Assembly (NCBI RefSeq): GCF_009909615.1
Contig: NZ_WWNE01000005.1
Coordinates: 372,334 to 436,333 of the forward strand
From: Acidiluteibacter ferrifornacis
GTDB taxonomy: Bacteria > Bacteroidota > Bacteroidia > Flavobacteriales_E > Vicingaceae
Direction of reading: 5' to 3'
DNA: 64,000 nucleotides
The notes beneath the pieces are model-generated. The model was not told the origin of the DNA. It did not search any database and saw nothing but the letters and a program-made list of their open reading frames with translations. Position 1 is the first letter of the stretch, and each line of letters begins with the position of its first letter. A program made the translations under genes and the position numbers. Below, piece by piece: positions 1-64,000 of this stretch.

Positions 1-576
1 CAAAAAGGTGATAGCGCTTTCTTTAACTAACAAAGCTATAAAAAGAGCAAACATTGATAAGTAAAGCTGTTTCTTCTCATTTTTTGTAACCCATCTATGC
101 AAATGATACAATAGGACGATTAATAGTAAGATAGTTAGAATTTCATCCAAACTTTTAATGTTGGCCACCACTTCGGTATGAATGGGATGAGCTATAAATA
201 ATGCAGAAGCGATTAACGCTACAATAGGATCCATCCATCTAATCAATAATTGGTATAGCAGTCCTCCTGAAAGCGCATAAAGCAACAGGTTAGTCAAATG
301 AGCAAACCACGATTGGTCCGGAAAAAACTCCCATTGCAAAGCAAAAATCGAAAGTGTTAAGGGACGATATAATGAACCTGATTGAAACCCATACCCATAT
401 CTATAGTGGGTTGTAAATATGGTCTTAATTCCGTCTACTCCTTTTTTTACAACAAAGTTTTCCTTGATTAAGGAGAAATCGTCTAAAACATATCCATGAT
501 TAAGGGTGTTGAAATATAATCCAATGGCGAAAACAAATAGGAGATAAGGAGCATATTTTCTAATGTATTGATTCAT
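1..576 (-). CDS. TMTC-like membrane glycosyltransferase (partial, N-terminal part)
   Basis: An ATG on the reverse strand at 576 opens a frame that runs uninterrupted to the window edge, giving 192 residues with no stop. The protein is hydrophobic, with a first membrane segment near residues 9-25. It carries the loop motif HPIHTEVVANIKSLDEI around residues 127-143, which is typical of the GT-C fold O-mannosyltransferase/TMTC-like proteins; many of these carry TPR repeats after the membrane part. The early acidic motif LDDFSL (about residues 31-36) fits the catalytic Asp region of GT-C enzymes. The likely role is sugar transfer from a polyprenyl-phosphate donor at the inner membrane. Substrate and C-terminal half cannot be seen. 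Confidence 0.75.
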   Translation of the reverse strand, partial: MNQYIRKYAPYLLFVFAIGLYFNTLNHGYVLDDFSLIKENFVVKKGVDGIKTIFTTHYRYGYGFQSGSLYRPLTLSIFALQWEFFPDQSWFAHLTNLLLYALSGGLLYQLLIRWMDPIVALIASALFIAHPIHTEVVANIKSLDEILTILLLIVLLYHLHRWVTKNEKKQLYLSMFALFIALLVKESAITFL

Positions 577-652
577 TCTTCTGATTTAAAGAGTGGATTA
601 TCACTGGGGTATTTATTTATTAATTTTTTTGGGTTAAATTGCAGAAACAAAT

Positions 653-1039
653 ATGAGTATTATGACAGCTAAAGCAAAAAAAATTACATTAAACATTATT
701 ACAATTTTATTGATGGTTGCATTTATAGGTGCAGGATTTGGCAAATTAATGCGTACAGATATGATGGTCGAAAGTTTCGATCGTTATGATATTCCTATCG
801 GACTAATGCTTTTACTAGGATTTCTAGAGCTATCTGCGGCTTTAGGACTGTTGATTCCTAAAGTTCGTTTATTTGCTGCTACTGGTCTTTCAATCATAAT
901 GGCAGGGGCTATAGTAGTGCATGTTTATCACAATGAAATGGATCAGCTTGTAGGACCAGTATTACTATTTGTATTGTTGATTGCTTTCATCACAATGAGA
1001 AAGCAGTTGCTCAAGACCACGAAAACAAAAAAGAAATAG
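653..1039 (+). CDS. DoxX-like integral membrane protein
   Basis: This 128-residue protein has four predicted membrane segments (roughly residues 11-28, 48-67, 73-92 and 98-115) and a basic C-terminal tail rich in Lys/Thr. The order of segments, the early GAGFGKL motif and the GFLELSAALGLLIP stretch match the DoxX/DoxX-like family of small quinone-associated or redox-linked membrane proteins, whose precise function is mostly unknown. A second ATG three codons downstream (662) is an alternative start. It stands alone, divergent from the glycosyltransferase fragment. Confidence 0.75.
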   Translation: MSIMTAKAKKITLNIITILLMVAFIGAGFGKLMRTDMMVESFDRYDIPIGLMLLLGFLELSAALGLLIPKVRLFAATGLSIIMAGAIVVHVYHNEMDQLVGPVLLFVLLIAFITMRKQLLKTTKTKKK

Positions 1040-1143
1040 TGGTTTCACTTCACTTAAACTCATGTTATTGTGACGTTACAGACTGACGGAATGATTTTTG
1101 CTGCAATGTTTGTATTATTAACTTTCTAAAAATCAATAGAATT

Positions 1144-1524
1144 ATGTTACAAACTTCCAGAGCAAACAAGAATTTTAATCAGTTAATGGATTCGGCAATA
1201 AGAAAAGTAAAACGAAAAGGGTTTGATGATATTAGATCAGTTTCAAAAGATTATGATTCGCCTGTTCCATTTAAAAAGAAAGATTCAGAAATTCAATTTA
1301 CGCCTGATATAACCGCAAAAAATAGGAGAGGAAAGCACTACTTTGAAATCGCTCAAAAAACAGATGATGTCAATCAAATCGTCAGTAAATGGAAATTACT
1401 TTCCACAATGGCTGACCTTAAAAACGGTCAATTAAATATTTTAATTCCATTTGGTCAAAATAAATTTACTGAGCAATTGGTGCACGAGCATGATATTAAG
1501 GCTAATCTGATTAAGATGGATTAG
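1144..1524 (+). CDS. Small hypothetical protein, possible PD-(D/E)XK-like fold
   Basis: This 126-residue basic, cytosolic protein has no signal peptide or membrane segment. The first 45 residues are Lys/Arg rich. The centre reads TPDITAKNRRGKHYFEIAQK (about residues 53-72): a Pro-Asp, then a strand carrying Glu68 and Lys72. That spacing resembles the PD-(D/E)XK nuclease core, although the Glu-Lys gap is three residues and not one. It is convergent with ribH, and only one base separates the two stop codons. I do not recognise an established family; a nuclease role is inference only. Confidence 0.6.
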   Translation: MLQTSRANKNFNQLMDSAIRKVKRKGFDDIRSVSKDYDSPVPFKKKDSEIQFTPDITAKNRRGKHYFEIAQKTDDVNQIVSKWKLLSTMADLKNGQLNILIPFGQNKFTEQLVHEHDIKANLIKMD

Positions 1525-1525
1525 G

Positions 1526-2020
1526 TTAGTCCTTTTTTTCAAACCTACGTTGAAGGTCAATCATTTTAATGGCAGTTACAGCGGCTTCATCTCCTTTGTT
1601 CCCCATTTTTCCACCACTTCTATCTATACTTTGCTGTTCATTATTATCTGTTAAAACCCCAAAGATGACAGGACGGTTATAGTTGATACTAACATCAACA
1701 ATTCCTTTGGTAACGCCTTGACAAACAAAATCAAAGTGTTTGGTTTCTCCCTGAATGACACAACCCAGGCAAATTACACCTTCTACATCAGTATTTTCTA
1801 ATAATGTTTGAGCTCCTAACGGCAGTTCAAATGCTCCGGGAACAGTGATAATGGTAATGTTATCCTCAGTGGCACCGTGTTTCAACAAGGTGGCCTTGGC
1901 TCCGTTCAGAAGTCCTGAAGTAATTTTCTCATTCCACTCAGAAACAACAATTCCGAATCGCATTGACTGCGCATTCGGAACTGTTTCTATGTTGTATGCT
2001 GATAAATTGGCTGTAGCCAT
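1526..2020 (-). CDS. ribH: 6,7-dimethyl-8-ribityllumazine synthase
   Basis: The enzyme condenses 5-amino-6-ribitylamino-uracil with 3,4-dihydroxy-2-butanone 4-phosphate, the penultimate step of riboflavin synthesis, in the cytosol, usually as a large oligomer. The sequence shows the substrate-binding VPGAFELP motif (residues 60-67) and GETKHFDFVC (91-100), which contains the catalytic His95. At 164 residues it is normal length. It sits 7 bases downstream of the TPR protein gene on the same strand and is probably cotranscribed with it. No other riboflavin genes are nearby and I see no FMN riboswitch upstream. Confidence 0.95.
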   Translation of the reverse strand: MATANLSAYNIETVPNAQSMRFGIVVSEWNEKITSGLLNGAKATLLKHGATEDNITIITVPGAFELPLGAQTLLENTDVEGVICLGCVIQGETKHFDFVCQGVTKGIVDVSINYNRPVIFGVLTDNNEQQSIDRSGGKMGNKGDEAAVTAIKMIDLQRRFEKKD

Positions 2021-2027
2021 ATTTTTC

Positions 2028-2714
2028 TTAATTGATAAACGTTTCTACTCTAGCGATGTACTTTTCGACTTCACTACCTTCAGCAGTAGCACTATAGTCT
2101 TTTTTAATTGCTTTAAAGGCTTCTAATGCATCTTTGTATTCTCCGGCAGCTTCATACGCCATTCCAGCTTTCATAAAATAGATAGGAGAAGTAAATTCGT
2201 TAGCATTCTCTTTAGCCGCCTTAGAATAAAAGCTTGCTGCTTTAGACTTATCACCTAATTCCATGTATGCATCTCCCTGAGCTCCTAAAGCGATTGAACT
2301 AATTAGAACATCATCGCTACTAAAATCTTCCAATGCGTCGATAGCTGCTTCGAACTGACCGCTTCTTAAAAATGAAATTCCAAGGTAATAGGACGCTAAA
2401 TTTCCAGCTTTTGTGCTACCAAATCGATCTTGAATCTCTAAAAATCCCAGATTTACACCATCACCATAGATTGCTTTATTCAAAGAATCTTGAGCAAAAT
2501 ACTGTTCAGCCATGAACATCATTTCTTTTGCTTGTTGTTCATTGGGTGCTGCAACGAAGTTTGCATATGCAAAATAACCTGCGATAACTACCACGATACC
2601 AACAATCACTGAAATGATTGGCTTTTTATTTTCCTCTATAAATGTTTCAGTTTTGCCATATACTTCTTCTACATCTACAAATAATTCTTCTTCTTCGTTT
2701 TTATGCTTAGCCAT
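2028..2714 (-). CDS. TPR-containing single-pass membrane protein
   Basis: This 228-residue protein starts with an acidic cytoplasmic stretch (residues 1-30), has one membrane segment at about residues 33-53, and continues with TPR-like helices from about residue 60 to the C-terminus. The architecture (cytoplasmic N-terminus, one TM, TPR exposed outside the membrane) resembles YfgM-type periplasmic chaperone or scaffold proteins. In many Bacteroidota this gene lies next to ribH or recF, as here. The likely role is as a scaffold in envelope protein assembly, which is inference. It is transcribed divergently from recF across a short AT-rich spacer. Confidence 0.8.
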   Translation of the reverse strand: MAKHKNEEEELFVDVEEVYGKTETFIEENKKPIISVIVGIVVVIAGYFAYANFVAAPNEQQAKEMMFMAEQYFAQDSLNKAIYGDGVNLGFLEIQDRFGSTKAGNLASYYLGISFLRSGQFEAAIDALEDFSSDDVLISSIALGAQGDAYMELGDKSKAASFYSKAAKENANEFTSPIYFMKAGMAYEAAGEYKDALEAFKAIKKDYSATAEGSEVEKYIARVETFIN

Positions 2715-2830
2715 AGTTCAATTGTTTATAAGGCTGCAAAAATACTTTTTTTTTACAATCGACAAATTTTTTAAGTAGCATGTTTCAAAGTATTCGATTG
2801 CTTAATTTTGGATCGCACAAAAAAAGGGAC

Positions 2831-3934
2831 ATGCATTTAAAGAATATATCGGTTCTGAACTTCAAGAATTACAAAGAGGCTACTTTGGATTTACATTCAA
2901 ATGTCAACTGTTTTGTTGGAAATAATGGAGGTGGAAAAACCAATTTGCTAGATGCTATTTTTTACCTTTCCTTCAGCAAGAGTTATTTCAATCCATCGGA
3001 TTCACAAATTATTGGACATGAAGAGCCATTTATGGTTATTCAGGGAGATTTTCATCGATTAGATCAAAATGAGAGTATATACTGCGGTATTAAAAGAGGG
3101 CAAAAGAAACAGTTTAAACGAAACAAAAAAGATTATACACGTATTTCTGATCACATTGGTTTATTGCCTCTAGTAATGATTTCGCCGTCCGACTCATCAT
3201 TAATTCTAGATGGCAGTGATGTCCGACGACGTTTTTTGGATTTAATAATTAGTCAATACGACCGTCCTTACCTTGAGCATGTTATGCAGTATAATAAAGC
3301 GATTGCACAACGGAATAGATTGTTGAAAAAGTTTGCAGAAATTAGAAGTTTTGATGAAGATAGTTTGGCCATTTGGGACGAACAATTGATACATCATGGC
3401 CAAAAGGTCTATGATGGAAGGAAGTACTTTATCGAGAACTTTATTCCAATTTTTCAGAAATACTACACTTTTATTGCTGAAAATAATGAATTGGTTCACT
3501 TGGATTATGTCTCTCAGTTAAATGACTCTAATTTTCAAGAAGGTCTATTGGCAGCTCGAAATAATGACCGTCGTGCGAATTATTCTACAGTGGGAGTGCA
3601 TAAAGATGATTTAGAGTTTTCAATTAATGGTTTTCCAATTAAAAAGTTCGGATCGCAAGGCCAACAAAAAACGTATTTACTAGCATTAAAACTGGCTCAG
3701 GCAGAGTATATTCAGAAAATAGTTTCTATCCCACCAATATTGCTTCTAGATGATATTTACGATAAGTTGGACGATAAACGTGTAGCCAAGTTGATGGAAA
3801 TTGTGAGTAGTAACGACTTTGGTCAGATTTTTATAACCGATACACATGAGAAAAGACTCTCAGATATATTTAAGGAATTGGATATAGATTGTCGTACTTT
3901 CGTGGTAAAAAAAGGAACTGTAGATGTCGCATAA
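2831..3934 (+). CDS. recF: DNA replication/repair protein RecF
   Basis: This SMC-like ATPase loads RecA at single-strand gaps with RecO and RecR. With the start at 2831 (MHLKNISVLNFKNY, the usual family N-terminus) it has 367 residues. An upstream ATG at 2780 would add 17 residues that do not match the family. The Walker A motif GNNGGGKT is at residues 30-37. Walker B (ILLLDDIYDKLD) begins near residue 303 with Asp307, and the signature segment FGSQGQQKTYLLALK lies before it. Its 3' end overlaps the next gene by 11 bases, which suggests translational coupling with the DUF721 gene. Confidence 0.95.
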   Translation: MHLKNISVLNFKNYKEATLDLHSNVNCFVGNNGGGKTNLLDAIFYLSFSKSYFNPSDSQIIGHEEPFMVIQGDFHRLDQNESIYCGIKRGQKKQFKRNKKDYTRISDHIGLLPLVMISPSDSSLILDGSDVRRRFLDLIISQYDRPYLEHVMQYNKAIAQRNRLLKKFAEIRSFDEDSLAIWDEQLIHHGQKVYDGRKYFIENFIPIFQKYYTFIAENNELVHLDYVSQLNDSNFQEGLLAARNNDRRANYSTVGVHKDDLEFSINGFPIKKFGSQGQQKTYLLALKLAQAEYIQKIVSIPPILLLDDIYDKLDDKRVAKLMEIVSSNDFGQIFITDTHEKRLSDIFKELDIDCRTFVVKKGTVDVA

Positions 3935-4214
3935 AAATGAAGCACCACTAAAAGAGTTGATTGATAAAATGCTTCGAGCGTATGGTTTGGCCAATAAGCT
4001 AGATGAAGTAGAGTTGATTCAATCGTGGGAAAAAATAGTAGGAAAAATGATTGCGAAACACACGAAAGAAATTTATTTAAAAAACAAGGTTCTTCATTTA
4101 GAATTGGATTCTTCCGCTTTGAAACATGAATTAAATTTGGCAAAATCAAAGTTGATTGAAAAGTTAAATGGTGATTTAGGAAAACCAATAGTTGCTGATA
4201 TAGTTATTAAATAG
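3924..4214 (+). CDS. DUF721 family protein (DciA-like)
   Basis: This 96-residue cytosolic protein belongs to the DUF721 family. Its members include DciA, which loads the replicative helicase in bacteria that lack DnaC/DnaI. Visible family features are the early LIDKMLRAYGLANKLDEVEL stretch, a Trp in SWEKIVG, and the strand VLHLELDSSALKHELNLAK. It starts inside the end of recF and is followed 8 bases later by the DUF6913 gene, so these are probably one transcript. A recF neighbour is the usual context of DUF721 genes. The helicase-loading role is inference from the family. Confidence 0.88.
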   Translation: MSHKNEAPLKELIDKMLRAYGLANKLDEVELIQSWEKIVGKMIAKHTKEIYLKNKVLHLELDSSALKHELNLAKSKLIEKLNGDLGKPIVADIVIK

Positions 4215-4222
4215 AAGGAGCA

Positions 4223-4756
4223 TTGATTGATAATATAAAAACAAAAGCTGCCAATTTATTGCTGAAAAGCAAGATTGCTAAATTAAAACGCGAAGTTCGG
4301 TCTACTGGCTTGGAATCAGCTAGATCTGTCGGGATTGTCTTTCATTTTGACTTGAAATCAGATGAAGTAATTCGAGATTTTGCCAGATTCCTAAAAGAAG
4401 AACGAATTAAAGTAGAAACGTTAGGTTATATCAGTAACAAGGAATGGTATGATAAAGCGAAACCAGAATTGGATTATCAATATTTTAGTAAAAAAGAAGT
4501 AAACTGGTTGTACGTTCCTCAAAAAAAAGAGACATTAGATTTCATAAATAAAGAGTTTGATATATTAATTGACTGTTCTATTCGTTCCTACTTTCCAATT
4601 AGATATATTGTTTCTTTATCAAAGGCAAAATTTAAAACGGGGTCAAATATTACGTACAGAGCAGAGGTATGTGACTTAACCATTGATATATCAAGTGATA
4701 AAAGTATCCCATTTTTAATAAAACAACTTAAGCATTACCTCAGTTTAATTAAATAA
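4223..4756 (+). CDS. DUF6913-type hypothetical protein
   Basis: This 177-residue cytosolic protein is of a Bacteroidota family that usually lies between recF/DUF721 and dapA, as it does here. The likely start is a TTG at 4223 close behind AAGGAG (4215-4220). No ATG lies near the N-terminus, and spacing to the ribosome site is very short, so an adjacent ATT is possible. It shows a Rossmann-like alternation of strands and helices (VGIVFHFDLKSDEVI, then IKVETLGYISNKEWYDK, then FDILIDCS). No catalytic motif is recognised, and the function is unknown. Confidence 0.8.
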   Translation: MIDNIKTKAANLLLKSKIAKLKREVRSTGLESARSVGIVFHFDLKSDEVIRDFARFLKEERIKVETLGYISNKEWYDKAKPELDYQYFSKKEVNWLYVPQKKETLDFINKEFDILIDCSIRSYFPIRYIVSLSKAKFKTGSNITYRAEVCDLTIDISSDKSIPFLIKQLKHYLSLIK

Positions 4757-4757
4757 A

Positions 4758-5639
4758 ATGAAAAGAAAATTTACAGGAACCGGTGTAGCAATTGTAACAC
4801 CATTCAACAAAGAAAAGGAAGTCGACTATAAAGGACTTGATAATCTAGTGAACTACATTATTGAAGGAGGAGTTGATTATGTTGTAGTACTTGGAACCAC
4901 AGGAGAATCAGTTACATTAAACAAGGATGAAAAGAAAAAAGTAGTAGCTCAAGTGGTCAAATCGGTTAATAATCGTGTGCCTATTATGATAGGTATTGGC
5001 GGCAATAATACTCAGGATTTAATAGAGACAATGCAAGAAACCGATTTTTCAGGTATTGACGCTATCCTTTCGGCAAGTCCGATGTATAATAAACCTACTC
5101 AAGAGGGAATTTACCAACATTACAAGGCATTAGCCAAAGTGGCTCCACGACCTATATTTTTATATAATGTTCCTGGGCGAACAGCCAGTAATGTATTACC
5201 AGAAACTACTGTTCGACTAGCGAATGATTTTAAGAATATTATAGGAATTAAAGAAGCTTCAGGAAATTTAGAACAAGCAATGGCCATCAAATTGGCAATG
5301 CCTAAGGATTTTTATCTAGTTTCTGGAGATGATGCTTTAGCATTACCATTTATCGCAAGTGGAGGAGAGGGAGTTATTTCTGTAGTTGCGAACGCTTTGC
5401 CTGCTACCTTTTCAAAAATGATAAATGATGCTTTAAATAATGATGTGGTAACCGCACAAGAAAATCATTACAAAGTGTTCAATATTATTGGAATGCTATT
5501 CGCTGAGGGAAATCCTGGTGGAGTGAAAGCGGCTTTGCAAATTCTAAATATTTGTGGGGACGATGTTCGTTTGCCTTTATGGCCAATTAGTGCAAACTTG
5601 TATAATTCTCTCAGCAAAGCATTGACGCCATTTAAATAG
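4758..5639 (+). CDS. dapA: 4-hydroxy-tetrahydrodipicolinate synthase
   Basis: The enzyme condenses pyruvate with aspartate semialdehyde, the first committed step toward diaminopimelate and lysine, and so supplies peptidoglycan. The 293-residue TIM barrel has GTTGES at residues 46-51, the proton-relay Tyr136 in YNVPGRT, and the Schiff-base Lys165 in IGIKEASGN. Length is typical. It is the last gene of the recF run and begins one base after the DUF6913 stop codon region, so it is probably cotranscribed. It converges with the phosphate permease, and I see no clear hairpin terminator in the 7-base gap. Confidence 0.97.
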   Translation: MKRKFTGTGVAIVTPFNKEKEVDYKGLDNLVNYIIEGGVDYVVVLGTTGESVTLNKDEKKKVVAQVVKSVNNRVPIMIGIGGNNTQDLIETMQETDFSGIDAILSASPMYNKPTQEGIYQHYKALAKVAPRPIFLYNVPGRTASNVLPETTVRLANDFKNIIGIKEASGNLEQAMAIKLAMPKDFYLVSGDDALALPFIASGGEGVISVVANALPATFSKMINDALNNDVVTAQENHYKVFNIIGMLFAEGNPGGVKAALQILNICGDDVRLPLWPISANLYNSLSKALTPFK

Positions 5640-5646
5640 CGTATCA

Positions 5647-6672
5647 TTAAAGTGGCAGATTAGCTATCAACGTCAACCCATAAGTCAGTATAAAAGCAAA
5701 AGCTGGAGCAACCATCCATACTGTCAGAAACTTTTTTACAGTTTTGTTTGAGAAAGTACTCTTCTTACCAGTTTTGGTCATGCTAAGCGCAATAAAGCAA
5801 GCTCCATTTAATTGCACTAGTGATGTAGGAACGCCCTTCACGATAGAAGCATAGAGTAGGAGTGAAGCGACAATTACTGAGGTCAAAGTGGCATAGAAAG
5901 GAGTAATGTCCACGATTTCTTTTCCTGCAGATCGAGTGACTTTAAATCCTAGTAGGTAGCTACCAAATCCAAAGAATGGAGCCATTATCATTAAAGCCAG
6001 CATGGAAATAGACCATCCGTTATAATTAGCTATTCCAAATTCGTTGTAAAACAATGAAGCTATTGGCCCAGCAGCGTTAGCTACATTATTGGCTCCTACT
6101 GAGAACGCAACATAAAGTGAAGCAATGATTAACGCAATTTTTAGACCTTGATAACTTCTAATGTGTTCAAAATCTCCTTCCAGAGATTTTGTTTTAATGT
6201 GTGGAAATATCCATTTTGAAACAATGTAAGTAATTGTAAATGCTAGGATTGGAAGAATAAACCACATTGGAATGATTTCGAAGAATAAAGTATTTACTTC
6301 TAGTTCTCCTAATGCTGCTGCACCGCCTGCTATAGCTAATACAGTAGTCTGACTAGTAGACTGAGGAACACCCATTAAGTTGGCCGCAAAAAGTGAAATT
6401 GTGATAGTAAAGAGTATGATAGAGGTATATAGAGGGGTAAATAACTCGGGAGCTAATATACCTTCTCCTAAGGTTAATGAAACTTCTTTACCTCCTATAA
6501 ATGCGCCAGCAATTACCATAATCCCGAAAAGAATCGGAATCCATTTCTTTTTTAAAATGTCTGCCCCGTACGCTGCAGCAAATGAAGTAGATGTGCCACT
6601 TGCTCCCATATTAATGGATAAGAAAAGGGCTAAAAGAAAGGGTATAAGTAAAGTACTAACTATTTCCACCAA
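5647..6672 (-). CDS. Inorganic phosphate transporter, PiT family
   Basis: This 341-residue, very hydrophobic protein has about ten membrane segments. The two halves each contain a PiT signature: the second is canonical (GANNVANAAGPIASLF, roughly residues 193-208), and the first is a divergent NMGASGTSTSFAAAYGAD near residue 21. The family carries out cation-coupled (Na+ or H+) phosphate uptake across the inner membrane. It is shorter than long PiT proteins of about 490 residues but within the range of the short class. No PhoU-like (DUF47) partner gene is adjacent. Confidence 0.9.
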   Translation of the reverse strand: MVEIVSTLLIPFLLALFLSINMGASGTSTSFAAAYGADILKKKWIPILFGIMVIAGAFIGGKEVSLTLGEGILAPELFTPLYTSIILFTITISLFAANLMGVPQSTSQTTVLAIAGGAAALGELEVNTLFFEIIPMWFILPILAFTITYIVSKWIFPHIKTKSLEGDFEHIRSYQGLKIALIIASLYVAFSVGANNVANAAGPIASLFYNEFGIANYNGWSISMLALMIMAPFFGFGSYLLGFKVTRSAGKEIVDITPFYATLTSVIVASLLLYASIVKGVPTSLVQLNGACFIALSMTKTGKKSTFSNKTVKKFLTVWMVAPAFAFILTYGLTLIANLPL

Positions 6673-6792
6673 GGTTATTTATAAAAACTTGGTAAAAGTA
6701 ATTAAAACTCTTTAATTCCTATCGTTTTAGTATGGATTGAATTTTAATTTCTAATTACTTGTTTTGCAAGATGTTGAGATGGTACGTTAATC

Positions 6793-7257
6793 TTATTTCC
6801 AGAATTGATCGCTCCAATTGTCACAAATAGTACCTTCAGAAAGCACTTTTTCTAGAACTTTAAGTTGTTCCGGAGTTGCGATGGATTGAATTTCATTGAA
6901 TAGTACCCTTTCTTCAAAGCGGATGTGTTTTTCTAATTCCTCTTCAAAAGCATGAAGAGAACGTTCCAAGTTTTCCCTATTCTCTATTAAACGAATTAAT
7001 CGCCGATGTTCAGCTAAAGCTCTTTTAATTAGCTCATGATGATTTCCTAAAATAGGGAATACACTGCTTTCTTCCGCTCTAAAATGCTCTTCTAAATATT
7101 CCTCATAAAACCACTGAACATAATTTGAAATTCTGTCAAGCGCCACTTTTTTAGCTAACCCTTTTCGGATTTTCATACATAACAATAGGCCTTGGTGGTG
7201 TTCTCTACTTAACGGTTGTAATGAAATGTGCCTTTTAATGGGTTTTCTTTCTTCCAT
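6793..7257 (-). CDS. Hemerythrin-like HHE domain protein
   Basis: This 154-residue, four-helix protein has a di-iron hemerythrin ligand pattern: His residues in REHHQG (about 19-24), HFRAEE, a later AEHRRLI and the terminal HIRFEE. Such proteins bind O2 or NO or sense iron and oxidative stress. It is the last gene of a reverse operon led by an Rrf2 regulator and a truncated globin, which points to NO or O2 handling. It lacks the N-terminal ScdA/RIC (DUF542) region needed for classic Fe-S cluster repair. Its start lies 18 bases after the preceding stop. Confidence 0.88.
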   Translation of the reverse strand: MEERKPIKRHISLQPLSREHHQGLLLCMKIRKGLAKKVALDRISNYVQWFYEEYLEEHFRAEESSVFPILGNHHELIKRALAEHRRLIRLIENRENLERSLHAFEEELEKHIRFEERVLFNEIQSIATPEQLKVLEKVLSEGTICDNWSDQFWK

Positions 7258-7275
7258 TATTTTGAAGGGAGTACT

Positions 7276-7593
7276 TTAAGGGTGCTTACTCAATTTTTCT
7301 ACAATTTTAGCAGCAGAGCTATTGGAATAGACTCCATAGCCATTAACGACAACCCCTTTTAGGTTGAACTTCGCTGATGAGATGGCATAGACAATCATAG
7401 AGTCCCCAGGATCATTCATTCCCTCAAACCGATAAACAGCATCAATTTCAAAGTCTTCATCGGACAATTGAACATCATGTTTTTCGCAAATAATACAATC
7501 CTTCTCATCAGAAATGGAGAAGTCAAATGTATACCCATTCTGAGCTAAATCGTGTAAGGCTTCAGTAACCGTTTCGTAGTCTTTTCTTTCCAT
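7276..7593 (-). CDS. Small conserved Bacteroidota protein (phosphoribosylpyrophosphate synthetase-like in name only)
   Basis: This cytosolic protein of about 105 residues starts MERKDYETVTEALHDL. I choose the ATG at 7593 because two upstream in-frame ATGs (7644, 7719) would make it run into the tryptophan dioxygenase gene, whereas 7593 leaves a 25-base gap. The pattern of a short helix, a GYTFDF turn and four strands ending in FNLKGVVVNGYGVYS resembles a small family often labelled phosphoribosylpyrophosphate synthetase in databases, without any PRPP-synthetase active site. Real function is unknown. It lies inside the Rrf2-led operon. Confidence 0.75.
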   Translation of the reverse strand: MERKDYETVTEALHDLAQNGYTFDFSISDEKDCIICEKHDVQLSDEDFEIDAVYRFEGMNDPGDSMIVYAISSAKFNLKGVVVNGYGVYSNSSAAKIVEKLSKHP

Positions 7594-7618
7594 CACTTTT
7601 GTTTTTAGGCTTGGAGGT

Positions 7619-8524
7619 TCAATCACCCCAATTTGTTTTTTCATTATCAGTCCATAAGTTAGGAAAAAACTTTCGTTGCTGAAACTTTGGATGTAAGTAC
7701 TTTTTCCATTCAGAACCACCCGTAGCGGCTTTGTTTTCTCCTTTTTTATCTAAGTAATGTTGTGCCGTCTGTAAGTGTACTAATGGCCATGCTACATTGT
7801 ATAAGTGGTCAAATTCCCTTAGTTTATTTTGCAATTCTTCAGATGGACTTTCTATATCCTGTAATCGATCTTGGATGGTTTTACCTTTCATTTTTTTAGC
7901 TAGTGAAATCAAGCCATCTAAGTATTTGTCTTCAAATTGCTTTAAAGTCAATGTTTTTTTACCAGTTTTTCGATTCATTCCAGCATCTTTCCAATAGATA
8001 TGTTCAAAATAATCTTCTACTGTTGGATTGTCGCCAATGCGCTTTTTGCCTTCATCATTAATTAGGTTCTCTAGTTGAGTACAGTACAATTCGATGTATC
8101 TAAACTGAACACTTTGAAATCCACTAGCAGGTGCTAAAGTCGCTCTAAAAGTATTGTAATCATCGTAGTCCATACCATCCTTCATAATGTCGAATGAGTT
8201 GATTAACATTTCCGTGTAGCGATTAAGTCGACTAAATTTTGACATTAAAAATTCTTCTGTTAAGGAGTCCTCCTCTAGAATTTGTTTGATTTCATGAACC
8301 ATCAATTTTAACATCAATTCTGTTACTTGATGATACAAAATGAAAATCTCTTCGTCTTTAAAATCAGTACGTGGACGTTGTAAAGAAAGCAGGGTTTCTA
8401 CCTCAATATAATCCCAATAGTTAATTGGTTTTGCCTGTAATAAACCATTCAAATAGGTGTCGGGATTTTCGCCTATTTCTTGATATTTTTTATTGATTTT
8501 TTCAATGATATTTTCTTGACTCAT
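7619..8524 (-). CDS. kynA: Tryptophan 2,3-dioxygenase
   Basis: This haem enzyme opens the indole ring of tryptophan to N-formylkynurenine, the first step of the kynurenine pathway. The 301-residue protein shows the family N-terminal block (YLNGLLQAKP, then FILYHQVTELMLKLMVHEIK), the PASGFQSVQFRYIEL segment, and the C-terminal haem region HLQTAQHYL followed by ATGGSEWKKYL. The rest of the kynurenine pathway is not in the window. It sits between a small membrane protein gene (4-base gap) and a small conserved gene in the Rrf2/globin operon, an unusual setting for this enzyme. Regulation by NO or redox state is therefore suggested. Confidence 0.95.
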   Translation of the reverse strand: MSQENIIEKINKKYQEIGENPDTYLNGLLQAKPINYWDYIEVETLLSLQRPRTDFKDEEIFILYHQVTELMLKLMVHEIKQILEEDSLTEEFLMSKFSRLNRYTEMLINSFDIMKDGMDYDDYNTFRATLAPASGFQSVQFRYIELYCTQLENLINDEGKKRIGDNPTVEDYFEHIYWKDAGMNRKTGKKTLTLKQFEDKYLDGLISLAKKMKGKTIQDRLQDIESPSEELQNKLREFDHLYNVAWPLVHLQTAQHYLDKKGENKAATGGSEWKKYLHPKFQQRKFFPNLWTDNEKTNWGD

Positions 8525-8527
8525 GTT

Positions 8528-8962
8528 CTATTTTTTGAATAAACGGATACCGAATATGGTTAAACAAATAACTTTAATAACCTCTAAAGCAATGTAATAA
8601 AAATACAAATACGATGATGGTACAATTTGACCTTGTATGATTAACTCCGCTCTAGCATCTAAGTCGGGTAGGAGCCAGAATGTTTGTAAGATGAGGATAG
8701 AGAAGGAGATATAGTAAAAACCCAAAGAAAATGACAATAATTTTCGACTATTGAGGTATTGAACTAGAATCGCAATCGCAAAAATCCATTCTACTTTGTT
8801 GAGTGCTCCAAATACTAGTTGACCGATGCCTAATCCAAGAGATAGTGTTATTCCATTGGCTTGAAATTTTAGCCAAGCTTCCATAAAACTGATGGCGGAA
8901 ACAAAGCCAATCCATAAAAATGTGACTACAATGGCAACCGGATATTTTGTTTTAACACTCAT
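8528..8962 (-). CDS. Small four-TM membrane protein of unknown function
   Basis: This 144-residue inner-membrane protein has four predicted helices (about residues 9-27, 44-68, 77-97 and 117-140). The first loop carries the SFMEAWLKFQANG motif, and the whole resembles unnamed membrane proteins found beside globins or Rrf2 regulators. The start codon overlaps the stop of the truncated globin by four bases (ATGA), so the two are translationally coupled. Tryptophan dioxygenase follows after 3 bases. I cannot assign a substrate; a role linked to the globin is inference from the coupling. Confidence 0.8.
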   Translation of the reverse strand: MSVKTKYPVAIVVTFLWIGFVSAISFMEAWLKFQANGITLSLGLGIGQLVFGALNKVEWIFAIAILVQYLNSRKLLSFSLGFYYISFSILILQTFWLLPDLDARAELIIQGQIVPSSYLYFYYIALEVIKVICLTIFGIRLFKK

Positions 8963-9348
8963 GAGATCGGAGAAGCGCTATTGTTTTGATAATACTGAAT
9001 TTTAAAATGGAACATTTCAGCCATTTTTCCTGCTCGCCATTTAGCTTCATCGGCCTTTTTACCTTCGAACAATTCATCAATTGTATGATGAAATATTTCA
9101 ATCCATTTACTAAAATGCTCTTTTCCAACTGGTAGATTGGCATGTGGAGCAAAAGGACTACCATTATAGGTATGTTCTTCCAATAATATCGTTTGCCAAA
9201 AGCGATACATTTTTTCTAAATGTTCTGGCCATCTATCTTGAATACGATCATTAAATATTTGTCCTAATAAATCGTCTTTTCGGATTTTTCCGTAAAAGGT
9301 GTCCACTAAGTTTTTGATATCGTTAATATCTAGAATTTCACTGGGCAT
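8959..9348 (-). CDS. Group III truncated hemoglobin
   Basis: This 129-residue protein has the 2-over-2 globin layout of group III truncated hemoglobins: LVDTFYGKIRKDDLLGQIF at the N-terminus, PEHLEKMYRFWQTILL in the B/E region, and the proximal HFSKWIEIFHHTIDELF (F helix). Such proteins bind haem and O2 or NO, and several group III members are induced by NO. It lies directly behind an Rrf2/NsrR-type regulator gene (12 bases between them) and ends in a four-base overlap with a membrane protein gene. NO detoxification or sensing is the best-supported role. Confidence 0.93.
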   Translation of the reverse strand: MPSEILDINDIKNLVDTFYGKIRKDDLLGQIFNDRIQDRWPEHLEKMYRFWQTILLEEHTYNGSPFAPHANLPVGKEHFSKWIEIFHHTIDELFEGKKADEAKWRAGKMAEMFHFKIQYYQNNSASPIS

Positions 9349-9360
9349 AAAGCAATTGGT

Positions 9361-9795
9361 TTATTGTCTTAAGAAAGCTAATCCGGTTTCTACCCCTTCC
9401 GCCATTTCTTTGATTGTTGTGTTTTCTAACATGTGCTGTAACTCGTTTCGGATTTCTTTAAACTTGAAATGCACCGGACAAGGATGATTTTCATTACACT
9501 GTTTTAACCCAAGTCCACAGCCGGTAAATAACTTATTTCCATCTATGGCTACCACTACTTGAACAAGTTTAACTTCTTTCATTTCTTCTACAGGAATAAA
9601 GAAACCACCATGCGGACCTTTGATAGAATGAACAACGTTGCTCTTCACTAATTGCTGTAATATTTTTGCCGTAAAGGCTGTAGGAGAATCAATTTCTTCT
9701 GCTATATCAATTAGGGTTGCACGTTCTTCTAAAAGCGACTTTGAGGCAATGTAAATTGCAGCTCTGATGCCGTACTCACATGCTTTTGAAAACAT
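9361..9795 (-). CDS. Rrf2 family transcriptional regulator (NsrR/IscR-like)
   Basis: This 144-residue protein has an N-terminal winged helix (FSKACEYGIRAAIYIA... ILQQLVKSNVVHSIKGPHGGF) and three cysteines in a cluster near residues 103-117 (CGLGLKQCNENHPC), the Fe-S ligand pattern of NsrR, IscR and RsrR. Such regulators sense NO, iron-sulfur status or redox state and repress nearby genes. Here it heads a reverse operon with a truncated globin and a hemerythrin, which favours an NsrR-like NO sensor. A dyad 37-60 bases upstream of its start is a candidate autoregulatory operator. Confidence 0.92.
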   Translation of the reverse strand: MFSKACEYGIRAAIYIASKSLLEERATLIDIAEEIDSPTAFTAKILQQLVKSNVVHSIKGPHGGFFIPVEEMKEVKLVQVVVAIDGNKLFTGCGLGLKQCNENHPCPVHFKFKEIRNELQHMLENTTIKEMAEGVETGLAFLRQ

Positions 9796-9831
9796 ATTTT
9801 AGATTTTATTACAAAGTTAGTAAATCTAATT

Positions 9832-9855
9832 AATTCGGATAGTTTTGTCCTAATT
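9832..9855. promoter_or_regulatory. Dyad upstream of the Rrf2 operon (candidate operator)
   Basis: The sequence AATTCGGA - 8 bases - TCCTAATT forms an inverted repeat matching at 7 of 8 positions. It lies 37-60 bases upstream of the Rrf2 start codon. GGA/TCC half sites with about eight intervening bases resemble Rrf2-family boxes. That the Rrf2 protein binds here is inference. Confidence 0.45.
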
Positions 9856-9918
9856 AATTTTTATAAAATAATAAGTTCAGGAAAACCAGAATTTGTCGGA
9901 TTAAGAAATTGAATCTGT

Positions 9919-11220
9919 TTATCGTTTAATAATTCGTTTATTCACAACTCCATCAGAGGTTACTATTCTTAAGAGGTATAATCCGTTCTTTAGGTGGTGG
10001 GTATTTATTTGATTATCATTTGATTTTAATAATTCCTTCCCTTCTAAATCATATAAAGTTAATTCGGTTAGCTGCATAGGTGAAGGAATAATGATGTTTA
10101 GTAATGAGTGAGTTGGGTTGGGAAATACACTAATTTCCTTAATTAAAGGGTTTTCTTTAGCCGAAGAAGTGGCACACATCACATGATTTAAGTGTTGCCA
10201 TATTTGATTACAAAACGCTGTAGGAACCGAAAAGACAGCTCCAGAAGGAGGGTTGCCCATTCGTATCATTACCATTCGTTTGTTTTTAGAGATATTGACA
10301 ATTTGTCCATTTTTACCCAAGGCAGCTATCATATCGGTGGGAGCATCAGGAAATAATGGACCTGGAAAAGTCAGTTGAGTCGAAGGTAGTTTGAAATTTG
10401 ACTTTCCATTCAACCACCATAAGTATCCATATGAAGGATTAATTGGTTGGGAGGAATTTATCATATCATTGTAATAAGTTTGATCTGTCAATACTGAATC
10501 ACCATTCCAAGTTCCATTAGCTTGAATTAATAATCCAAAACGAGCCATAGATCTTGCTTTACTAAAAAACACATTGTTAAAACCAATTTTTAACCACAAG
10601 CCTTGCATGCCTGTTTTGGAAAATAATCTAGTATTGGTAAATGATTGATAGGAGGAGTTGCTAGCTTGTTCCACTACATTTTCTATCAATGTATAGGGTG
10701 CATTGTGGTAGGCCCATCTTGTTCCGGCATCAGCTTTATAATTCAGGCAAGTATCAATTGTACAATCTACATTTCCGCTATCGTCCAAACCGCTGGTCAT
10801 CGTTAGTTGATTCCAAATGCTGATTTTTCCCTCTTCAACTGGCGTGCAACTCGTCCACCCTTGCCCCAAATACTTTGAAGTACTGTCTGATATTGAGAGT
10901 AAGCCTTCTTGTTGTGCAATTCCCGTTAGTACTGCAGTAACTGTTTTTCCGGCTGATGCCCAATACCAAGAACTGTCCTTGGTAAATGTTCCAAAGTACT
11001 TTTCAAGTACTATCTTACCATCTATCAACACAATAAAGGCTTTTGTGTTTTCAGTCTCTAGAAATTGATACAAACTATCTATTTCTTGGAGACACCATCC
11101 CAGCGCCTGTGGAGAAAGTGTGTCCCAAGAACTCGATTGAAGCTTACTCGGAAAATAAATAGATTGAGCAAAAATAGGAACTGAAAGAAACAATACCATC
11201 GACGTAATTATACTTTTCAT
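9919..11220 (-). CDS. Secreted serine hydrolase (class C beta-lactamase fold) with T9SS sorting domain
   Basis: This 433-residue protein has a signal peptide (MKSIITSMVLFLSVPIFAQS). The penicillin-binding/class C beta-lactamase fold is marked by SAGK (SxxK nucleophile motif, about residues 89-92) and YHN (YxN motif) in WAYHNAPY. The C-terminal 80 residues form a type A T9SS sorting domain, with FPNPTHSLLNI, then LYDLEGKEL, then GLYLLRIV and a basic end. It is probably exported through the outer membrane and attached to the surface or released. It could be an esterase, peptidase or beta-lactamase; the substrate is not visible. Confidence 0.88.
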   Translation of the reverse strand: MKSIITSMVLFLSVPIFAQSIYFPSKLQSSSWDTLSPQALGWCLQEIDSLYQFLETENTKAFIVLIDGKIVLEKYFGTFTKDSSWYWASAGKTVTAVLTGIAQQEGLLSISDSTSKYLGQGWTSCTPVEEGKISIWNQLTMTSGLDDSGNVDCTIDTCLNYKADAGTRWAYHNAPYTLIENVVEQASNSSYQSFTNTRLFSKTGMQGLWLKIGFNNVFFSKARSMARFGLLIQANGTWNGDSVLTDQTYYNDMINSSQPINPSYGYLWWLNGKSNFKLPSTQLTFPGPLFPDAPTDMIAALGKNGQIVNISKNKRMVMIRMGNPPSGAVFSVPTAFCNQIWQHLNHVMCATSSAKENPLIKEISVFPNPTHSLLNIIIPSPMQLTELTLYDLEGKELLKSNDNQINTHHLKNGLYLLRIVTSDGVVNKRIIKR

Positions 11221-11268
11221 CTGATTCCTATTTAATAATTGAAATAAAAATACGAAAAAGTCAATTCA

Positions 11269-12747
11269 TTATTCTTTTCTGCGATTAGGTCGTGTATGGG
11301 TATTTATTATTCGACTCTTTTCAAGTTCTACAATCGGATTTTTTCGATAACCCCATATTTTTTCACGTGCCATTTTTCCACTTTCTTTCAAATCAATGAT
11401 TGGATAAGGATAGTCTGTTCCTAGTGATACACCACAGAAAACTTGATCCATATTCGTCATTTTCCATGGTTCATGTATGAATGAACTTGGAACATTTAAG
11501 AGTTCTGGCACCCATTTTTTTATAAAAACTCCTTCCGGGTCGTGATCATATGATTGTTTAATTGGATTATAAATCCGAACAGTATTAATGCCAGTCGTTC
11601 CAGCCTGCATTTGAAATTGTGGGTAATGAATACCTGGTTCGTAATCTAGAAATTGTTGTGCTAAGTAGTAAGCACCATCTTTCCAGTTTTGATCAAGGTG
11701 ATGGCAGAAAAAAGAGACGACCATCGCTCTCATTCTAAAATTAATCCACCCAGTTTTTGCGACGCATCGCATACATGCATCTATAAGTGGATAACCAGTT
11801 TTTCCATTTTTCCAAGCTTCAATAAAAGAAGGGTTGTAGTCGTATTCCAAGGTTTCATATCCTCTGTTTATGCATATTGTTTCATACGTACATTCCACCT
11901 CAAATTTTTGAATAAAATGACAATGCCATTTTAATCTAGTGATGAAATTTCCATATGCTCGCTTATTATTAACATAGTTGGGATGAAACCTAACATGATG
12001 AAGTGCTTGCTTTATGGTAATGTTTCCCCAAGCCAAATAAGGTGAAATTCTTCCACAACTCAATCTGCTTTCGGTGGGTTTGGAGATGTGTTTACTGTAA
12101 TTTTTACCTCTCTCCTGGGTGAATGAGTTTAGATATCTCCATGCATTGACTTCTCCGGCAGGTTGCCAATTGGAATCGTAATTATTTATTAAAGCTAGAA
12201 ACTTATTAGGTAGTGGAAAATAATTGAATTGTAGAACTTCTTTAGAAATAGTGTATCTATTCTGTAAAGTTGCTTTGCTCATAGTATCAAACCAACTTTT
12301 GTCCCAGTTCACTCTGTTTTTAATACCTCTTACGATTCCATCCCGCTGAAACTCCTTCCATTGGATGCCATTGTCCTTTAATAGATGCTTAACAGCGATA
12401 TCTCTTTTCCAAGTTAAAACAATTCCTGTTTCATTGTAACTGTAGACCTTATTTATCTGAAAGGTATGGATCAGTTTCTCAAAAATGTTGAGCGCACTAC
12501 CATACTGGATGGTTACTTGTTTTTGGAAAGGAGAAAGTAACTTGTTTATTGTCAGTAAGGAGTTGTAAATAAATTGTAGATGTCTGATTGAGGTATCAGG
12601 ATGTGTTATGATATCTGGTTCGAAGCAATACAGTATCAGGTACGGGAGTTTGGAGTCTTCGGCAACAAAAAGTGGTGCATGATCTTGAGTACGCAAATCA
12701 CGTTTTAACCAAACAATATTTATAGGATTCTTTTCTATAGTCTGCAC
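11269..12747 (-). CDS. Cryptochrome/deoxyribodipyrimidine photolyase family protein
   Basis: This 492-residue flavoprotein has an N-terminal photolyase alpha/beta domain ([18 protein letters not shown]) and a C-terminal FAD-binding helical domain with [19 protein letters not shown] (about residues 315-333), [15 protein letters not shown] and [16 protein letters not shown]. Members repair UV-induced pyrimidine dimers using blue light or act as light sensors. I cannot separate CPD photolyase, (6-4) photolyase and cryptochrome from motifs alone. It lies alone between a secreted hydrolase gene and an LTA-synthase-like gene. Confidence 0.9.
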
Positions 12748-12793
12748 TCGAAATAGACAAATGGAGCGCAGATTTGTTTTTCAGTTCAATAGC

Positions 12794-14659
12794 TTATCTT
12801 TCAATATAATCTTGATAGGTGACTTGTGTAAGTGCCTTTCCTAAATCGACTAAAGAGTTTAGTCCTTCATTATTATTAATCAAATTACTTTTTTTGTGGT
12901 AATCATAAAGTACTGCTCCATGTTGATTGACAACCCCAAACCCTTTATTAAATACATAGTGCGCATAATGAGCATCAGACTTTATGAATATATTATTGCC
13001 CCATTCAAATGAGCTATTATCACCTTCAATAAGAGGTAGGAAGGAATAGGCAAAATCAGTATGGCTTCCAATATTTGAGATGATAGTATCTTTACACGCT
13101 AAAGCACCACCCAACCATAACATAGGTATGTGAAACTTGTGTTGTGCATGGAAAAAACCATTTAGTGCCGGTAGTGGATGACCGTGATCTGCCATGATAA
13201 TGATTACACTATTATCCCACCAGGGTTGCTTTTTTGCTTCTGCGATGAATTTTCCTATAGCTTCGTCTGTATAGTGGTGTGCACTTCTAAATAGGTTAGC
13301 TTCAGAGTCTTTCCCAAAGGCATACGTTCCGGGGAACTCAAAAGGTTCGTGGCTCGTTAACGTAAATAATATCTTGAAAAACGGTGTCTTTTGTTCTTTA
13401 TTAATATCAGATAAAAATCGATTTAGTAGCACATGGTCGTGCACTCCCCACTTTGAATTCCAATCTTTTTTCTTGAAGTCTTCACCAGAAACGAATTCGT
13501 TAATCCCTCCATTTCTGAGATAAGAGTTCATATTTCCAAAATTTAAATCACCGCCATAATAATAAGAATTGTGGTAACCTATTTCGCTCATTTTCTTGGT
13601 CATGAATGGTAAGGAACTCGCTTTGTTGGTATTTTTTATAATGCTTTTATTTGGTTGTGGAGGATAACCGCTCAGGATAGAAATTAATCCTTTATCACTG
13701 CGGTCGCCGTTAGAATAAAACTGATCAAAGAAAACACCTTCTTTTACAAGCGAATTTAAGTTAGGTGTCACATTCTGTTCACCACCTAACTGCGCAACAA
13801 CCTTAGCAGTTAAACTTTCCCAAAGGATTAATATAACGTTGGGTCGGTTGGTATTAAATAGCTTTAGACTATCGTTAGTGATAGAAACCCTTAATGGTTT
13901 TCTAGCTGCTTCAATAATAGATTTAGCAGTATCTATTTCCATTTCAATGAATGGATTGTCAGTGCTGTAGGCTTTGTAGCTTAACGCATTAATAAAACTC
14001 CAAGTAAAGTTAACAGCAGCATGATTAGCAAACATTTTATCTGAAAAATATACATTGCTTTGATTCACAGGAACTGTTTGTAATCCACCTCTTCCAGCAA
14101 TTCCAAGTGGAATAATACAAAGTAAAATAATTGGGGCATGCCAAAATTTTACGGCCTCCAATTGGAGTAGTTTTCGACTAATCATTCGATTGAAAAGAAA
14201 ACAAAGTAATACGGAGAATCCAATCCAAAAGGCAATACTACCAATTAGCAAAGGGGTGGTAACAGAGGCAAACATTTCTTTCGGTGTATTTAGGTACATC
14301 AAAGGTGTAGCGTCCAATCGCATACCCCAAGAACGATATAATCCTATGTCAAACAAAAATAAAATATTGACAGTGAAGATGATTAAGTAAGAGTATACAG
14401 TTATTATCGATTTTGTTAGTTTATTCTTTAACCATACCGATACCGAAGTAATCAGAATAGGAATAAATGTAAAATAACTAGCGGCAGCTAAATCTAATCG
14501 TAAACCTTTAAACGGAATCATCCAAAAAGTGAGACTATCTAAATCTGCGGTGTAATCAGAGTGGTAGGCTAAAAAAATAAATCGAGTAATGATGAAATAT
14601 CCTACAAAGAATAAATAGTAATTCAGATTGAAGAAAATTCGATCCAATAGGGGTCTCAT
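12794..14659 (-). CDS. LTA synthase family membrane sulfatase
   Basis: This 621-residue protein has five N-terminal membrane helices (to about residue 195) followed by an extracytoplasmic alkaline-phosphatase-type catalytic domain. Visible metal-site motifs are NVILILWESLTA (near 276-287), a GDRSDKG segment holding the candidate nucleophile Ser, HEPFEFP and MADHGHPLP. LtaS-type enzymes transfer phosphoglycerol. In Gram-negative Bacteroidota the relatives probably add phosphoglycerol or a similar group to envelope glycans or lipids, since lipoteichoic acid is absent. The exact acceptor is unknown. Confidence 0.9.
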   Translation of the reverse strand: MRPLLDRIFFNLNYYLFFVGYFIITRFIFLAYHSDYTADLDSLTFWMIPFKGLRLDLAAASYFTFIPILITSVSVWLKNKLTKSIITVYSYLIIFTVNILFLFDIGLYRSWGMRLDATPLMYLNTPKEMFASVTTPLLIGSIAFWIGFSVLLCFLFNRMISRKLLQLEAVKFWHAPIILLCIIPLGIAGRGGLQTVPVNQSNVYFSDKMFANHAAVNFTWSFINALSYKAYSTDNPFIEMEIDTAKSIIEAARKPLRVSITNDSLKLFNTNRPNVILILWESLTAKVVAQLGGEQNVTPNLNSLVKEGVFFDQFYSNGDRSDKGLISILSGYPPQPNKSIIKNTNKASSLPFMTKKMSEIGYHNSYYYGGDLNFGNMNSYLRNGGINEFVSGEDFKKKDWNSKWGVHDHVLLNRFLSDINKEQKTPFFKILFTLTSHEPFEFPGTYAFGKDSEANLFRSAHHYTDEAIGKFIAEAKKQPWWDNSVIIIMADHGHPLPALNGFFHAQHKFHIPMLWLGGALACKDTIISNIGSHTDFAYSFLPLIEGDNSSFEWGNNIFIKSDAHYAHYVFNKGFGVVNQHGAVLYDYHKKSNLINNNEGLNSLVDLGKALTQVTYQDYIER

Positions 14660-14706
14660 TGTGTTTAAATTTTACCCACAATATTAACCCTATTTTAACG
14701 AATAAT

Positions 14707-15510
14707 TTACTTTAGCTGCAGTGCCACTAAATCTTCCACACTGATTCTGTCCGCAATACTATCCCACAAGGCAATTCTTTTCTTTAGTGCTATTTGAGCA
14801 ATCTGCGAAGCTTCTTTCCATTTTTGCTCATCGTTACCGCACAATTCTGCAACCATTTGGAGAGATAATGGACCGTGCTCATCTCCGTCTATTTCAATAT
14901 GCCTTATTAAATAGTAAGTGAGTTTGTTGTAGGAAACATGTTGATTATTTTTTTCTGCATTTTTGACAATTTCTATAAAAATGTCGGGTATTATATCTTC
15001 TCTTCCGAAGGTAAATGCTGCAGCAATTAAGTGAGGTTGATCGCTATTAATTGTCTCAAAGGTAAAGGCGACGAATTCCTTTATGGCTTTCGAAGCTCCA
15101 ATTAAGTTGAGAGAATCAGGTACAGCCACTCCTTTTGAAATAGAATTGATTAAATTCAATATTGGTTCAGTGTTTGCCTTAATTTGTTGCATCGCATCTA
15201 TATACATTTCAAAATGACTTTTGGGCTCATTCAGTTCATTCACATCGCTTTCTTCTCCAAAAACTATCTCATTAATGAACCTCGAGAGAATTGGATTTTT
15301 AGAGGGTATCCAAGGAAGCGAAACGGACGTTAACTTTATCTGGAGGGCTTTTAATAATGACATAAAATCCCAAACAGCAAAAACATGAGATTCCATAAAA
15401 GTTTGAATATCATTAATGCTATTTAATTGATTATATAGGCGATGATCGGTTAATTCTTTTCTTAAGGGTAGAATTTCATTTTCAATTTGGGCTATTCTTG
15501 AGTAGTTCAT
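14707..15510 (-). CDS. DUF3050 family protein
   Basis: I choose the ATG at 15510 (MNYSRIAQIENEILPLRKEL). An upstream in-frame start at 15564 would add 18 residues that do not fit the family. The resulting protein of 267 residues has the DUF3050 signature HVFAVWDFMSLLKALQIKLT followed by acidic and His-containing helices (EIDGDEHGPLS near the end). The fold is thought to be haem-oxygenase-like. Function is unknown; family members occur mostly in Bacteroidota and Proteobacteria. It stands alone between the LTA-synthase-like gene and the carbonic anhydrase gene. Confidence 0.85.
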   Translation of the reverse strand: MNYSRIAQIENEILPLRKELTDHRLYNQLNSINDIQTFMESHVFAVWDFMSLLKALQIKLTSVSLPWIPSKNPILSRFINEIVFGEESDVNELNEPKSHFEMYIDAMQQIKANTEPILNLINSISKGVAVPDSLNLIGASKAIKEFVAFTFETINSDQPHLIAAAFTFGREDIIPDIFIEIVKNAEKNNQHVSYNKLTYYLIRHIEIDGDEHGPLSLQMVAELCGNDEQKWKEASQIAQIALKKRIALWDSIADRISVEDLVALQLK

Positions 15511-15624
15511 TCGATGATTTTTTACAATTTTAAAGTTGATAATTTGGACAAAAAAAACACCCAATTAAATAAGTTGTTTTAATCCTATTTAATTCGGTGC
15601 TGAACTTCAGAAGGAGATTAAAAA

Positions 15625-16266
15625 TTATTCTCCCGCTCCTAAATTGTAGATTTCTTGAATTTCATGTAATTTTTCATCAAAATCTATTTTTAAATCTATC
15701 AATTGTCCACTTTGTACATCAAACACCCATCCATGTACCAAAGGATAGCCACCTTTCAGATAAGTCTTTTGAACAACGGCCGTTTTAATAACATTGATGC
15801 ATTGCTCTTCTACATTTAATTCAACCAATCGATTGTATCTTTTGTTTTCATCTGCAATGGCATTTAGCTCAGTCTTATGCAGTCGATAAACATCTCTAAT
15901 GTTTCTTAACCATGGGTTTAAGATACCTAAGTCTTTAGCTTGCATAGCGGCTTTAACACCCCCACAAAAATAATGACCACATACAACTATGTGCTTAACT
16001 TCTAAGGTGCCTACTGCATAGTCAATTACACTCATTGCGTTCAAATCAGTATTTGCAATAACGTTGGCTACGTTTCTGTGGACAAAAACTTCACCGGGTT
16101 CAACACCCATTAATTCTTCGGCAGTCACTCTACTATCACTGCAACCAATATATAAGAAATTAGGATTTTGACCTTCAGCTAATTTTTTAAAAAAATCTGC
16201 ATTAGTGGCTTTCTTTTCTGCAATCCATTTTTTGTTGTTCTCAAATACTTCTTCGTAAGTTGTCAT
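15625..16266 (-). CDS. Beta-class carbonic anhydrase
   Basis: The enzyme interconverts CO2 and bicarbonate. The zinc ligands Cys42, His98 and Cys101 are present, with the catalytic dyad Asp44-Arg46 in GCSDSRVTAEE and the VVCGHYFCGGV segment. At 213 residues it is a typical cytosolic beta enzyme without a signal peptide. Its gene begins 4 bases after the stop of the SDR gene on the same strand, so the two form a pair. It could supply bicarbonate for carboxylases or help pH balance. Confidence 0.95.
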   Translation of the reverse strand: MTTYEEVFENNKKWIAEKKATNADFFKKLAEGQNPNFLYIGCSDSRVTAEELMGVEPGEVFVHRNVANVIANTDLNAMSVIDYAVGTLEVKHIVVCGHYFCGGVKAAMQAKDLGILNPWLRNIRDVYRLHKTELNAIADENKRYNRLVELNVEEQCINVIKTAVVQKTYLKGGYPLVHGWVFDVQSGQLIDLKIDFDEKLHEIQEIYNLGAGE

Positions 16267-16270
16267 TGTG

Positions 16271-17182
16271 TTATATATTAAAATTGTTGTTAGTTAATTT
16301 TTCAGAAAGTGCCCATAACTTTTCTGCTACCTCTTCATCATTTGCAATGGGAGTGCTTTTTGCTATAGTCGGTTTCCCTTTCATTTCATTAAATCCTCCG
16401 GGTCCTATGTAATCACCTCCATTAATTTCAGGATGAAGGGACGCAACAATAATTGGCAAGGCAGCTTTTTCAGGTGAATGAGAAAACAAAGGTTCAAAAA
16501 TTGGGGCAACTACTTTAAACCAAGTAGGTAAAAATTGAAATAAATTGGTAGCTGAGACACCTGGGTGAGCGGCAACAGAAAGAATAGATTTATTCTTCTC
16601 TTCTAATCTCTTGTTTAACTCTTTAGCAAAAATAAGGCAAGCCAACTTACTTTGGGAGTAGGCAGCCACTTTATTGTATTTTCCCTTACTATTGATGTTG
16701 TTAAAGTCAATCTTCCCGGATTTATGAGCGATGGAACTTAAAGATACCACCCTTGAATTTGGAGTGCTTTTTAATTGGTTTAGTAGTAAATTAGTTAGTA
16801 AAAAGTGACTAAAATAATTAACCCCCATTTGACTTTCAAAACCGTCCTCGGTTAATGAAAATGGAGGAATCATAATTCCAGCATTGTTCACTAAGATATC
16901 TAAACGCTTATATTTAGTATTAAAAGTATCCACAAATTTATGGACAGCATTCAAGGATTTAAGGTCAAGTGGAATTATATCCAGTTTTGCTGTAGCGATT
17001 ATACTTAGAATCTTATTCTTAGCTACTAAGGCTTTTTCTATATTACGGCAAGCCATCACCATCTCAATACCTTTTGAAGCGAAGAATTTAGTAGTCTCAA
17101 ATCCAAGTCCATCATTAGCCCCTGTAACAACTGCTACTTTACCTGATTGATCACTGATGTCCTTGAGATTAAAACTATTCAT
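16271..17182 (-). CDS. Short-chain dehydrogenase/reductase (retinol-dehydrogenase-like)
   Basis: This 303-residue NAD(P)-dependent oxidoreductase has the classical SDR Rossmann fold: TGANDGLG cofactor loop (about residues 20-27), NNAG in VNNAGIMI, catalytic Ser in SLSSIAH, and YSQSK (Tyr/Lys pair). The C-terminal extension (HPEINGGDYIGPGGFNEMKG) resembles the retinol dehydrogenase/WW-domain oxidoreductase-like subgroup. Substrate is unknown. It is cotranscribed with the carbonic anhydrase and divergent from the TetR gene, with a 234-base AT-rich spacer. Confidence 0.92.
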   Translation of the reverse strand: MNSFNLKDISDQSGKVAVVTGANDGLGFETTKFFASKGIEMVMACRNIEKALVAKNKILSIIATAKLDIIPLDLKSLNAVHKFVDTFNTKYKRLDILVNNAGIMIPPFSLTEDGFESQMGVNYFSHFLLTNLLLNQLKSTPNSRVVSLSSIAHKSGKIDFNNINSKGKYNKVAAYSQSKLACLIFAKELNKRLEEKNKSILSVAAHPGVSATNLFQFLPTWFKVVAPIFEPLFSHSPEKAALPIIVASLHPEINGGDYIGPGGFNEMKGKPTIAKSTPIANDEEVAEKLWALSEKLTNNNFNI

Positions 17183-17391
17183 TCGTTTTATTTGTTAACG
17201 AAGTTAATGTTTATTGATAGATTAGCATTGATAGATAATACAACCTATTTTTTTGAATGAGCTAAATTCTTTCTAAATGAACTTTACCAATCTTCTACTC
17301 AAAGTTTTAAAGGCGTGAACGTTATCTCTTATAGGGTGTTAAAAAAAGCAAAAAATACTAAACATACTTACAGAGTCAATAGCAATACTAT

Positions 17392-17399
17392 TAATTTTG
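17392..17399 (+). promoter_or_regulatory. Bacteroidetes-type -7 promoter element (TAATTTTG)
   Basis: TAATTTTG matches the TAnnTTTG -7 consensus of Bacteroidota housekeeping promoters. It lies 18 bases upstream of the TetR start codon. The -33 part is weak, so this rests on the -7 match and its position. Confidence 0.45.
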
Positions 17400-17416
17400 C
17401 ATAATTATTATTTATT

Positions 17417-18118
17417 ATGGATCGATTTTTATCTAAAGTAGAAATTAAGGTAAATGAAAAACTATATCTTAAACATCCTGATTCTAGCGAGTTGGGTAAA
17501 AAGATTATTGCTGGAGCAATAGAATTAATAGACAAAATAGGATTTGATGCTTTTACATTTCGAAAACTAGCTGCTCATATTGAGTCTACAGAAGCTTCCA
17601 TTTACCGATATTATGAAAGTAAACACAAATTACTTCTTTATCTTACTTCTTGGTATTGGGGATGGATGGAGTATCGTTTGGTGTTTTCAACAACCAACAT
17701 CCATTCCGCAAAGGAGCGTTTAGAGCGTTCAATTAATTTAATTACAGAACAAGTTACCGATGAAAATAGTTATACTCACATTGACGTTGTAAAATTGAAT
17801 AGAATTGTCATTAGTGAATCTTCTAAAGCATATTTAATAAAAGAGGTGGATATAGAGAATAAGGAAGGTGCCTATACCGACTATAAGCAATTTGTAGCGA
17901 GAATTAGTGATATTATTTTAGAAATAAATCCAAAGTACAAATATCCGCACATGCTTATTTCAACTGTTATCGAAGGAGCACACCACCAACATTATTTTGC
18001 AGAACATCTTCCAAGGTTAACGGATGTCATAAAGGGAGAAGATTCTATTTCTATATTTTACACCGATATGGTTTTGAAAACAATAATGGATTCACGTAAA
18101 GTTAAACTTTCAGTATAA
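17417..18118 (+). CDS. TetR family transcriptional regulator
   Basis: This 233-residue protein has a TetR HTH between about residues 25 and 75 (KIIAGAIELIDKIGFDAF... LAAHIESTEASIYRYYESK) and a larger, aromatic-rich ligand domain. Its stop codon overlaps the start of the ABC transporter gene by one base (TAATG), so it is the first gene of an export operon with ABC, HlyD and TolC parts. It probably represses or tunes this operon in response to the exported compound. A TAnnTTTG promoter element precedes it. Confidence 0.92.
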   Translation: MDRFLSKVEIKVNEKLYLKHPDSSELGKKIIAGAIELIDKIGFDAFTFRKLAAHIESTEASIYRYYESKHKLLLYLTSWYWGWMEYRLVFSTTNIHSAKERLERSINLITEQVTDENSYTHIDVVKLNRIVISESSKAYLIKEVDIENKEGAYTDYKQFVARISDIILEINPKYKYPHMLISTVIEGAHHQHYFAEHLPRLTDVIKGEDSISIFYTDMVLKTIMDSRKVKLSV

Positions 18119-19839
18119 TGGAGAAAGAAGCGATTACCCTAACAGCTACTCAGCGATTTTGGAGGTTATTAAAACCTGATCAAAAAGAAATTAGAAACGT
18201 ATACGTTTATTCAATTTTTAATGGATTGATCAATTTATCTCTTCCTCTGGGTATACAAGCCATAATCAACCTCATACAAGGAGGGTTGGTAAGCACTTCG
18301 TGGATTGTTTTAGTATTTTTTGTAGTCGCTGGAATAGCCTTTGCAGGTATTCTTCAAATTTATCAGCTAAGGATTACGGAAAGTATTCAACAAAAGATTT
18401 TTGCACGTGCCGCATTTGAGTTCGCTTATCGAATACCTAAAATAAAAATGGAACGATTATATCAGCATTATGCACCTGAACTGATGAATCGATTTTTCGA
18501 TATAATGTCTGTACAGAAAGGACTTTCTAAAATTTTAATAGACTTTTCAGCAGCTGCATTGCAAGTCGTATTTGGACTAATTTTGCTGTCGTTTTATCAT
18601 CCGTTCTTTATCATTTTTAGTTTTATACTTGTGGTTTTAGTTTATGTAATTTTTAGATATACTTCAGTCAGAGGGTTAAAAACGAGTATTAAAGAGTCTA
18701 AACACAAGTATGAATTAGCGCATTGGTTAGAAGAGGTTGCGCGAACAGCTACCAGCTTTAAATTGGCAGGAGACTCAAATCTTCCGTTAGAGAAGGTTGA
18801 TGGGCACGTAGGTAGTTATATAGAGGCACGTCAGAGTCACTTTAAAATATTAGTTCAACAATTTTCAATGATGGTTTTGTTCAAAGTCATTGTAGCAACA
18901 GGTCTTCTGATTATTGGAGGATTATTGGTAATCGAACAGCGAATGAATATTGGGCAATTTGTAGCTGCAGAGATAATTATCCTTTTGGTGATAAATTCAG
19001 TTGAAAAACTAGTATTGAGTTTAGAAACAATATACGATGTGTTGACGTCTCTAGAGAAAGTGGGTGAGGTGACTGATTTAACATTAGACACCAATGAAGG
19101 AATAGATTTATGTAAGGAATCTTCTGGTAAAGGGTTAGAGATTATGTTAGACAAGGTTGTTTTTGCTTATCCAGGTTATTCGAAAAACACAATTGAAGAG
19201 CTTTCATTAACTATTTCAAAAGGTGAAAAACTGATGATAGCAGGCCAAAATGGTTCAGGAAAAAGCACTTTACTCAATCTAATTTCTGGGTTGTTTGATG
19301 TTCAAAAAGGAACTATTTCTTATAATGGATTTGCTAAGAATAACCTACAAATGAATTCTTTGAGAACAGAAATTGGAGGGTACCTTAGTCATGAACAGTT
19401 ATTTGAAGGAACAGTAACGGAGAATATTTCTGTGGGGCGTTCGAGTGTTCCATTTGAAAACGTTAAATGGGCTGCTGAAAAATTAGGGTTATCTGAATTT
19501 ATTAAAACCTTACCCAAAGGATATGATAGTCCATTAGACCCTTTGGGAAAAAAGTTGCCACGCAGTGTTGTGAGTAAAATTTTATTGGCTAGAAGCATCG
19601 CTTCTAAACCTAAGTTACTGTTGCTAGAAAATGCATTTGAAAGTATTGATGAGATTGATGTTGTAAAAATCATTGATTTCTTAACTGATAAAAGCAATAA
19701 CTGGACTATGGTCTCCATCTCTTCGAATCGCCACCTAGCCGAACGATGTGATAAAATAGTATTTATGAATCGTGGTTCAATATTGAAATACGGAACCTAT
19801 GAAGAAATGAAAGAAATCATCAACTTTATAAACTTATAG
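18118..19839 (+). CDS. ABC exporter, fused permease-ATPase, with degenerate ATPase motifs
   Basis: This 573-residue half-transporter has about six membrane helices (residues 28-300) and a C-terminal nucleotide-binding domain. Walker A is intact (GQNGSGKS, 376-383). The other catalytic motifs are not: the LSGGQ signature position reads LPRSV (480-484), Walker B reads LLLLEN with Glu504 for Asp and Asn505 for the catalytic Glu, and the H-loop His is replaced by Asn537. It has no C39 peptidase domain. Downstream HlyD and TolC partners make a type-I-like tripartite exporter. The exported substrate is not encoded nearby in recognisable form. Confidence 0.88.
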   Translation: MEKEAITLTATQRFWRLLKPDQKEIRNVYVYSIFNGLINLSLPLGIQAIINLIQGGLVSTSWIVLVFFVVAGIAFAGILQIYQLRITESIQQKIFARAAFEFAYRIPKIKMERLYQHYAPELMNRFFDIMSVQKGLSKILIDFSAAALQVVFGLILLSFYHPFFIIFSFILVVLVYVIFRYTSVRGLKTSIKESKHKYELAHWLEEVARTATSFKLAGDSNLPLEKVDGHVGSYIEARQSHFKILVQQFSMMVLFKVIVATGLLIIGGLLVIEQRMNIGQFVAAEIIILLVINSVEKLVLSLETIYDVLTSLEKVGEVTDLTLDTNEGIDLCKESSGKGLEIMLDKVVFAYPGYSKNTIEELSLTISKGEKLMIAGQNGSGKSTLLNLISGLFDVQKGTISYNGFAKNNLQMNSLRTEIGGYLSHEQLFEGTVTENISVGRSSVPFENVKWAAEKLGLSEFIKTLPKGYDSPLDPLGKKLPRSVVSKILLARSIASKPKLLLLENAFESIDEIDVVKIIDFLTDKSNNWTMVSISSNRHLAERCDKIVFMNRGSILKYGTYEEMKEIINFINL

Positions 19840-19840
19840 C

Positions 19841-21208
19841 ATGCTGAATATATCTTCCAATAGTTCTGTACGGAAACTTCAAAATGGCAAGTTTCCTTCT
19901 CTGGAAAAAGTCGAGCGAATGCAGTCGAGTAGAAGGTTGATTCGTGTAATTACAGGACTTTCAATTGCTTTGTTTTTATTTTTCTTTTTGCCATGGACAC
20001 AGAATATCCGTTCTAAGGGTAATGTGACTACCTTAAAACCGAATCAAAGACAACAGTCTATTCATTCCATTATTCCTGGGAGAATCGAAAAATGGTTTGT
20101 GCAGGAAGGGGATAATGTTAAAAAGGGTGATACTATTTTGTATTTAACTGAAGTTAAGGATGATTATTTGGATCCCGACTTATTAAGTAATACTGAACAA
20201 CAATTGAAAGCCAAAGAAATGTCTGTTAATTCATACATGGAAAAGATAAAAGCTTTGGATAATCAAATTGATGCATTGGCATTAACTGGTCGATTAAAAT
20301 TAGAACAAGCTGAGAATAAACTCAAACAGGCCTATTTGAAGATAAAAAGCGATAGTATGGATTATCAAGCTGCACAGATTAATTTTCAAGTAGCAGAGGA
20401 GCAATTTAAGCGAATGGAAAAGCTTTATGAAGATGGTTTAAAATCGCTAACTGATTTAGAAAAACGAAAGTTGACCTTACAAAAAGCACAAGCCGAACTT
20501 ATCTCCTATGAAAATAAGCTACTAACCAGTAAAAATGAGGTTTTGAATGCCAAAGTAGAGTTAACCTCTATTAAATCCCAATACAGAGATGAAGTAGCCA
20601 AATCTGAATCTCAGAAATATACGGCATTATCAAATATGTATGACGCTGAAGCAGTTGTAACTAAATTGCAAAATCAATACATGAATTATTCTGTCAGGTC
20701 CGGATTATATTATGTGACAGCTCCTCAAGATGGGTATATTATTCGAACGGTTCAATCTGGAATAGGTGAAACGATTAAAGAAGGAGAAGAGATATTGACC
20801 ATTATGCCAGCCTCTTATGATTTGGCGATAGCAATGTATGTTCAGCCTATAGATATTCCACTATTAGAGATAGGACAACACGTTCGTACACAATTTGATG
20901 GGTGGCCCGCAATCGTTTTTTCAGGATGGCCAAATGTAAGTTATGGTACTTATGGCGGAACGGTGTATGCCATAGATAATTACATCAGTGATAATGGAAA
21001 GTATCGGGTGTTGGTTGCCCCTGACACAAACGATGTCCCTTGGCCAAAAGCATTAAGAGTGGGAGCAGGCTCTACCAGTATGTTGTTGTTGAAAGACGTG
21101 CCAATATGGTACGAGTTATGGCGAAAAATTAATGGATTTCCACCTGACTATTACAAAATTAACGATAACGGAAACAAAGAAAAAAGTGCGGCGACTGATG
21201 AAAAGTAG
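19841..21208 (+). CDS. HlyD family membrane fusion (adaptor) protein
   Basis: This 455-residue periplasmic adaptor has one N-terminal membrane helix (about residues 36-52), a split biotinyl-lipoyl domain (IPGRIEKWFVQEGDNVKKGD before, APQDGYIIRTVQSGIGETIK after), a long coiled-coil hairpin (about residues 115-285) and a C-terminal beta-barrel part. It connects the ABC transporter to the TolC channel. The gene starts one base after the ABC stop codon, and its end overlaps the true start of the TolC gene by 11 bases, so the complex is co-translated. Confidence 0.93.
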   Translation: MLNISSNSSVRKLQNGKFPSLEKVERMQSSRRLIRVITGLSIALFLFFFLPWTQNIRSKGNVTTLKPNQRQQSIHSIIPGRIEKWFVQEGDNVKKGDTILYLTEVKDDYLDPDLLSNTEQQLKAKEMSVNSYMEKIKALDNQIDALALTGRLKLEQAENKLKQAYLKIKSDSMDYQAAQINFQVAEEQFKRMEKLYEDGLKSLTDLEKRKLTLQKAQAELISYENKLLTSKNEVLNAKVELTSIKSQYRDEVAKSESQKYTALSNMYDAEAVVTKLQNQYMNYSVRSGLYYVTAPQDGYIIRTVQSGIGETIKEGEEILTIMPASYDLAIAMYVQPIDIPLLEIGQHVRTQFDGWPAIVFSGWPNVSYGTYGGTVYAIDNYISDNGKYRVLVAPDTNDVPWPKALRVGAGSTSMLLLKDVPIWYELWRKINGFPPDYYKINDNGNKEKSAATDEK

Positions 21209-22610
21209 TAACTTCTTAATTGCTTTATTATTAACAGGATTCACTTTGCAGGTATCTTCCCAAGAACTTACTGGGAAAGTGATGTCCTTTGATCAGTTTA
21301 TGGAAATTGTGAAAACTCATCATCCGATAGCCAAACAAGCTAACTTAAAAATACAGGTAGGGGAAGCAACTATGCAGCAAGCTAGAGGTGGATTTGACCC
21401 GAAACTATTCAATGATGTGAGTCAAAAATACTTCAATGATAAAAATTACTACAGCCTCATTGATGCCGGGGTTAAAATTCCGACTTGGTTTGGCATTGAA
21501 GTGAAAGGTGGCTATGAGCAAAATAAAGGCAATTACTTAAACCCTGAGAATAATACTCCTTCCAATGGATTATGGTATGCAGGAATTAGTTTACCGGTAG
21601 GAGCAGGTCTTTTTATAGATGAAAGAAGAGCAGAGCTCAGAAAAGCTCAACTTTTTCAAGAAATGAACACTGCAGAGCGGCAACTTATGGTTAATGAGTT
21701 ATTATTTGAATCTGGCAAAGCCTATTGGGATTGGTTTGAAGCTTATAATATCTACAGGGTGTATCAGGAGGCAGTTGCTTTAGCCAATGTGCGATATCAG
21801 GGAGTTAAACAAAATGCCTTATTAGGCGATCAGCCTGCGATGGACACAGTGGAAGCCGGAATTCAAATGCAAAATAGACAATTGGCATTACGCCAATCTA
21901 AATTGGATTATGACAATGCGGCCGCTCATCTAATGGTCTTTTTGTGGGCAGATGGTACTATACCATTGGAATTGGAGAATGGAACACAACCTGAGGTAAA
22001 TGAGAACATATTAGGAAAGGGAGTAGACCCATACTACTTTGCTCAGAGAGATACCTTACTAATAAAGCATCCTAAATTGAAGCAGTTTCAATTGAAAATG
22101 GAACAAATCGCCATTGATCAGCGCCTAAAAAGAGAGCAGTTAAAGCCTACTTTAAACTTAAAGTACAATGCTTTAAGTGAAGCAATAAATTCTACGCCAT
22201 TTGAAGAATATAACGCTAATAACTACAATTGGGGATTAGAATTCTCAATGCCAATACTCCTGAGAAAAGAGAGAGGAGCCTTACGATTGGCCGAATACAA
22301 AATGCAGGAGGCAGAATTAGAATATGGCAACCAGACTGCTGAAGTACTCTACAAAATCAATTCTGCATTGAATGAATGGGAAGCAACTAAAGATCAGTTA
22401 GATATTTACACTCAAACGGTATTGGATTATAATCGATTACTCAATGGTGAACGACAATTGTTTAATGCAGGAGAAAGCTCTTTATTCATGGTGAACTCAA
22501 GGGAGGTTGGTTTTATTAGTGCCCAAATCAAACAAATAGAGATCTTAGCTAAAAACCACAAAGCAAGATTAAAAACAACTTATTCATTTGGATTATTAGG
22601 AGAACAATAA
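21198..22610 (+). CDS. TolC family outer-membrane efflux protein
   Basis: I choose the ATG at 21198 because it starts a signal peptide (MKSSNFLIALLLTGFTLQVSSQ). A longer frame from 21132 adds 22 non-secretory residues inside HlyD. The 470-residue protein has the doubled helical repeat of TolC-like channels (for example NELLFESGKAYWDWFEAYNI and LIKHPKLKQFQLKMEQIAID) and ends in a long helix. It provides the outer-membrane duct of the export system. It is the last gene of the TetR-ABC-HlyD-TolC operon and converges with the SRPBCC gene. Confidence 0.92.
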   Translation: MKSSNFLIALLLTGFTLQVSSQELTGKVMSFDQFMEIVKTHHPIAKQANLKIQVGEATMQQARGGFDPKLFNDVSQKYFNDKNYYSLIDAGVKIPTWFGIEVKGGYEQNKGNYLNPENNTPSNGLWYAGISLPVGAGLFIDERRAELRKAQLFQEMNTAERQLMVNELLFESGKAYWDWFEAYNIYRVYQEAVALANVRYQGVKQNALLGDQPAMDTVEAGIQMQNRQLALRQSKLDYDNAAAHLMVFLWADGTIPLELENGTQPEVNENILGKGVDPYYFAQRDTLLIKHPKLKQFQLKMEQIAIDQRLKREQLKPTLNLKYNALSEAINSTPFEEYNANNYNWGLEFSMPILLRKERGALRLAEYKMQEAELEYGNQTAEVLYKINSALNEWEATKDQLDIYTQTVLDYNRLLNGERQLFNAGESSLFMVNSREVGFISAQIKQIEILAKNHKARLKTTYSFGLLGEQ

Positions 22611-22611
22611 T

Positions 22612-23040
22612 TTAGAGCTTTTCTACACGAGATTTTAATGCATTATTCATCACTACAAAGCCTGGTTTCGTTTGAACTATTAATTGTTCTTTCAAAAGAG
22701 GTACAAGCCATCCTGAAAAACGTTCTGAGTGTACTAATTTTGTTTGTTGTTCACTGATTTTGATGAGCTCAAATCGATGATTTCCATCGAATAAACCACT
22801 CACAAACAGCTTCCCTTTCCATTCAAAAACAGTGGGGGCTTGATTGTGAATTATTTCAGGTTCAAATTTCATCCCTTGTACATTAACTACTAGATGGTTG
22901 TTGGTTTTTGGATGTTGGGAAATATTAAGAATAAATGGATTCCATTCAGAATATTGTTTCCAATCCATCAATACTTCCCAAATTAGTTCAGGAGTACTAT
23001 TGATGATAATTTCAGTTTTAATTTCGAAGGATGGTTTCAT
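22612..23040 (-). CDS. SRPBCC (START-like) domain protein
   Basis: This 142-residue cytosolic protein has the helix-grip START/polyketide-cyclase fold: it starts with a strand, then STPELIWEVLMDWKQYSEWNP and alternating strands, and ends in a long helix. Such proteins bind hydrophobic ligands. Without a catalytic signature it could be an AHSA1-like or ligand-binding protein. It is a single gene between convergent and divergent neighbours, and its ligand is unknown. Confidence 0.85.
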   Translation of the reverse strand: MKPSFEIKTEIIINSTPELIWEVLMDWKQYSEWNPFILNISQHPKTNNHLVVNVQGMKFEPEIIHNQAPTVFEWKGKLFVSGLFDGNHRFELIKISEQQTKLVHSERFSGWLVPLLKEQLIVQTKPGFVVMNNALKSRVEKL

Positions 23041-23227
23041 CTTTTTTTACAAAAGTAGTCGGCTTAAAATTCAATCGACTTGACATTTGTCAATAAGTTA
23101 CAAAGGAGAAGCGTTAGGGTGTAAATAGAAAGAAGGGGCATCACAGCTATATTATTCTAGCATTGGCAATGGAATGGTTGGACTGTGCTTAATATTTGAT
23201 AATTTCGTGCCCTCAAAAAAAAGACAT

Positions 23228-24862
23228 ATGATTTCAGTTGATGGCCTTGCAGTAGAATTTAGCGGTGAAACCTTGTTTAGCGATGTCTCATTTGTGGTGA
23301 ATGAAAATGATAAAATAGCTTTAATGGGAAAAAATGGTGCCGGAAAATCCACTATGATGAAAATCATAGCTGGGGCACAAAAACCTACCCGAGGTAAAGT
23401 AAACGCACCGAAGGATGCTGTAATTGCCTATTTACCCCAACACTTGTTGACTGAAGATGATAGTACTGTATTTGAGGAAGCTGCGAAAGCATTCAAAGAA
23501 ATTTTCTCCATGCGCGATGAAATTGATTCTATCAATAAACAATTAGAAACAAGAACTGATTATGAATCATCGGAGTATATGGCTTTGATTGATCGAGTTA
23601 GTGACTTAGGTGAAAAATTTTATGCCATTGAAGATATAAATTATGATGCTGAAGTTGAGAAAGCGCTTAAAGGTTTAGGTTTCAAACGCGAAGACTTTTC
23701 ACGTCCAACAAGTGAGTTTAGCGGTGGTTGGAGAATGAGAATTGAGTTAGCTAAAATTCTTTTACAAAAACCTGATTTAATTTTATTAGATGAGCCGACC
23801 AATCATATTGATATAGAGTCAGTGATATGGCTAGAGCACTTTCTAATCAATAAAGCTAAGGCGGTGATTGTTATATCGCATGATAGGACTTTCATAGATA
23901 ATATCACTAATCGAACCATTGAAGTAACGATGGGTAGGATATACGATTACAAAGCAAATTACAGTCACTACTTACAGCTGAGAGAAGAAAGAAGGGCGCA
24001 TCAGCAAAAAGCCTTTGCGGAACAACAGAAAATAATAGCAGACAATAAGGCCTTTATTGAGCGATTTAGAGGAACTTACTCTAAAACAAATCAAGTAAAT
24101 GCTCGTGAAAGAATGTTAGAGAAGATGGAACTTATTGAAGTGGATGAAGTTGATACTTCAGCATTAAGGTTGCGTTTTCCTGCTGCACCAAGGTCTGGTG
24201 ATTATCCAATTAGTGTTTCTCATCTTTCAAAACAATACGGAGACCATATAGTATTTAAAGACGCTAGTTTTGCAATTAGTCGTGGAGAAAAGGTGTCTTT
24301 TGTCGGAAGAAACGGGGAGGGAAAATCCACCATGATTAAAGCTATTTTAGGGGAAATTGTAATAGAAGGGAAGTGTGAATTAGGACACAATGTAAAAGTA
24401 GGGTATTTTGCTCAAAACCAAGCAGCCCTTTTGAACTCCGAGTTGACTGTTTTTCAAACTGTTGACGAAGTTGCAAAAGGAGAGATCCGAACCCAGATAA
24501 AAACCATTTTAGGAGGATTTATGTTTAGTGGTGATGATATTGATAAAAAAGTCAGTGTTTTGTCTGGGGGGGAGCGAACGAGACTAGCTATGGTAAAATT
24601 ACTGCTAGAGCCTGTTAATTTATTGATCTTGGATGAACCTACCAATCACCTAGATTTAAAGTCGAAGGACGTATTGAAGGAGGCGCTAAAAGCTTTTGAT
24701 GGAACACTTGTTTTAGTATCTCACGATAGAGATTTTTTACAAGGATTATCAGAAAAAGTATTTGAGTTTAAAGATCAACGAGTGATTGAGCATTTTGAAA
24801 CCATTGATGCCTTTTTAGTAAGGAATCGAATTGAAAATATTAAACAATTGGATTTGGTTTAA
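23228..24862 (+). CDS. ABC-F family ATPase
   Basis: This cytosolic protein of 544 residues has two tandem ATPase domains and no membrane segments. I choose the ATG at 23228 (MISVDGLAVEFSGETLF); an upstream in-frame start at 23174 adds non-matching residues. Walker A motifs are GKNGAGKST and GRNGEGKST, signatures are FSGGWRMRI and LSGGERTRL, and both Walker B motifs read LLDEPTNH or ILDEPTNH. A charged linker lies between the domains. ABC-F proteins act on ribosomes (Uup/EttA/YbiT type translation factors, and some give antibiotic protection). Which subtype this is cannot be decided. Confidence 0.95.
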   Translation: MISVDGLAVEFSGETLFSDVSFVVNENDKIALMGKNGAGKSTMMKIIAGAQKPTRGKVNAPKDAVIAYLPQHLLTEDDSTVFEEAAKAFKEIFSMRDEIDSINKQLETRTDYESSEYMALIDRVSDLGEKFYAIEDINYDAEVEKALKGLGFKREDFSRPTSEFSGGWRMRIELAKILLQKPDLILLDEPTNHIDIESVIWLEHFLINKAKAVIVISHDRTFIDNITNRTIEVTMGRIYDYKANYSHYLQLREERRAHQQKAFAEQQKIIADNKAFIERFRGTYSKTNQVNARERMLEKMELIEVDEVDTSALRLRFPAAPRSGDYPISVSHLSKQYGDHIVFKDASFAISRGEKVSFVGRNGEGKSTMIKAILGEIVIEGKCELGHNVKVGYFAQNQAALLNSELTVFQTVDEVAKGEIRTQIKTILGGFMFSGDDIDKKVSVLSGGERTRLAMVKLLLEPVNLLILDEPTNHLDLKSKDVLKEALKAFDGTLVLVSHDRDFLQGLSEKVFEFKDQRVIEHFETIDAFLVRNRIENIKQLDLV

Positions 24863-24952
24863 CTCATAAGTGGAATGATGATGACTTTTTTGCTTTTAAA
24901 TTTAAAGTGTTAAAATGGTAAGTTTTAAATTATTATAGAAATGTTCAAGTCA

Positions 24953-26044
24953 TTATACATTTTTGTGATTGTTGGTTTGTTGCCGAATAGATTCATCATG
25001 AATTGAGTTTAAAAAATCTTTAATAAACTTCTCGTTTAACCCCAATGCCACACCATTTTTTAAACTTCTTGATAAAATTTCTTGCCAACGTTCAATTTGA
25101 AAAACAGTTACGTTTTTTTCTCTTTTGTATTGGCCTATTTGCTTGGCAAGACTCATGCGTTCTGCAATTCGTTCAATTAATTCATTATCAATTTGATTAA
25201 TTTGTTCTCGAAGAATTTCAAGTTTAGATTTAAATGCTACATCAGTGGAGTATTTGCTTTTTGGAGTTAGCCCATTAACGATTTCATTTAATTGATCGGG
25301 ACTGAGTTGTTGTTGCTTGTCACTTAATGCAACCTCAGGGTTTATGTGTGTTTCAATCATTAAACCATCCATATCTAAATCAATTGCCTTTTGAGCCACA
25401 TGAGGAATTAATTCAGGTTTACCAGAAATATGACTTGCGTCACAAATAATGGGTAATTCAGGATAAGTTGCCTTTAATTGGATTGCGATATTCCAGTTGG
25501 GATAATTCCTGTATGGTCCGTTTTCAGTCATATGAAATCCACGATGAATAGCTCCTAGCTTTCTTATGCCTGCTTTATTGATGCGTTCCAAAGCTCCAAT
25601 CCAAAGTGCCAGGTCGGGATTTATGGGGTTTTTAACTAAAACTGGTATATCTACTCCCTCCAAGGCGTCTGCGATCGCTTGAACGGAAAATGGATTAACT
25701 GTTGTTCTTGCTCCAATCCATAAGACATCTACACCAGCTTTTAAACAGGCTTCAACGTGTGAGGCGTTGGCCACTTCTGTAGTAATTTGAAATCCAAACT
25801 CCCGCTTAATCTCTTTTAACCATTCCAACGCTTCAATACCTATTCCTTCAAAAGTATTTGGACGTGTTCTAGGTTTCCAAATGCCAGCCCGAAAAAAAAC
25901 GTTTTTGAAGTTTTTGTGGATACCAGATGCAGTACTCCTAAGTTGTTCTGGAGTTTCAGCGCTACATGGACCAAAAAAATAAAAAGGACGATCGTGCCCC
26001 CCTAACCATTTCTGCTCGTTTTCTAAATCTAATTTATCTGTCAT
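24953..26044 (-). CDS. Bifunctional DAHP synthase / chorismate mutase
   Basis: This 363-residue fusion acts at two points of aromatic amino acid synthesis. The N-terminal TIM barrel (type I-beta/KDO8P-like DAHP synthase) shows FFGPCSAETPEQL, RAGIWKPRTRPNTF and DASHISGK. The C-terminal part from about residue 270 is an AroQ chorismate mutase (LREQINQIDNELIERIAERM). In this Bacteroidota fusion the mutase domain is thought to allow feedback control by prephenate or its products. The gene is alone, and no other shikimate genes are adjacent. Confidence 0.95.
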   Translation of the reverse strand: MTDKLDLENEQKWLGGHDRPFYFFGPCSAETPEQLRSTASGIHKNFKNVFFRAGIWKPRTRPNTFEGIGIEALEWLKEIKREFGFQITTEVANASHVEACLKAGVDVLWIGARTTVNPFSVQAIADALEGVDIPVLVKNPINPDLALWIGALERINKAGIRKLGAIHRGFHMTENGPYRNYPNWNIAIQLKATYPELPIICDASHISGKPELIPHVAQKAIDLDMDGLMIETHINPEVALSDKQQQLSPDQLNEIVNGLTPKSKYSTDVAFKSKLEILREQINQIDNELIERIAERMSLAKQIGQYKREKNVTVFQIERWQEILSRSLKNGVALGLNEKFIKDFLNSIHDESIRQQTNNHKNV

Positions 26045-26114
26045 AATCCATCCTACCCATAGTATACAGACCTAGTATACATACTTAATAACACTTAAAA
26101 ATTGCTTATGTTTA

Positions 26115-26957
26115 TCACTTTGCCCAAAGAATTCTAACACCTAAGCCATTCTGAATTCCATACTCTTGAAAGCCTGCTTTAAGATTAATTTCAGTGTAAG
26201 TTAGGTTATAGTAAAGGTCGGCAAGGATTTGTTCATTCAAATGAAATTTGTATCCTAAACCAGTTCCACCTCCAAATCCGACTCCACCAATGCGTTGACT
26301 AGGAAGATTAAAATCATAATGGAATAATTCATATTGCTGGTTATTAACAACAAAATTGTTGCTTTTCATTTCTACATCGGTAGCATTGCCAAACAAAGAA
26401 ATATATGCCGAAGACTGGTTAGAAGTATAGAAATTATATTGTACTCCTAAATTGACATGGATTCGACTCTCTTTGCCAAAAATTGGTATGGATTGATAAG
26501 TAGGGCCTACTTGTTGGTTTCTAGGGTCGTTTATAGCTACAGTAAAGGCTTGTTCATATCTCAATTGTACTGTGTTAAAGTCAAGAAATAACGACCAACG
26601 CTTGCCTAATCTATATCCAGCGTGTAATCCAATTTCAAATGCGGTATTGTATTTAGGATCATTGGGGTATTCCTCTATGGTATATGGATGCTGGAAATAG
26701 TTATTAAAAATTTGTTGGTATTCTTGACGATTAAAAACAGTTTGAATTCCATAGGGAGTGGCACCTGGAGTTCCGGAATACATTCCCGCGGTATTGTTAT
26801 TGGCAAAAAAAGCTCCAAAATTTATCCCAATAAAAAATCGAGTAGTATCCTCTTGCTCATCCATATAATTATAAGCTCCTTCTTCTTGGGCTAGTAATGG
26901 GGAATTACCAATTAAAAGAATTAATAATATGCTGTAGTAATTAATGGATTTCAACAT
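26115..26957 (-). CDS. Outer-membrane beta-barrel protein, unknown function
   Basis: This 280-residue protein has a signal peptide (about residues 1-23, ending LLAQEE). The remainder alternates amphipathic strands ending in aromatic or charged residues, with Gly-rich turns such as GGVGFGGGTGLGYKFHLN, and its C-terminus reads GLGVRILWAK. This fits a small eight- to ten-stranded outer-membrane porin-like protein (OmpW/PorT type). No specific family is recognised. It is preceded by a gap and transcribed divergently from the sialidase-like gene. Confidence 0.78.
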   Translation of the reverse strand: MLKSINYYSILLILLIGNSPLLAQEEGAYNYMDEQEDTTRFFIGINFGAFFANNNTAGMYSGTPGATPYGIQTVFNRQEYQQIFNNYFQHPYTIEEYPNDPKYNTAFEIGLHAGYRLGKRWSLFLDFNTVQLRYEQAFTVAINDPRNQQVGPTYQSIPIFGKESRIHVNLGVQYNFYTSNQSSAYISLFGNATDVEMKSNNFVVNNQQYELFHYDFNLPSQRIGGVGFGGGTGLGYKFHLNEQILADLYYNLTYTEINLKAGFQEYGIQNGLGVRILWAK

Positions 26958-27094
26958 TGAGGAAATTTTATTTAAAGTTCACAAAAATAAGGAAAGTGTG
27001 ATAATAAAAAATAATGACATTTTGGACAAATAAGTTAATGCAATCGTAAAATGAAACATAGCAAAATGTATTTTAACTCTGTTATAATTGTAGC

Positions 27095-28525
27095 ATGAAA
27101 TATATAATAATTATCCTCTCTTTTTGGGGGTGGAGTTCAATTGTAGCACAAAATACTGTCTCTATAAATCAAACTAATAGTTTAGAGTTGGAGACCATCC
27201 TAACTCATAAAAATTCGCTAATTGCTGCAGTAATGGAGAGGACGAATTCAGTTGATAGAGTCGTGATTTATAGAAGTGTTAATGAAGGTCTCAACTGGCA
27301 ATCGATTGATACCATACAAAATGGAAATCAAGGACGTGGAGACGCGTATGATCCTGTAATGACCATTGATAGCATAGGAAACATATACTTAGTGATGATG
27401 CGAAGAAATAATGGAGGTTCAAGCATACTAAATATGGATTTAGCACTTTATAGGTCATCGGACGATGGTGCGAACTGGCAATTTATAAGTTTCCCGCACG
27501 TAAATGATGAAATTGCAGACTATCCTCAAATAGTAGCAACAAGTAATGGTGAATTGCATATGGTGTATTCCTATTTTAGTTTTACTCCAATTGTAGAAGG
27601 AGTTGTAAATTATATCAAAAGCGTTGATGGTGGAGTTAGCTGGAGTGTTCCTCACTCATTTAGTATTCCTTCTAAAAATCCTGTCGGTCCCGATATAACA
27701 AGCCTACCTAACGATAAGTTAATGATATCTTTTGGAGATAATAATCAAAAAAAAATATATGCATCAATAAGTGATGATTTAGGGGGGACTTGGTCTCCAC
27801 TTGACACAATTGATAATAGTGAGCACAACGCACTTTGTAAGCCTCTTCGTTTATCTAGAGGACAATACAAATCAATTTTGAGCCATCGACCTCATCAATT
27901 AAATACTGATTTGAACTATCATTTTCAAAACTCGGATACAAGTAGATGGCATTCAACTTATATAAGTGTAGGAGCATATGCTGAATTTTTGCAAGACTCT
28001 ATTGGAGGAATACATGTGATTTATAACCAAAAAAACGGCAATAATTTTTTTCTTAACTATTGTTTCTCCACAGATTCTGGACTCACTTTTAGTACACCTT
28101 CTATTTTGTATTCTGCACCATTTCAGTTAAATGAACCGGGTGAATACCAATCCTTAATTCAAGTAAATGATAGTTTGTTATTTACTGTTTTTTGCGATTG
28201 GTCAGCCAATTCAAAAGTAAAAGTATTGTCGTTTCGGCCCTATCTATCTACTTCTGTCTATTTAAATGAAAAGGAGTTAATCAATCCATCGACTCTGAAA
28301 ATATATCCAAACCCTGCAAAAGAGTATATAACTTTGGATTTAAGTGTTTTTCCTGATGCAAAAGAGCTTCTTATTTTTAATGTTAAAGGAGAGCTCTTAA
28401 TTCAAAAAGAAGTTAATGCTCTATCTCATGTGAAAGTTCCAATTAGTCGACTTACGAATGGGATTTACTTGATACAGTTAATTTCAAGTGATAAGATTAT
28501 AGTAGATCGATTTCTAAAACAGTGA
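27095..28525 (+). CDS. Sialidase-like beta-propeller protein with T9SS sorting domain
   Basis: This 476-residue secreted protein has a signal peptide ending near residue 19 (SSIVAQ). It contains several Asp-box motifs (S-x-D-x-G-x-x-W type): YRSVNEGLNW, YRSSDDGANW, KSVDGGVSW and SISDDLGGTW, which mark a six-bladed sialidase/BNR propeller. The last 75 residues form a T9SS type A sorting domain (IYPNPAKEYITL, then LLIFNVKGELL, then GIYLIQLI). No catalytic Arg triad was verified, so it may bind glycans without hydrolysing them. It is probably surface exposed. Confidence 0.85.
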   Translation: MKYIIIILSFWGWSSIVAQNTVSINQTNSLELETILTHKNSLIAAVMERTNSVDRVVIYRSVNEGLNWQSIDTIQNGNQGRGDAYDPVMTIDSIGNIYLVMMRRNNGGSSILNMDLALYRSSDDGANWQFISFPHVNDEIADYPQIVATSNGELHMVYSYFSFTPIVEGVVNYIKSVDGGVSWSVPHSFSIPSKNPVGPDITSLPNDKLMISFGDNNQKKIYASISDDLGGTWSPLDTIDNSEHNALCKPLRLSRGQYKSILSHRPHQLNTDLNYHFQNSDTSRWHSTYISVGAYAEFLQDSIGGIHVIYNQKNGNNFFLNYCFSTDSGLTFSTPSILYSAPFQLNEPGEYQSLIQVNDSLLFTVFCDWSANSKVKVLSFRPYLSTSVYLNEKELINPSTLKIYPNPAKEYITLDLSVFPDAKELLIFNVKGELLIQKEVNALSHVKVPISRLTNGIYLIQLISSDKIIVDRFLKQ

Positions 28526-28666
28526 TTGTGTAGGAATTTAATTTTTGCTGCAGTCATGATGCACTAGGGTATGATGACTCCAACAATTATGCGAGTTTAC
28601 CCGTATTGTGGTGTGTAATGTTTTGAAATATTTTTATCCCCAAATCAAATTAAAACTAAACTAAAA

Positions 28667-30145
28667 ATGAAAAAATCTACACCCATAGGTCAATCATGGA
28701 CTAAGGAGAACTTAACTAAAGCATTAAATACAGCTGTTGCTGTAGAGTTATTTACAATTCCTGTATACTTAAGTGCTGCATCTTCAATAAAAATGGAAAA
28801 TCGAGCAGATAAAGTTATTCCGGCTACTGTTCATTCAAGCACTTCAGACAGCGGAACAGTCACAGAATTGTTTTCCGCTTATGATGTTATCATGTCTGTA
28901 GCAGTACAAGAAATGTATCATTTGACTTTGGCTTGTAATATTGCAAATGCATTAGGAGTTAGGCCTTCTGTAACTGCTCCCGATTTAAATAATCCTCCGA
29001 GTTGTTTGAATGGAATTATTGGAAAACCGGTAAAAGGTAATTTAAGCACGCTCATTGATACAATGCTAGCAATTGAAGCTCCTGACCCCAATTACCACTA
29101 CGATGAAAATCCAAGCAATCCAGTTTCTCCAAACGGACCTAAACTATACCAAGAAGAATACGATTCAATTGGTGACTTATATCACGCTTTAGCCTATGGA
29201 GTGGAAGCTTTATGGGATGAATTGTATTCCGCCGATAATGATGCCTATCAAAAACTTAATTTTCAAGGAAAATATGGAGAAGTAAAGCAATCGATTCAAA
29301 CGCTAGAGGATGCATTGAATGCTATGGCTTGTATCGTGGAAGAAGGAGAAGGTAATGGAGCCGAAGGTTTTATGCCTGGAGCATATGTTCCTGAACCTGG
29401 CCAAGAATATCAAGAGTTGGATGAAATTAGTCATTGGGAACGATTTAATGATATAAAAACTTACCTAAAAACCAATACTATTCCTCAGTATCAAGAAACA
29501 AATAGTGAAGTAATCAATGTAGCTCAAGGTAAACTAACAGAGGCATATTCTAAGGTAATTAATCAGATGAATGCTGATTTTTCGTCCCCAAACACTAGTT
29601 TAAATTTGAGAGGAATGTCTGAAACCGGCACATTAGCCACATCGGTTTGGCAAGGTGGAGAGGCCCCTCAGTGGAATTATACTAGCAAACCAACTCCTTG
29701 GCCACCTATACCTGCAGATGCGCACGTTTGTCAAGGTTTGAATATGTGTGCAGGAAAAGGGTTTAATAATTCAGGAACTGGTCCAGGTGATGGAGACTGT
29801 GCCACTGTAGAACAAGCATGCAGTACGTCTAATCAATGTAAAGGTCTGGGTGGTTGCGGATATGCTCCTGCAGGTCAAACTCCAACTCCCGGCTTAAATG
29901 ATTGTTCAGGTCAAGGTGGATGTCAATCTCCGATTTCTCCCTGCCAGGTCTATTCTAAGGGAACAAAAACTTATGGAGGAAAGCATGTTTGGGAGGTAGC
30001 CAGAACTTTGTTTGAAGAAAAAGTCAAAAAAGCAGGTAAGACCGTAAAACCCAACAATGGTAAAGTAATGCCACGAAGGTATTCTCCTGCTTTAAATCCT
30101 ACAAGTGGCGACCAAGGGAATACTTGTCCATTGCCTACCAAATAA
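28667..30145 (+). CDS. VioB/iminophenyl-pyruvate-dimer-synthase-type ferritin-like protein with Cys-rich C-terminal tail; probable MNIO substrate
   Basis: This 492-residue protein has no signal peptide. Residues 15-300 are a ferritin-like helical domain with probable di-iron ligands: Glu27 in VELFTIPVYL, Glu82/His85 in QEMYHL, and Glu253/His256 in EISHWERF. This matches the VioB-related ferritin-like family. Residues 350-430 are a Cys- and Gly-rich tail with nine cysteines (355, 361, 378, 385, 391, 397, 413, 419, 426) in units such as CQGLNMCAGKG, CKGLGGCG and CSGQGGC, plus Cys487. Such CxGxxxC/GGC repeats are typical of peptides modified by DUF692 enzymes. The DUF692 and DUF2063 genes follow, separated by a hairpin with a T-run. 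I infer that the ferritin-like domain serves as carrier and the tail as core. Confidence 0.85.
   Translation: MKKSTPIGQSWTKENLTKALNTAVAVELFTIPVYLSAASSIKMENRADKVIPATVHSSTSDSGTVTELFSAYDVIMSVAVQEMYHLTLACNIANALGVRPSVTAPDLNNPPSCLNGIIGKPVKGNLSTLIDTMLAIEAPDPNYHYDENPSNPVSPNGPKLYQEEYDSIGDLYHALAYGVEALWDELYSADNDAYQKLNFQGKYGEVKQSIQTLEDALNAMACIVEEGEGNGAEGFMPGAYVPEPGQEYQELDEISHWERFNDIKTYLKTNTIPQYQETNSEVINVAQGKLTEAYSKVINQMNADFSSPNTSLNLRGMSETGTLATSVWQGGEAPQWNYTSKPTPWPPIPADAHVCQGLNMCAGKGFNNSGTGPGDGDCATVEQACSTSNQCKGLGGCGYAPAGQTPTPGLNDCSGQGGCQSPISPCQVYSKGTKTYGGKHVWEVARTLFEEKVKKAGKTVKPNNGKVMPRRYSPALNPTSGDQGNTCPLPTK
29729..29944 (+). other. Cys-rich core region encoded in the ferritin-like gene
   Basis: Codons 355-426 encode nine cysteines in 72 residues. 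They are interspersed with Gly, Asn and Pro and lack the hydrophobic spacing of a folded domain. The units CQGLNMCAGKG, CKGLGGCGYAP and CSGQGGCQSP are related to one another. I mark this as the probable site of MNIO-catalysed cysteine modification. Alternatively the cysteines could bind metal directly. Confidence 0.6.
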
Positions 30146-30165
30146 TATCATTGATGAAGTGAACA

Positions 30166-30196
30166 GCGATGCAGAAGTTTCTGCATCGCATTTTTT
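30166..30196 (+). terminator. Intercistronic hairpin with T-run (attenuator or partial terminator)
   Basis: GCGATGCAGAA and TTCTGCATCGC form a perfect 11-bp stem (30166-30176 with 30179-30189) around a 2-base loop, followed by A and six T. It lies between the ferritin-like gene (stop at 30145) and the DUF692 start (30204). The structure looks like an intrinsic terminator and would keep the enzyme genes at a lower level than the substrate gene. Confidence 0.75.
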
Positions 30197-30203
30197 GTTT
30201 GAA

Positions 30204-31106
30204 ATGGAAAAAGAAAAAGCGTTCCCTTACCTAGGATTTGGTCTAGGACTTAGAAGTAAGCACTTTCAGTATATACTCAATAATAAGCCAGAGATTGATT
30301 GGTTTGAAATTATCTCTGAGAACTTTATTGATTCTAAAGGTTTTCCAAGATATGTGATACATCAAATTGCTGAACGCTATCCTGTTGTGATGCATGGGGT
30401 TTCAATGTCTATCGGAAGTACTGATCCAATTAATTTTGACTATTTAAAGAAGTTGAAAGTCATGGAAAAGGAAATCAATGCACAATGGATTTCCGATCAT
30501 TTATGTTGGACGGGAGTATTGGGAAAAAACACTCACGACTTATTGCCGTTGCCTTTGAATGAAGAAACTTTGAAACATGTTGTTGAGCGCATCAAAGTGG
30601 TAAGTGATTTCTTAGAGCGCCCATTGGTTTTGGAAAATCCAAGTTCTTATCTTCAATTTAAGTCTGATACATTGACTGAATGGGATTTTATCCGAGAGAT
30701 GGCCAATCAATCCGATTGTCGATTATTATTGGATTTAAACAACGTTTATGTGTCCTCTTTCAATCATCAGTTTGATCCGTTTGAATACGTAAAAGCATTG
30801 CCATTGGAAAAAGTGGTGCAGTTTCACTTAGCTGGGCATTTAAATAAAGGTACTCATATCATCGATACACACGACAATCATGTGGTTCAAGCCGTTTGGG
30901 AGCTATACCAAAAGACAATCCAATTAACAGGGCCAGTTTCTACTTTGTTGGAATGGGATTCCAATATCCCTGAGTTTCCTGAATTGAAAAAGGAAGTGTT
31001 AAAAGCGAAAGCGATTTTTGAAAATGGAAAACTTCCTGAAGAAGTACTGATTTCAAATAACACAGAAACAGTCTCCAATGCATTGTCAACCACACCAGCT
31101 ATTTAG
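30204..31106 (+). CDS. DUF692 family multinuclear non-haem iron oxidase (MNIO; BufB/MbnB-like)
   Basis: This 300-residue TIM-barrel protein is of the DUF692 family, which oxidatively remodels Cys or Asp residues of peptides (MbnB, TglH, BufB). I choose the ATG at 30204 (MEKEKAFPYLGFGLGLR); upstream in-frame codons from 30105 overlap the previous gene and the hairpin. Conserved metal-ligand candidates are present: His64 in MHGVSMSIGS, Asp98-His99 in ISDHLCWTG, Glu134-Asn135 in VLENPSSYL, Asp167/Asn169/Asn170 in LLLDLNNVY, His198 in QFHLAGH, the Asp211/His213 region and Glu240. It is followed 5 bases later by its probable DUF2063 partner. The substrate is inferred to be the upstream Cys-rich protein. 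Confidence 0.93.
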   Translation: MEKEKAFPYLGFGLGLRSKHFQYILNNKPEIDWFEIISENFIDSKGFPRYVIHQIAERYPVVMHGVSMSIGSTDPINFDYLKKLKVMEKEINAQWISDHLCWTGVLGKNTHDLLPLPLNEETLKHVVERIKVVSDFLERPLVLENPSSYLQFKSDTLTEWDFIREMANQSDCRLLLDLNNVYVSSFNHQFDPFEYVKALPLEKVVQFHLAGHLNKGTHIIDTHDNHVVQAVWELYQKTIQLTGPVSTLLEWDSNIPEFPELKKEVLKAKAIFENGKLPEEVLISNNTETVSNALSTTPAI

Positions 31107-31111
31107 GAATA

Positions 31112-31858
31112 ATGAGTGATTTAAAACAAATTCAAGAATGGATGGTGGGAGTGATTACTCATCCAAAAGGCGCTGTAATTGGTGCAGAAGAAACTTCCAT
31201 CAACGACCAACATTGGAACATTCAATCTGTTGTTTCTCCATCGGATACATTGACGAGTGAACAGCGAATAGGAATTTATCACAACGGATATTTTGCTCGG
31301 CTAATCGAATGTTTTAAAGTAGAATATCGTGGGTTATTGAATGCATTGGGTGAAAAACTATTCCAACACTTTGCATGGAATTTCTTATTGGAACATCCAT
31401 CCACAAGCTATACTTTAAATGATTTAGGTAAACTATTTCCCTCTTTTTTGGAATCGACTTTATTGGAAAATGAAAGCGCTCCAGAATCATGGCAGTTGTT
31501 TATTCTAGACGTGGCCAAATTTGAACGAACGTTTACTGAAGTATATAACGGGGAAGGACATGAAACTTTATTAGATACCAAATCAAGCAATCAACTTCAA
31601 ACCTCTCCTGCAATCGTGATGTTAGATTTGAAATTTCCGGTTGCAGAATGTATTGGTCATTTCCGAGAAGATAATTTCACCTCATTTCCAGAACCGATGA
31701 TTAGTCATTATGTCTTTACTCGTCAGAATTATATGGTAAAAGTATACCGTTTGGAAGATTCGGAGTATCAAATCTTGTTAGATTGGAAAAGTGGAGTGTT
31801 GGATTCTTGCCCCGATACGTTTCGTCAGAAATGGAAGGCGATTGGAGTAGGGTATTAA
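31112..31858 (+). CDS. DUF2063/HvfC-BufC-like partner protein of MNIO enzyme
   Basis: This 248-residue cytosolic protein has an N-terminal DUF2063 domain: RIGIYHNGYFARLIECFKVE, then GLLNALGEKLFQHFAWNFLLEHPSTSYTLNDLGKLFPSFLE, followed by a C-terminal mixed domain. In bufferin and related loci this protein binds the substrate leader and delivers it to the DUF692 oxidase. Placement directly behind the DUF692 gene (5-base gap) supports that role. It is longer than the minimal MbnC/TglI type partners and matches HvfC/BufC-like proteins. It converges with the WYL regulator gene. Confidence 0.9.
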   Translation: MSDLKQIQEWMVGVITHPKGAVIGAEETSINDQHWNIQSVVSPSDTLTSEQRIGIYHNGYFARLIECFKVEYRGLLNALGEKLFQHFAWNFLLEHPSTSYTLNDLGKLFPSFLESTLLENESAPESWQLFILDVAKFERTFTEVYNGEGHETLLDTKSSNQLQTSPAIVMLDLKFPVAECIGHFREDNFTSFPEPMISHYVFTRQNYMVKVYRLEDSEYQILLDWKSGVLDSCPDTFRQKWKAIGVGY

Positions 31859-31874
31859 TAAATGTTTCCAATAT

Positions 31875-32891
31875 TTAATCTTGGTAATTTCTAAGAGCTT
31901 TCCTATAATGACTTCTCAATTTTCGTTTTAGGGAAGTTGGTGAAATGATTTTAATGTGCTTTCCAAAACCCAACAGCAAGCGCTCAAGTTCTAAATTGTG
32001 ATGGACTTTCATCCTAAAAATAGAGCTGCCATCTTCATGAGTCCCCAATAACTCTTGACTTTTGTGAAACGGCTTAGTAATAACATATGGAGCATTTTCT
32101 CTTCCAATCTGAAATACGATTGTTTCTGGTGGTTGATTTTTTAAAACCGTCACACCAATGGTATCTTTATAAAATTCATCTGAATCAAAATCGATTACTT
32201 GATAATCTACTTTAGTATTGTATTCGATATCCACAATTCTATCTAGTGCCAAAGTTTGAATATTGTCTACTTTGTCACCAATAATTCCAAGAATGAACCA
32301 CCTATTGTTGTACTCTTTTAATAAGTATGGGGATAAATTAATATTAGAAATTTCTCTTGCTTTAAAGGATTGATAGCTTAGTGAAAGTACAAGTTTTTTT
32401 TGAATAGCCTGGTATAAAGTATCTAAAAAATGAAATCCTTTTAAGTGTTCATTTCTATCAAAATGTATAATTGGAGATTGGTGAAGAATTTCTGTATTTA
32501 CCTTTTCTTCCAAACGTTTAATGACATCTTGAAGGTCACTAAATAGAGAAAAGCCTTTGAATTGATTCAACATGGAAACTGTTTCAGAAAGTACATTTAG
32601 ATCATTTTTAGTTAATGGTACTTTACTAATCGAATAATCAGGATCTTCATATCTGTAATACTTTTTTTCATATACTTTAATGGGTGCATTATAGCCTAAT
32701 TTATCGCTTCTCATCAATTGAATATCAGATTGAATTGTACGTTTACTTATAGTTACATCTTTTCCTTCTAAGTCATATAGCGCATCCGAACAAGCTTCAA
32801 TTAAATCATTTAATGTCCACTTTTTAAATGAATTCTGTAAACATTTATCAATGGTTTGAAATCGGATTAGAGCTTTTTTGTTGATAGGCAT
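31875..32891 (-). CDS. WYL domain transcriptional regulator
   Basis: This 338-residue protein has an N-terminal winged HTH (roughly residues 5-65, with TISKRTIQSDIQLMRSDKLGYNAPI) and a C-terminal WYL sensory domain (LVLSLSYQSFKAREISNINLSP... NNRWFILGII) followed by a C-terminal extension. WYL proteins often sense nucleic acid or nucleotide ligands; examples are the DNA-damage regulators PafBC and DriD. It is transcribed divergently from rtcB, with only 82 bases between the two starts, and a dyad lies in that spacer. Control of rtcB by RNA damage signals is inference. Confidence 0.9.
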   Translation of the reverse strand: MPINKKALIRFQTIDKCLQNSFKKWTLNDLIEACSDALYDLEGKDVTISKRTIQSDIQLMRSDKLGYNAPIKVYEKKYYRYEDPDYSISKVPLTKNDLNVLSETVSMLNQFKGFSLFSDLQDVIKRLEEKVNTEILHQSPIIHFDRNEHLKGFHFLDTLYQAIQKKLVLSLSYQSFKAREISNINLSPYLLKEYNNRWFILGIIGDKVDNIQTLALDRIVDIEYNTKVDYQVIDFDSDEFYKDTIGVTVLKNQPPETIVFQIGRENAPYVITKPFHKSQELLGTHEDGSSIFRMKVHHNLELERLLLGFGKHIKIISPTSLKRKLRSHYRKALRNYQD

Positions 32892-32898
32892 GGCATAA

Positions 32899-34377
<1,479 letters not shown>

Positions 34378-34390
34378 ATAATTAGCAGGC

Positions 34391-34418
34391 CCCGAGCGAA
34401 TAATCTGGTTCGCTCGGG
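34391..34418 (+). other. Strong GC-rich hairpin downstream of rtcB
   Basis: CCCGAGCGAA and TTCGCTCGGG form a perfect 10-bp stem with an 8-base loop, 14 bases after the rtcB stop. No T-run follows, so it is not a canonical intrinsic terminator. It may stabilise the rtcB transcript end, or be part of a small structured RNA extending to about 34430. Confidence 0.55.
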
Positions 34419-34481
34419 TAAGTAGAGGCTAAATTGTAGATTCAATTCTAACTAAGTTCTTATTTTTAAAGGATGTGATTA

Positions 34482-35153
34482 TTGCAATCACTTAATTGTA
34501 AAAGCTTTACTGTATTTTTCATTATTATTAATCACCCCCAGACAACCAATTTAGAACTTCCTAGGTTATACATTCGAAAGCCAATCCAATTGAAAGAATT
34601 GATCTTAAACGAAGAAATACTAATTAAACATTGCATCGATAATAATCGACATGCGCAAGAAACCTTGTATAGCAATTATTACAAGGAATTGTACATCATT
34701 TCGATGCGCTATTTAAGTGATCATCACGAAGCTGAAGATGCTATCATTCTAACATTTACAAAGGTTTTCAATAATCTAAAATCTTTTTCCTACCAAGGCA
34801 AAGGAAGTCTGGGTAAGTGGATTCGGACAATAGTAATTAATGAATCAATTAGACTGTTGAATAAACGGAGTCAATTTGATTTTGAGAATGAATTGCACAC
34901 CATTGAAATTCAAAACAACTCACCAAATAGTGTGGAGCAGATGCAAGCTTCGGACATCTTAAAAATGATTGAACAATTACCTACAGGGTATAGAACCATT
35001 TTTAGTTTGTATGTGATTGAAGGGTATTCTCACAAGGAAATTGCAACACTTTTAAAAATTAGTGAAAACACTTCAAAAACTCAATTGAAGAAAGCTAGAA
35101 CTAGTTTAATGAATAGTATAAATAACGAAAATAGATCCTATGGAACCATCTGA
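34482..35153 (+). CDS. ECF-type RNA polymerase sigma factor
   Basis: The sigma-70 region 2 lies at about residues 45-115 (ETLYSNYYKELYIISMRYLSDHHEAEDAI, then FTKVFNNLKSF), and region 4 at about residues 165-215 (LPTGYRTIFSLYVIEGYSHKEIATLLKIS). No ATG occurs before region 2. The TTG at 34482 sits 8 bases behind AAAGGA and could start a 223-residue protein, but its first 35 residues look unlike sigma factors; a TTG at 34590 is the alternative. Its 3' end overlaps the next gene by 14 bases. It is probably regulated by that membrane protein as anti-sigma factor. Confidence 0.88.
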   Translation: MQSLNCKSFTVFFIIINHPQTTNLELPRLYIRKPIQLKELILNEEILIKHCIDNNRHAQETLYSNYYKELYIISMRYLSDHHEAEDAIILTFTKVFNNLKSFSYQGKGSLGKWIRTIVINESIRLLNKRSQFDFENELHTIEIQNNSPNSVEQMQASDILKMIEQLPTGYRTIFSLYVIEGYSHKEIATLLKISENTSKTQLKKARTSLMNSINNENRSYGTI

Positions 35154-35769
35154 TTTTGATGATATAATAAAAGGTAAGTTCGGGCAAGACAATGATTTGT
35201 ATTCCAATGAAATCGAACACTCTAAACCTTACGTTTGGACTGCAATTCAGCAAAACTTAATTGCAGATAAAGCTCCAATTAGATGGCATCATTTGGCGGT
35301 AGCGGTAATTCTATTGTTTATCTGTACTTCCTTTGTTATCTATCTTATTCAGCATCAACATCATAAAGAAATGAATCAGCTTGCCAAAAGCATGAATGTA
35401 ATGAACTCAAACTATTTAGCTCAGTCTAAGCAATTGCAACAAAAAGAAGAACAATTGAAGTGCCTTGAGGTTGATATTCAGTCATTAAAGCAAGATGATA
35501 AATTCAAGTCGAAGAAAGATTTGATCGTATCTAAACCGCATTATGTGTATCTAACAGATACTATTTATGTGAAGCAAATTAAATACATAACACAAATCGA
35601 AAATAGAGATACATTGGGTGTTTCATTGGCTAATAATGATACAATTATTGACAAAGAGTCGATAAAGCCGCACCAAATGATTTATCCAGTTTATAAAACG
35701 AGTAAATCAACAAAAGTGGAATCAGAGAATCTGAAAGTGAAGATTAACTCATTTGCTTCTAACCAATAA
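35140..35769 (+). CDS. Single-pass membrane protein, probable anti-sigma factor
   Basis: This 209-residue protein has a cytosolic N-terminus (1-48), one membrane helix at about residues 51-70, a coiled-coil segment (about 75-120; many Gln, Leu, Lys) and a periplasmic tail. It overlaps the ECF sigma gene and so has the place of an anti-sigma factor in Bacteroidota, but it has no recognisable zinc HxxxCxxC motif and the cytosolic part is short. Anti-sigma function is inference from gene order. Confidence 0.75.
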   Translation: MEPSDFDDIIKGKFGQDNDLYSNEIEHSKPYVWTAIQQNLIADKAPIRWHHLAVAVILLFICTSFVIYLIQHQHHKEMNQLAKSMNVMNSNYLAQSKQLQQKEEQLKCLEVDIQSLKQDDKFKSKKDLIVSKPHYVYLTDTIYVKQIKYITQIENRDTLGVSLANNDTIIDKESIKPHQMIYPVYKTSKSTKVESENLKVKINSFASNQ

Positions 35770-35789
35770 TAACCCTTAAAAACAAAACG

Positions 35790-36743
35790 ATGAAAAAGAC
35801 TTGGATTTACTTAGTAGCTGTATTATTTCCATTTATTGGGATTTGTCAGCAAATACCAGATTCTGTAACTGTATTTATTGATAATAGAATAGAAGTAGTG
35901 ATTGAGTTGGATGATTACATCAAACTAAAAGAAAATAATGATGCAGCGACTATTGTTAAGAAATTTCAAGCTCAATTACCTAAAATTATAAACGAGCTTC
36001 AACTCGATAAATCTGAAATAGTAACATATATAAATGATAGTCTTTTAACTATAGAAGATGGGGAGCAAAGAAAGGTCTTTTTAAATACTGAATCTTCCCT
36101 AATTAATACCGGGGTAAGAGATAAGGCTATTCTTAGATACAAAGGTTTAGAGATAACCATTTCAACTAATGATTTAGAGATAATTTTAGATATTGATATG
36201 GCGAAATGCGTACAAATGGTTGTTGATTCTTTACCAGAAAAATCACGACTTTCAAGATCATTGTTTTTTCAAATCATTGATAGCAAAGTTATTGAAATAG
36301 ACGGTCAGAATAGAAAAAATTCATATAATGATGTGCTTGCACTTCAAATGGGTACTGGTATTAGTTTGCTAAAAAACACTAGTTTAGTTGATCTCACTTT
36401 TTCTATGGATTTTATATTCTATAAAAAAGGTAAAATTTCTCACAATGGCTATGTTTCTACGAATCTGATGTATGATTTTGTAAATAATAGAGAGATGAAT
36501 ATCAATACGTTTTTGAATATCGGTTATCGTTCATATTATTTCAATAAAGAAGATGAAGAGCATTTTGTTGGATTAGAATTTGGTTATTTAGTTTCTCGTC
36601 AAGGTGATTTATTTGATAAGAATACTTTTCGATTTGGACTTAGTAAATCTATCAATAGTCATTTTACATTTTCATCACAATTATATATGGAAGACAATTT
36701 TAAGCGTTTTTATCCGGGTGTGCGATTAGATATAAAATTCTAA
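35790..36743 (+). CDS. Secreted/outer-membrane protein of unknown function, downstream of the sigma pair
   Basis: This 317-residue protein has a signal peptide (MKKTWIYLVAVLFPFIGICQ). Residues 20-180 are acidic and mixed, and residues 195-317 alternate strands with aromatic ends (for example IGYRSYYFNKEDEEHFVGLE), so the C-terminal half looks like an outer-membrane barrel. It begins 20 bases after the anti-sigma-like gene and probably belongs to the same transcript. It may be an envelope component regulated by or signalling to the sigma factor. No family is recognised. Confidence 0.72.
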   Translation: MKKTWIYLVAVLFPFIGICQQIPDSVTVFIDNRIEVVIELDDYIKLKENNDAATIVKKFQAQLPKIINELQLDKSEIVTYINDSLLTIEDGEQRKVFLNTESSLINTGVRDKAILRYKGLEITISTNDLEIILDIDMAKCVQMVVDSLPEKSRLSRSLFFQIIDSKVIEIDGQNRKNSYNDVLALQMGTGISLLKNTSLVDLTFSMDFIFYKKGKISHNGYVSTNLMYDFVNNREMNINTFLNIGYRSYYFNKEDEEHFVGLEFGYLVSRQGDLFDKNTFRFGLSKSINSHFTFSSQLYMEDNFKRFYPGVRLDIKF

Positions 36744-36761
36744 ATTCAATAACTATTGCTG

Positions 36762-36769
36762 TAAATTTG
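36762..36769 (+). promoter_or_regulatory. Bacteroidetes-type -7 promoter element (TAAATTTG)
   Basis: TAAATTTG matches TAnnTTTG and ends only 4 bases before the GTG start of the phosphotransferase gene. If it is used, the transcript would be leaderless or nearly so. Confidence 0.4.
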
Positions 36770-36773
36770 CCAT

Positions 36774-37754
36774 GTGACTAATCATTCAACTCTAAACAGA
36801 CTTCTTTCTCGACTGAATTATCCACCAGTAGTTAAAACCGAAACCATTCAAACGCTTTGGAGTGGATATGGGAAAATTTTAAGACTGCAATTTGATGAAA
36901 GTTCTCCAAAGTCTATCATTGCTAAATTGATCAATTTACACGAAGCAAACAGTCATCCGAGAGGATGGAACACTGATCGATCGCATCTACGGAAAGTAAA
37001 ATCGTATGAAGTAGAAATGGAGTGGTATAAAAACTGGGCTTATCGATGTGATGCATCATGCAGAATCCCAAAATGCTATGCCTCTCAATCTACAGATGAT
37101 CAACACTTGATTATTCTAGAAGACTTGGATGCTTCAGGCTATCCATTTCGAAAGTCCAATTTAAACGTTGAGGAAGCGAAAGTGGTTTTGAAATGGTTGG
37201 CCAATTTCCATGCACTTTTTCTGAATGATTCTCCTACAGGATTGTGGGAAGAAGGAACGTATTGGCACCTAGCCACTCGACCTGATGAGTTTGATGCTAT
37301 GGCAGACAGTCCTTTAAAACAGAAAGCTTTTCAAATCGATGAAATCCTTAGAAATTGCACCTATAAAACCATCGTACATGGAGATGCTAAGGTGGCTAAC
37401 TTTTGTTTTTCTAAAGATATGAAGCAAGTCGCAGCTGTGGACTTTCAGTATGTCGGTGGCGGTTGTGGAATGAAAGACGTGGTGTACTTTTTAGGCAGTT
37501 GTTTATCTGAAAAGGAATGTGAAAGGCTCGAAGAACAATTACTGGATTACTATTTTCAAGTGTTGAAGTCTAAATTAATGCAATCTGATAAAGTGATTGA
37601 TATAGGAGGACTAGAGAAAGAATGGAGAATCCTATTTCCAATCGCCTGGGCGGATTTTACTCGTTTTTTATTGGGTTGGATGCCAACACATCAAAAACTG
37701 AATGGATATAGTGAGCGGATGGTGGAGAAGGCTTTTTCTCAAATATTCTCTTAA
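36774..37754 (+). CDS. Aminoglycoside/ecdysteroid kinase-like phosphotransferase
   Basis: This 326-residue cytosolic protein has the APH/EcKinase fold. The catalytic loop is HGDAKVANFCFS (Asp near residue 203), the DFG-equivalent is AVDFQYVGGGCGMKD, and IILEDLDASGYPF is the hinge region. The start is a GTG at 36774; the overlapping ATG is followed at once by a stop. Known relatives phosphorylate small molecules or remain uncharacterised. The substrate cannot be predicted, and antibiotic resistance is only one possibility. Confidence 0.85.
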   Translation: MTNHSTLNRLLSRLNYPPVVKTETIQTLWSGYGKILRLQFDESSPKSIIAKLINLHEANSHPRGWNTDRSHLRKVKSYEVEMEWYKNWAYRCDASCRIPKCYASQSTDDQHLIILEDLDASGYPFRKSNLNVEEAKVVLKWLANFHALFLNDSPTGLWEEGTYWHLATRPDEFDAMADSPLKQKAFQIDEILRNCTYKTIVHGDAKVANFCFSKDMKQVAAVDFQYVGGGCGMKDVVYFLGSCLSEKECERLEEQLLDYYFQVLKSKLMQSDKVIDIGGLEKEWRILFPIAWADFTRFLLGWMPTHQKLNGYSERMVEKAFSQIFS

Positions 37755-37955
37755 CTTACATAAAACCCTTCTATTTCTTATTTCAACTTTTTTACTCACC
37801 ACATTAAACCTTTTCAATTTTTGAGGTCTAAAGAACCGAACAACTTGAACCTATTGAATAAATAGAGAGTAAGAATTTCTATTTCTATGATTGAATCGCA
37901 TTTGATGTACAGCAGAAATCTGGGTTCCTTTGCACTCCAAAACTATTTGAAGATT

Positions 37956-40340
37956 ATGAATTTCCCTTTTAAACAATTGCTTTCATTTATTGCCCTTTTC
38001 ATTTTAGCCATTTTTGCAAACGCACAAGGTCCTTCAAAAACCATCATATCAGGTAAAGTGATTGCAGAAGGAAGCAATCAAGCGGTTATGTTTGCTACAG
38101 TCATGGTTGGAAATACAATCACAAAAAAGACTATTGATGGTACAACAACTTCTGAAGATGGGACTTTCAAACTATCAACTGCGCTTCCTGATAGCTTTTA
38201 CTTGCAAATTAGTTTTATTGGATTTAAAACCAAAACCATCGAAAACCTAAACATATCGAATGGTAGAGTAAACGTCGGAACCATCCAATTGGAACAGACA
38301 GCTAACGAGTTGGATGAAGTGAAAGTAGTAGCTGAAAGGTCTCAAACGGAGTTTAAATTAGATAAACGAGTCTTTAACGTAGGGCAAGATTTGAGTAGTA
38401 CAGGTGCTAGTGCTGTTGATGTTTTGAATAATGTGCCTTCTGTTGATGTCAATATTGAAGGTCAGATAAGTTTAAGAGGTAGTCAAGGGGTTCAAATTTT
38501 AATCAATGGCAAACCAAGTATTTTAGCAAGTGATGAAAGTAATGCTTTAGGGACTATTACTGCTGATATGATAGAGAAAATCGAAGTAATTACCAATCCA
38601 TCTGCTAAGTATGATGCAGAGGGGACTTCCGGAATCATTAATATCGTGTTAAAGAAAGAGGAAAAGAAAGGGATGAATGGATCCATTTCAGTTAATACTG
38701 GAATTCCTGATAATCACAGTGTCGGTATAAGTTTAAATCGTAGAACAGAGAAATTCAACTTATTTACTCAATTAGGTGCAGGATATCGCTCAATGCCAAG
38801 AGATAATGAGGATGTTAATCTAAATTACTTGAACAATTCCTTGATTGAAAGTGAAGGTACTGACTATCGCAATGAAATGTTTTATAACATCACTTTGGGT
38901 ACTGATTACCATATAAATGATAAGAATGTAATAACGTTATCAGGAAATTTCGCCTACGAGGTAGAAGATCAACCCTCCCTTACCAATTTTAGTAGCTATG
39001 AAAATGGTTTATTGGTTTCTCAATGGTATAGAGACGAAAAAACAGAAGCAACTAACCCTAAATGGCAATATGAATTACAGTACCAAAGGGAGTTTAAAGA
39101 CAATAAAGAACATACGTTACTTTTTAGTGCATTGGGTAGTTTTTTCGGTAAAGATCAATCTTCTGAATTTGAAAATGTAACCACTTTTGGTGATGCCGTA
39201 GATCCTTTCCAACGAACTGAAACAGCTTTTAGTGAAGCCAATTATACTTTTAAAGCCGATTATTCTAAACCCATTAACGACGAATTCAGTTTTGAAACAG
39301 GTGCACAATATGTCATTACCGATGTAAGCAATGATTATGCGGTATTTGATTTTGTTGACAATGGATTCATTCCCGATTCCTCATTAACCAATCTCTTCAA
39401 TTACAATCAAAAGGTATTGGGAGTATATGGAACTGCGTCCTACGAAAAGGATAAGTGGGGAGTAAAAGCAGGGCTAAGAGCTGAAAATACGGATTTATCA
39501 ACGTTATTGACCAACACCAATGAATCCAATAGTCAGGATTATACAAATCTTTTTCCCACCTTGCATGTATCCTATAAATTGACTGAAACTTTGTCTTTAC
39601 AAGCAGGGTATTCCAAGCGAATTTATCGTCCACGTTTGTGGGATTTAAATCCATTCTTTAACATCAGAAACAATTTCAGTATCCGTACAGGTAACCCAAA
39701 CTTACAACCAGAGTTTACTGATTCTTATGAAGTCACCAGCATTTTTATACAAGAAAAGTATTCCTTAAATTTTGGAGTGTTTCATCGAAGAACGACAGAA
39801 GTTATTGAGCGAATATCAACATTTCAAGACAATGTGAATATTGTAACACCAATGAATGTTGGAACCAACCAATCTACTGGTTTAGAATTAAATGCAAAGT
39901 ACAATTTAAGTAAAAAAGTAACTTTACAAGGAGATGCCAACTACAACTTTTTTAAAAGAATTGGAGATTTCGAAGGCACTTCTTTTGACTTTAACGGAGA
40001 TCAATTCAATTCGAAATTAACCACCAAATTTAAGTTGAAATACAACATTGACTTTGAGGTAACAGGAAACTATCGTTCTCAATATAAAACCGTTCAAAGT
40101 GTAGTTTCACAAAATGTGTTTATGGACTTAGGAATACGTAAGAAAATTATCAATGGGAAAGCAGTTATTAGCGCAAGTGTTCGCGATGTATTCGCATCTC
40201 GTTTTCAAGAAAGTGTAGTCAATCAAGAGGATTTTTACATCTATAGTTACGGTTTAAGAGGGCGATTTATCACCTTAGGTTTCAGCTATGGTTTTGGAAA
40301 AGGTGAAGCTATGGAATACTCAGGGAGCAGAAGAAGGTAA
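37956..40340 (+). CDS. TonB-dependent receptor with outer-membrane beta-barrel (OMP_b-brl_3 type)
   Basis: This 794-residue protein uses the ATG at 37956, which starts a signal peptide (MNFPFKQLLSFIALFILAIFANAQ); an ATG at 37887 adds 23 non-secretory residues. After it comes a CarboxypepD_reg-like domain (ISGKVIAEGSNQAVMFATV, about residues 30-110), a plug domain (VDVLNNVPSVDVNIEG, GVQILINGKP) and a 22-strand type barrel with GNPNLQPEFTDSYEV. It ends near GFSYGFGKGEAMEYSGSRRR. No SusD partner is adjacent, so uptake of a siderophore, cofactor or peptide is as likely as polysaccharide. Confidence 0.92.
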   Translation: MNFPFKQLLSFIALFILAIFANAQGPSKTIISGKVIAEGSNQAVMFATVMVGNTITKKTIDGTTTSEDGTFKLSTALPDSFYLQISFIGFKTKTIENLNISNGRVNVGTIQLEQTANELDEVKVVAERSQTEFKLDKRVFNVGQDLSSTGASAVDVLNNVPSVDVNIEGQISLRGSQGVQILINGKPSILASDESNALGTITADMIEKIEVITNPSAKYDAEGTSGIINIVLKKEEKKGMNGSISVNTGIPDNHSVGISLNRRTEKFNLFTQLGAGYRSMPRDNEDVNLNYLNNSLIESEGTDYRNEMFYNITLGTDYHINDKNVITLSGNFAYEVEDQPSLTNFSSYENGLLVSQWYRDEKTEATNPKWQYELQYQREFKDNKEHTLLFSALGSFFGKDQSSEFENVTTFGDAVDPFQRTETAFSEANYTFKADYSKPINDEFSFETGAQYVITDVSNDYAVFDFVDNGFIPDSSLTNLFNYNQKVLGVYGTASYEKDKWGVKAGLRAENTDLSTLLTNTNESNSQDYTNLFPTLHVSYKLTETLSLQAGYSKRIYRPRLWDLNPFFNIRNNFSIRTGNPNLQPEFTDSYEVTSIFIQEKYSLNFGVFHRRTTEVIERISTFQDNVNIVTPMNVGTNQSTGLELNAKYNLSKKVTLQGDANYNFFKRIGDFEGTSFDFNGDQFNSKLTTKFKLKYNIDFEVTGNYRSQYKTVQSVVSQNVFMDLGIRKKIINGKAVISASVRDVFASRFQESVVNQEDFYIYSYGLRGRFITLGFSYGFGKGEAMEYSGSRRR

Positions 40341-40396
40341 TTAACTTTCTAAAAACTATTCGTTTTTTAATGATAGGGAAAGCTGAATATTCCAAC

Positions 40397-40404
40397 TATA
40401 TTTG
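40397..40404 (+). promoter_or_regulatory. Bacteroidetes-type -7 promoter element (TATATTTG)
   Basis: TATATTTG matches TAnnTTTG and lies 16 bases upstream of the ATG of the Gly-tailed membrane protein. No good -33 element is seen. Confidence 0.4.
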
Positions 40405-40420
40405 AGGCTTTACATTTTAA

Positions 40421-41191
40421 ATGGAATCACTTATCCTTGTTTGTTTTTATGCATTTTTGGCCATTTGGGTGGTTTCTTTATGCAATAACTTGATCTATTT
40501 CATTACCACAAAAAGTGATGAGTTTGATAGTGCCTTTTTCAATAAAACAAGGAGTTTTTCTGAAGCTTTAGACGACTTACATTACTTAGAAAAAGGGCTG
40601 AATAAGCAGTTTAATTCAGCTAGAAACAAGATTCACTTTTACAAGAGAAATGCAGAGCTAACTCGAAGAAGATACAGCTATTATGCAGATAAAATAGAAG
40701 ACGGTTTTATTCGGCTGTATCTAAGTCAATATTTGACAAAGAAAGAAGTTTTTTCGAAGCTAGACCGACCTGTTAGGTGGCATTTCAATCTGGTTTTTGT
40801 ATTTGTAGGTATCATTATCGGAGCATTAATACTTTATAGTGGTTACCTCGTATTCTTCGATTTTAATCCTATTACAATTCTCATAAATAGCGTGATTGCT
40901 GCGTTTTGTGTTTATATCTACATGTATATTGTTTCTCTTAATATGCTATTTTTCTACTTCTTGGTTAATTTCATATTATATGTACTTCAAATTGATTGCA
41001 GTAAGCTTTACAAGAATTTGGGCATCATGAACTTTTTAACTAAGAATTGGAGTGGTTTCAATGGTGGTGGAATGGCAATAGGAGCAGGAGCAGTTGGAAG
41101 TTTTCACTCCTATGCCGGTGATGGTTTTGGAGGTTACGGAGGTTACGGAGGTGGTTCCTTTGGTGGTGGAGGAGCAGGTGGAAGCTGGTAG
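40421..41191 (+). CDS. Membrane protein with Gly-rich C-terminal tail
   Basis: This 256-residue protein has an N-terminal membrane helix (about residues 2-22), a long basic and aromatic cytosolic region (about 30-115) and two or three more helices (about 120-190). The last 40 residues are Gly-rich and end GGSFGGGGAGGSW. That tail is the same type that ends TPM-domain (YgcG-like) proteins, but I see no TPM domain here. Function is unknown. Confidence 0.75.
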   Translation: MESLILVCFYAFLAIWVVSLCNNLIYFITTKSDEFDSAFFNKTRSFSEALDDLHYLEKGLNKQFNSARNKIHFYKRNAELTRRRYSYYADKIEDGFIRLYLSQYLTKKEVFSKLDRPVRWHFNLVFVFVGIIIGALILYSGYLVFFDFNPITILINSVIAAFCVYIYMYIVSLNMLFFYFLVNFILYVLQIDCSKLYKNLGIMNFLTKNWSGFNGGGMAIGAGAVGSFHSYAGDGFGGYGGYGGGSFGGGGAGGSW

Positions 41192-41357
41192 ACAATGTGT
41201 TAATAATCTGTAAGACCTTCAGATTAAAGTTCCGTTTTTTTGGTGAATGTCTGCTTTAAACCAATACTTATTCAACCATACCATCACATTTCAAGTCTCA
41301 ACGAAGGAAATCTATAAAAAGGACGTCCAAGAGTATGAACCCATTAAAATAGATGTT

Positions 41358-41672
41358 ATGAAAAAGTTTGCAGTAATTATTGGGCTGATTAGTTTATCTA
41401 CATTCGGATATGCGCAAGGTCAGCGACCAGATCGTCCACAACCACCATCAATAGAAGAACGTATCTCTATAGCCAAAACAGAGTTAAGTCTGACAGATGA
41501 GCAGGTAGTTCAATAGAAAGAAATTCACTCCAGGTACGAATCAGCAATGAAAGATCGCTTAGGTGGTGAAGCTGCTCGGGAAGAAATGACAGCTGAATTA
41601 AAAGCTACTTTAACTGAAGAGCAGTTAACCAAATTCAAAGAACAACCAAAAGGTAAACCCCAAAGACGGTAA
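41358..41672 (+). pseudogene. Spy/LTxxQ-like small secreted protein with in-frame amber codon
   Basis: The ATG at 41358 starts a signal peptide (MKKFAVIIGLISLSTFGYAQ) and a helical protein with ERISIAKTELSLTDEQVVQ, then an in-frame TAG at 41514-41516. The same frame continues without further stops to TAA at 41670 with KEIHSRYESAMKDRLGG and ATLTEEQLTKFKEQ. A CAG-to-TAG change would explain it. The two halves together form a 104-residue protein with two LTxxQ-type repeats, as in Bacteroidota Spy-like periplasmic proteins. A sequencing error or amber readthrough cannot be excluded. Confidence 0.75.
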
Positions 41673-41681
41673 TAGAATTAG

Positions 41682-41711
41682 CCTGTTGATTATTGCTCAA
41701 CAGGTTTTTTT
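41682..41711 (+). terminator. Rho-independent terminator
   Basis: CCTGTTGA (41682-41689) and TCAACAGG (41697-41704) form an 8-bp stem with a 7-base loop, followed by seven T. It ends the Spy-like pseudogene region and isolates the following membrane protein-lysozyme trio. Confidence 0.85.
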
Positions 41712-41784
41712 GTTTAAGATTAAGTCAAAAAAATGAGAGTTTTCACTCATTTTGCGAAGGAATATAATTTTTTAGCTTTCCGCT

Positions 41785-42717
41785 ATGAAAAGCCAACTCT
41801 TAACCAACCTCAAAAACAACACACTTTTTTACAGTTCAGCAACACTACTTATTGCAATAGTATTTGTAAATCCATTTACCACGGATATAGCCAATTACCT
41901 TGAAACACAAATCGATTCTATAACACTTAGTTTAGGAATTCTGTTGGAATTAAAAGCCGCAGCAAGTTCCACCAGTCCTAGTCACATTCCTTTGATTTCA
42001 GGAATATCAGCTAGCACATTGGACTCTTTATCCACAGCAATTCAATACCTCAGTTATTCAGATTTATTAGTAACAGTGCAGTTGGTACTGATCGCATTAA
42101 CCAAGTCTATGTTGATTCCTGTAACATTGGTTGCTGCTTTACTGTGTAGTTTGATCCCCAAGTATAAATCGGTTTCCTTAAAAGTATTGGTGTTGTTATT
42201 ATTGATTAATCCAGGTTTGCCAATGTACGTTAGCGGCATACAATACATTACTAAAGAAGCCAAACTAGACATCGGGAATGACTTATCGAAAGAGCTTCAA
42301 GAAACCCAAGCACATTACAAACAAAAGGAATTAGAGCACGCTGCCAAAGAGGAGGAACGCAAAAAAAGTCAATTGGAGGAAGCCGAAGCCCAAGGTGGAG
42401 ATCATGTTTCAAAATTGAAAATATTCGAAGACAAAACTGCCGACGACCTTTCCAAGATTGGCTCTAAAATAGAGGAAGACGTTTCTGAAGCTTATTTGGT
42501 GCTAAAAACTGCTTGCAAAGCAATTACAGTTAAAACAATAAACTTGTTTACGGCGATTTTGATCCAGTTCATTTTGTTGCCATTTCTCTTCTTTTATGGA
42601 TTATTTACCTTGTATCAAAAGTTTCTAACGGGAACAACTTCAGATGCATTTCTTGAGAAGATCGTTCTATTAGAAACCCTTTTCGTTACCATTATCAACC
42701 TATCTCATTTTTTTTAA
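41785..42717 (+). CDS. Multi-pass membrane protein with coiled coil, unknown function
   Basis: This 310-residue protein has hydrophobic helices at about residues 15-33, 92-120, 131-150 and 246-275. Between the third and fourth lies a charged coiled-coil region (about residues 165-215, rich in Lys and Glu). No family is recognised. The gene is the first of three same-strand genes with short gaps (11 and 25 bases): this protein, a lysozyme lipoprotein and an unknown cytosolic protein. It might form a membrane complex for wall-directed activity, which is inference. Confidence 0.7.
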   Translation: MKSQLLTNLKNNTLFYSSATLLIAIVFVNPFTTDIANYLETQIDSITLSLGILLELKAAASSTSPSHIPLISGISASTLDSLSTAIQYLSYSDLLVTVQLVLIALTKSMLIPVTLVAALLCSLIPKYKSVSLKVLVLLLLINPGLPMYVSGIQYITKEAKLDIGNDLSKELQETQAHYKQKELEHAAKEEERKKSQLEEAEAQGGDHVSKLKIFEDKTADDLSKIGSKIEEDVSEAYLVLKTACKAITVKTINLFTAILIQFILLPFLFFYGLFTLYQKFLTGTTSDAFLEKIVLLETLFVTIINLSHFF

Positions 42718-42728
42718 AACTAAAAGTC

Positions 42729-43499
42729 ATGAAAAACAGAAACACCTTGATTCATTCTATTGTAGTTATTGCAGCTATTTTACTTTCTTCTTGTAGTACT
42801 GGAGAAGCCCCTGTAAAAGAATTGGCACCATCTAAAGCTGAAACTAAAGAAATAGCAGCATTAGATTCAACACCAGTTGCAGTCAAACAAGCTTTAGGTA
42901 TTGATGTTTCTCACTTTCAGGGAGCAGTAGATTGGGATGAAATCAAAGCTAATAACATCACTTTTGCGTATACTAAAGCCACCCAAGGCGCAACATATAT
43001 AGATTCAAAATTTCACCAGAATTGGAGTGAAATGGCTGCAGCAAATATTGCTAGGGGAGCTTACCATTTTTATTCAACAGAGAGCGATGGTAATACTCAG
43101 GCTGAGCACTTTATAAACACCATAAAAGAAGTAAAAGCAGGGGAGATGCCTCCTGTGTTGGATTTAGAGCAAGGCAGTATAAAAGGGACTATCGCAATGA
43201 ATCAGTTTCATCTGGAGGTATTGAGCTGGTTAACCATTGTTGAAGCTAAACTGGGTGTAAAACCCATTATTTATACCAATAATCCATTTGCAAATCAGTA
43301 TTTAATCAACGAAAAATTTGCAGATTACTCCCTGTGGATTGCTGAATATGGTGTAGCAGAAGCCAAAACACCTTTAACTTGGAAAGACAAAGGATGGTCT
43401 ATATGGCAAAGAACAGAAAGAGGTAATATAGAAGGAGAAATTGGGAACGTAGATCATGACATTACCAATGTAGCATTGCATACATTACAAATAAAATAA
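42729..43499 (+). CDS. GH25 family lysozyme, lipoprotein
   Basis: This 256-residue protein has a lipobox (ILLSSCS, Cys near residue 22). The GH25 domain runs from about residue 57: GIDVSHFQGAVDWDEIK, then FAYTKATQGATYIDSKF, GAYHFYS, the catalytic acid pair in PVLDLEQG, and a C-terminal WIAEYGVAE and IWQRTE. GH25 enzymes cleave the MurNAc-GlcNAc bond of peptidoglycan. The signal and lipid anchor place it in the periplasm or at the outer membrane. It is embedded in a three-gene set with an unknown membrane protein and an unknown cytosolic protein. Confidence 0.93.
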   Translation: MKNRNTLIHSIVVIAAILLSSCSTGEAPVKELAPSKAETKEIAALDSTPVAVKQALGIDVSHFQGAVDWDEIKANNITFAYTKATQGATYIDSKFHQNWSEMAAANIARGAYHFYSTESDGNTQAEHFINTIKEVKAGEMPPVLDLEQGSIKGTIAMNQFHLEVLSWLTIVEAKLGVKPIIYTNNPFANQYLINEKFADYSLWIAEYGVAEAKTPLTWKDKGWSIWQRTERGNIEGEIGNVDHDITNVALHTLQIK

Positions 43500-43524
43500 C
43501 TCATATATATCACAAATCAGCATA

Positions 43525-44517
43525 ATGCTAACAATTTCAGACAATTATAAAGCGGTAGTTAAAGACTATCAAAAAGAAGAGTTGAACCGGTTGGGTAATA
43601 AAGAGCAAAACATTGCTCGGCTCCAAGAATGCTGTAAAGAACTTCTCTCGAAATTGGCTAAAATTCAATCTAATGGGGGTATGGTTTATTGTATTGTAAA
43701 TGCCGCAGATTATGGATCTGACCTCTTTTCTTTAACAGCAAAAGCAAAAAATAGCATTGATGATTTGGAACCTATTATTACTGAAATAGATTCAAATATT
43801 GATAGTTGTGTAATCAATAGCGAAGGCAGAAAAAGTATTTTCAACACCCCTTCTAATCAATGGCAATTGTTAAACAAAGCCTTTAATCTAGATTTTGAGA
43901 TCACTTTTTCGCCGGACGGAAAAATGAAAGTAAGTTACGACCCATTAATGCATCCACAAGATGAGCGTCAGCCAATAGGGGAGTCTTACTATTTAGTTGT
44001 CCAAAATTGGGACTATGAGCTAACATTGAATAAAGTAGAAAATACATTTAATGATAGTGTTTTTATAAAATTAGAGTCATCCGACAATTCTGCACGAAAT
44101 ACCATTATGATTAATTGGGCCCAGATAAAAACGCTAGATGAAAAATCATTGCAGCTCAACCAGAATTATAGAGCGTATTTATATGTAAAACTGCACAATA
44201 CCTACAAAAGAGAGGTAAATAATTTTGAAGACTTTTTATCTTTAGGATCGTTTCCATTTTTCATCAACAAGAATTTACAAGCAATCTCACAACTATTGCT
44301 GTATCAACAATTCGAAACGTTTAAGTATAAGCTCATTTATTGCACCAACATAACCAATAATTTACTTAATTGGGTGGTACGCAAAAAAGCCGTGAACTCA
44401 TTAATTTCTGACGAATTAGTGACATTACTTACTAAAAACAAGAAAGAAATGAATGAGTTAAATGCATTAACCGTTGATTGTTTGTATCAGTTGATTCGAT
44501 TAGAGTGGGTTACATGA
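43525..44517 (+). CDS. Hypothetical cytosolic protein, unknown function
   Basis: This 330-residue protein without signal peptide or membrane segment begins with a helical, charged region (residues 1-110), continues with strands (about 120-215) and ends with helices (about 235-330) rich in Leu and Asn. No motif is recognised. It is the third gene of the trio with the GH25 lysozyme, and the likely end of the transcript, since a 436-base gap follows. Confidence 0.65.
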   Translation: MLTISDNYKAVVKDYQKEELNRLGNKEQNIARLQECCKELLSKLAKIQSNGGMVYCIVNAADYGSDLFSLTAKAKNSIDDLEPIITEIDSNIDSCVINSEGRKSIFNTPSNQWQLLNKAFNLDFEITFSPDGKMKVSYDPLMHPQDERQPIGESYYLVVQNWDYELTLNKVENTFNDSVFIKLESSDNSARNTIMINWAQIKTLDEKSLQLNQNYRAYLYVKLHNTYKREVNNFEDFLSLGSFPFFINKNLQAISQLLLYQQFETFKYKLIYCTNITNNLLNWVVRKKAVNSLISDELVTLLTKNKKEMNELNALTVDCLYQLIRLEWVT

Positions 44518-44953
44518 GCTATAAGTAGAGTATATTTTCATTTAATTGAGAGGATGGTAAAAGAAAAGTTAATAATTCAAAGGATTATAGACAATCAGTG
44601 GCTTTATCCCTATCCTGAAATACTTCAATAAGATAATTTTCAATTATAGCCCAAAAAATACTATTTCCATTTTACAGTAAGACTTTTTATCGATAAGTAG
44701 ATGAGCTAAATTTATCATTGCTTTTAACTTAAAGTCAGCTCCTTTTATTACAAAGGATTACTCGTTTTAAAAGTTAAGCTTTATTAAATGTAATCAATGA
44801 TCCCTAATGCAAATCTGATTTTTTTTTATAAAAAGGAAATTAGCAACTTTAACTCCTTAAACTCAATTTTCTCTAACTATGTTTGTAACATCCTTTAGTT
44901 TAATTCTTTAAAAGATTTATCTATAAGTCCTTTTAAATTAATAAAACCCACAT
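44518..44953. other. 436-base intergenic gap
   Basis: AT-rich sequence with no convincing gene. A 25-codon reading frame (44554-44631) starts behind an AGAGG sequence but has no recognisable homology. No terminator or promoter with good spacing was found. Confidence 0.5.
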
Positions 44954-46237
44954 ATGATAAAGATGTTACTACATATATTCTCTATTGTTTTCTCAATAGC
45001 TTCTATAGCCCAAGAGTATTCGTTTAAAGCGTTTGAGAAACGTTTTATTCAAGAGTATGAAAACTTAAATATACCACCGATTCGAATTGCTTTCTTGGAA
45101 ACGCTCGCCGACATCCCTGAACAAGAACAATTGGCAAAGCAAGAGCGATTCTTTAGAAAAGTACTTGAGGAGTATAGAAACTATAATCTTAATGATTTAA
45201 CTGAAAGTGAAGAATTGAGTTTGGCTATTATTAAATATGAAGCAGAAATAAATTTAATTCGAATTCAACTTTCAAAGGAATGGGATGGAATGCTACCTCA
45301 AGAAGATGTTTCAATTATTCAAGTTGATCATGGAAAAGAATGGTATCAGTATCTATTAAATAGGTGGGTAGATCTTGAAGTAAATCCTGATAGTTTATTT
45401 GCCTTTGGAAAGCGTGAGGTAGAATTTGTAAAAAGAAAAATGGAAAATATCAGAGAGGAACTTGATTACAGTGCTGAAGACTTTATGCAATACTTAAACG
45501 ATAGTTCCTTTTTCTTAAATGATGTTGCAGAAATTCAAAGGGAGTTTGAATTAACTCAGCAAAGAATGCGCTTAAAATTTGCAAATCTATTTCCTTTTAC
45601 TCGTGAAATGGAAGAAGCCAGAATTGCTCAAGGAACTGATTCAAATTTGGCAAATGTCCCAGCTTTTTATAACGAAGGTACCTTTTATTTCAATTACTTT
45701 AATCAACCGTTTAACAAAAGACAAATTGAATGGATATATGCTCACGAAGCATTCCCTGGACATCATTACCAAGGGTTTGTCAATGGAAAAGTAAATCGAT
45801 CAGCATTGCTTGATTTATTTTGGCACCCCAGTTTCGCCGAAGGTTGGGGAGCTTACGTAGAGTATTTGGATATCTACTCAACACCTACGGATGAATATGG
45901 AAAGTATGAATGGGACTTGATTCGTTCGGTTCGCGTGGTGCTAGATGTAGGAATCAATTATTACGGTTGGAGTGACAGACAAGCCTTTACTTATTGGAAA
46001 ACACACATCAAGAATCAAGATCAGGTAGCAAGGCGCGAAATAAGCAGAATGAAACGATGGCCTGCTCAAGTCATAACGTATAAATATGGCGCTCATGAAA
46101 TGTTGCGCTTATTAGCGAAAGCGAAAGAATCTGAAAACTTCCAATGGATAGATTTTCACCAAAGATTATTGGAAAATGGTGATGTTCCAATTTCCATTTT
46201 AAGAGAGAAGTTTGAAAAAGGGTTCATAATGAAATAG
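44954..46237 (+). CDS. DUF885 family secreted metallopeptidase-like protein
   Basis: This 427-residue protein has an N-terminal signal peptide (MIKMLLHIFSIVFSIASIAQ). Near residue 265 it shows the DUF885 zinc motif HEAFPGHHYQ (HExxxGHHYQ), followed by a second Glu in the helix EGWGAYVEY. The family is related to M32/M3-type metalloproteins of uncertain substrate. It is somewhat shorter than the common length of about 580 residues, so the N-terminal part is reduced. A solitary gene, probably periplasmic or secreted. Confidence 0.85.
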   Translation: MIKMLLHIFSIVFSIASIAQEYSFKAFEKRFIQEYENLNIPPIRIAFLETLADIPEQEQLAKQERFFRKVLEEYRNYNLNDLTESEELSLAIIKYEAEINLIRIQLSKEWDGMLPQEDVSIIQVDHGKEWYQYLLNRWVDLEVNPDSLFAFGKREVEFVKRKMENIREELDYSAEDFMQYLNDSSFFLNDVAEIQREFELTQQRMRLKFANLFPFTREMEEARIAQGTDSNLANVPAFYNEGTFYFNYFNQPFNKRQIEWIYAHEAFPGHHYQGFVNGKVNRSALLDLFWHPSFAEGWGAYVEYLDIYSTPTDEYGKYEWDLIRSVRVVLDVGINYYGWSDRQAFTYWKTHIKNQDQVARREISRMKRWPAQVITYKYGAHEMLRLLAKAKESENFQWIDFHQRLLENGDVPISILREKFEKGFIMK

Positions 46238-46260
46238 GACAATTACAAATCATTATTATT

Positions 46261-47142
46261 TTAACCACTATGTTTATAAAAGGTTAGGTAACTCCTAAGC
46301 TTTTTTCTTAAATTCTTGGCATCAGAATAACCAATTTCATTGGCAATTTCCTGATATGTATAATCTTGTTGGAGTAATTTTTTTGCCTCCTTTAGCTTTA
46401 AGTTCAATATGTATTGATAGGGTGACTGTTTGTAAATGGCTTTAAACGATCGAAGAAAATGATACTTTGAAAGACTGCTAAGCTGCGCCAATTCTTGTAA
46501 GTCTATGCTTTCAAATTTATGGTCGTGGATATAATCCCTTGTTTTTGAAATTCGTCGGTATAACTCTTCTTTAGTGTGCTTTTTGGCCACCTCCAACTGA
46601 CCTAGAATCAGCTTTATTTCTTGTTGGTCGTAAGCCAAATGTTCAGCCAGCTTTAAGTAAAAGGCATGCCACCAATTGTCGTCTTTTTCACTTTGGTTTA
46701 ATAGCATGGGGATGTATTGGTTTAAAAACTTTGAAGTAGCTATAGGTGATAGTAAACGATATTTACTAGTAGTTAGATAAACTGATTCATTATTAAATTC
46801 CTGAGTCAACTGTTTTTCTAATGGCTTTCCAAAACCATTAAAAACATCTTGAATCATTGATATTGGCGGATAGATGCAAACACCATTGGTTGGCTCTTTA
46901 GATTTTACTGTTGTTTCTATTTGTTGACCTTGACCAATAATTATAAATTCACCTTGATCGAGCTTATAATAAGAATCACTTACTTTATACCTTTCTGCTC
47001 CCTTAATGACTAGTTTTATGGAAAGCGGTGCATTGCTCTCCTTCTTCTCAAAAAGAGTTACAGAAGATTCAACACAGTTACTTTCACCCCAATCTTCGAG
47101 TACTTGATGATGAAGAACATTAATAAAACATTGCTGATTCAT
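46261..47142 (-). CDS. AraC family transcriptional regulator
   Basis: This 293-residue protein has a degenerate cupin-like N-terminal part and a C-terminal AraC domain from about residue 190: SIDLQELAQLSSLSKYHFLRSFKAIYKQSPYQY and a second HTH with TYQEIANEIGYSDAKNLRKK. It probably activates a nearby gene; the divergent DUF2911 gene (97-base spacer) is the natural candidate. The inducer is unknown. Confidence 0.88.
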   Translation of the reverse strand: MNQQCFINVLHHQVLEDWGESNCVESSVTLFEKKESNAPLSIKLVIKGAERYKVSDSYYKLDQGEFIIIGQGQQIETTVKSKEPTNGVCIYPPISMIQDVFNGFGKPLEKQLTQEFNNESVYLTTSKYRLLSPIATSKFLNQYIPMLLNQSEKDDNWWHAFYLKLAEHLAYDQQEIKLILGQLEVAKKHTKEELYRRISKTRDYIHDHKFESIDLQELAQLSSLSKYHFLRSFKAIYKQSPYQYILNLKLKEAKKLLQQDYTYQEIANEIGYSDAKNLRKKLRSYLTFYKHSG

Positions 47143-47277
47143 GAAGTAAAGTTATTCCAAATGAGTATTTGAAGTATTTAAAATTGTATAATTGGTGATT
47201 GTATTGGTTAAATGGTTTTTTAGCAACATTTACCCCTGTTGCAAAAAGGAGGGTTATTTATTTTGCTTAAAAAAAAG

Positions 47278-48381
47278 ATGAAGCCAATTGTTTTGCTTTG
47301 CGCGACTTTATTTTGTTTAAATATCGACGCTCAATTTCATACGTTAACCCTCCCTAAAGCTAGCCCCGAGGCAAAGATAGTTCAACAAATAGGAGTTACT
47401 TTTATAGAAGTTAATTATCATAGTCCAGCAGTTAATGGGAGAGATGTATGGAATAATCCTTATATTATCCCTCAGAATGGAAACCCGATACCTTGGCGAG
47501 CAGGAGCGAATGAAAACACCATTATTAGTTTTGATACTGATGTGAAAATAGAAGGTCAAGAATTAAAAGCAGGTTCATATGGTTTTCATATTATTCCTAA
47601 TGGTCATGAGCATACCTTACTTCTAGCTAAACCTGATAATTTGTGGGGTAGTTACTATTTAAACCTTATTACAGATGTGGTACTTCAAGTAAAAGTTAAG
47701 GATACTGTTTCTGACTTTTCAGAACGTTTAAAATATGAGGTGATTAACCAAACTGAAAGCACATGCCAATTGGCTTTAAAATGGGCAAACCGCATGATTC
47801 CTTTTACCATTGAGGTTGATTTAAAACAAACAACTATAGAAAAATTACGCTATCAGTTAAATGGAGAGAATACCTATCAATGGGAGGCTTGGAATGATGC
47901 AGCTTTATGGTGTCTGCATAACAATACTAATTTAGAAGAAGCTTTAACATGGGTAAATCGATCAATTAATGGAGGGTTTGGAGGGTTTGCTGCACATCCA
48001 AGCTTTATAAACCTAAGCACGAAACTGGAGATTTTAGATGCTTTGGCAAGAGAAGAAGAGTTCAATAATACAATAAAAAGCCTTAATGAAATAAGGTATT
48101 CAGCATCTGAAGCTCATCACATGGCAGTCACTTTGATAAAGCTCAAACAAGATAAAGCAGCGATTAATTTACTCAATCAAGCCATTAAAAAAAATGAAAA
48201 GGATTGGGGTATGAGGCTTTATCAAGGAATCGCCTACTATTATTTAGGGAAAAAGTCAGCTTCTACTTCAGCTTTAAAGCAATGTGCAAAAATTTGTCCT
48301 GAAGGTTTTAAACCTCGCTTAGAAATGATCAAACAACAAATAATAAAGGATGAGTATCAATTTCCTCAACGAAAATCTTAA
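47278..48381 (+). CDS. DUF2911 domain protein with TPR-like C-terminal region
   Basis: I choose the ATG at 47278 because it starts a signal peptide (MKPIVLLCATLFCLNIDAQ); an upstream ATG at 47239 adds 13 residues. The protein has 367 residues. The DUF2911 domain is at about residues 20-165 (TLPKASPEAKIVQQIGVTFI, GRDVWNN, PWRAGANENTIISF, AGSYGFHIIPNG), and helical repeats with spacing like TPR follow from about residue 180. DUF2911 proteins are secreted, Bacteroidota-type and of unknown function. The 3' end runs to 10 bases before the PDZ hydrolase gene. Confidence 0.88.
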   Translation: MKPIVLLCATLFCLNIDAQFHTLTLPKASPEAKIVQQIGVTFIEVNYHSPAVNGRDVWNNPYIIPQNGNPIPWRAGANENTIISFDTDVKIEGQELKAGSYGFHIIPNGHEHTLLLAKPDNLWGSYYLNLITDVVLQVKVKDTVSDFSERLKYEVINQTESTCQLALKWANRMIPFTIEVDLKQTTIEKLRYQLNGENTYQWEAWNDAALWCLHNNTNLEEALTWVNRSINGGFGGFAAHPSFINLSTKLEILDALAREEEFNNTIKSLNEIRYSASEAHHMAVTLIKLKQDKAAINLLNQAIKKNEKDWGMRLYQGIAYYYLGKKSASTSALKQCAKICPEGFKPRLEMIKQQIIKDEYQFPQRKS

Positions 48382-48391
48382 TCTCACAAAA

Positions 48392-49771
48392 ATGAAAATT
48401 ATTATAACATTAATTGGAATTACATTACTTAGCTCTTGTCTTTGGGCTCAAGAAACTGGATTAAAACGAAGAGCGGCCTTAGGCTTAAGGCTATCGCAAG
48501 TAAATGACTCTATTGCTAGGGCAAACGGACTGGATGAGACCAAAGGAGTATATGTTAGCAATGTACTAAAGGGAACTACTGCAGATAAAGTTGGGATTAA
48601 GGAAGCTGACATCATCACACAACTTAATGGAATCAACATTAATTCAACACAAGATATTGTTACTGAAATAGGCCAATACCGAAATGGAGATAAATTAAAG
48701 GTGGTTATTTACAGAAATGGCAAAAGATTAGTAGCAAAAGGAATTGCCCATGCAAGACCTATGGAACAATCAGACCTTGCTGAAGTTGTATACAGCAGCG
48801 TAAGCTATAAAGGCAATCAATTGAGAACCATACTTCACCATCCAAAGGGAAAGGAAAAAGCGCCGGTAGTTTTCTTCATTCAAGGATACCCTTGCCAATC
48901 TATAGACTTGGCCTATTCATCGCAACAACCTACGCGTAAGCTAATCGATGATTGGGTAGCTGCAGGTTATGCAGTGTATCGAATAGAGAAGCCGGGAATG
49001 GGCGATAGCAAAAGTGAGAAAAACTGCTTTGACATTAACTTTTTAGAAGAAGTTGAAGTTTTTAGGAACGGTTACATGGACTTGCAAAACAAACCTCAAA
49101 TAGATGCGGATAATATCTTTCTGTTTGGTCATTCTATTGGTGGAATCGTAGCTCCACTAATTGCTTCAGAATTTAATCCCAAGGGTGTTATGACATACGG
49201 AACTTTAGTCAATACTTGGTTTGAGTATATGCAAGAACTTACCCGAGTTCAAGGACTATATTTTAACCGAAGTGATATCGAAATAGAAGCTGATATTCGG
49301 AATGCCACACCTTTTTGGTATGAAATGTTAGTGGCTCAAAAATCGAACGAGGAAATATTGCAGAATGTAGAAATCTATAAGTTACTAGAGCAGGAGGGAA
49401 CCTTAGAAAATTTTAAAAACGGTCAATTTATTCACCGTCATTACACTTATTGGGTGAGTATACAGAACTTGGTATTATCAATGGAATGGGCAAAAGTAAA
49501 ATCCAAAGTGTTGGCCTTGTACGGTGAATTTGATATAGAAGCATTAAATCCTGACCATATATACGCCATAGAAAGGATAGTAAACCGTCACCACCCAAAT
49601 CTTGCCAAAGCGAAAGTAATCAAAAATGCAGATCATGGATTCGTAAGATTTAAGTCCATGGATGAGAAGATCGAAGTGATGAATATGGGGCAGTATTGGG
49701 ACTATATGGCAAACCATTACCATAAGGGAATTGGGGAGACTACCATCAACTGGATGAGCCAATTGAAATAG
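48392..49771 (+). CDS. Secreted alpha/beta hydrolase with N-terminal PDZ domain
   Basis: I choose the ATG at 48392, which starts a signal sequence (MKIIITLIGITLLSSCLWAQ) with LSSC as a possible lipobox; an upstream ATG at 48350 lies in the end of the previous gene. A PDZ domain covers about residues 25-110 (GVYVSNVLKGTTADKVGIKE, then ITQLNGININS). It is followed by an alpha/beta hydrolase with FIQGYPC (oxyanion region), GHSIGG (nucleophile Ser) and NADHGFV (catalytic His). It resembles Bacteroidota PDZ-hydrolase/acyl-peptidase-like proteins. Its stop overlaps the GTG start of the next gene by one base. Confidence 0.87.
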   Translation: MKIIITLIGITLLSSCLWAQETGLKRRAALGLRLSQVNDSIARANGLDETKGVYVSNVLKGTTADKVGIKEADIITQLNGININSTQDIVTEIGQYRNGDKLKVVIYRNGKRLVAKGIAHARPMEQSDLAEVVYSSVSYKGNQLRTILHHPKGKEKAPVVFFIQGYPCQSIDLAYSSQQPTRKLIDDWVAAGYAVYRIEKPGMGDSKSEKNCFDINFLEEVEVFRNGYMDLQNKPQIDADNIFLFGHSIGGIVAPLIASEFNPKGVMTYGTLVNTWFEYMQELTRVQGLYFNRSDIEIEADIRNATPFWYEMLVAQKSNEEILQNVEIYKLLEQEGTLENFKNGQFIHRHYTYWVSIQNLVLSMEWAKVKSKVLALYGEFDIEALNPDHIYAIERIVNRHHPNLAKAKVIKNADHGFVRFKSMDEKIEVMNMGQYWDYMANHYHKGIGETTINWMSQLK

Positions 49772-50460
49772 TGTTGAAGTTTATATTCATATGCAATCTT
49801 AGTTTTGTTGCTCTTATGAGTAAAGCTCAAGAGTGTATTGTTGGGCAATACCAAGAAGTTTTTCTAAACCTAGCAGAATCGGATAGGGTAATTCAATTTA
49901 GAAAGGATGGCTCTTTTACTTATGAAGAATGGGATGACACGGGAGACTACTTTGGTATGGGGTCTTTTTACATAAAAAGAGATTCACTTTTCTTAAACTT
50001 TCAGCAAATTAGAAAGCAAGAAGATGCAGTAAAAATAGTGGCTCAAGAAAACCAAGATACAGTTTCCTCAATTCTGATTCACAATACCTACTTTAGAGGT
50101 GAACTTTGGCCATTTAACTACAGAATTTTGCAAGGTGATTCTTTAATTGAAAGAGGAAAAAGTGATCTCTTGGGAAACGCTTTTTTTAAATTAAAAGTCA
50201 ATCAAATTATTGATATAGTGGTTTATTCTTCTAATTCAAAGTCAATATTGCAACAGCCTGTACAATTTAAAGTAGATGCTACTCCAAAGAACCAAGACTT
50301 TGTTATTTTATTAAATGTATTGCCTAAAAACACACAATTTATTCAGGATATTGTGAAAGCTTGCCCGATAAAAAGATACCGAAGTGGCCGAAGGTTCTAT
50401 ATTAAAGAAAACCAAGCTTGGAAGAAGTTTAAGAAAAATGGAATAGTTTACAGTGAATAA
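49771..50460 (+). CDS. Secreted hypothetical protein, translationally coupled to the PDZ hydrolase
   Basis: This 229-residue protein has a signal peptide (MLKFIFICNLSFVALMSKAQ). The start is a GTG overlapping the previous stop (TAGTG). The domain after the signal has Tyr/Trp-rich strands such as FRKDGSFTYEEWDDTGDYFG, reminiscent of lipocalin-like small beta proteins, but no family is recognised. The end overlaps the next gene by 8 bases. Confidence 0.72.
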   Translation: MLKFIFICNLSFVALMSKAQECIVGQYQEVFLNLAESDRVIQFRKDGSFTYEEWDDTGDYFGMGSFYIKRDSLFLNFQQIRKQEDAVKIVAQENQDTVSSILIHNTYFRGELWPFNYRILQGDSLIERGKSDLLGNAFFKLKVNQIIDIVVYSSNSKSILQQPVQFKVDATPKNQDFVILLNVLPKNTQFIQDIVKACPIKRYRSGRRFYIKENQAWKKFKKNGIVYSE

Positions 50461-51427
50461 ATTAATTATAACCCTTATTTATAGTAGTTTATGCTTTAAC
50501 ATAATTGCAGATGAAGCCCCTTATAAAATGCATGAACTACTTCTAAAAACCAATTTAGTTGCTCATGTTCAACTAAGTGCTTCGGAGGATGATTTTTTTA
50601 GACTTGAAGTTTTATCCGTTTTGCATCGAAAGCAAAGTGGCATAACAGAAGGAGATTATTTGAAAGTAAAGCATGATTTTAATGTTGTTTGTCCACCGAG
50701 CTTTCCTAAGCAGTTTGTAATTGAAAAGAAGAAGGCTCTAGCCTTTTTGACTTATCATAAAGGGCAGTGGCATTTAACTCAAGGTGAAATTGTCTTCCTT
50801 AAAAATGATACAGCTGAGTTTGATTTTTATGAAGAAGGATATGTATACAGCGCTCCAATTTCTGAATGGAAGAAATCAATTACAGAATACCACCAACACT
50901 TTACTTTAAATCAAGAAGGAAAAGTGATGCCTAAGCTTAAATCAACCGATTATCAGTCGAATAAGCATACCGCACTTACTCAGCTACAGTATATTTCTCT
51001 CAATCTTATGAAACGTAATTCCCTTGTAAATTATCCTAATTTACAAGAAATTGACCTAGTTTCGGAGGTAGAATTTGTAGAAAAGCAAATACCGGATCAA
51101 AATAGAATATACCTTTTTGCAGCAAAGCCTTCCATTACGGATTCCATACAGTTGCTCATTCAACAAGATCTACTGGCTCAACTTGAAAAAATATTACCTG
51201 GCTTTAGGGAAAAAGGGATCTACGGCAGTAACTTTTATTCATTGGTTATCGAAAAAGATGGGCGCATATCCAAAGTTGAGATCAATCGTGTGATTGACAA
51301 TGCTATAGGCGAAGAGATTGAGCGATATTTTATCAATCACAATCAATGGAAGGCAGCATTGAATGAAAAAGGCGAAAAGATTCGCTATAAACAAAGAATG
51401 GTACTGAAAATAGAACCTAAAAAATAA
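50453..51427 (+). CDS. Secreted hypothetical protein with TonB-like C-terminal domain
   Basis: This 324-residue protein starts at a GTG that overlaps the previous gene. A short signal-like N-terminus (LIITLIYSSLCFNIIA) is followed by a mixed region (Lys, Glu rich). The last 90 residues (YSLVIEKDGRISKVEINRVI, then KIRYKQRMVLKI) resemble the C-terminal fold of energy-transducing TonB-like proteins of Bacteroidota. Role is unknown. It is probably one operon with the two genes before it. Confidence 0.7.
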   Translation: MNKLIITLIYSSLCFNIIADEAPYKMHELLLKTNLVAHVQLSASEDDFFRLEVLSVLHRKQSGITEGDYLKVKHDFNVVCPPSFPKQFVIEKKKALAFLTYHKGQWHLTQGEIVFLKNDTAEFDFYEEGYVYSAPISEWKKSITEYHQHFTLNQEGKVMPKLKSTDYQSNKHTALTQLQYISLNLMKRNSLVNYPNLQEIDLVSEVEFVEKQIPDQNRIYLFAAKPSITDSIQLLIQQDLLAQLEKILPGFREKGIYGSNFYSLVIEKDGRISKVEINRVIDNAIGEEIERYFINHNQWKAALNEKGEKIRYKQRMVLKIEPKK

Positions 51428-51513
51428 ATAGTATGAAAAGGTATTCTGTTATGAAAATCACTTAGAATCTAGAATATCAACTGGTTAAATTCAATTAATG
51501 GCCTACTGAGCGA

Positions 51514-53037
51514 CTATTGAAGTTCATAGGTGTTCCCAAACCACTCTAGTTTAGTTAAACGACTTTTACCATCCTGCTTTTCATAAATAAAGATGAGCTG
51601 AGGAATATCCGAGGAGAGCACACCTGTTTTAGAATGATAAAGTTCAGTGTGTAATTCAAAAAAGCTTCTCAATTTCTTCTTTACTTCAGCATAGAGTTTG
51701 CCATCTTCCTGGTATATTTTAAGCTTGTATCCTTCTACTTTGTATTTGCCAACTAACTTATTTTGAGTGCTTAAATCTGGTTTCTGCTTTTCATAAGATA
51801 TTAGATTATACTCCTTAATAGCTTTTAACCAAGGATCGTGTTTAGCGAGATAATTATCAAAAGTATAATTTATGCTAATCTGAGGCTGAATCGTTTTTCT
51901 ATTGTCAAATTTAAAAGAGGTTGGCCAAAACAATTTAGTTAATTGCACTTCTAGCTTCGAACTAGGAAGAGTTATCGTTACCCGATCGCCAACCGTATTG
52001 GGGCCTTCACCCGTTGGTTCACCGATTAGAGTAGCTTTGGTATTCAATTGTAGAACTGAGGTAAACTCGAGCAATACTCCTTTTGTGCTGCGACTTGTTA
52101 AGACAAAGAGTTTGCCTTTTTGGTTAATGGTCTTCGATTCTCTTAAAAGAGCAGTTAAATCATTCAACATAAAACCGTTTCCACCACCTCCGTAACGATT
52201 ATCTATTATTACCTTTTCGACTTTCCCGCTTTTAATTCGGGCTTCAATTTCTTTTACAAAATCTGAAAATGAGTTGCCCTCTTTTTGATCTTCAATAGCT
52301 TTTAATTGAACGAAGAGGCTTTTACCATCATCCCAAAACTCCATCCAATAATTTTCCTGCTCATGATTGCTTTGGCTATCTGCTAAACCCACTTGACTAG
52401 CAAGCGTTCGCTCTAATTTGAGGTAGGAAGACAAGTCCCCAAAAGAAACGCTTTTAGAAATGCCGGAGGAGGTGAGTAAATCGACTTCCTCCTCTTTTTC
52501 AATCGCCCCAGTCCATTTAAGAAAGCTAGGGAGCTGGCTATACAAACTAAATTGATATCGTTGATAATAAATATTATCAGCGGGAATAACCGTTTGAAGC
52601 TTTTGGAATAACTCATCAACTTTGTAATGCCCAATTTTCTCAATCTTCTCTCCAATTAAGTCTTCGTATGGTTGGCTAGCATCACAAATATAGAGTCCAT
52701 CAGAGAAGAAGTAAGTTTTTAAAGGTAGAATAGGAGAGGAGAGAAACTCTTGAAAGGGGTAAATAAAGCAATCGTTGTCATTTGTTAACACTAGTAATGA
52801 CATAATTTCAACTGACATTTCATGTATTGAAAGAGAAGGCGCTTCTGACTTTAGTCGTGCCAGCGTTGTATTAAAATCGTTTTCATTTATACGGTCTTTG
52901 GCATTTGGAAAGATCGAGTAAATTTGAGTTTTCAAAAATTCTAAATCAGTGTTCCAATCAATCGTTTTGTTTGGTTTTTGGGCAATTACACTAAAATTTA
53001 TCATTATCATTAGAAAACTGGCAGTTATTGTCTTCAT
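51514..53037 (-). CDS. S41 peptidase-like secreted protein with unclear active site
   Basis: This 507-residue protein has a signal peptide (MKTITASFLMIMINFSVIAQ). It has the S41/C-terminal processing protease layout: an N-terminal helical part, VIIDNRYGGGGNG (277-288) matching the family GG motif, and LIGEPTGEG (338-346). The serine position, usually in a SAAE-like stretch, reads TSRSTKGVLLEF (314-325). I cannot see a clear nucleophile Ser/Lys pair, so it may be inactive or divergent. No PDZ domain is evident. The final 90 residues are a mixed extension. Confidence 0.75.
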   Translation of the reverse strand: MKTITASFLMIMINFSVIAQKPNKTIDWNTDLEFLKTQIYSIFPNAKDRINENDFNTTLARLKSEAPSLSIHEMSVEIMSLLVLTNDNDCFIYPFQEFLSSPILPLKTYFFSDGLYICDASQPYEDLIGEKIEKIGHYKVDELFQKLQTVIPADNIYYQRYQFSLYSQLPSFLKWTGAIEKEEEVDLLTSSGISKSVSFGDLSSYLKLERTLASQVGLADSQSNHEQENYWMEFWDDGKSLFVQLKAIEDQKEGNSFSDFVKEIEARIKSGKVEKVIIDNRYGGGGNGFMLNDLTALLRESKTINQKGKLFVLTSRSTKGVLLEFTSVLQLNTKATLIGEPTGEGPNTVGDRVTITLPSSKLEVQLTKLFWPTSFKFDNRKTIQPQISINYTFDNYLAKHDPWLKAIKEYNLISYEKQKPDLSTQNKLVGKYKVEGYKLKIYQEDGKLYAEVKKKLRSFFELHTELYHSKTGVLSSDIPQLIFIYEKQDGKSRLTKLEWFGNTYELQ

Positions 53038-53283
53038 TTTTTAAGGTAAATAATTGAAACGATATGCATAAACGTTATAGGGTCTAATTTTAATTCTAAA
53101 TTACTCTATATTGACTGTCAATTGAAAAGAGTTTAGGTTAAACGGTTTATAAGATTGATAAGCATATGTCAAGTCTTTTCGAATGAATCTGAGATTACAA
53201 TTTGAAGGTATAAAGTCAGTGTCCTAAATTCAGCAATAGATTATCAAATTTGTATGGAATTAATAAATCTATTTAACATAATA

Positions 53284-53616
53284 ATGAACATTTTTTTCAT
53301 TTGCTTAGTTAACAAAGTTCGATCCGTAACAGCAGAATAATTAGCTGGAGAGGTATGACCAAGTCATCAATACAAATCTGCAGGAACTAATCAAAAGATC
53401 TGTTTTAAAATAGGGACAAAATACATCCATAAAGAATTAACAGGTTGGGCAGAAATCATTTTTGTAATGGAGAATAAACACAAAAAAGAACTGATCAAAT
53501 TGTTTGGTTCCAGTTTTAGTAAAAAGATTAAGGTGCTTGATATTAAAGATCATTATGTATACGGTGACACAAATCTCAAGAAAATCCTTCAGCAGAAATT
53601 AAAACCATATTTATAA
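53284..53616 (+). pseudogene. Low-molecular-weight protein tyrosine phosphatase pseudogene
   Basis: A single reading frame (111 codons) from ATG 53284 to TAA 53614 encodes recognisable family features: the loop CLVNKVRS fits the Cx5R active site, followed by TAE, KSAGTN, WAEIIFVMENKHKKEL, KIKVLDIKDHYVY and a final KPYL. Two in-frame stops interrupt it (TAA 53338-53340 and TGA 53356-53358). No frameshift is needed. It matches the COG4551-like predicted low-molecular-weight phosphotyrosine phosphatase family, where a segment after the loop normally continues. It is inactive, and recent enough to be readable. Confidence 0.8.
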
Positions 53617-53741
53617 GTCAAGTTCCTGAGCGTATTTGAAATTTTACATGCAATTGGCCAGAATATTTAATTCTCGGATGGTGAGCTGTAAATCTCTTAA
53701 GACCTCAGAATACTCGGTGCGGCAAATAAAAGCTATCGATA

Positions 53742-53781
53742 TCGGACTGATGCTTCGGCTATGCTCAGCAGTACAGTCCGA
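53742..53781. repeat. REP-like palindrome
   Basis: TCGGACTG pairs with CAGTCCGA (8 bp), and inside it TGCT pairs with AGCA around a 12-base loop, with a small asymmetric bulge. The core, read on the reverse strand, GAGCATAGCCGAA, is related to the core of the palindrome at 53941. It matches the type of short REP elements often scattered in Bacteroidota intergenic regions. Confidence 0.55.
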
Positions 53782-53940
53782 GAACTGCTTTTGTGTGGTA
53801 TAAATTAAATCTGCTTAAACGCCCGTAAATCCCTTAACATAATATCTATCGATATAGAACAAACTATTGTTTGTCGCAATATCTGATATTATGTATATAT
53901 TCCGCTAATTGCTGAACTACAGAATATCCATTAATATTTT

Positions 53941-53968
53941 GTCACATTGAGCGAAGTCGAAATGTGTC
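53941..53968. repeat. REP-like palindrome
   Basis: CACATT pairs with AATGTG around GAGCGAAGTCGA (53943-53966). The inner GAGCGAAGTCGAA is related to the reverse strand core of the element at 53742, so the two copies are in inverse orientation about 200 bases apart. Confidence 0.55.
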
Positions 53969-54197
53969 TTATAATGTACTGCGTTATTTTACTTAGCTTA
54001 GGACTTTAAGTATTTTTTCTTTTAAGAGGGGAGAAAAATTTTATCAAAACAAACTCGTAAAGGTTGAAAATTTGAGACCGCTTCTGGGCAAATTTTTAAC
54101 TTTTACATACCCCTTTCTTTTTTGCGAGAAATGGGTAAAGTGCAATTGATGACAGTTAGCAATGCTAGCGTAATTAAATTGTGCTATACTTATTTAG

Positions 54198-54264
54198 AAG
54201 CAGCGTGAGGGATAGAAGCAAATTACCATGTAATGCGGATAGCCCGACCTTAAGGACACGCCCC
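54198..54264 (+). ncRNA. Structured RNA candidate (Flavo-1-like motif)
   Basis: Pairings visible are GCGTG (54203-54207) with CACGC (54257-54261), GGG with CCC (54209-54211 with 54243-54245), ATTAC with GTAAT (54222-54226 with 54230-54234), and a CCTT/AAGG hairpin. The conserved-looking segments GCGTGAGGGATAGAAGC and GCGGATAGCCCGACC resemble a Bacteroidota intergenic RNA motif; Flavo-1 is my best match from memory. This is not verified, and orientation is inferred from that resemblance. Confidence 0.45.
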
Positions 54265-54524
54265 AATAATTTAAGTTTGGCTTACCGTAGTAAGTTAAAT
54301 AAGTTTATTCGACACTGTTTTAAACAGTAAAAAAATATAAGCAAACACAGGAACGATACAGTAAATGTTTTTAGCACAGGTTGTTAACATTCTAAAAAAT
54401 AGATTCTTATCTAGTTTCAATCCTATTTTACTCAATATTGAGTAAACTTTCTTTTTGGAATTGTTTATATTTTTAAGTGAACAACCAATTATCAATTGAT
54501 TAATCACTTAAGCAATATACAATT

Positions 54525-55265
54525 ATGAAGAAAGCACTAGTATTATTAAAGCTAATATTAACGGTTATTATTAGTAATGCTCAACAAGAAGTTGTTTCAA
54601 ATGGCTGTTTTAACATGTTAGCTAAGTCAAAAATTACTACAGATGGAGCAGTTTATGAAACATGGCTAAATAACAATTGTAACAACATTGCATTTTTAGA
54701 AGATGCGAATTATAAAATAAAATTTGAGTACAGAAAAGACGATGGTAAAAAAGCTAGATATCCATCAAGTTTGAATTTTAAACACAACATCTTTTTGGCT
54801 CCAAATTCGAGTATAAGTTCGTCTGAAGTTAAAAGATGGAATGGTACTAATCGTACTTTTATTTCTGTTTATAACGAGTCTGGGGGTATAAATATTGGCC
54901 CAAATTTTGAACCATCTAACAATCTTCCGCAAGGATATTTAGAGCAAAACGCTTTAGTGGATAGTGCCAAAGTTTTAATAGACGCTAAGCAAGGAGTAAA
55001 TTTTTACTTACAAATTACCTATAACTATTGGCGATATGGATTAGATAGGGCTGTTGTAACCTTAATAGCAGAAAATACTACATCTAATAAGTTTAAAGAA
55101 GGCTATGAAATAGATTATTCTATTAATTTTTATGGCAAAGAGTATTCGGGTTCATTAGCTATAAAAAAAGTAAACCCCAATAGCACTAATGAAGAAAAAA
55201 ATAAATTGCCGGTCGTATTTAACTTTACTCCACAAGCATATTATAAAATAATCAATTCATTTTAA
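54525..55265 (+). CDS. Secreted hypothetical protein
   Basis: This 246-residue protein has a signal peptide (MKKALVLLKLILTVIISNAQ). The mature part is rich in Asn, Ser, Lys and Tyr with alternating strands (for example FISVYNESGGINIGPNF and YLQITYNYWRYG), and it contains at least two early cysteines (CFNML and NNNCNNI) that could form a disulfide. No family is recognised. It is the first of several forward-strand genes, mostly secreted, up to about 63 kb. Confidence 0.7.
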   Translation: MKKALVLLKLILTVIISNAQQEVVSNGCFNMLAKSKITTDGAVYETWLNNNCNNIAFLEDANYKIKFEYRKDDGKKARYPSSLNFKHNIFLAPNSSISSSEVKRWNGTNRTFISVYNESGGINIGPNFEPSNNLPQGYLEQNALVDSAKVLIDAKQGVNFYLQITYNYWRYGLDRAVVTLIAENTTSNKFKEGYEIDYSINFYGKEYSGSLAIKKVNPNSTNEEKNKLPVVFNFTPQAYYKIINSF

Positions 55266-55288
55266 CTAACCATTCAAATAACATACTA

Positions 55289-55939
55289 ATGAAAACGATT
55301 CTCTTACAACTTATTGTTTATTTATATTGCTTTACACTAAATAGTCAAGACGATAAGGATTACGGAAAGGCAGATCTTGAGTTTTGGCAAATGGACAGTT
55401 ATTACACCATGGTTGATGGTGAAATGAAAGAAAAAAGTTATGAAAAGCAATACGAAAAAAATGTAGTATTTACAGCAAGTGATTACGAACATTGGTACAA
55501 TGAAGAAAGGCAAGTCTATTACCATATCATTCAGTTAACACATCACTCCGAAGAAGTGCGTAGCGGAAACCAAAACCTGTTAATCGACCGTAGAATTCGC
55601 ATTATAGTTCCCGATCAACTGTGGAAAGTTGGCAGCACTTTTACAGTTGATATAGCCGGAGCACCAAACTACCCTCAAGATGGTGCATGGGCAAGTTTTG
55701 GAGTTAGTAACCCGGATCCCGCATCATCCATGTATGGAGAAACAGCATGGTCTTATTGGGGAAAGTATATGGACAATGGAGGAAAAATGGGACAATTAGT
55801 AATTACAAAAAATGATGAAAAAGCAATTTCAGGAACATTTTATTTTGAAGCAGGATTTAACGGTTGGAAAGAAAACAGACCGGAATTTAAAAATGCCAAA
55901 ATTACCAATGCCTCTTTTAATGTTTATTTAGATAAATAA
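55289..55939 (+). CDS. Secreted hypothetical protein
   Basis: This 216-residue protein has a short signal peptide (MKTILLQLIVYLYCFTLNSQ) and a mature part with many aromatic residues and strands (for example WYNEERQVYYHIIQLTHHS, PQDGAWASFGVSNP and SGTFYFEAGFNGWKENR). The final part looks like a beta-sandwich binding domain. No family is recognised. It starts 24 bases after the previous gene and is likely cotranscribed with it and the SBBP protein. Confidence 0.68.
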   Translation: MKTILLQLIVYLYCFTLNSQDDKDYGKADLEFWQMDSYYTMVDGEMKEKSYEKQYEKNVVFTASDYEHWYNEERQVYYHIIQLTHHSEEVRSGNQNLLIDRRIRIIVPDQLWKVGSTFTVDIAGAPNYPQDGAWASFGVSNPDPASSMYGETAWSYWGKYMDNGGKMGQLVITKNDEKAISGTFYFEAGFNGWKENRPEFKNAKITNASFNVYLDK

Positions 55940-55960
55940 TATCACTAAAAACTTATAATC

Positions 55961-57838
55961 ATGAAAAAAACATTGATAATATTTTTATTTTACATCACTT
56001 CATTACAAGCTCAAGTCCCAACCTTTGAATGGGCAGCCTCTATGGGAGGGTTAAGTAGTGCTGATCGTGGTTCTTCTATAGCAGTAGATGCTTCAGGAAA
56101 TGTTTACACAACAGGAATATTTGAAGGAACTGTTGATTTTGATCCAGGGACAGGGGTCTTTAATCTTACTTCAGCAGGGAACTATGATATTTTTATCCAA
56201 AAATTAGATGCTTCTGGCAATTTTATTTGGGCAAAAAGAATTGGAGGAAGTGGATATGATAATGGTTTAGAGATAGTTGTGGGGTCTTCTGGAAATATCT
56301 TCTGTGTAGGAGAATTTCAAGGAACTGTGGATTTTAATCCGGGAACAGGCACGTATAATCTTACAGCACAAGGAGGATATAATATATTTATTTTAAAATT
56401 AACTAGTTTCGGAGATTTTGTGTGGGCAAAAAGTATGAAAGGTTATGGACATCCTGGTTCTGTTATTGTAGATGCCTCAGACAATATATACACAACAGGG
56501 AGTTTTCAAGATACTGTGGATTTTAATCCGGGAACGGGTGTGTATAATTTAACATCTAATGGAAGTAGTGATATATTTATTTCTAAATTAAACAGTTCAG
56601 GCAATTTTATTTGGGCGAAAAGTATGGGAGGGAATGGAATTGATGGTTCCCAATCAATAACTTTAGATGGAATGGGGAATGTATATATATCAGGTTTGTA
56701 TGAAGGAGTTGTAGATTTTGATCCAGGAATAAACACTTACAACCTAACATCCAATGGATATTCTGATGTTTTTATTTGTAAATTAGATGTTAATGGAAAT
56801 TTTTTATGGGCAAAAAGTGTGGGAAGTAGTGTGTATTATGATGAATCAAGGTCATTGGTCTCAGATGTTCAAGGAAATTTATATATAGGAGGGACATTTT
56901 ATGGAACTGTTGATTTTGATCCTGGAGTGAGTATTTATAATTTAACATCAAATGCTTTTGATGATATATTTATTTTAAAATTAAATAGTTCTGGAGATTT
57001 CGTATGGGTAAAAAGTATAGGAGGAGGTTCTAGCGAACATATAAATTCAATGGCATTGGATACATCGGGAAATGTTTATGCAACAGGCGAGTATTCTCTT
57101 ACCGTTGATTTTAACCCTAATGCCGGAACATATAATTTAACATCTAATGGAGGTTATGATATATTTATTTTAAAATTAAATAGTTCTGGAGGTTTTGTTT
57201 GGGCAAAAAGTATAGGAGGAACGGGATTTGATAATGGATTTTCCTTAACTACCGATATTCATGGTAATTTATATACCACAGGAGTTTTTAGCGAAACAGT
57301 AGATTTTGACCCAGGTATAGGAACTTATGGACTTACCTCCAATGGAGGCGGGGATATTTTTGTTTCAAAATTTAGTCAATGTATAATTAATACCACAATC
57401 ACAGATAATTCACCATACTTAACCGCCAATGCAACTAACGCAAGCTATAAATGGTTAGATTGTGATAATAATTATACCATAATACCAGGAGCAACTAACC
57501 AAACATTTGTAGCAACTGCCAATGGAAATTATGCTGTTGAAGTTACTCAAAATAATTGTACAGATACTTCATTATGTGTTAATGTTACAGGAGTTGGAAT
57601 AAATAAATTAAGCAATAAAAATGAAATTACTGTTTATCCCAACCCAAGTAACGGTATTTTTATAGTAGAACAACCTGTTGTTGCGTCAAGCTCTTACATT
57701 GTTGTTGACTTATCCGGAAAAATAATCCTACAAAACACAATAACAAGCACACGTGAAGTAATAGATTTATCAGCATACAGCAAGGGAGTTTATTTTCTAA
57801 GAGTAGGAGCCGATGTGTTTAAATTGTTAAAGCATTAA
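55961..57838 (+). CDS. SBBP-repeat beta-propeller-like protein with T9SS sorting domain
   Basis: This 625-residue secreted protein has a signal peptide ending near residue 18 (SLQAQ). Seven tandem units of about 46-50 residues follow, each built as GxxxTVDF(D/N)PGxGxYNLTSxGxxDIFI. KLxSSGxFVWAKSxGG segments link them (SBBP repeats, about residues 30-470). At about residues 470-545 lies an Ig-like or IPT-like domain with cysteines, and the end is a T9SS type A sorting domain (ITVYPNPSNGIFIV, then VVDLSGKIIL, then GVYFLRVG). It is probably a surface adhesin or structural protein. Confidence 0.9.
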   Translation: MKKTLIIFLFYITSLQAQVPTFEWAASMGGLSSADRGSSIAVDASGNVYTTGIFEGTVDFDPGTGVFNLTSAGNYDIFIQKLDASGNFIWAKRIGGSGYDNGLEIVVGSSGNIFCVGEFQGTVDFNPGTGTYNLTAQGGYNIFILKLTSFGDFVWAKSMKGYGHPGSVIVDASDNIYTTGSFQDTVDFNPGTGVYNLTSNGSSDIFISKLNSSGNFIWAKSMGGNGIDGSQSITLDGMGNVYISGLYEGVVDFDPGINTYNLTSNGYSDVFICKLDVNGNFLWAKSVGSSVYYDESRSLVSDVQGNLYIGGTFYGTVDFDPGVSIYNLTSNAFDDIFILKLNSSGDFVWVKSIGGGSSEHINSMALDTSGNVYATGEYSLTVDFNPNAGTYNLTSNGGYDIFILKLNSSGGFVWAKSIGGTGFDNGFSLTTDIHGNLYTTGVFSETVDFDPGIGTYGLTSNGGGDIFVSKFSQCIINTTITDNSPYLTANATNASYKWLDCDNNYTIIPGATNQTFVATANGNYAVEVTQNNCTDTSLCVNVTGVGINKLSNKNEITVYPNPSNGIFIVEQPVVASSSYIVVDLSGKIILQNTITSTREVIDLSAYSKGVYFLRVGADVFKLLKH

Positions 57839-57864
57839 CACCTGTAAAAGCTGAAATTATAATG

Positions 57865-57880
57865 ATAACTAAATAGTTAT
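57865..57880. promoter_or_regulatory. Perfect palindrome overlapping the promoter of the TPR-SpoIIE-LuxR gene
   Basis: ATAACTA-AA-TAGTTAT is a perfect inverted repeat of 7 bases with a 2-base centre. It overlaps the first 3 bases of a TATATTTG -7 element (57878-57885). The gene downstream encodes a LuxR-type DNA-binding domain, so autoregulation is possible (inference). Confidence 0.45.
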
Positions 57881-57885
57881 ATTTG
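57878..57885 (+). promoter_or_regulatory. Bacteroidetes-type -7 promoter element (TATATTTG)
   Basis: TATATTTG matches TAnnTTTG 23 bases before the GTG start of the TPR-SpoIIE-LuxR gene. It is partly covered by a palindrome. Confidence 0.5.
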
Positions 57886-57908
57886 TAAGGCAACTTAAAT
57901 TTATATAT

Positions 57909-60329
57909 GTGAACAGAGCAAACATCATATTGTTAAATTATTTGTTGATAGTATTATTATGTTTTTATTTTAAACCAACAATAGCTCAAAATAATAAAAT
58001 CGATTCTTTATGGAGCGAGTGGAAAAATGATACCAATTCCGATACATTAAAACTAAAGGCATTAACTGATTTTATAAAACAAAAATACAGGGTGTTGAAC
58101 CCCGATAGTGCTTTATACTACGCTAAAATAGGATGTGACTTTGCCAAAAAGAAACAATTAAAAAAAGAGTTAGCAGCTTTTTTAAGCATCAAGGGAAATG
58201 CCTATAAACTTAAAACAGATTATACAAAAGCACTAAAAAAATTTTTTGAAGCAGTTGAGTTGAATGAGAAGATAGGAGACAAGTATGCAAAAGCAAACTA
58301 CCTAAGTGAAATAGCTAATATTTATTTAATTCAAGACAATTATTCTGAAGCGTTTGCTTATTATTTTAGTGTATTAAAAATGAATGAAGAGTTGGGAATT
58401 GATAGTAATCAATCTATTCCTTTAGGAGGAATAGGAAGTGTTTTTTTTGGATTAGGAAACTATGATAAAGCTTTTGAATATAGTTCTAAGGCATTAAGTG
58501 TGGCTGAAAAATACAATAATAAAAGAGAAATATATGTAAACCTTTGTAATATAGGAAATGTGTTTGCCCAAAAAAGCAACTACACCAAAACAATTGAGTA
58601 TCATTTAAAAGCACTTGACATACTTAAAAAATTAGGAGACAAAAGAAATGAAATCATACTCCTTACTAATATTGGAACGAGTCAACGAGAATTAAACAAC
58701 AATACTGAAGCACTAAAGTATTATAAATTGGCATTAAGTTTAGCTGAAGAATTAAACGACATAAGAGGCAAGACATTGGTATTAGAACACTTAGGATGGT
58801 TTTATAAATCTATTTCTGATTACAAAAATGCAGAAAAGCATTTTCTACTATTAGAAAACATAAGTGAACAATCCAAATTAGACCTTCGATTACAAAACGC
58901 TTGTTATGGATTGACAGAAGTTTATAAATCAACCAACAGAATTCAACTGGCTTTTAGTTATTATCAAAAATACATTTTGCTTAAAGATAAAATACAAGGA
59001 GAAGATGATTACAAAGCAACTGTACAACAAGAATTGCAGTACGAGTATGAAAAACAAGCAGCCATAGACAGTCTGGCGAATGCCAAAGAAATAAAAATAA
59101 AAGAAGCCGAAATAGCCCAACAAAAAGCAGAAGTAAAAGCCCAACGAAATCAGCAATATGCTTTATATGGAGGTGTAGGTTTGTTGCTTGTTTTTGGTGG
59201 TATTATGTATAACCGCTTCCGAGTAACTAACACGCAAAAAAACATTATAGCAGAACAAAAGAAAGAAGTTGATATCCAAAAAATTGAAGCAGAAACCCAA
59301 CGAGACATTGCCCAAAAAGAACATGCCGAAGCCGAAAAACAAAAACTATTAGTAGAGGAAAAGAATCAGGAGATAATGGACTCCATACAATATGCCAAGC
59401 GATTGCAAGATGCCATACTACCTCCTCAACGAATAGTGAAAGAATATTTAGAACAATCATTTATTCTGTTTCAACCTAAAGAAATAGTATCGGGCGATTT
59501 TTATTGGATGGAGGTAAAAAATGAGTTAACCATGTTTGCCGTAGCCGATTGTACGGGTTATGGAGTTCCCGGAGCAATGGTAAGTGTAGTTTGTGCCAAC
59601 GCACTGAACAAATCGGTAAACGAATTAAACTGTAAAAATCCGGCAGATATCTTAAATAAAACACGAGAATTGGTAGTAGAAACCTTTACCAAAACAGGCA
59701 ACAAAGAACAAATAAAAGATGGCATGGATATTAGTTTATGTGTATTAAACGAAGTAACAGGCGTGTTACAATGGAGTGGTGCCAACAATCCGCTATGGAT
59801 ATACAGAGAAAAAAACAAAGAAATAGAAGTAATAAAGCCAGACAACCAGTCAGTAGGTTTTGATGACAGGTTATTGCCATTCAGTTTTCATGAAATTAAA
59901 TTACAAAACAAAGATGCCATCTATTTATTTTCTGATGGTTATGCCGATCAGTTTGGAGGCGAAAAAGGAAAGAAATTCAAATCGGTTCAGTTTAAAAACC
60001 TGATAATGCAAATAGCTGAAAAGACTATGGACGACCAAAAACAAGAATTACTGGATGTATTTGAGAAATGGAAAGGAAATTTAGAACAAATAGATGATGT
60101 AAGCATCATAGGCGTTCGGTTTGAGAAAGAAAACGAATGCCCTTTTACCCGCAGAGAACTGGAAATAATTGTAGAGTTAAATAAAGGATTATCAAGCAAA
60201 GAAATAGCTGAAAGATTACATCTATCATCTAACACTGTTGATACTCACAGAAGAAGAATTATAAGTAAAACTGAGTTAAAAAGTACAGCTCAAGTGGTCA
60301 ACTATTGTAAACAAAATAATTGGATATGA
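57909..60329 (+). CDS. TPR - membrane helix - SpoIIE phosphatase - LuxR HTH fusion protein
   Basis: This 806-residue protein starts at a GTG (the overlapping ATG is followed by a stop). It has a signal peptide (to about residue 26), TPR repeats (about 60-380), a membrane helix (417-434), a coiled coil (about 385-500) and a PP2C/SpoIIE phosphatase domain (about 505-740). Visible phosphatase motifs are SGDFYW, VADCTGYGVPGAM, GDGMDISL-like and FSDGYADQFGG, with DDVSII at 729-734. The last 60 residues form a LuxR HTH (CPFTRRELEIIVELNKGLSSK, then IAERLHLSSNTVDTHRRRI). The TPR part faces the periplasm and the rest the cytosol. A phosphatase joined to a DNA-binding domain on a membrane anchor is unusual. 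Confidence 0.92.
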   Translation: MNRANIILLNYLLIVLLCFYFKPTIAQNNKIDSLWSEWKNDTNSDTLKLKALTDFIKQKYRVLNPDSALYYAKIGCDFAKKKQLKKELAAFLSIKGNAYKLKTDYTKALKKFFEAVELNEKIGDKYAKANYLSEIANIYLIQDNYSEAFAYYFSVLKMNEELGIDSNQSIPLGGIGSVFFGLGNYDKAFEYSSKALSVAEKYNNKREIYVNLCNIGNVFAQKSNYTKTIEYHLKALDILKKLGDKRNEIILLTNIGTSQRELNNNTEALKYYKLALSLAEELNDIRGKTLVLEHLGWFYKSISDYKNAEKHFLLLENISEQSKLDLRLQNACYGLTEVYKSTNRIQLAFSYYQKYILLKDKIQGEDDYKATVQQELQYEYEKQAAIDSLANAKEIKIKEAEIAQQKAEVKAQRNQQYALYGGVGLLLVFGGIMYNRFRVTNTQKNIIAEQKKEVDIQKIEAETQRDIAQKEHAEAEKQKLLVEEKNQEIMDSIQYAKRLQDAILPPQRIVKEYLEQSFILFQPKEIVSGDFYWMEVKNELTMFAVADCTGYGVPGAMVSVVCANALNKSVNELNCKNPADILNKTRELVVETFTKTGNKEQIKDGMDISLCVLNEVTGVLQWSGANNPLWIYREKNKEIEVIKPDNQSVGFDDRLLPFSFHEIKLQNKDAIYLFSDGYADQFGGEKGKKFKSVQFKNLIMQIAEKTMDDQKQELLDVFEKWKGNLEQIDDVSIIGVRFEKENECPFTRRELEIIVELNKGLSSKEIAERLHLSSNTVDTHRRRIISKTELKSTAQVVNYCKQNNWI

Positions 60330-60946
60330 TTTATAAAATATTATTATTGACAATGTTGTTGTACTCAAGCGTACTAAATGCCCAGGTTGATGCCAAACCA
60401 CTTAATTATTTTTCTCAAGAAGAAATAGACTTAGCCAACACCGCTATTAGTGCTGATTATATGAGTTATCAAGAGAAAAAAGCATTCATGTGGATGAATT
60501 TGGCAAGAATGCAACCTCAAAAATTTATTGAAGTAGTAGTGTTTTTTGCCGAACAAGAATATGGTAGTGCTTACAAAAGTAATCGATACGTAAAATCCTT
60601 ACTTAAAGAATTAAACAAACTTAAACCGCTTCATGCTCTTCAACCAAATGAAACAATGTTTAAGTCTGCCAAATGTTGGGCAATAGAAGCAGGAAAGCTG
60701 GGAAGAATAGGACACAATAGAAAAAATTGCAAAAAAATACATGATGCAGAATGCTGTGGCTATGCTGATGAAAACTCAGGGTTTTATCATTTAGTTAGTT
60801 TGTTAATTGATGATGAGGTAGCTGACTTAGGACACAGAATTATACTTTTATCTGATCAATATTATTTCGCAGGAATATCGATACAACCACACAAAATATA
60901 TGGAAAAAATATAGTAATAAACTTTAGTAGAACTGAAAAATTATAA
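60326..60946 (+). CDS. Secreted CAP (SCP-like) domain protein
   Basis: I choose the ATG at 60326, which overlaps the previous stop (ATGA) and starts a signal peptide (MIYKILLLTMLLYSSVLNAQ). The 206-residue protein has the CAP-like fold: MNLARMQPQKFIEVV, then LKPLHALQPNETMFKSAKCWA, GRIGHNRKNC, and GHRIILLSDQYYFAGISIQP. Four cysteines (CWAIEAG, NCKK, ECCGY) could form disulfides. CAP proteins are secreted, with roles from toxins to wall remodelling. It is translationally coupled to the phosphatase-LuxR gene. Confidence 0.8.
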   Translation: MIYKILLLTMLLYSSVLNAQVDAKPLNYFSQEEIDLANTAISADYMSYQEKKAFMWMNLARMQPQKFIEVVVFFAEQEYGSAYKSNRYVKSLLKELNKLKPLHALQPNETMFKSAKCWAIEAGKLGRIGHNRKNCKKIHDAECCGYADENSGFYHLVSLLIDDEVADLGHRIILLSDQYYFAGISIQPHKIYGKNIVINFSRTEKL

Positions 60947-61029
60947 AAAACGAATTGCCGATTAACGGATATATCAAACCTATCAATATGATTTTCTGGC
61001 ATTTCATCTAACAATTAAAAAAAGAACAG

Positions 61030-62118
61030 ATGAAAACAACCATTTTAACAGCCATTATGGCATTAATAACCCTTTTTAGTTATGGGCAAAACAATGTAGT
61101 TACACTATATGATGCAATACCAACCTATAACGCAGTAATTTATAACTCAGATGTATATATTCCTGTAGGTAAGGAAAGGTATAACATTGAAGAATATCAA
61201 GCATTTAATATAGGAGAGCCGTATGCAAAAGGGAAGTATAAATTTCCATTTTTAGAAAAAGGAAAACCTTTATTTGACGGAAAAGAGTTTGCTTATATAC
61301 ATTCAAGCGGAAAGCTGAGTAAATACAATCTTAAAACAGGCGAATACGTATGGGAATCAGCGTATAAGAATTCCGAATGGGCTGCTCAAACCCCACCAAA
61401 AGATTTAAGCGAAAAATATATCGGAGTGGGTGTTAGCGACCGAGTAGCAGTTTTTAACAAAGAAACCGGAGAGCTTTTAATTCAAGTATCAGGTAAAGGA
61501 ATTTCAGAAGGATTTTCCTTGTCGGGAGATGAAATACTAATTGTTAGTAACTACAACGGCAAAAACATAGCTTATGACATTAAAACCGGAAAGGAATTAT
61601 GGAGCAAAAAAGTAGGATATACCGGAGGTTTTGGAAGCACAACAGAAGGAGATAAAATTTATTTACCATCTTTTGAGCCTTATCTATTTTGTTTGGATAA
61701 AATAACAGGCAGAGAAATATGGAAAATAGATATGAAAAATCTTTCTAATGGCTGTGGCTCTGGATTTTCTACTCCTCCATATATTGTAGGAGATTATTTA
61801 TATACCATACACAGAGATAAAGGAATTTTTAAATTTGATAAAAACACAGGGAAAGAAATATTAAATATCAATGAATTTGGTGAAGTAGTAGGAGATTTAG
61901 TACCCTACAAAAACTATTTTTTATTCATAGATGTAAGTACTCTTTATGTTTTTTCACCCGATAAAGATGAGATAATTCAATCTGTTGAGTTACCCATAAA
62001 TGTTCGAGCAAATTTAGAAGTTGTAGGGGATTTTGGTATTATTACCAATTATAATTTTGATGAAGAACCCTACCAAAAAGGAGTAATGACTATAAATTTA
62101 ACATCACTTATAAAATAA
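61030..62118 (+). CDS. PQQ-like beta-propeller repeat protein, secreted
   Basis: This 362-residue protein has a signal peptide (MKTTILTAIMALITLFSYGQ). It shows about six repeats of the type YNLKTGEYVWES, FNKETGELLIQ, YDIKTGKELWSK, LDKITGREIWKI and FDKNTGKEIL, which form a PQQ-like (BamB-like) propeller without a catalytic site. It could be a scaffold or binding protein in the periplasm. It follows 83 bases after the CAP gene and is followed closely by an unknown secreted protein. Confidence 0.85.
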   Translation: MKTTILTAIMALITLFSYGQNNVVTLYDAIPTYNAVIYNSDVYIPVGKERYNIEEYQAFNIGEPYAKGKYKFPFLEKGKPLFDGKEFAYIHSSGKLSKYNLKTGEYVWESAYKNSEWAAQTPPKDLSEKYIGVGVSDRVAVFNKETGELLIQVSGKGISEGFSLSGDEILIVSNYNGKNIAYDIKTGKELWSKKVGYTGGFGSTTEGDKIYLPSFEPYLFCLDKITGREIWKIDMKNLSNGCGSGFSTPPYIVGDYLYTIHRDKGIFKFDKNTGKEILNINEFGEVVGDLVPYKNYFLFIDVSTLYVFSPDKDEIIQSVELPINVRANLEVVGDFGIITNYNFDEEPYQKGVMTINLTSLIK

Positions 62119-62125
62119 AAACACC

Positions 62126-63055
62126 ATGCAAACTAAATCTTTTATACTACTATTTAATTTATTCTTTTTTCAAATAGCTTTTCCGCAAACAGCAGAAGAA
62201 TTAATCTTAGAATTTAAAATAGAAGAACGTGAAGAATACCACTTTGATAATTATGTTGATGAAATAGAAACTTTTGAGGAAGACCCAGAAACGCTTGAGT
62301 TTTCACATGCAATAGCATATACGATTTTAGAGTTTTCTATAGATGCCGAAAAAGAAGTCGTTTCCAAAAATAATTTGTATTCCGTTCCATTAATTTTAAA
62401 ACAACATACCGAAGATGGAAGCATCATAGCGTTTGATGGATTTTATGCCAATTTTGCTAAAAGCAATAATAAAGTTGAGTTGGTAAACCTTTCTCCTCCC
62501 ACCACGCATTATTTTTCTAAAAATAAAGAAGGACTATTTGTATTACACCGACTTCAATACAGTTATGTAAATCATCTTCCCAACCAATATCACCAACAAC
62601 TTACTACTACTTATAACAACCAAGAAATTGAAACACATTATTCCAATCTATTAAATGAGTATATGAGCTTAATGGATTCTAATTACCTTTATTTAGATGG
62701 ACAAGAATTTACAGACACGCTTGTGTTGGAGTTCTTTGTTGAAAATAGTTTTGAGCGAAAATTTAACCACGAGGATAAAATTATCCACCAACATGTAAAA
62801 GCTTATAACGACCTAGAAAACTTACAATATTGGGGTAACTTATTTGAAATGACCGAGGATTTTTCGCTAAACGCACAATCAAGAGAAAAACAAGAAAAAC
62901 TAGTGGCACAAGATTTTATTTTGGTGTTTAAATACGATAACTCTTTTCCAAAACCAATTTTTGAGTTAATAAAAATTATTCCACCAACGAGACTTGAATG
63001 GAAATCAATTACTGAAACAAAATATTTACTGCAATTGGATATGAAAGAAAAATAA
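62126..63055 (+). CDS. Secreted hypothetical protein
   Basis: This 309-residue protein has a signal peptide (MQTKSFILLFNLFFFQIAFP, cut near QT). The mature part is acidic, with long stretches of Glu, Asn, Tyr and alternating strands (for example YLYLDGQEFTDTLVLEFFVE). No family is recognised. It starts 7 bases after the propeller gene, so the two probably form one transcript. It is the last gene before the repeat-rich end of the window. Confidence 0.68.
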   Translation: MQTKSFILLFNLFFFQIAFPQTAEELILEFKIEEREEYHFDNYVDEIETFEEDPETLEFSHAIAYTILEFSIDAEKEVVSKNNLYSVPLILKQHTEDGSIIAFDGFYANFAKSNNKVELVNLSPPTTHYFSKNKEGLFVLHRLQYSYVNHLPNQYHQQLTTTYNNQEIETHYSNLLNEYMSLMDSNYLYLDGQEFTDTLVLEFFVENSFERKFNHEDKIIHQHVKAYNDLENLQYWGNLFEMTEDFSLNAQSREKQEKLVAQDFILVFKYDNSFPKPIFELIKIIPPTRLEWKSITETKYLLQLDMKEK

Positions 63056-63325
63056 TTTTCTACCAAAACTAAAATAATAGAAAATACAGGAATATTAAAA
63101 ATCATTTTTAAATAAAGCCTAGAAATTAAACAATTTGTTATTACAAAGTCTCTTTCTAAACATAGATTAGATTCTTATTTTTTTAATAAATGCCTTTCAT
63201 TTTGTTTTTTTCTAGTATGTCTATTACTTATTCTTTATGGTTGTTATATATGGAATTTGCTAACCGAATTAAATAATTAAAATAGAGAATCTTTAAACAT
63301 TATGTTAAATAGAGCGTAAGCCAGA

Positions 63326-63388
63326 AAGAAATGCGGGCAAGCGTGGGCTGTGAAACGTGAGTTCACGAACACCCGAAAACAATAAGAA
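63326..63388. repeat. Imperfect direct repeat, copy 1
   Basis: The segment with AAATGCG, AAACGTGAGTTCACGAACACC and AAAACAATAA resembles another at 63583-63648 (AAATGCG, AAACGAGTTTACGAGTTCATG, AATACCGC, AAAAACAATAA). Order and spacing of the shared blocks are similar. The first copy includes a CGTGA/TCACG hairpin. Confidence 0.4.
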
Positions 63389-63582
63389 ACAGTGAGCTAA
63401 TGGACAAATGCTTAGTAATACATTAAAGGCGTTTACGTTTTTCTTCGCCTAAGTGGAGGAACTACTTTAATAGTAGTACTTGCATTTGTACAGAGAGCAT
63501 TGCAGCATATTTCTTTCTTGATTTTTTGGTTCGTTTTGCATCAAGGCAAAATGAACATATAATTAACGCCAGTGAACGCAGC

Positions 63583-63648
63583 ATAGAAAAATGCGAAACG
63601 AGTTTACGAGTTCATGAATACCGCTAAAAAACAATAATAATGACATGA
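63583..63648. repeat. Imperfect direct repeat, copy 2
   Basis: Second copy of the block at 63326-63388, about 257 bases downstream, with a short insertion after the ACGAG step. Confidence 0.4.
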
Positions 63649-63771
63649 ATAAATAAAGCCTTAAAATTATTAAGGCAAACGTATTTTTTATGCAAGTGAA
63701 ATACCAACATAAAATTTTTGATCGAGGGCAAAAGAATAAATATTTAAAGATGTATTGGCAGAAGCGGCTGG

Positions 63772-63825
63772 ATTTGTGCTTAAAATTTTTTGTTATTTCC
63801 AAACAAAAATATTTTATAAGCAAAT
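63772..63825. repeat. AT-rich imperfect inverted repeat
   Basis: ATTTGTGCTTAAAATTTTTTGTT (left arm, 63772-63794, with small bulges) faces its near-complement at 63802-63825. Together they would form a long AT-rich hairpin with a 7-base loop. It matches the type of palindromic element found between genes in Bacteroidota, and no function is claimed. Confidence 0.5.
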
Positions 63826-64000
63826 AACGTTGCTGTGCGGCTATTTAGCATAACGACTAATTATAAGGACAAAATGATATACCGCTTAAAAAACTAAGCT
63901 TCCTGAGAATCGCGTATTTTTAAATTATAGTACAATCGTCTTGCATAACGAGAATAAAAAAGGGTGGCTTGTGTGAGCTATTTACTTTGCTGCCATAAGC

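Follow-up and report, generated by a model that had tools for sequence, protein, structure and literature searches.

The stretch of DNA analyzed here (the window; 64,000 nucleotides of Acidiluteibacter ferrifornacis contig NZ_WWNE01000005.1) contains three consecutive genes on one strand, the first of which encodes a fusion of two proteins. The following features were assigned:

28667..30145, + strand: fused protein of 492 aa, ferritin-like domain plus Cys-rich tail (ORF, Pfam, residue positions)
28724..29458, + strand: PF12902 ferritin-like domain, residues 20-264 (Pfam; E27, E82, H85, E137, E228 and H256 kept in relatives)
29729..29944, + strand: Cys-rich core, residues 355-426, with nine Cys (alignment; related to BufA2)
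29987..30031, + strand: predicted helix after the core, residues 441-455 (overlaps a stretch conserved among the Cys-rich proteins)
30204..31106, + strand: MNIO (DUF692, PF05114) of the BufB type (Pfam, NCBIfam)
31112..31858, + strand: DUF2063 (PF09836) MNIO partner protein, PME type 1 (Pfam)

The ORF and its Pfam match (E 4.8e-33, 115.3 bits against a cut-off of 22.3) bear out a preliminary description of this DNA, which had proposed a 492-residue protein with a ferritin-like domain followed by a Cys-rich tail. The DUF692 and DUF2063 genes that it placed downstream were likewise recovered, the former with PF05114 (E 2e-107) and the NCBIfam BufB model NF050167 (358.8 bits; cut-off 310), the latter with PF09836 (E 8e-15). 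The MNIO gene starts with the ATG at 30204, which leaves 58 bases after the fused ORF, not 59 as described before. In a whole-genome profile search, PF12902, PF05114 and PF09836 each had a single match, all at this locus. No metal or DoxX gene was recognized among the four neighbors scanned with Pfam. Below, the ferritin-like protein is named F and the Cys-rich protein A; they are fused in the window and more often encoded by two genes.

The six ligand-type residues of F are retained in 87-88 of 88 sequences in one alignment (excluding L101, whose F is cut short) and in 30 of 30 in a second set, while E253 is present in 86 of 88 in the one alignment and variable in the long fused type. They fit the carboxylate/His ligand set of a putative diiron site. 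The structural model of the window protein aligned with 3HL1 (Caulobacter CC_0557), which shares the Pfam family and fold of F, at Z 22.4 over 251 residues, and a separate F at Z 25.1; only chains ranked by Foldseek were considered in this comparison. The domain had been called VioB-type, which presumably holds only as a Pfam-family link: the window protein had no match to the VioB equivalog model TIGR04492 at E 0.1, and the L025 fusion reached 11.7 bits where the cut-off is 1250. In a tree, F proteins linked to A were separated from 14 other PF12902 proteins with support of 92/81, which is not decisive. Unlike F, these 14 have no A, MNIO or DUF2063 gene within the 6-13 kb examined around each. 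Some PF12902 proteins other than F adjoin GMC oxidoreductases or a LodA/GoxA oxidase.

In the tail, the nine Cys reported previously for residues 355-426 were confirmed at positions 355, 361, 378, 385, 391, 397, 413, 419 and 426, and a tenth lies at residue 487. Nine Cys in 72 residues has a P of about 3e-9 (background 0.71%, window ORFs of at least 150 aa), and the runner-up stretch of this length in the same ORFs has five. C355, C385, C391, C397, C413 and C419 are Cys in all 116 aligned locus rows (about 102 distinct), which argues that the Cys richness is not due to chance. This combined set comes from three phyla, and ten of its rows repeat contigs already included; it contains about 102 distinct A cores. 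Separate A proteins are 155-277 aa long as called at 80 loci, not counting an over-extended ORF of 523 aa. They share a conserved stretch C-terminal to the core (alignment without L076 and L095), and the helix predicted there in the window is a candidate recognition element. Strict patterns found the core in 86 of 89 sequences and the stretch after it in 77 of 89, the misses of the latter suggesting that the pattern is too narrow. The model of the fused protein has a mean pLDDT of 59.6; because values fall below 50 over residues 315-439, we regard the tail as predicted to be unstructured and claim no fold for it.

Profile comparison of A with the BufA2-like peptide L111 gave an HHalign probability of 95.6 (E 1.3e-8, 40 columns), and by sequence A appears to be related to bufferin-2 but Sec-less. 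The scores to the curated BufA2 model NF050166 are only 18-24 bits (cut-off 60). The window protein itself scored 18 bits, the whole-genome search of the same genome returned no match at E 0.01, and the L025 fusion had no BufA2 match. A bona fide BufA2 from Bacteroidota had been sought as a yardstick, and the cut-off of NF050166 was reached in 0 of 296 genomes; L111, which adjoins an MNIO and scores 49.4 bits, below the cut-off, therefore served as the single reference for both the HHalign comparison and the hydropathy control. The absence of a Sec signal noted in the preliminary description agrees with our hydropathy analysis: none was obvious in the 77 separate A proteins of the 80 loci, whose values were at most 1.95 against 2.21 for this one control, and the top values appear to come from over-extended ORF starts. 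The N-terminus of the window protein is the ferritin-like domain rather than a signal peptide region.

Relatives were collected in a genome scan seeded on A alone. Among the best 80 of 269, all 80 loci have the order F-A-MNIO-DUF2063 on one strand, with A, separate or fused, immediately before the MNIO gene; in L059 and L101 the contig begins within F, and DUF2063 is visible in 78, the contigs of the other two ending before it. Of 395 Bacteroidota genomes, nine contain a full A (the window's own included), and in all nine F is its neighbor or its fusion partner; no F score above 500 bits was found away from A. In another taxonomic order, that of G424, A occurs in 30 of 400 genomes, each with F (nine separate, 21 fused), MNIO and DUF2063. 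An MNIO gene adjoins the A family in all 116 locus rows (profile built without the out-of-frame row L019). The tail had been put forward as the MNIO substrate, and both this adjacency and the conserved Cys make it a likely one. Non-conserved Cys units, or the same tail in genomes without DUF692, had been named as findings that would speak against this idea; the six Cys above are invariant, and no such tail turned up among the loci examined.

As to the search for other genomes with the fusion, suggested earlier, F and A are fused in 25 of the 116 rows, all with an MNIO gene, and are separate genes in the remaining 91. The fusion is thus the rarer arrangement of a four-gene set that is widespread; neither this nor the relation of the tail to bufferin-2 was noticed in the preliminary description. 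Since F is a separate gene in 91 rows, it is no leader in cis there. The earlier suggestion that the ferritin-like domain acts as a large folded leader or a second iron enzyme accordingly does not hold in general for the leader, while the domain does resemble a second iron protein. F appears to be a dedicated partner of A, more than a leader in cis. In the ferritin tree, fused forms fall into different parts that are set off by starred branches. The starred branches of a quick MNIO tree require only one change between fused and separate forms, and this tree by itself is compatible with a single fusion. One MNIO tree, like the MNIO residue count below, omits the fragments L049, L086 and L099 (86 of 89 kept), and the same tree additionally omits L020-L024. 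In the MNIO and ferritin trees the window protein has a long branch and no relatives with good support; long branches meet near it (it joins the outgroup or L025/L026), and its fusion may or may not be a further separate origin. The trees count changes, and fusion may also have been followed by splitting.

The locus shares with bufferin-2, or Cys-Lys captophorins (BufA2-BufB2-BufC2), the CxGxNxCKGxGGC-like Cys-Lys units, a BufB-type MNIO with a DUF2063 type 1 partner, and the order precursor-MNIO-partner. It differs in that A lacks an obvious Sec signal, is 155-277 aa long when separate, carries a conserved stretch behind its core, falls below the NF050166 cut-off, and has a constant PF12902 partner to which it is sometimes fused. 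Moreover, at the presumed FonB Phe250 position (inferred from 3BWW), 77 of 86 MNIOs have Gly, Ser, Ala or Asn as the putative selectivity residue, where Asp is reported for Cys-Lys MNIOs; the modified sites or the chemistry may therefore differ. The adjamnio-I proteins (Antoine et al. 2025, PMC12452194, Table 2) are also Sec-less (8-21 Cys, 122-293 aa) and encoded before an MNIO gene, but their partner is given as PME type 2, which has no DUF2063 Pfam match, whereas at the A loci PF09836 (PME type 1) was matched in all 34 partners listed, of 86. No ferritin-like gene is named with them in the main text of that paper; the two groups may overlap. The A locus would thus be an exception to the published link between Sec-less MNIO substrates and PME type 2 partners. 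Of the known bufferin fusions, Buf1 with cytochrome c/FGE-sulfatase and MerC-Buf2 likewise join a bufferin domain to a metal-related one, and the main text of PMC12452194 mentions no fusion to a ferritin-like domain. In the accessible literature, we found no description of an MNIO beside a Cys-rich copper-buffer-like protein tied to a ferritin-like protein.

Taking these results together, we consider it reasonably probable that the locus encodes a modification system of the bufferin-2 (captophorin) type that acts in the cytosol and has a ferritin-like diiron protein as its dedicated partner, and in which the tail Cys are oxidized to form a thiophilic-metal site. The DUF2063 protein would bring the flexible tail to the MNIO, which would oxidize several of its Cys, most likely to 5-thiooxazoles, since these are reported for all characterized MNIO-PME1 cases (PMC13097082, section 11). 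The product, having no signal peptide, would remain cytosolic and bind a thiophilic metal, Cu(I) being the most likely one, and would act in physical contact with F, whose diiron site would handle iron, O2 or peroxide. If true, the bufferin (captophorin) class would have a widespread branch in the cytosol whose standing partner is a second iron protein, and the compact F-A-MNIO-DUF2063 set would make the action of MNIO products inside an enzyme complex experimentally approachable. The BufA2 score far below the cut-off, the residue other than Asp in the MNIO and the lack of a metal or DoxX gene among the four neighbors scanned speak against it. A relative of L-amino-acid oxidases is present in 18 of the 80 loci (15 upstream) and an indole/phenylpyruvate-decarboxylase-like gene in 19 (16 upstream), genes that would not be expected beside a mere metal buffer.

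Alternatively, the complex may be an oxidase instead of a buffer. Modified A may be a cofactor subunit of F, its MNIO-made heterocycles carrying a metal or acting as a redox group required by the diiron enzyme, and these neighbors, the constant pairing of F and A in all samples, their fusion in separate branches, the retained ligand-type residues and the oxidases beside some other PF12902 proteins are consistent with this. However, the oxidase and decarboxylase relatives are missing from most loci, the window included, the candidate oxidase has no known substrate, and the tail is predicted to be unstructured; we hold this possibility to be distinctly less probable than the metal-binding system. 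An MNIO-modified protein integral to a diiron ferritin-like enzyme, in which MNIO chemistry would build not a free metallophore but a metal or redox cofactor derived from the protein (thiooxazoles or related heterocycles), is accordingly only a tentative proposal. It is unlikely that the main role of F is that of a folded carrier or scaffold which presents A to the MNIO complex, either in trans or, in the fusions, in cis. F does precede A in the fusions, in the position of a leader, and could stand in for the signal peptide that A lacks, given that the signal peptide is part of the Buf1 recognition sequence according to preliminary results (PMC12452194, Discussion); but a pure scaffold would not need to keep six metal-ligand-type residues, a DUF2063 partner capable of recognition is already there, and A carries its own conserved stretch, predicted helical in the window.

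Cys-rich proteins can also bind metals without modification, and the modification of A is a prediction from sequence, so the tail might be an unmodified metal-binding protein with the MNIO target elsewhere. This seems very improbable, as A stands directly before MNIO in all 80 loci and shows a relationship to BufA2, and the small ORFs with at least three Cys near the window locus all lie within or overlap larger genes. The sigma-factor-like and next ORFs at 34482-35769 are not taken to belong to the system, because a gene in the opposite orientation and one that resembles RtcB intervene.

The preliminary description had placed a ferritin-like domain and a nine-cysteine tail in one 492-residue protein, followed by DUF692 and DUF2063 genes, and this arrangement was borne out by the features of the window locus (F, PF12902 ferritin-like protein or domain; A, Cys-rich tail family).

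Features of the window locus
28667-30145, fused F-A ORF of 492 residues
Residues 20-264 of this ORF, PF12902 Ferritin-like match (115 bits, cut-off 22.3)
Residues 355-426 of this ORF, Cys-rich stretch with nine Cys; a tenth Cys lies at 487
30204-31106, MNIO gene passing the BufB equivalog cut-off
31112-31858, DUF2063 gene, after the MNIO gene

A spacer of 58 bases separates the fused ORF from the MNIO gene, and the Cys density of the tail far exceeds the window background (P about 3e-9). Genome-wide, PF12902, PF05114 and PF09836 have a single match each, all at this locus, and matches to the fused protein at E 1e-5 were found in none of the 45 other genomes searched from the same order.

The more usual arrangement is a four-gene set, F-A-MNIO-DUF2063, of which the window carries a fused and less frequent variant. 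Because the genome-contig scan was seeded with the tail-region (A) alignment alone, neither F nor MNIO was a condition for retrieving a locus; the best 80 of 269 relatives were examined. F, A and MNIO occur in this order on a single strand in all 80 loci (59 from Bacteroidota, 18 from Pseudomonadota and 3 from Acidobacteriota), with F truncated by the contig start in two of them; DUF2063 comes next in 78, and the contig ends earlier in the other two. In a search of 395 Bacteroidota genomes, the A profile matched 10, of which nine, including the window's genome, encode full A proteins; the tenth match is a BufA2-like (bufferin-2 precursor-like) peptide of 23.7 bits. F adjoins or is fused to A in all nine: a separate A of about 200 residues adjoins a separate F in six genomes, and two carry a fusion of 696-699 residues. 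F scores above 500 bits were confined to the six genomes with separate A, and weaker PF12902 matches (26-94 bits) were also found away from A. In the order of genome G424, A was present in 30 of 400 genomes (9 separate and 21 fused; three of the 30 also belong to the 395-genome sample), every one of them with MNIO and DUF2063. The long fusion (about 674-759 aa; loci L025 5124-7223 and L192-L210) is the commoner form in this one Bacteroidota order, accounting for 21 of the 30 A genomes.

Across all fetched locus rows (116, representing about 102 distinct A cores), 25 are fused. The co-occurrence with DUF692 that had been put forward for checking held throughout, MNIO being found in 116/116 rows. 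Fourteen loci carrying other PF12902 proteins served as a control and yielded no matches to A, MNIO or DUF2063 within the 6-13 kb searched per locus; GMC oxidoreductases (3 loci), a LodA/GoxA oxidase and a tyrosinase are among the annotated genes around them. Fungal PF12902 genes near lodA-like genes are mentioned in the portion of PMC4417212 consulted. On three plasmids (L118, L119 and L154), PF12902 proteins belong to a recurring cluster of GMC oxidoreductase, ferritin-like protein, small protein and iolE.

The tail cysteines proved to be conserved in homologues, as had been anticipated: window Cys 355, 385, 391, 397, 413 and 419 are Cys in 116/116 rows, and Cys 361 and 378 in 95. Position 372 is Gly in the window and Cys in the other 115 rows, and Cys 426 was seen only in the window row. 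The residue following C391 is Lys or Arg in 106/116 rows, that following C361 is Lys in 84 of the 95 rows having this Cys, and that following C397 is always Gly (116/116). By hydropathy, no obvious signal peptide was detected on A. The A profile aligned with the BufA2-like peptide of locus L111 over 40 columns (probability 95.6, E 1.3e-8), and A reached only 18-24 bits on the curated BufA2 model NF050166, against a cut-off of 60. The L111 peptide, from a Bacteroidota genome, has a signal-like N-terminus and adjoins an MNIO gene (L111 1393-2618). Kordia A proteins (L051 7737-8570 and L056 7779-8570) carry an additional N-terminal Ser/Gly-rich Cys repeat (NGCGSSG-like), with 21-22 Cys in total.

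In the structural model of the window protein (mean pLDDT 59.6), helices occupy residues 13-306 and the tail is unstructured; a further helix at 441-455 spans a W..AR..FE stretch conserved among A proteins and may be a recognition element. This model matched 3HL1 best (Z 22.4, rmsd 3.2, 251 residues), ahead of Dps proteins and ferritins (Z <12), and a separate F model (pLDDT 88.7) matched it with Z 25.1. E27, E82, H85, E137, E228 and H256 are kept in 87-88 of 88 F proteins. In a second alignment, weighted towards the long fused type, the same-numbered residues are kept in 30/30 rows, and E253 is not conserved within that type.

In the ferritin tree, fused proteins of Ghiorsea, Acidobacteria and Pleionea lie within the main F clade, and the window protein and the long fused type lie outside it (starred branch, 99/99), so that fused forms occupy two or more distinct regions of the tree. 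This distribution suggests that F-A fusion arose repeatedly; a fusion followed by later splitting is a possible alternative, and the window protein's own place in the tree is uncertain.

Numerous H, D, E and N positions are invariant across the MNIO family examined here (84-86 of 86), and PF09836 was matched by all 34 DUF2063 proteins submitted, of 86. According to the parts of PMC13097082 consulted, 5-thiooxazoles are installed in all characterised MNIO-PME1 cases, and Lys-Cys enzymes carry Phe, Cys-Lys enzymes Asp, at the position of FonB Phe250. At the presumed equivalent position (inferred from 3BWW), the 86 MNIOs have Gly (50), Ser (14), Ala (7), Asn (6) or Asp (4), with 5 unread, and the L111 MNIO has Glu; judging from these residues, substrate selection by A-linked MNIOs is probably different.

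Sec-less precursors are paired with PME type 2 in the consulted text of PMC12452194, and the A family departs from this rule in being apparently Sec-less with a PF09836 (PME type 1) partner. Judged by length and number of Cys, adjamnio-I, the Sec-less Cys-rich family of that paper, may overlap with A, but the partner type given for it differs from that of A. Ferritin, VioB and PF12902 are not mentioned in the main text of PMC12452194, nor is ferritin in the term-searched text of PMC12538549, PMC12636315 and PMC8692599. Within literature on MNIO, DUF692, DUF2063, PF12902, captophorins and bufferins, covered mostly by title and outside supplements and most subscription journals, no description of the set was recognised.

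We propose that DUF2063 would offer the flexible tail to MNIO, which would oxidise tail Cys, with Cys-Lys/Arg and Gly-Cys-Gly contexts as possible targets. The modified tail would be cytosolic and likely hold Cu(I) or another thiophilic metal, and F, a probable diiron protein, would act in contact with modified A. The earlier idea of a large folded leader needs amending: the constant F-A pairing and the fusions speak for a role of F beyond that of a leader. Judging from sequence, the pair may be either a module for metal and oxidant handling or an enzyme with A as its cofactor.

Three types of optional neighbour were also observed, none of which adjoins the set in the window: a relative of flavin L-amino-acid oxidases (18/80 loci), an indole/phenylpyruvate-decarboxylase-like enzyme (19/80) and a third group (18/80, two phyla), in which one member (L089 1214-2584) shows weak similarity (18.7 bits, cut-off 25) to the THAP4 heme-binding barrel and a second gave no family match. 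In many Flavobacterium loci (L075 2673-6428 and similar), the decarboxylase-like gene and the oxidase relative lie upstream of F. In the window, not contiguous with the system, a sigma-factor-like ORF precedes one that, inspected by eye, has a single hydrophobic stretch and looks anti-sigma-like (34482-35769).
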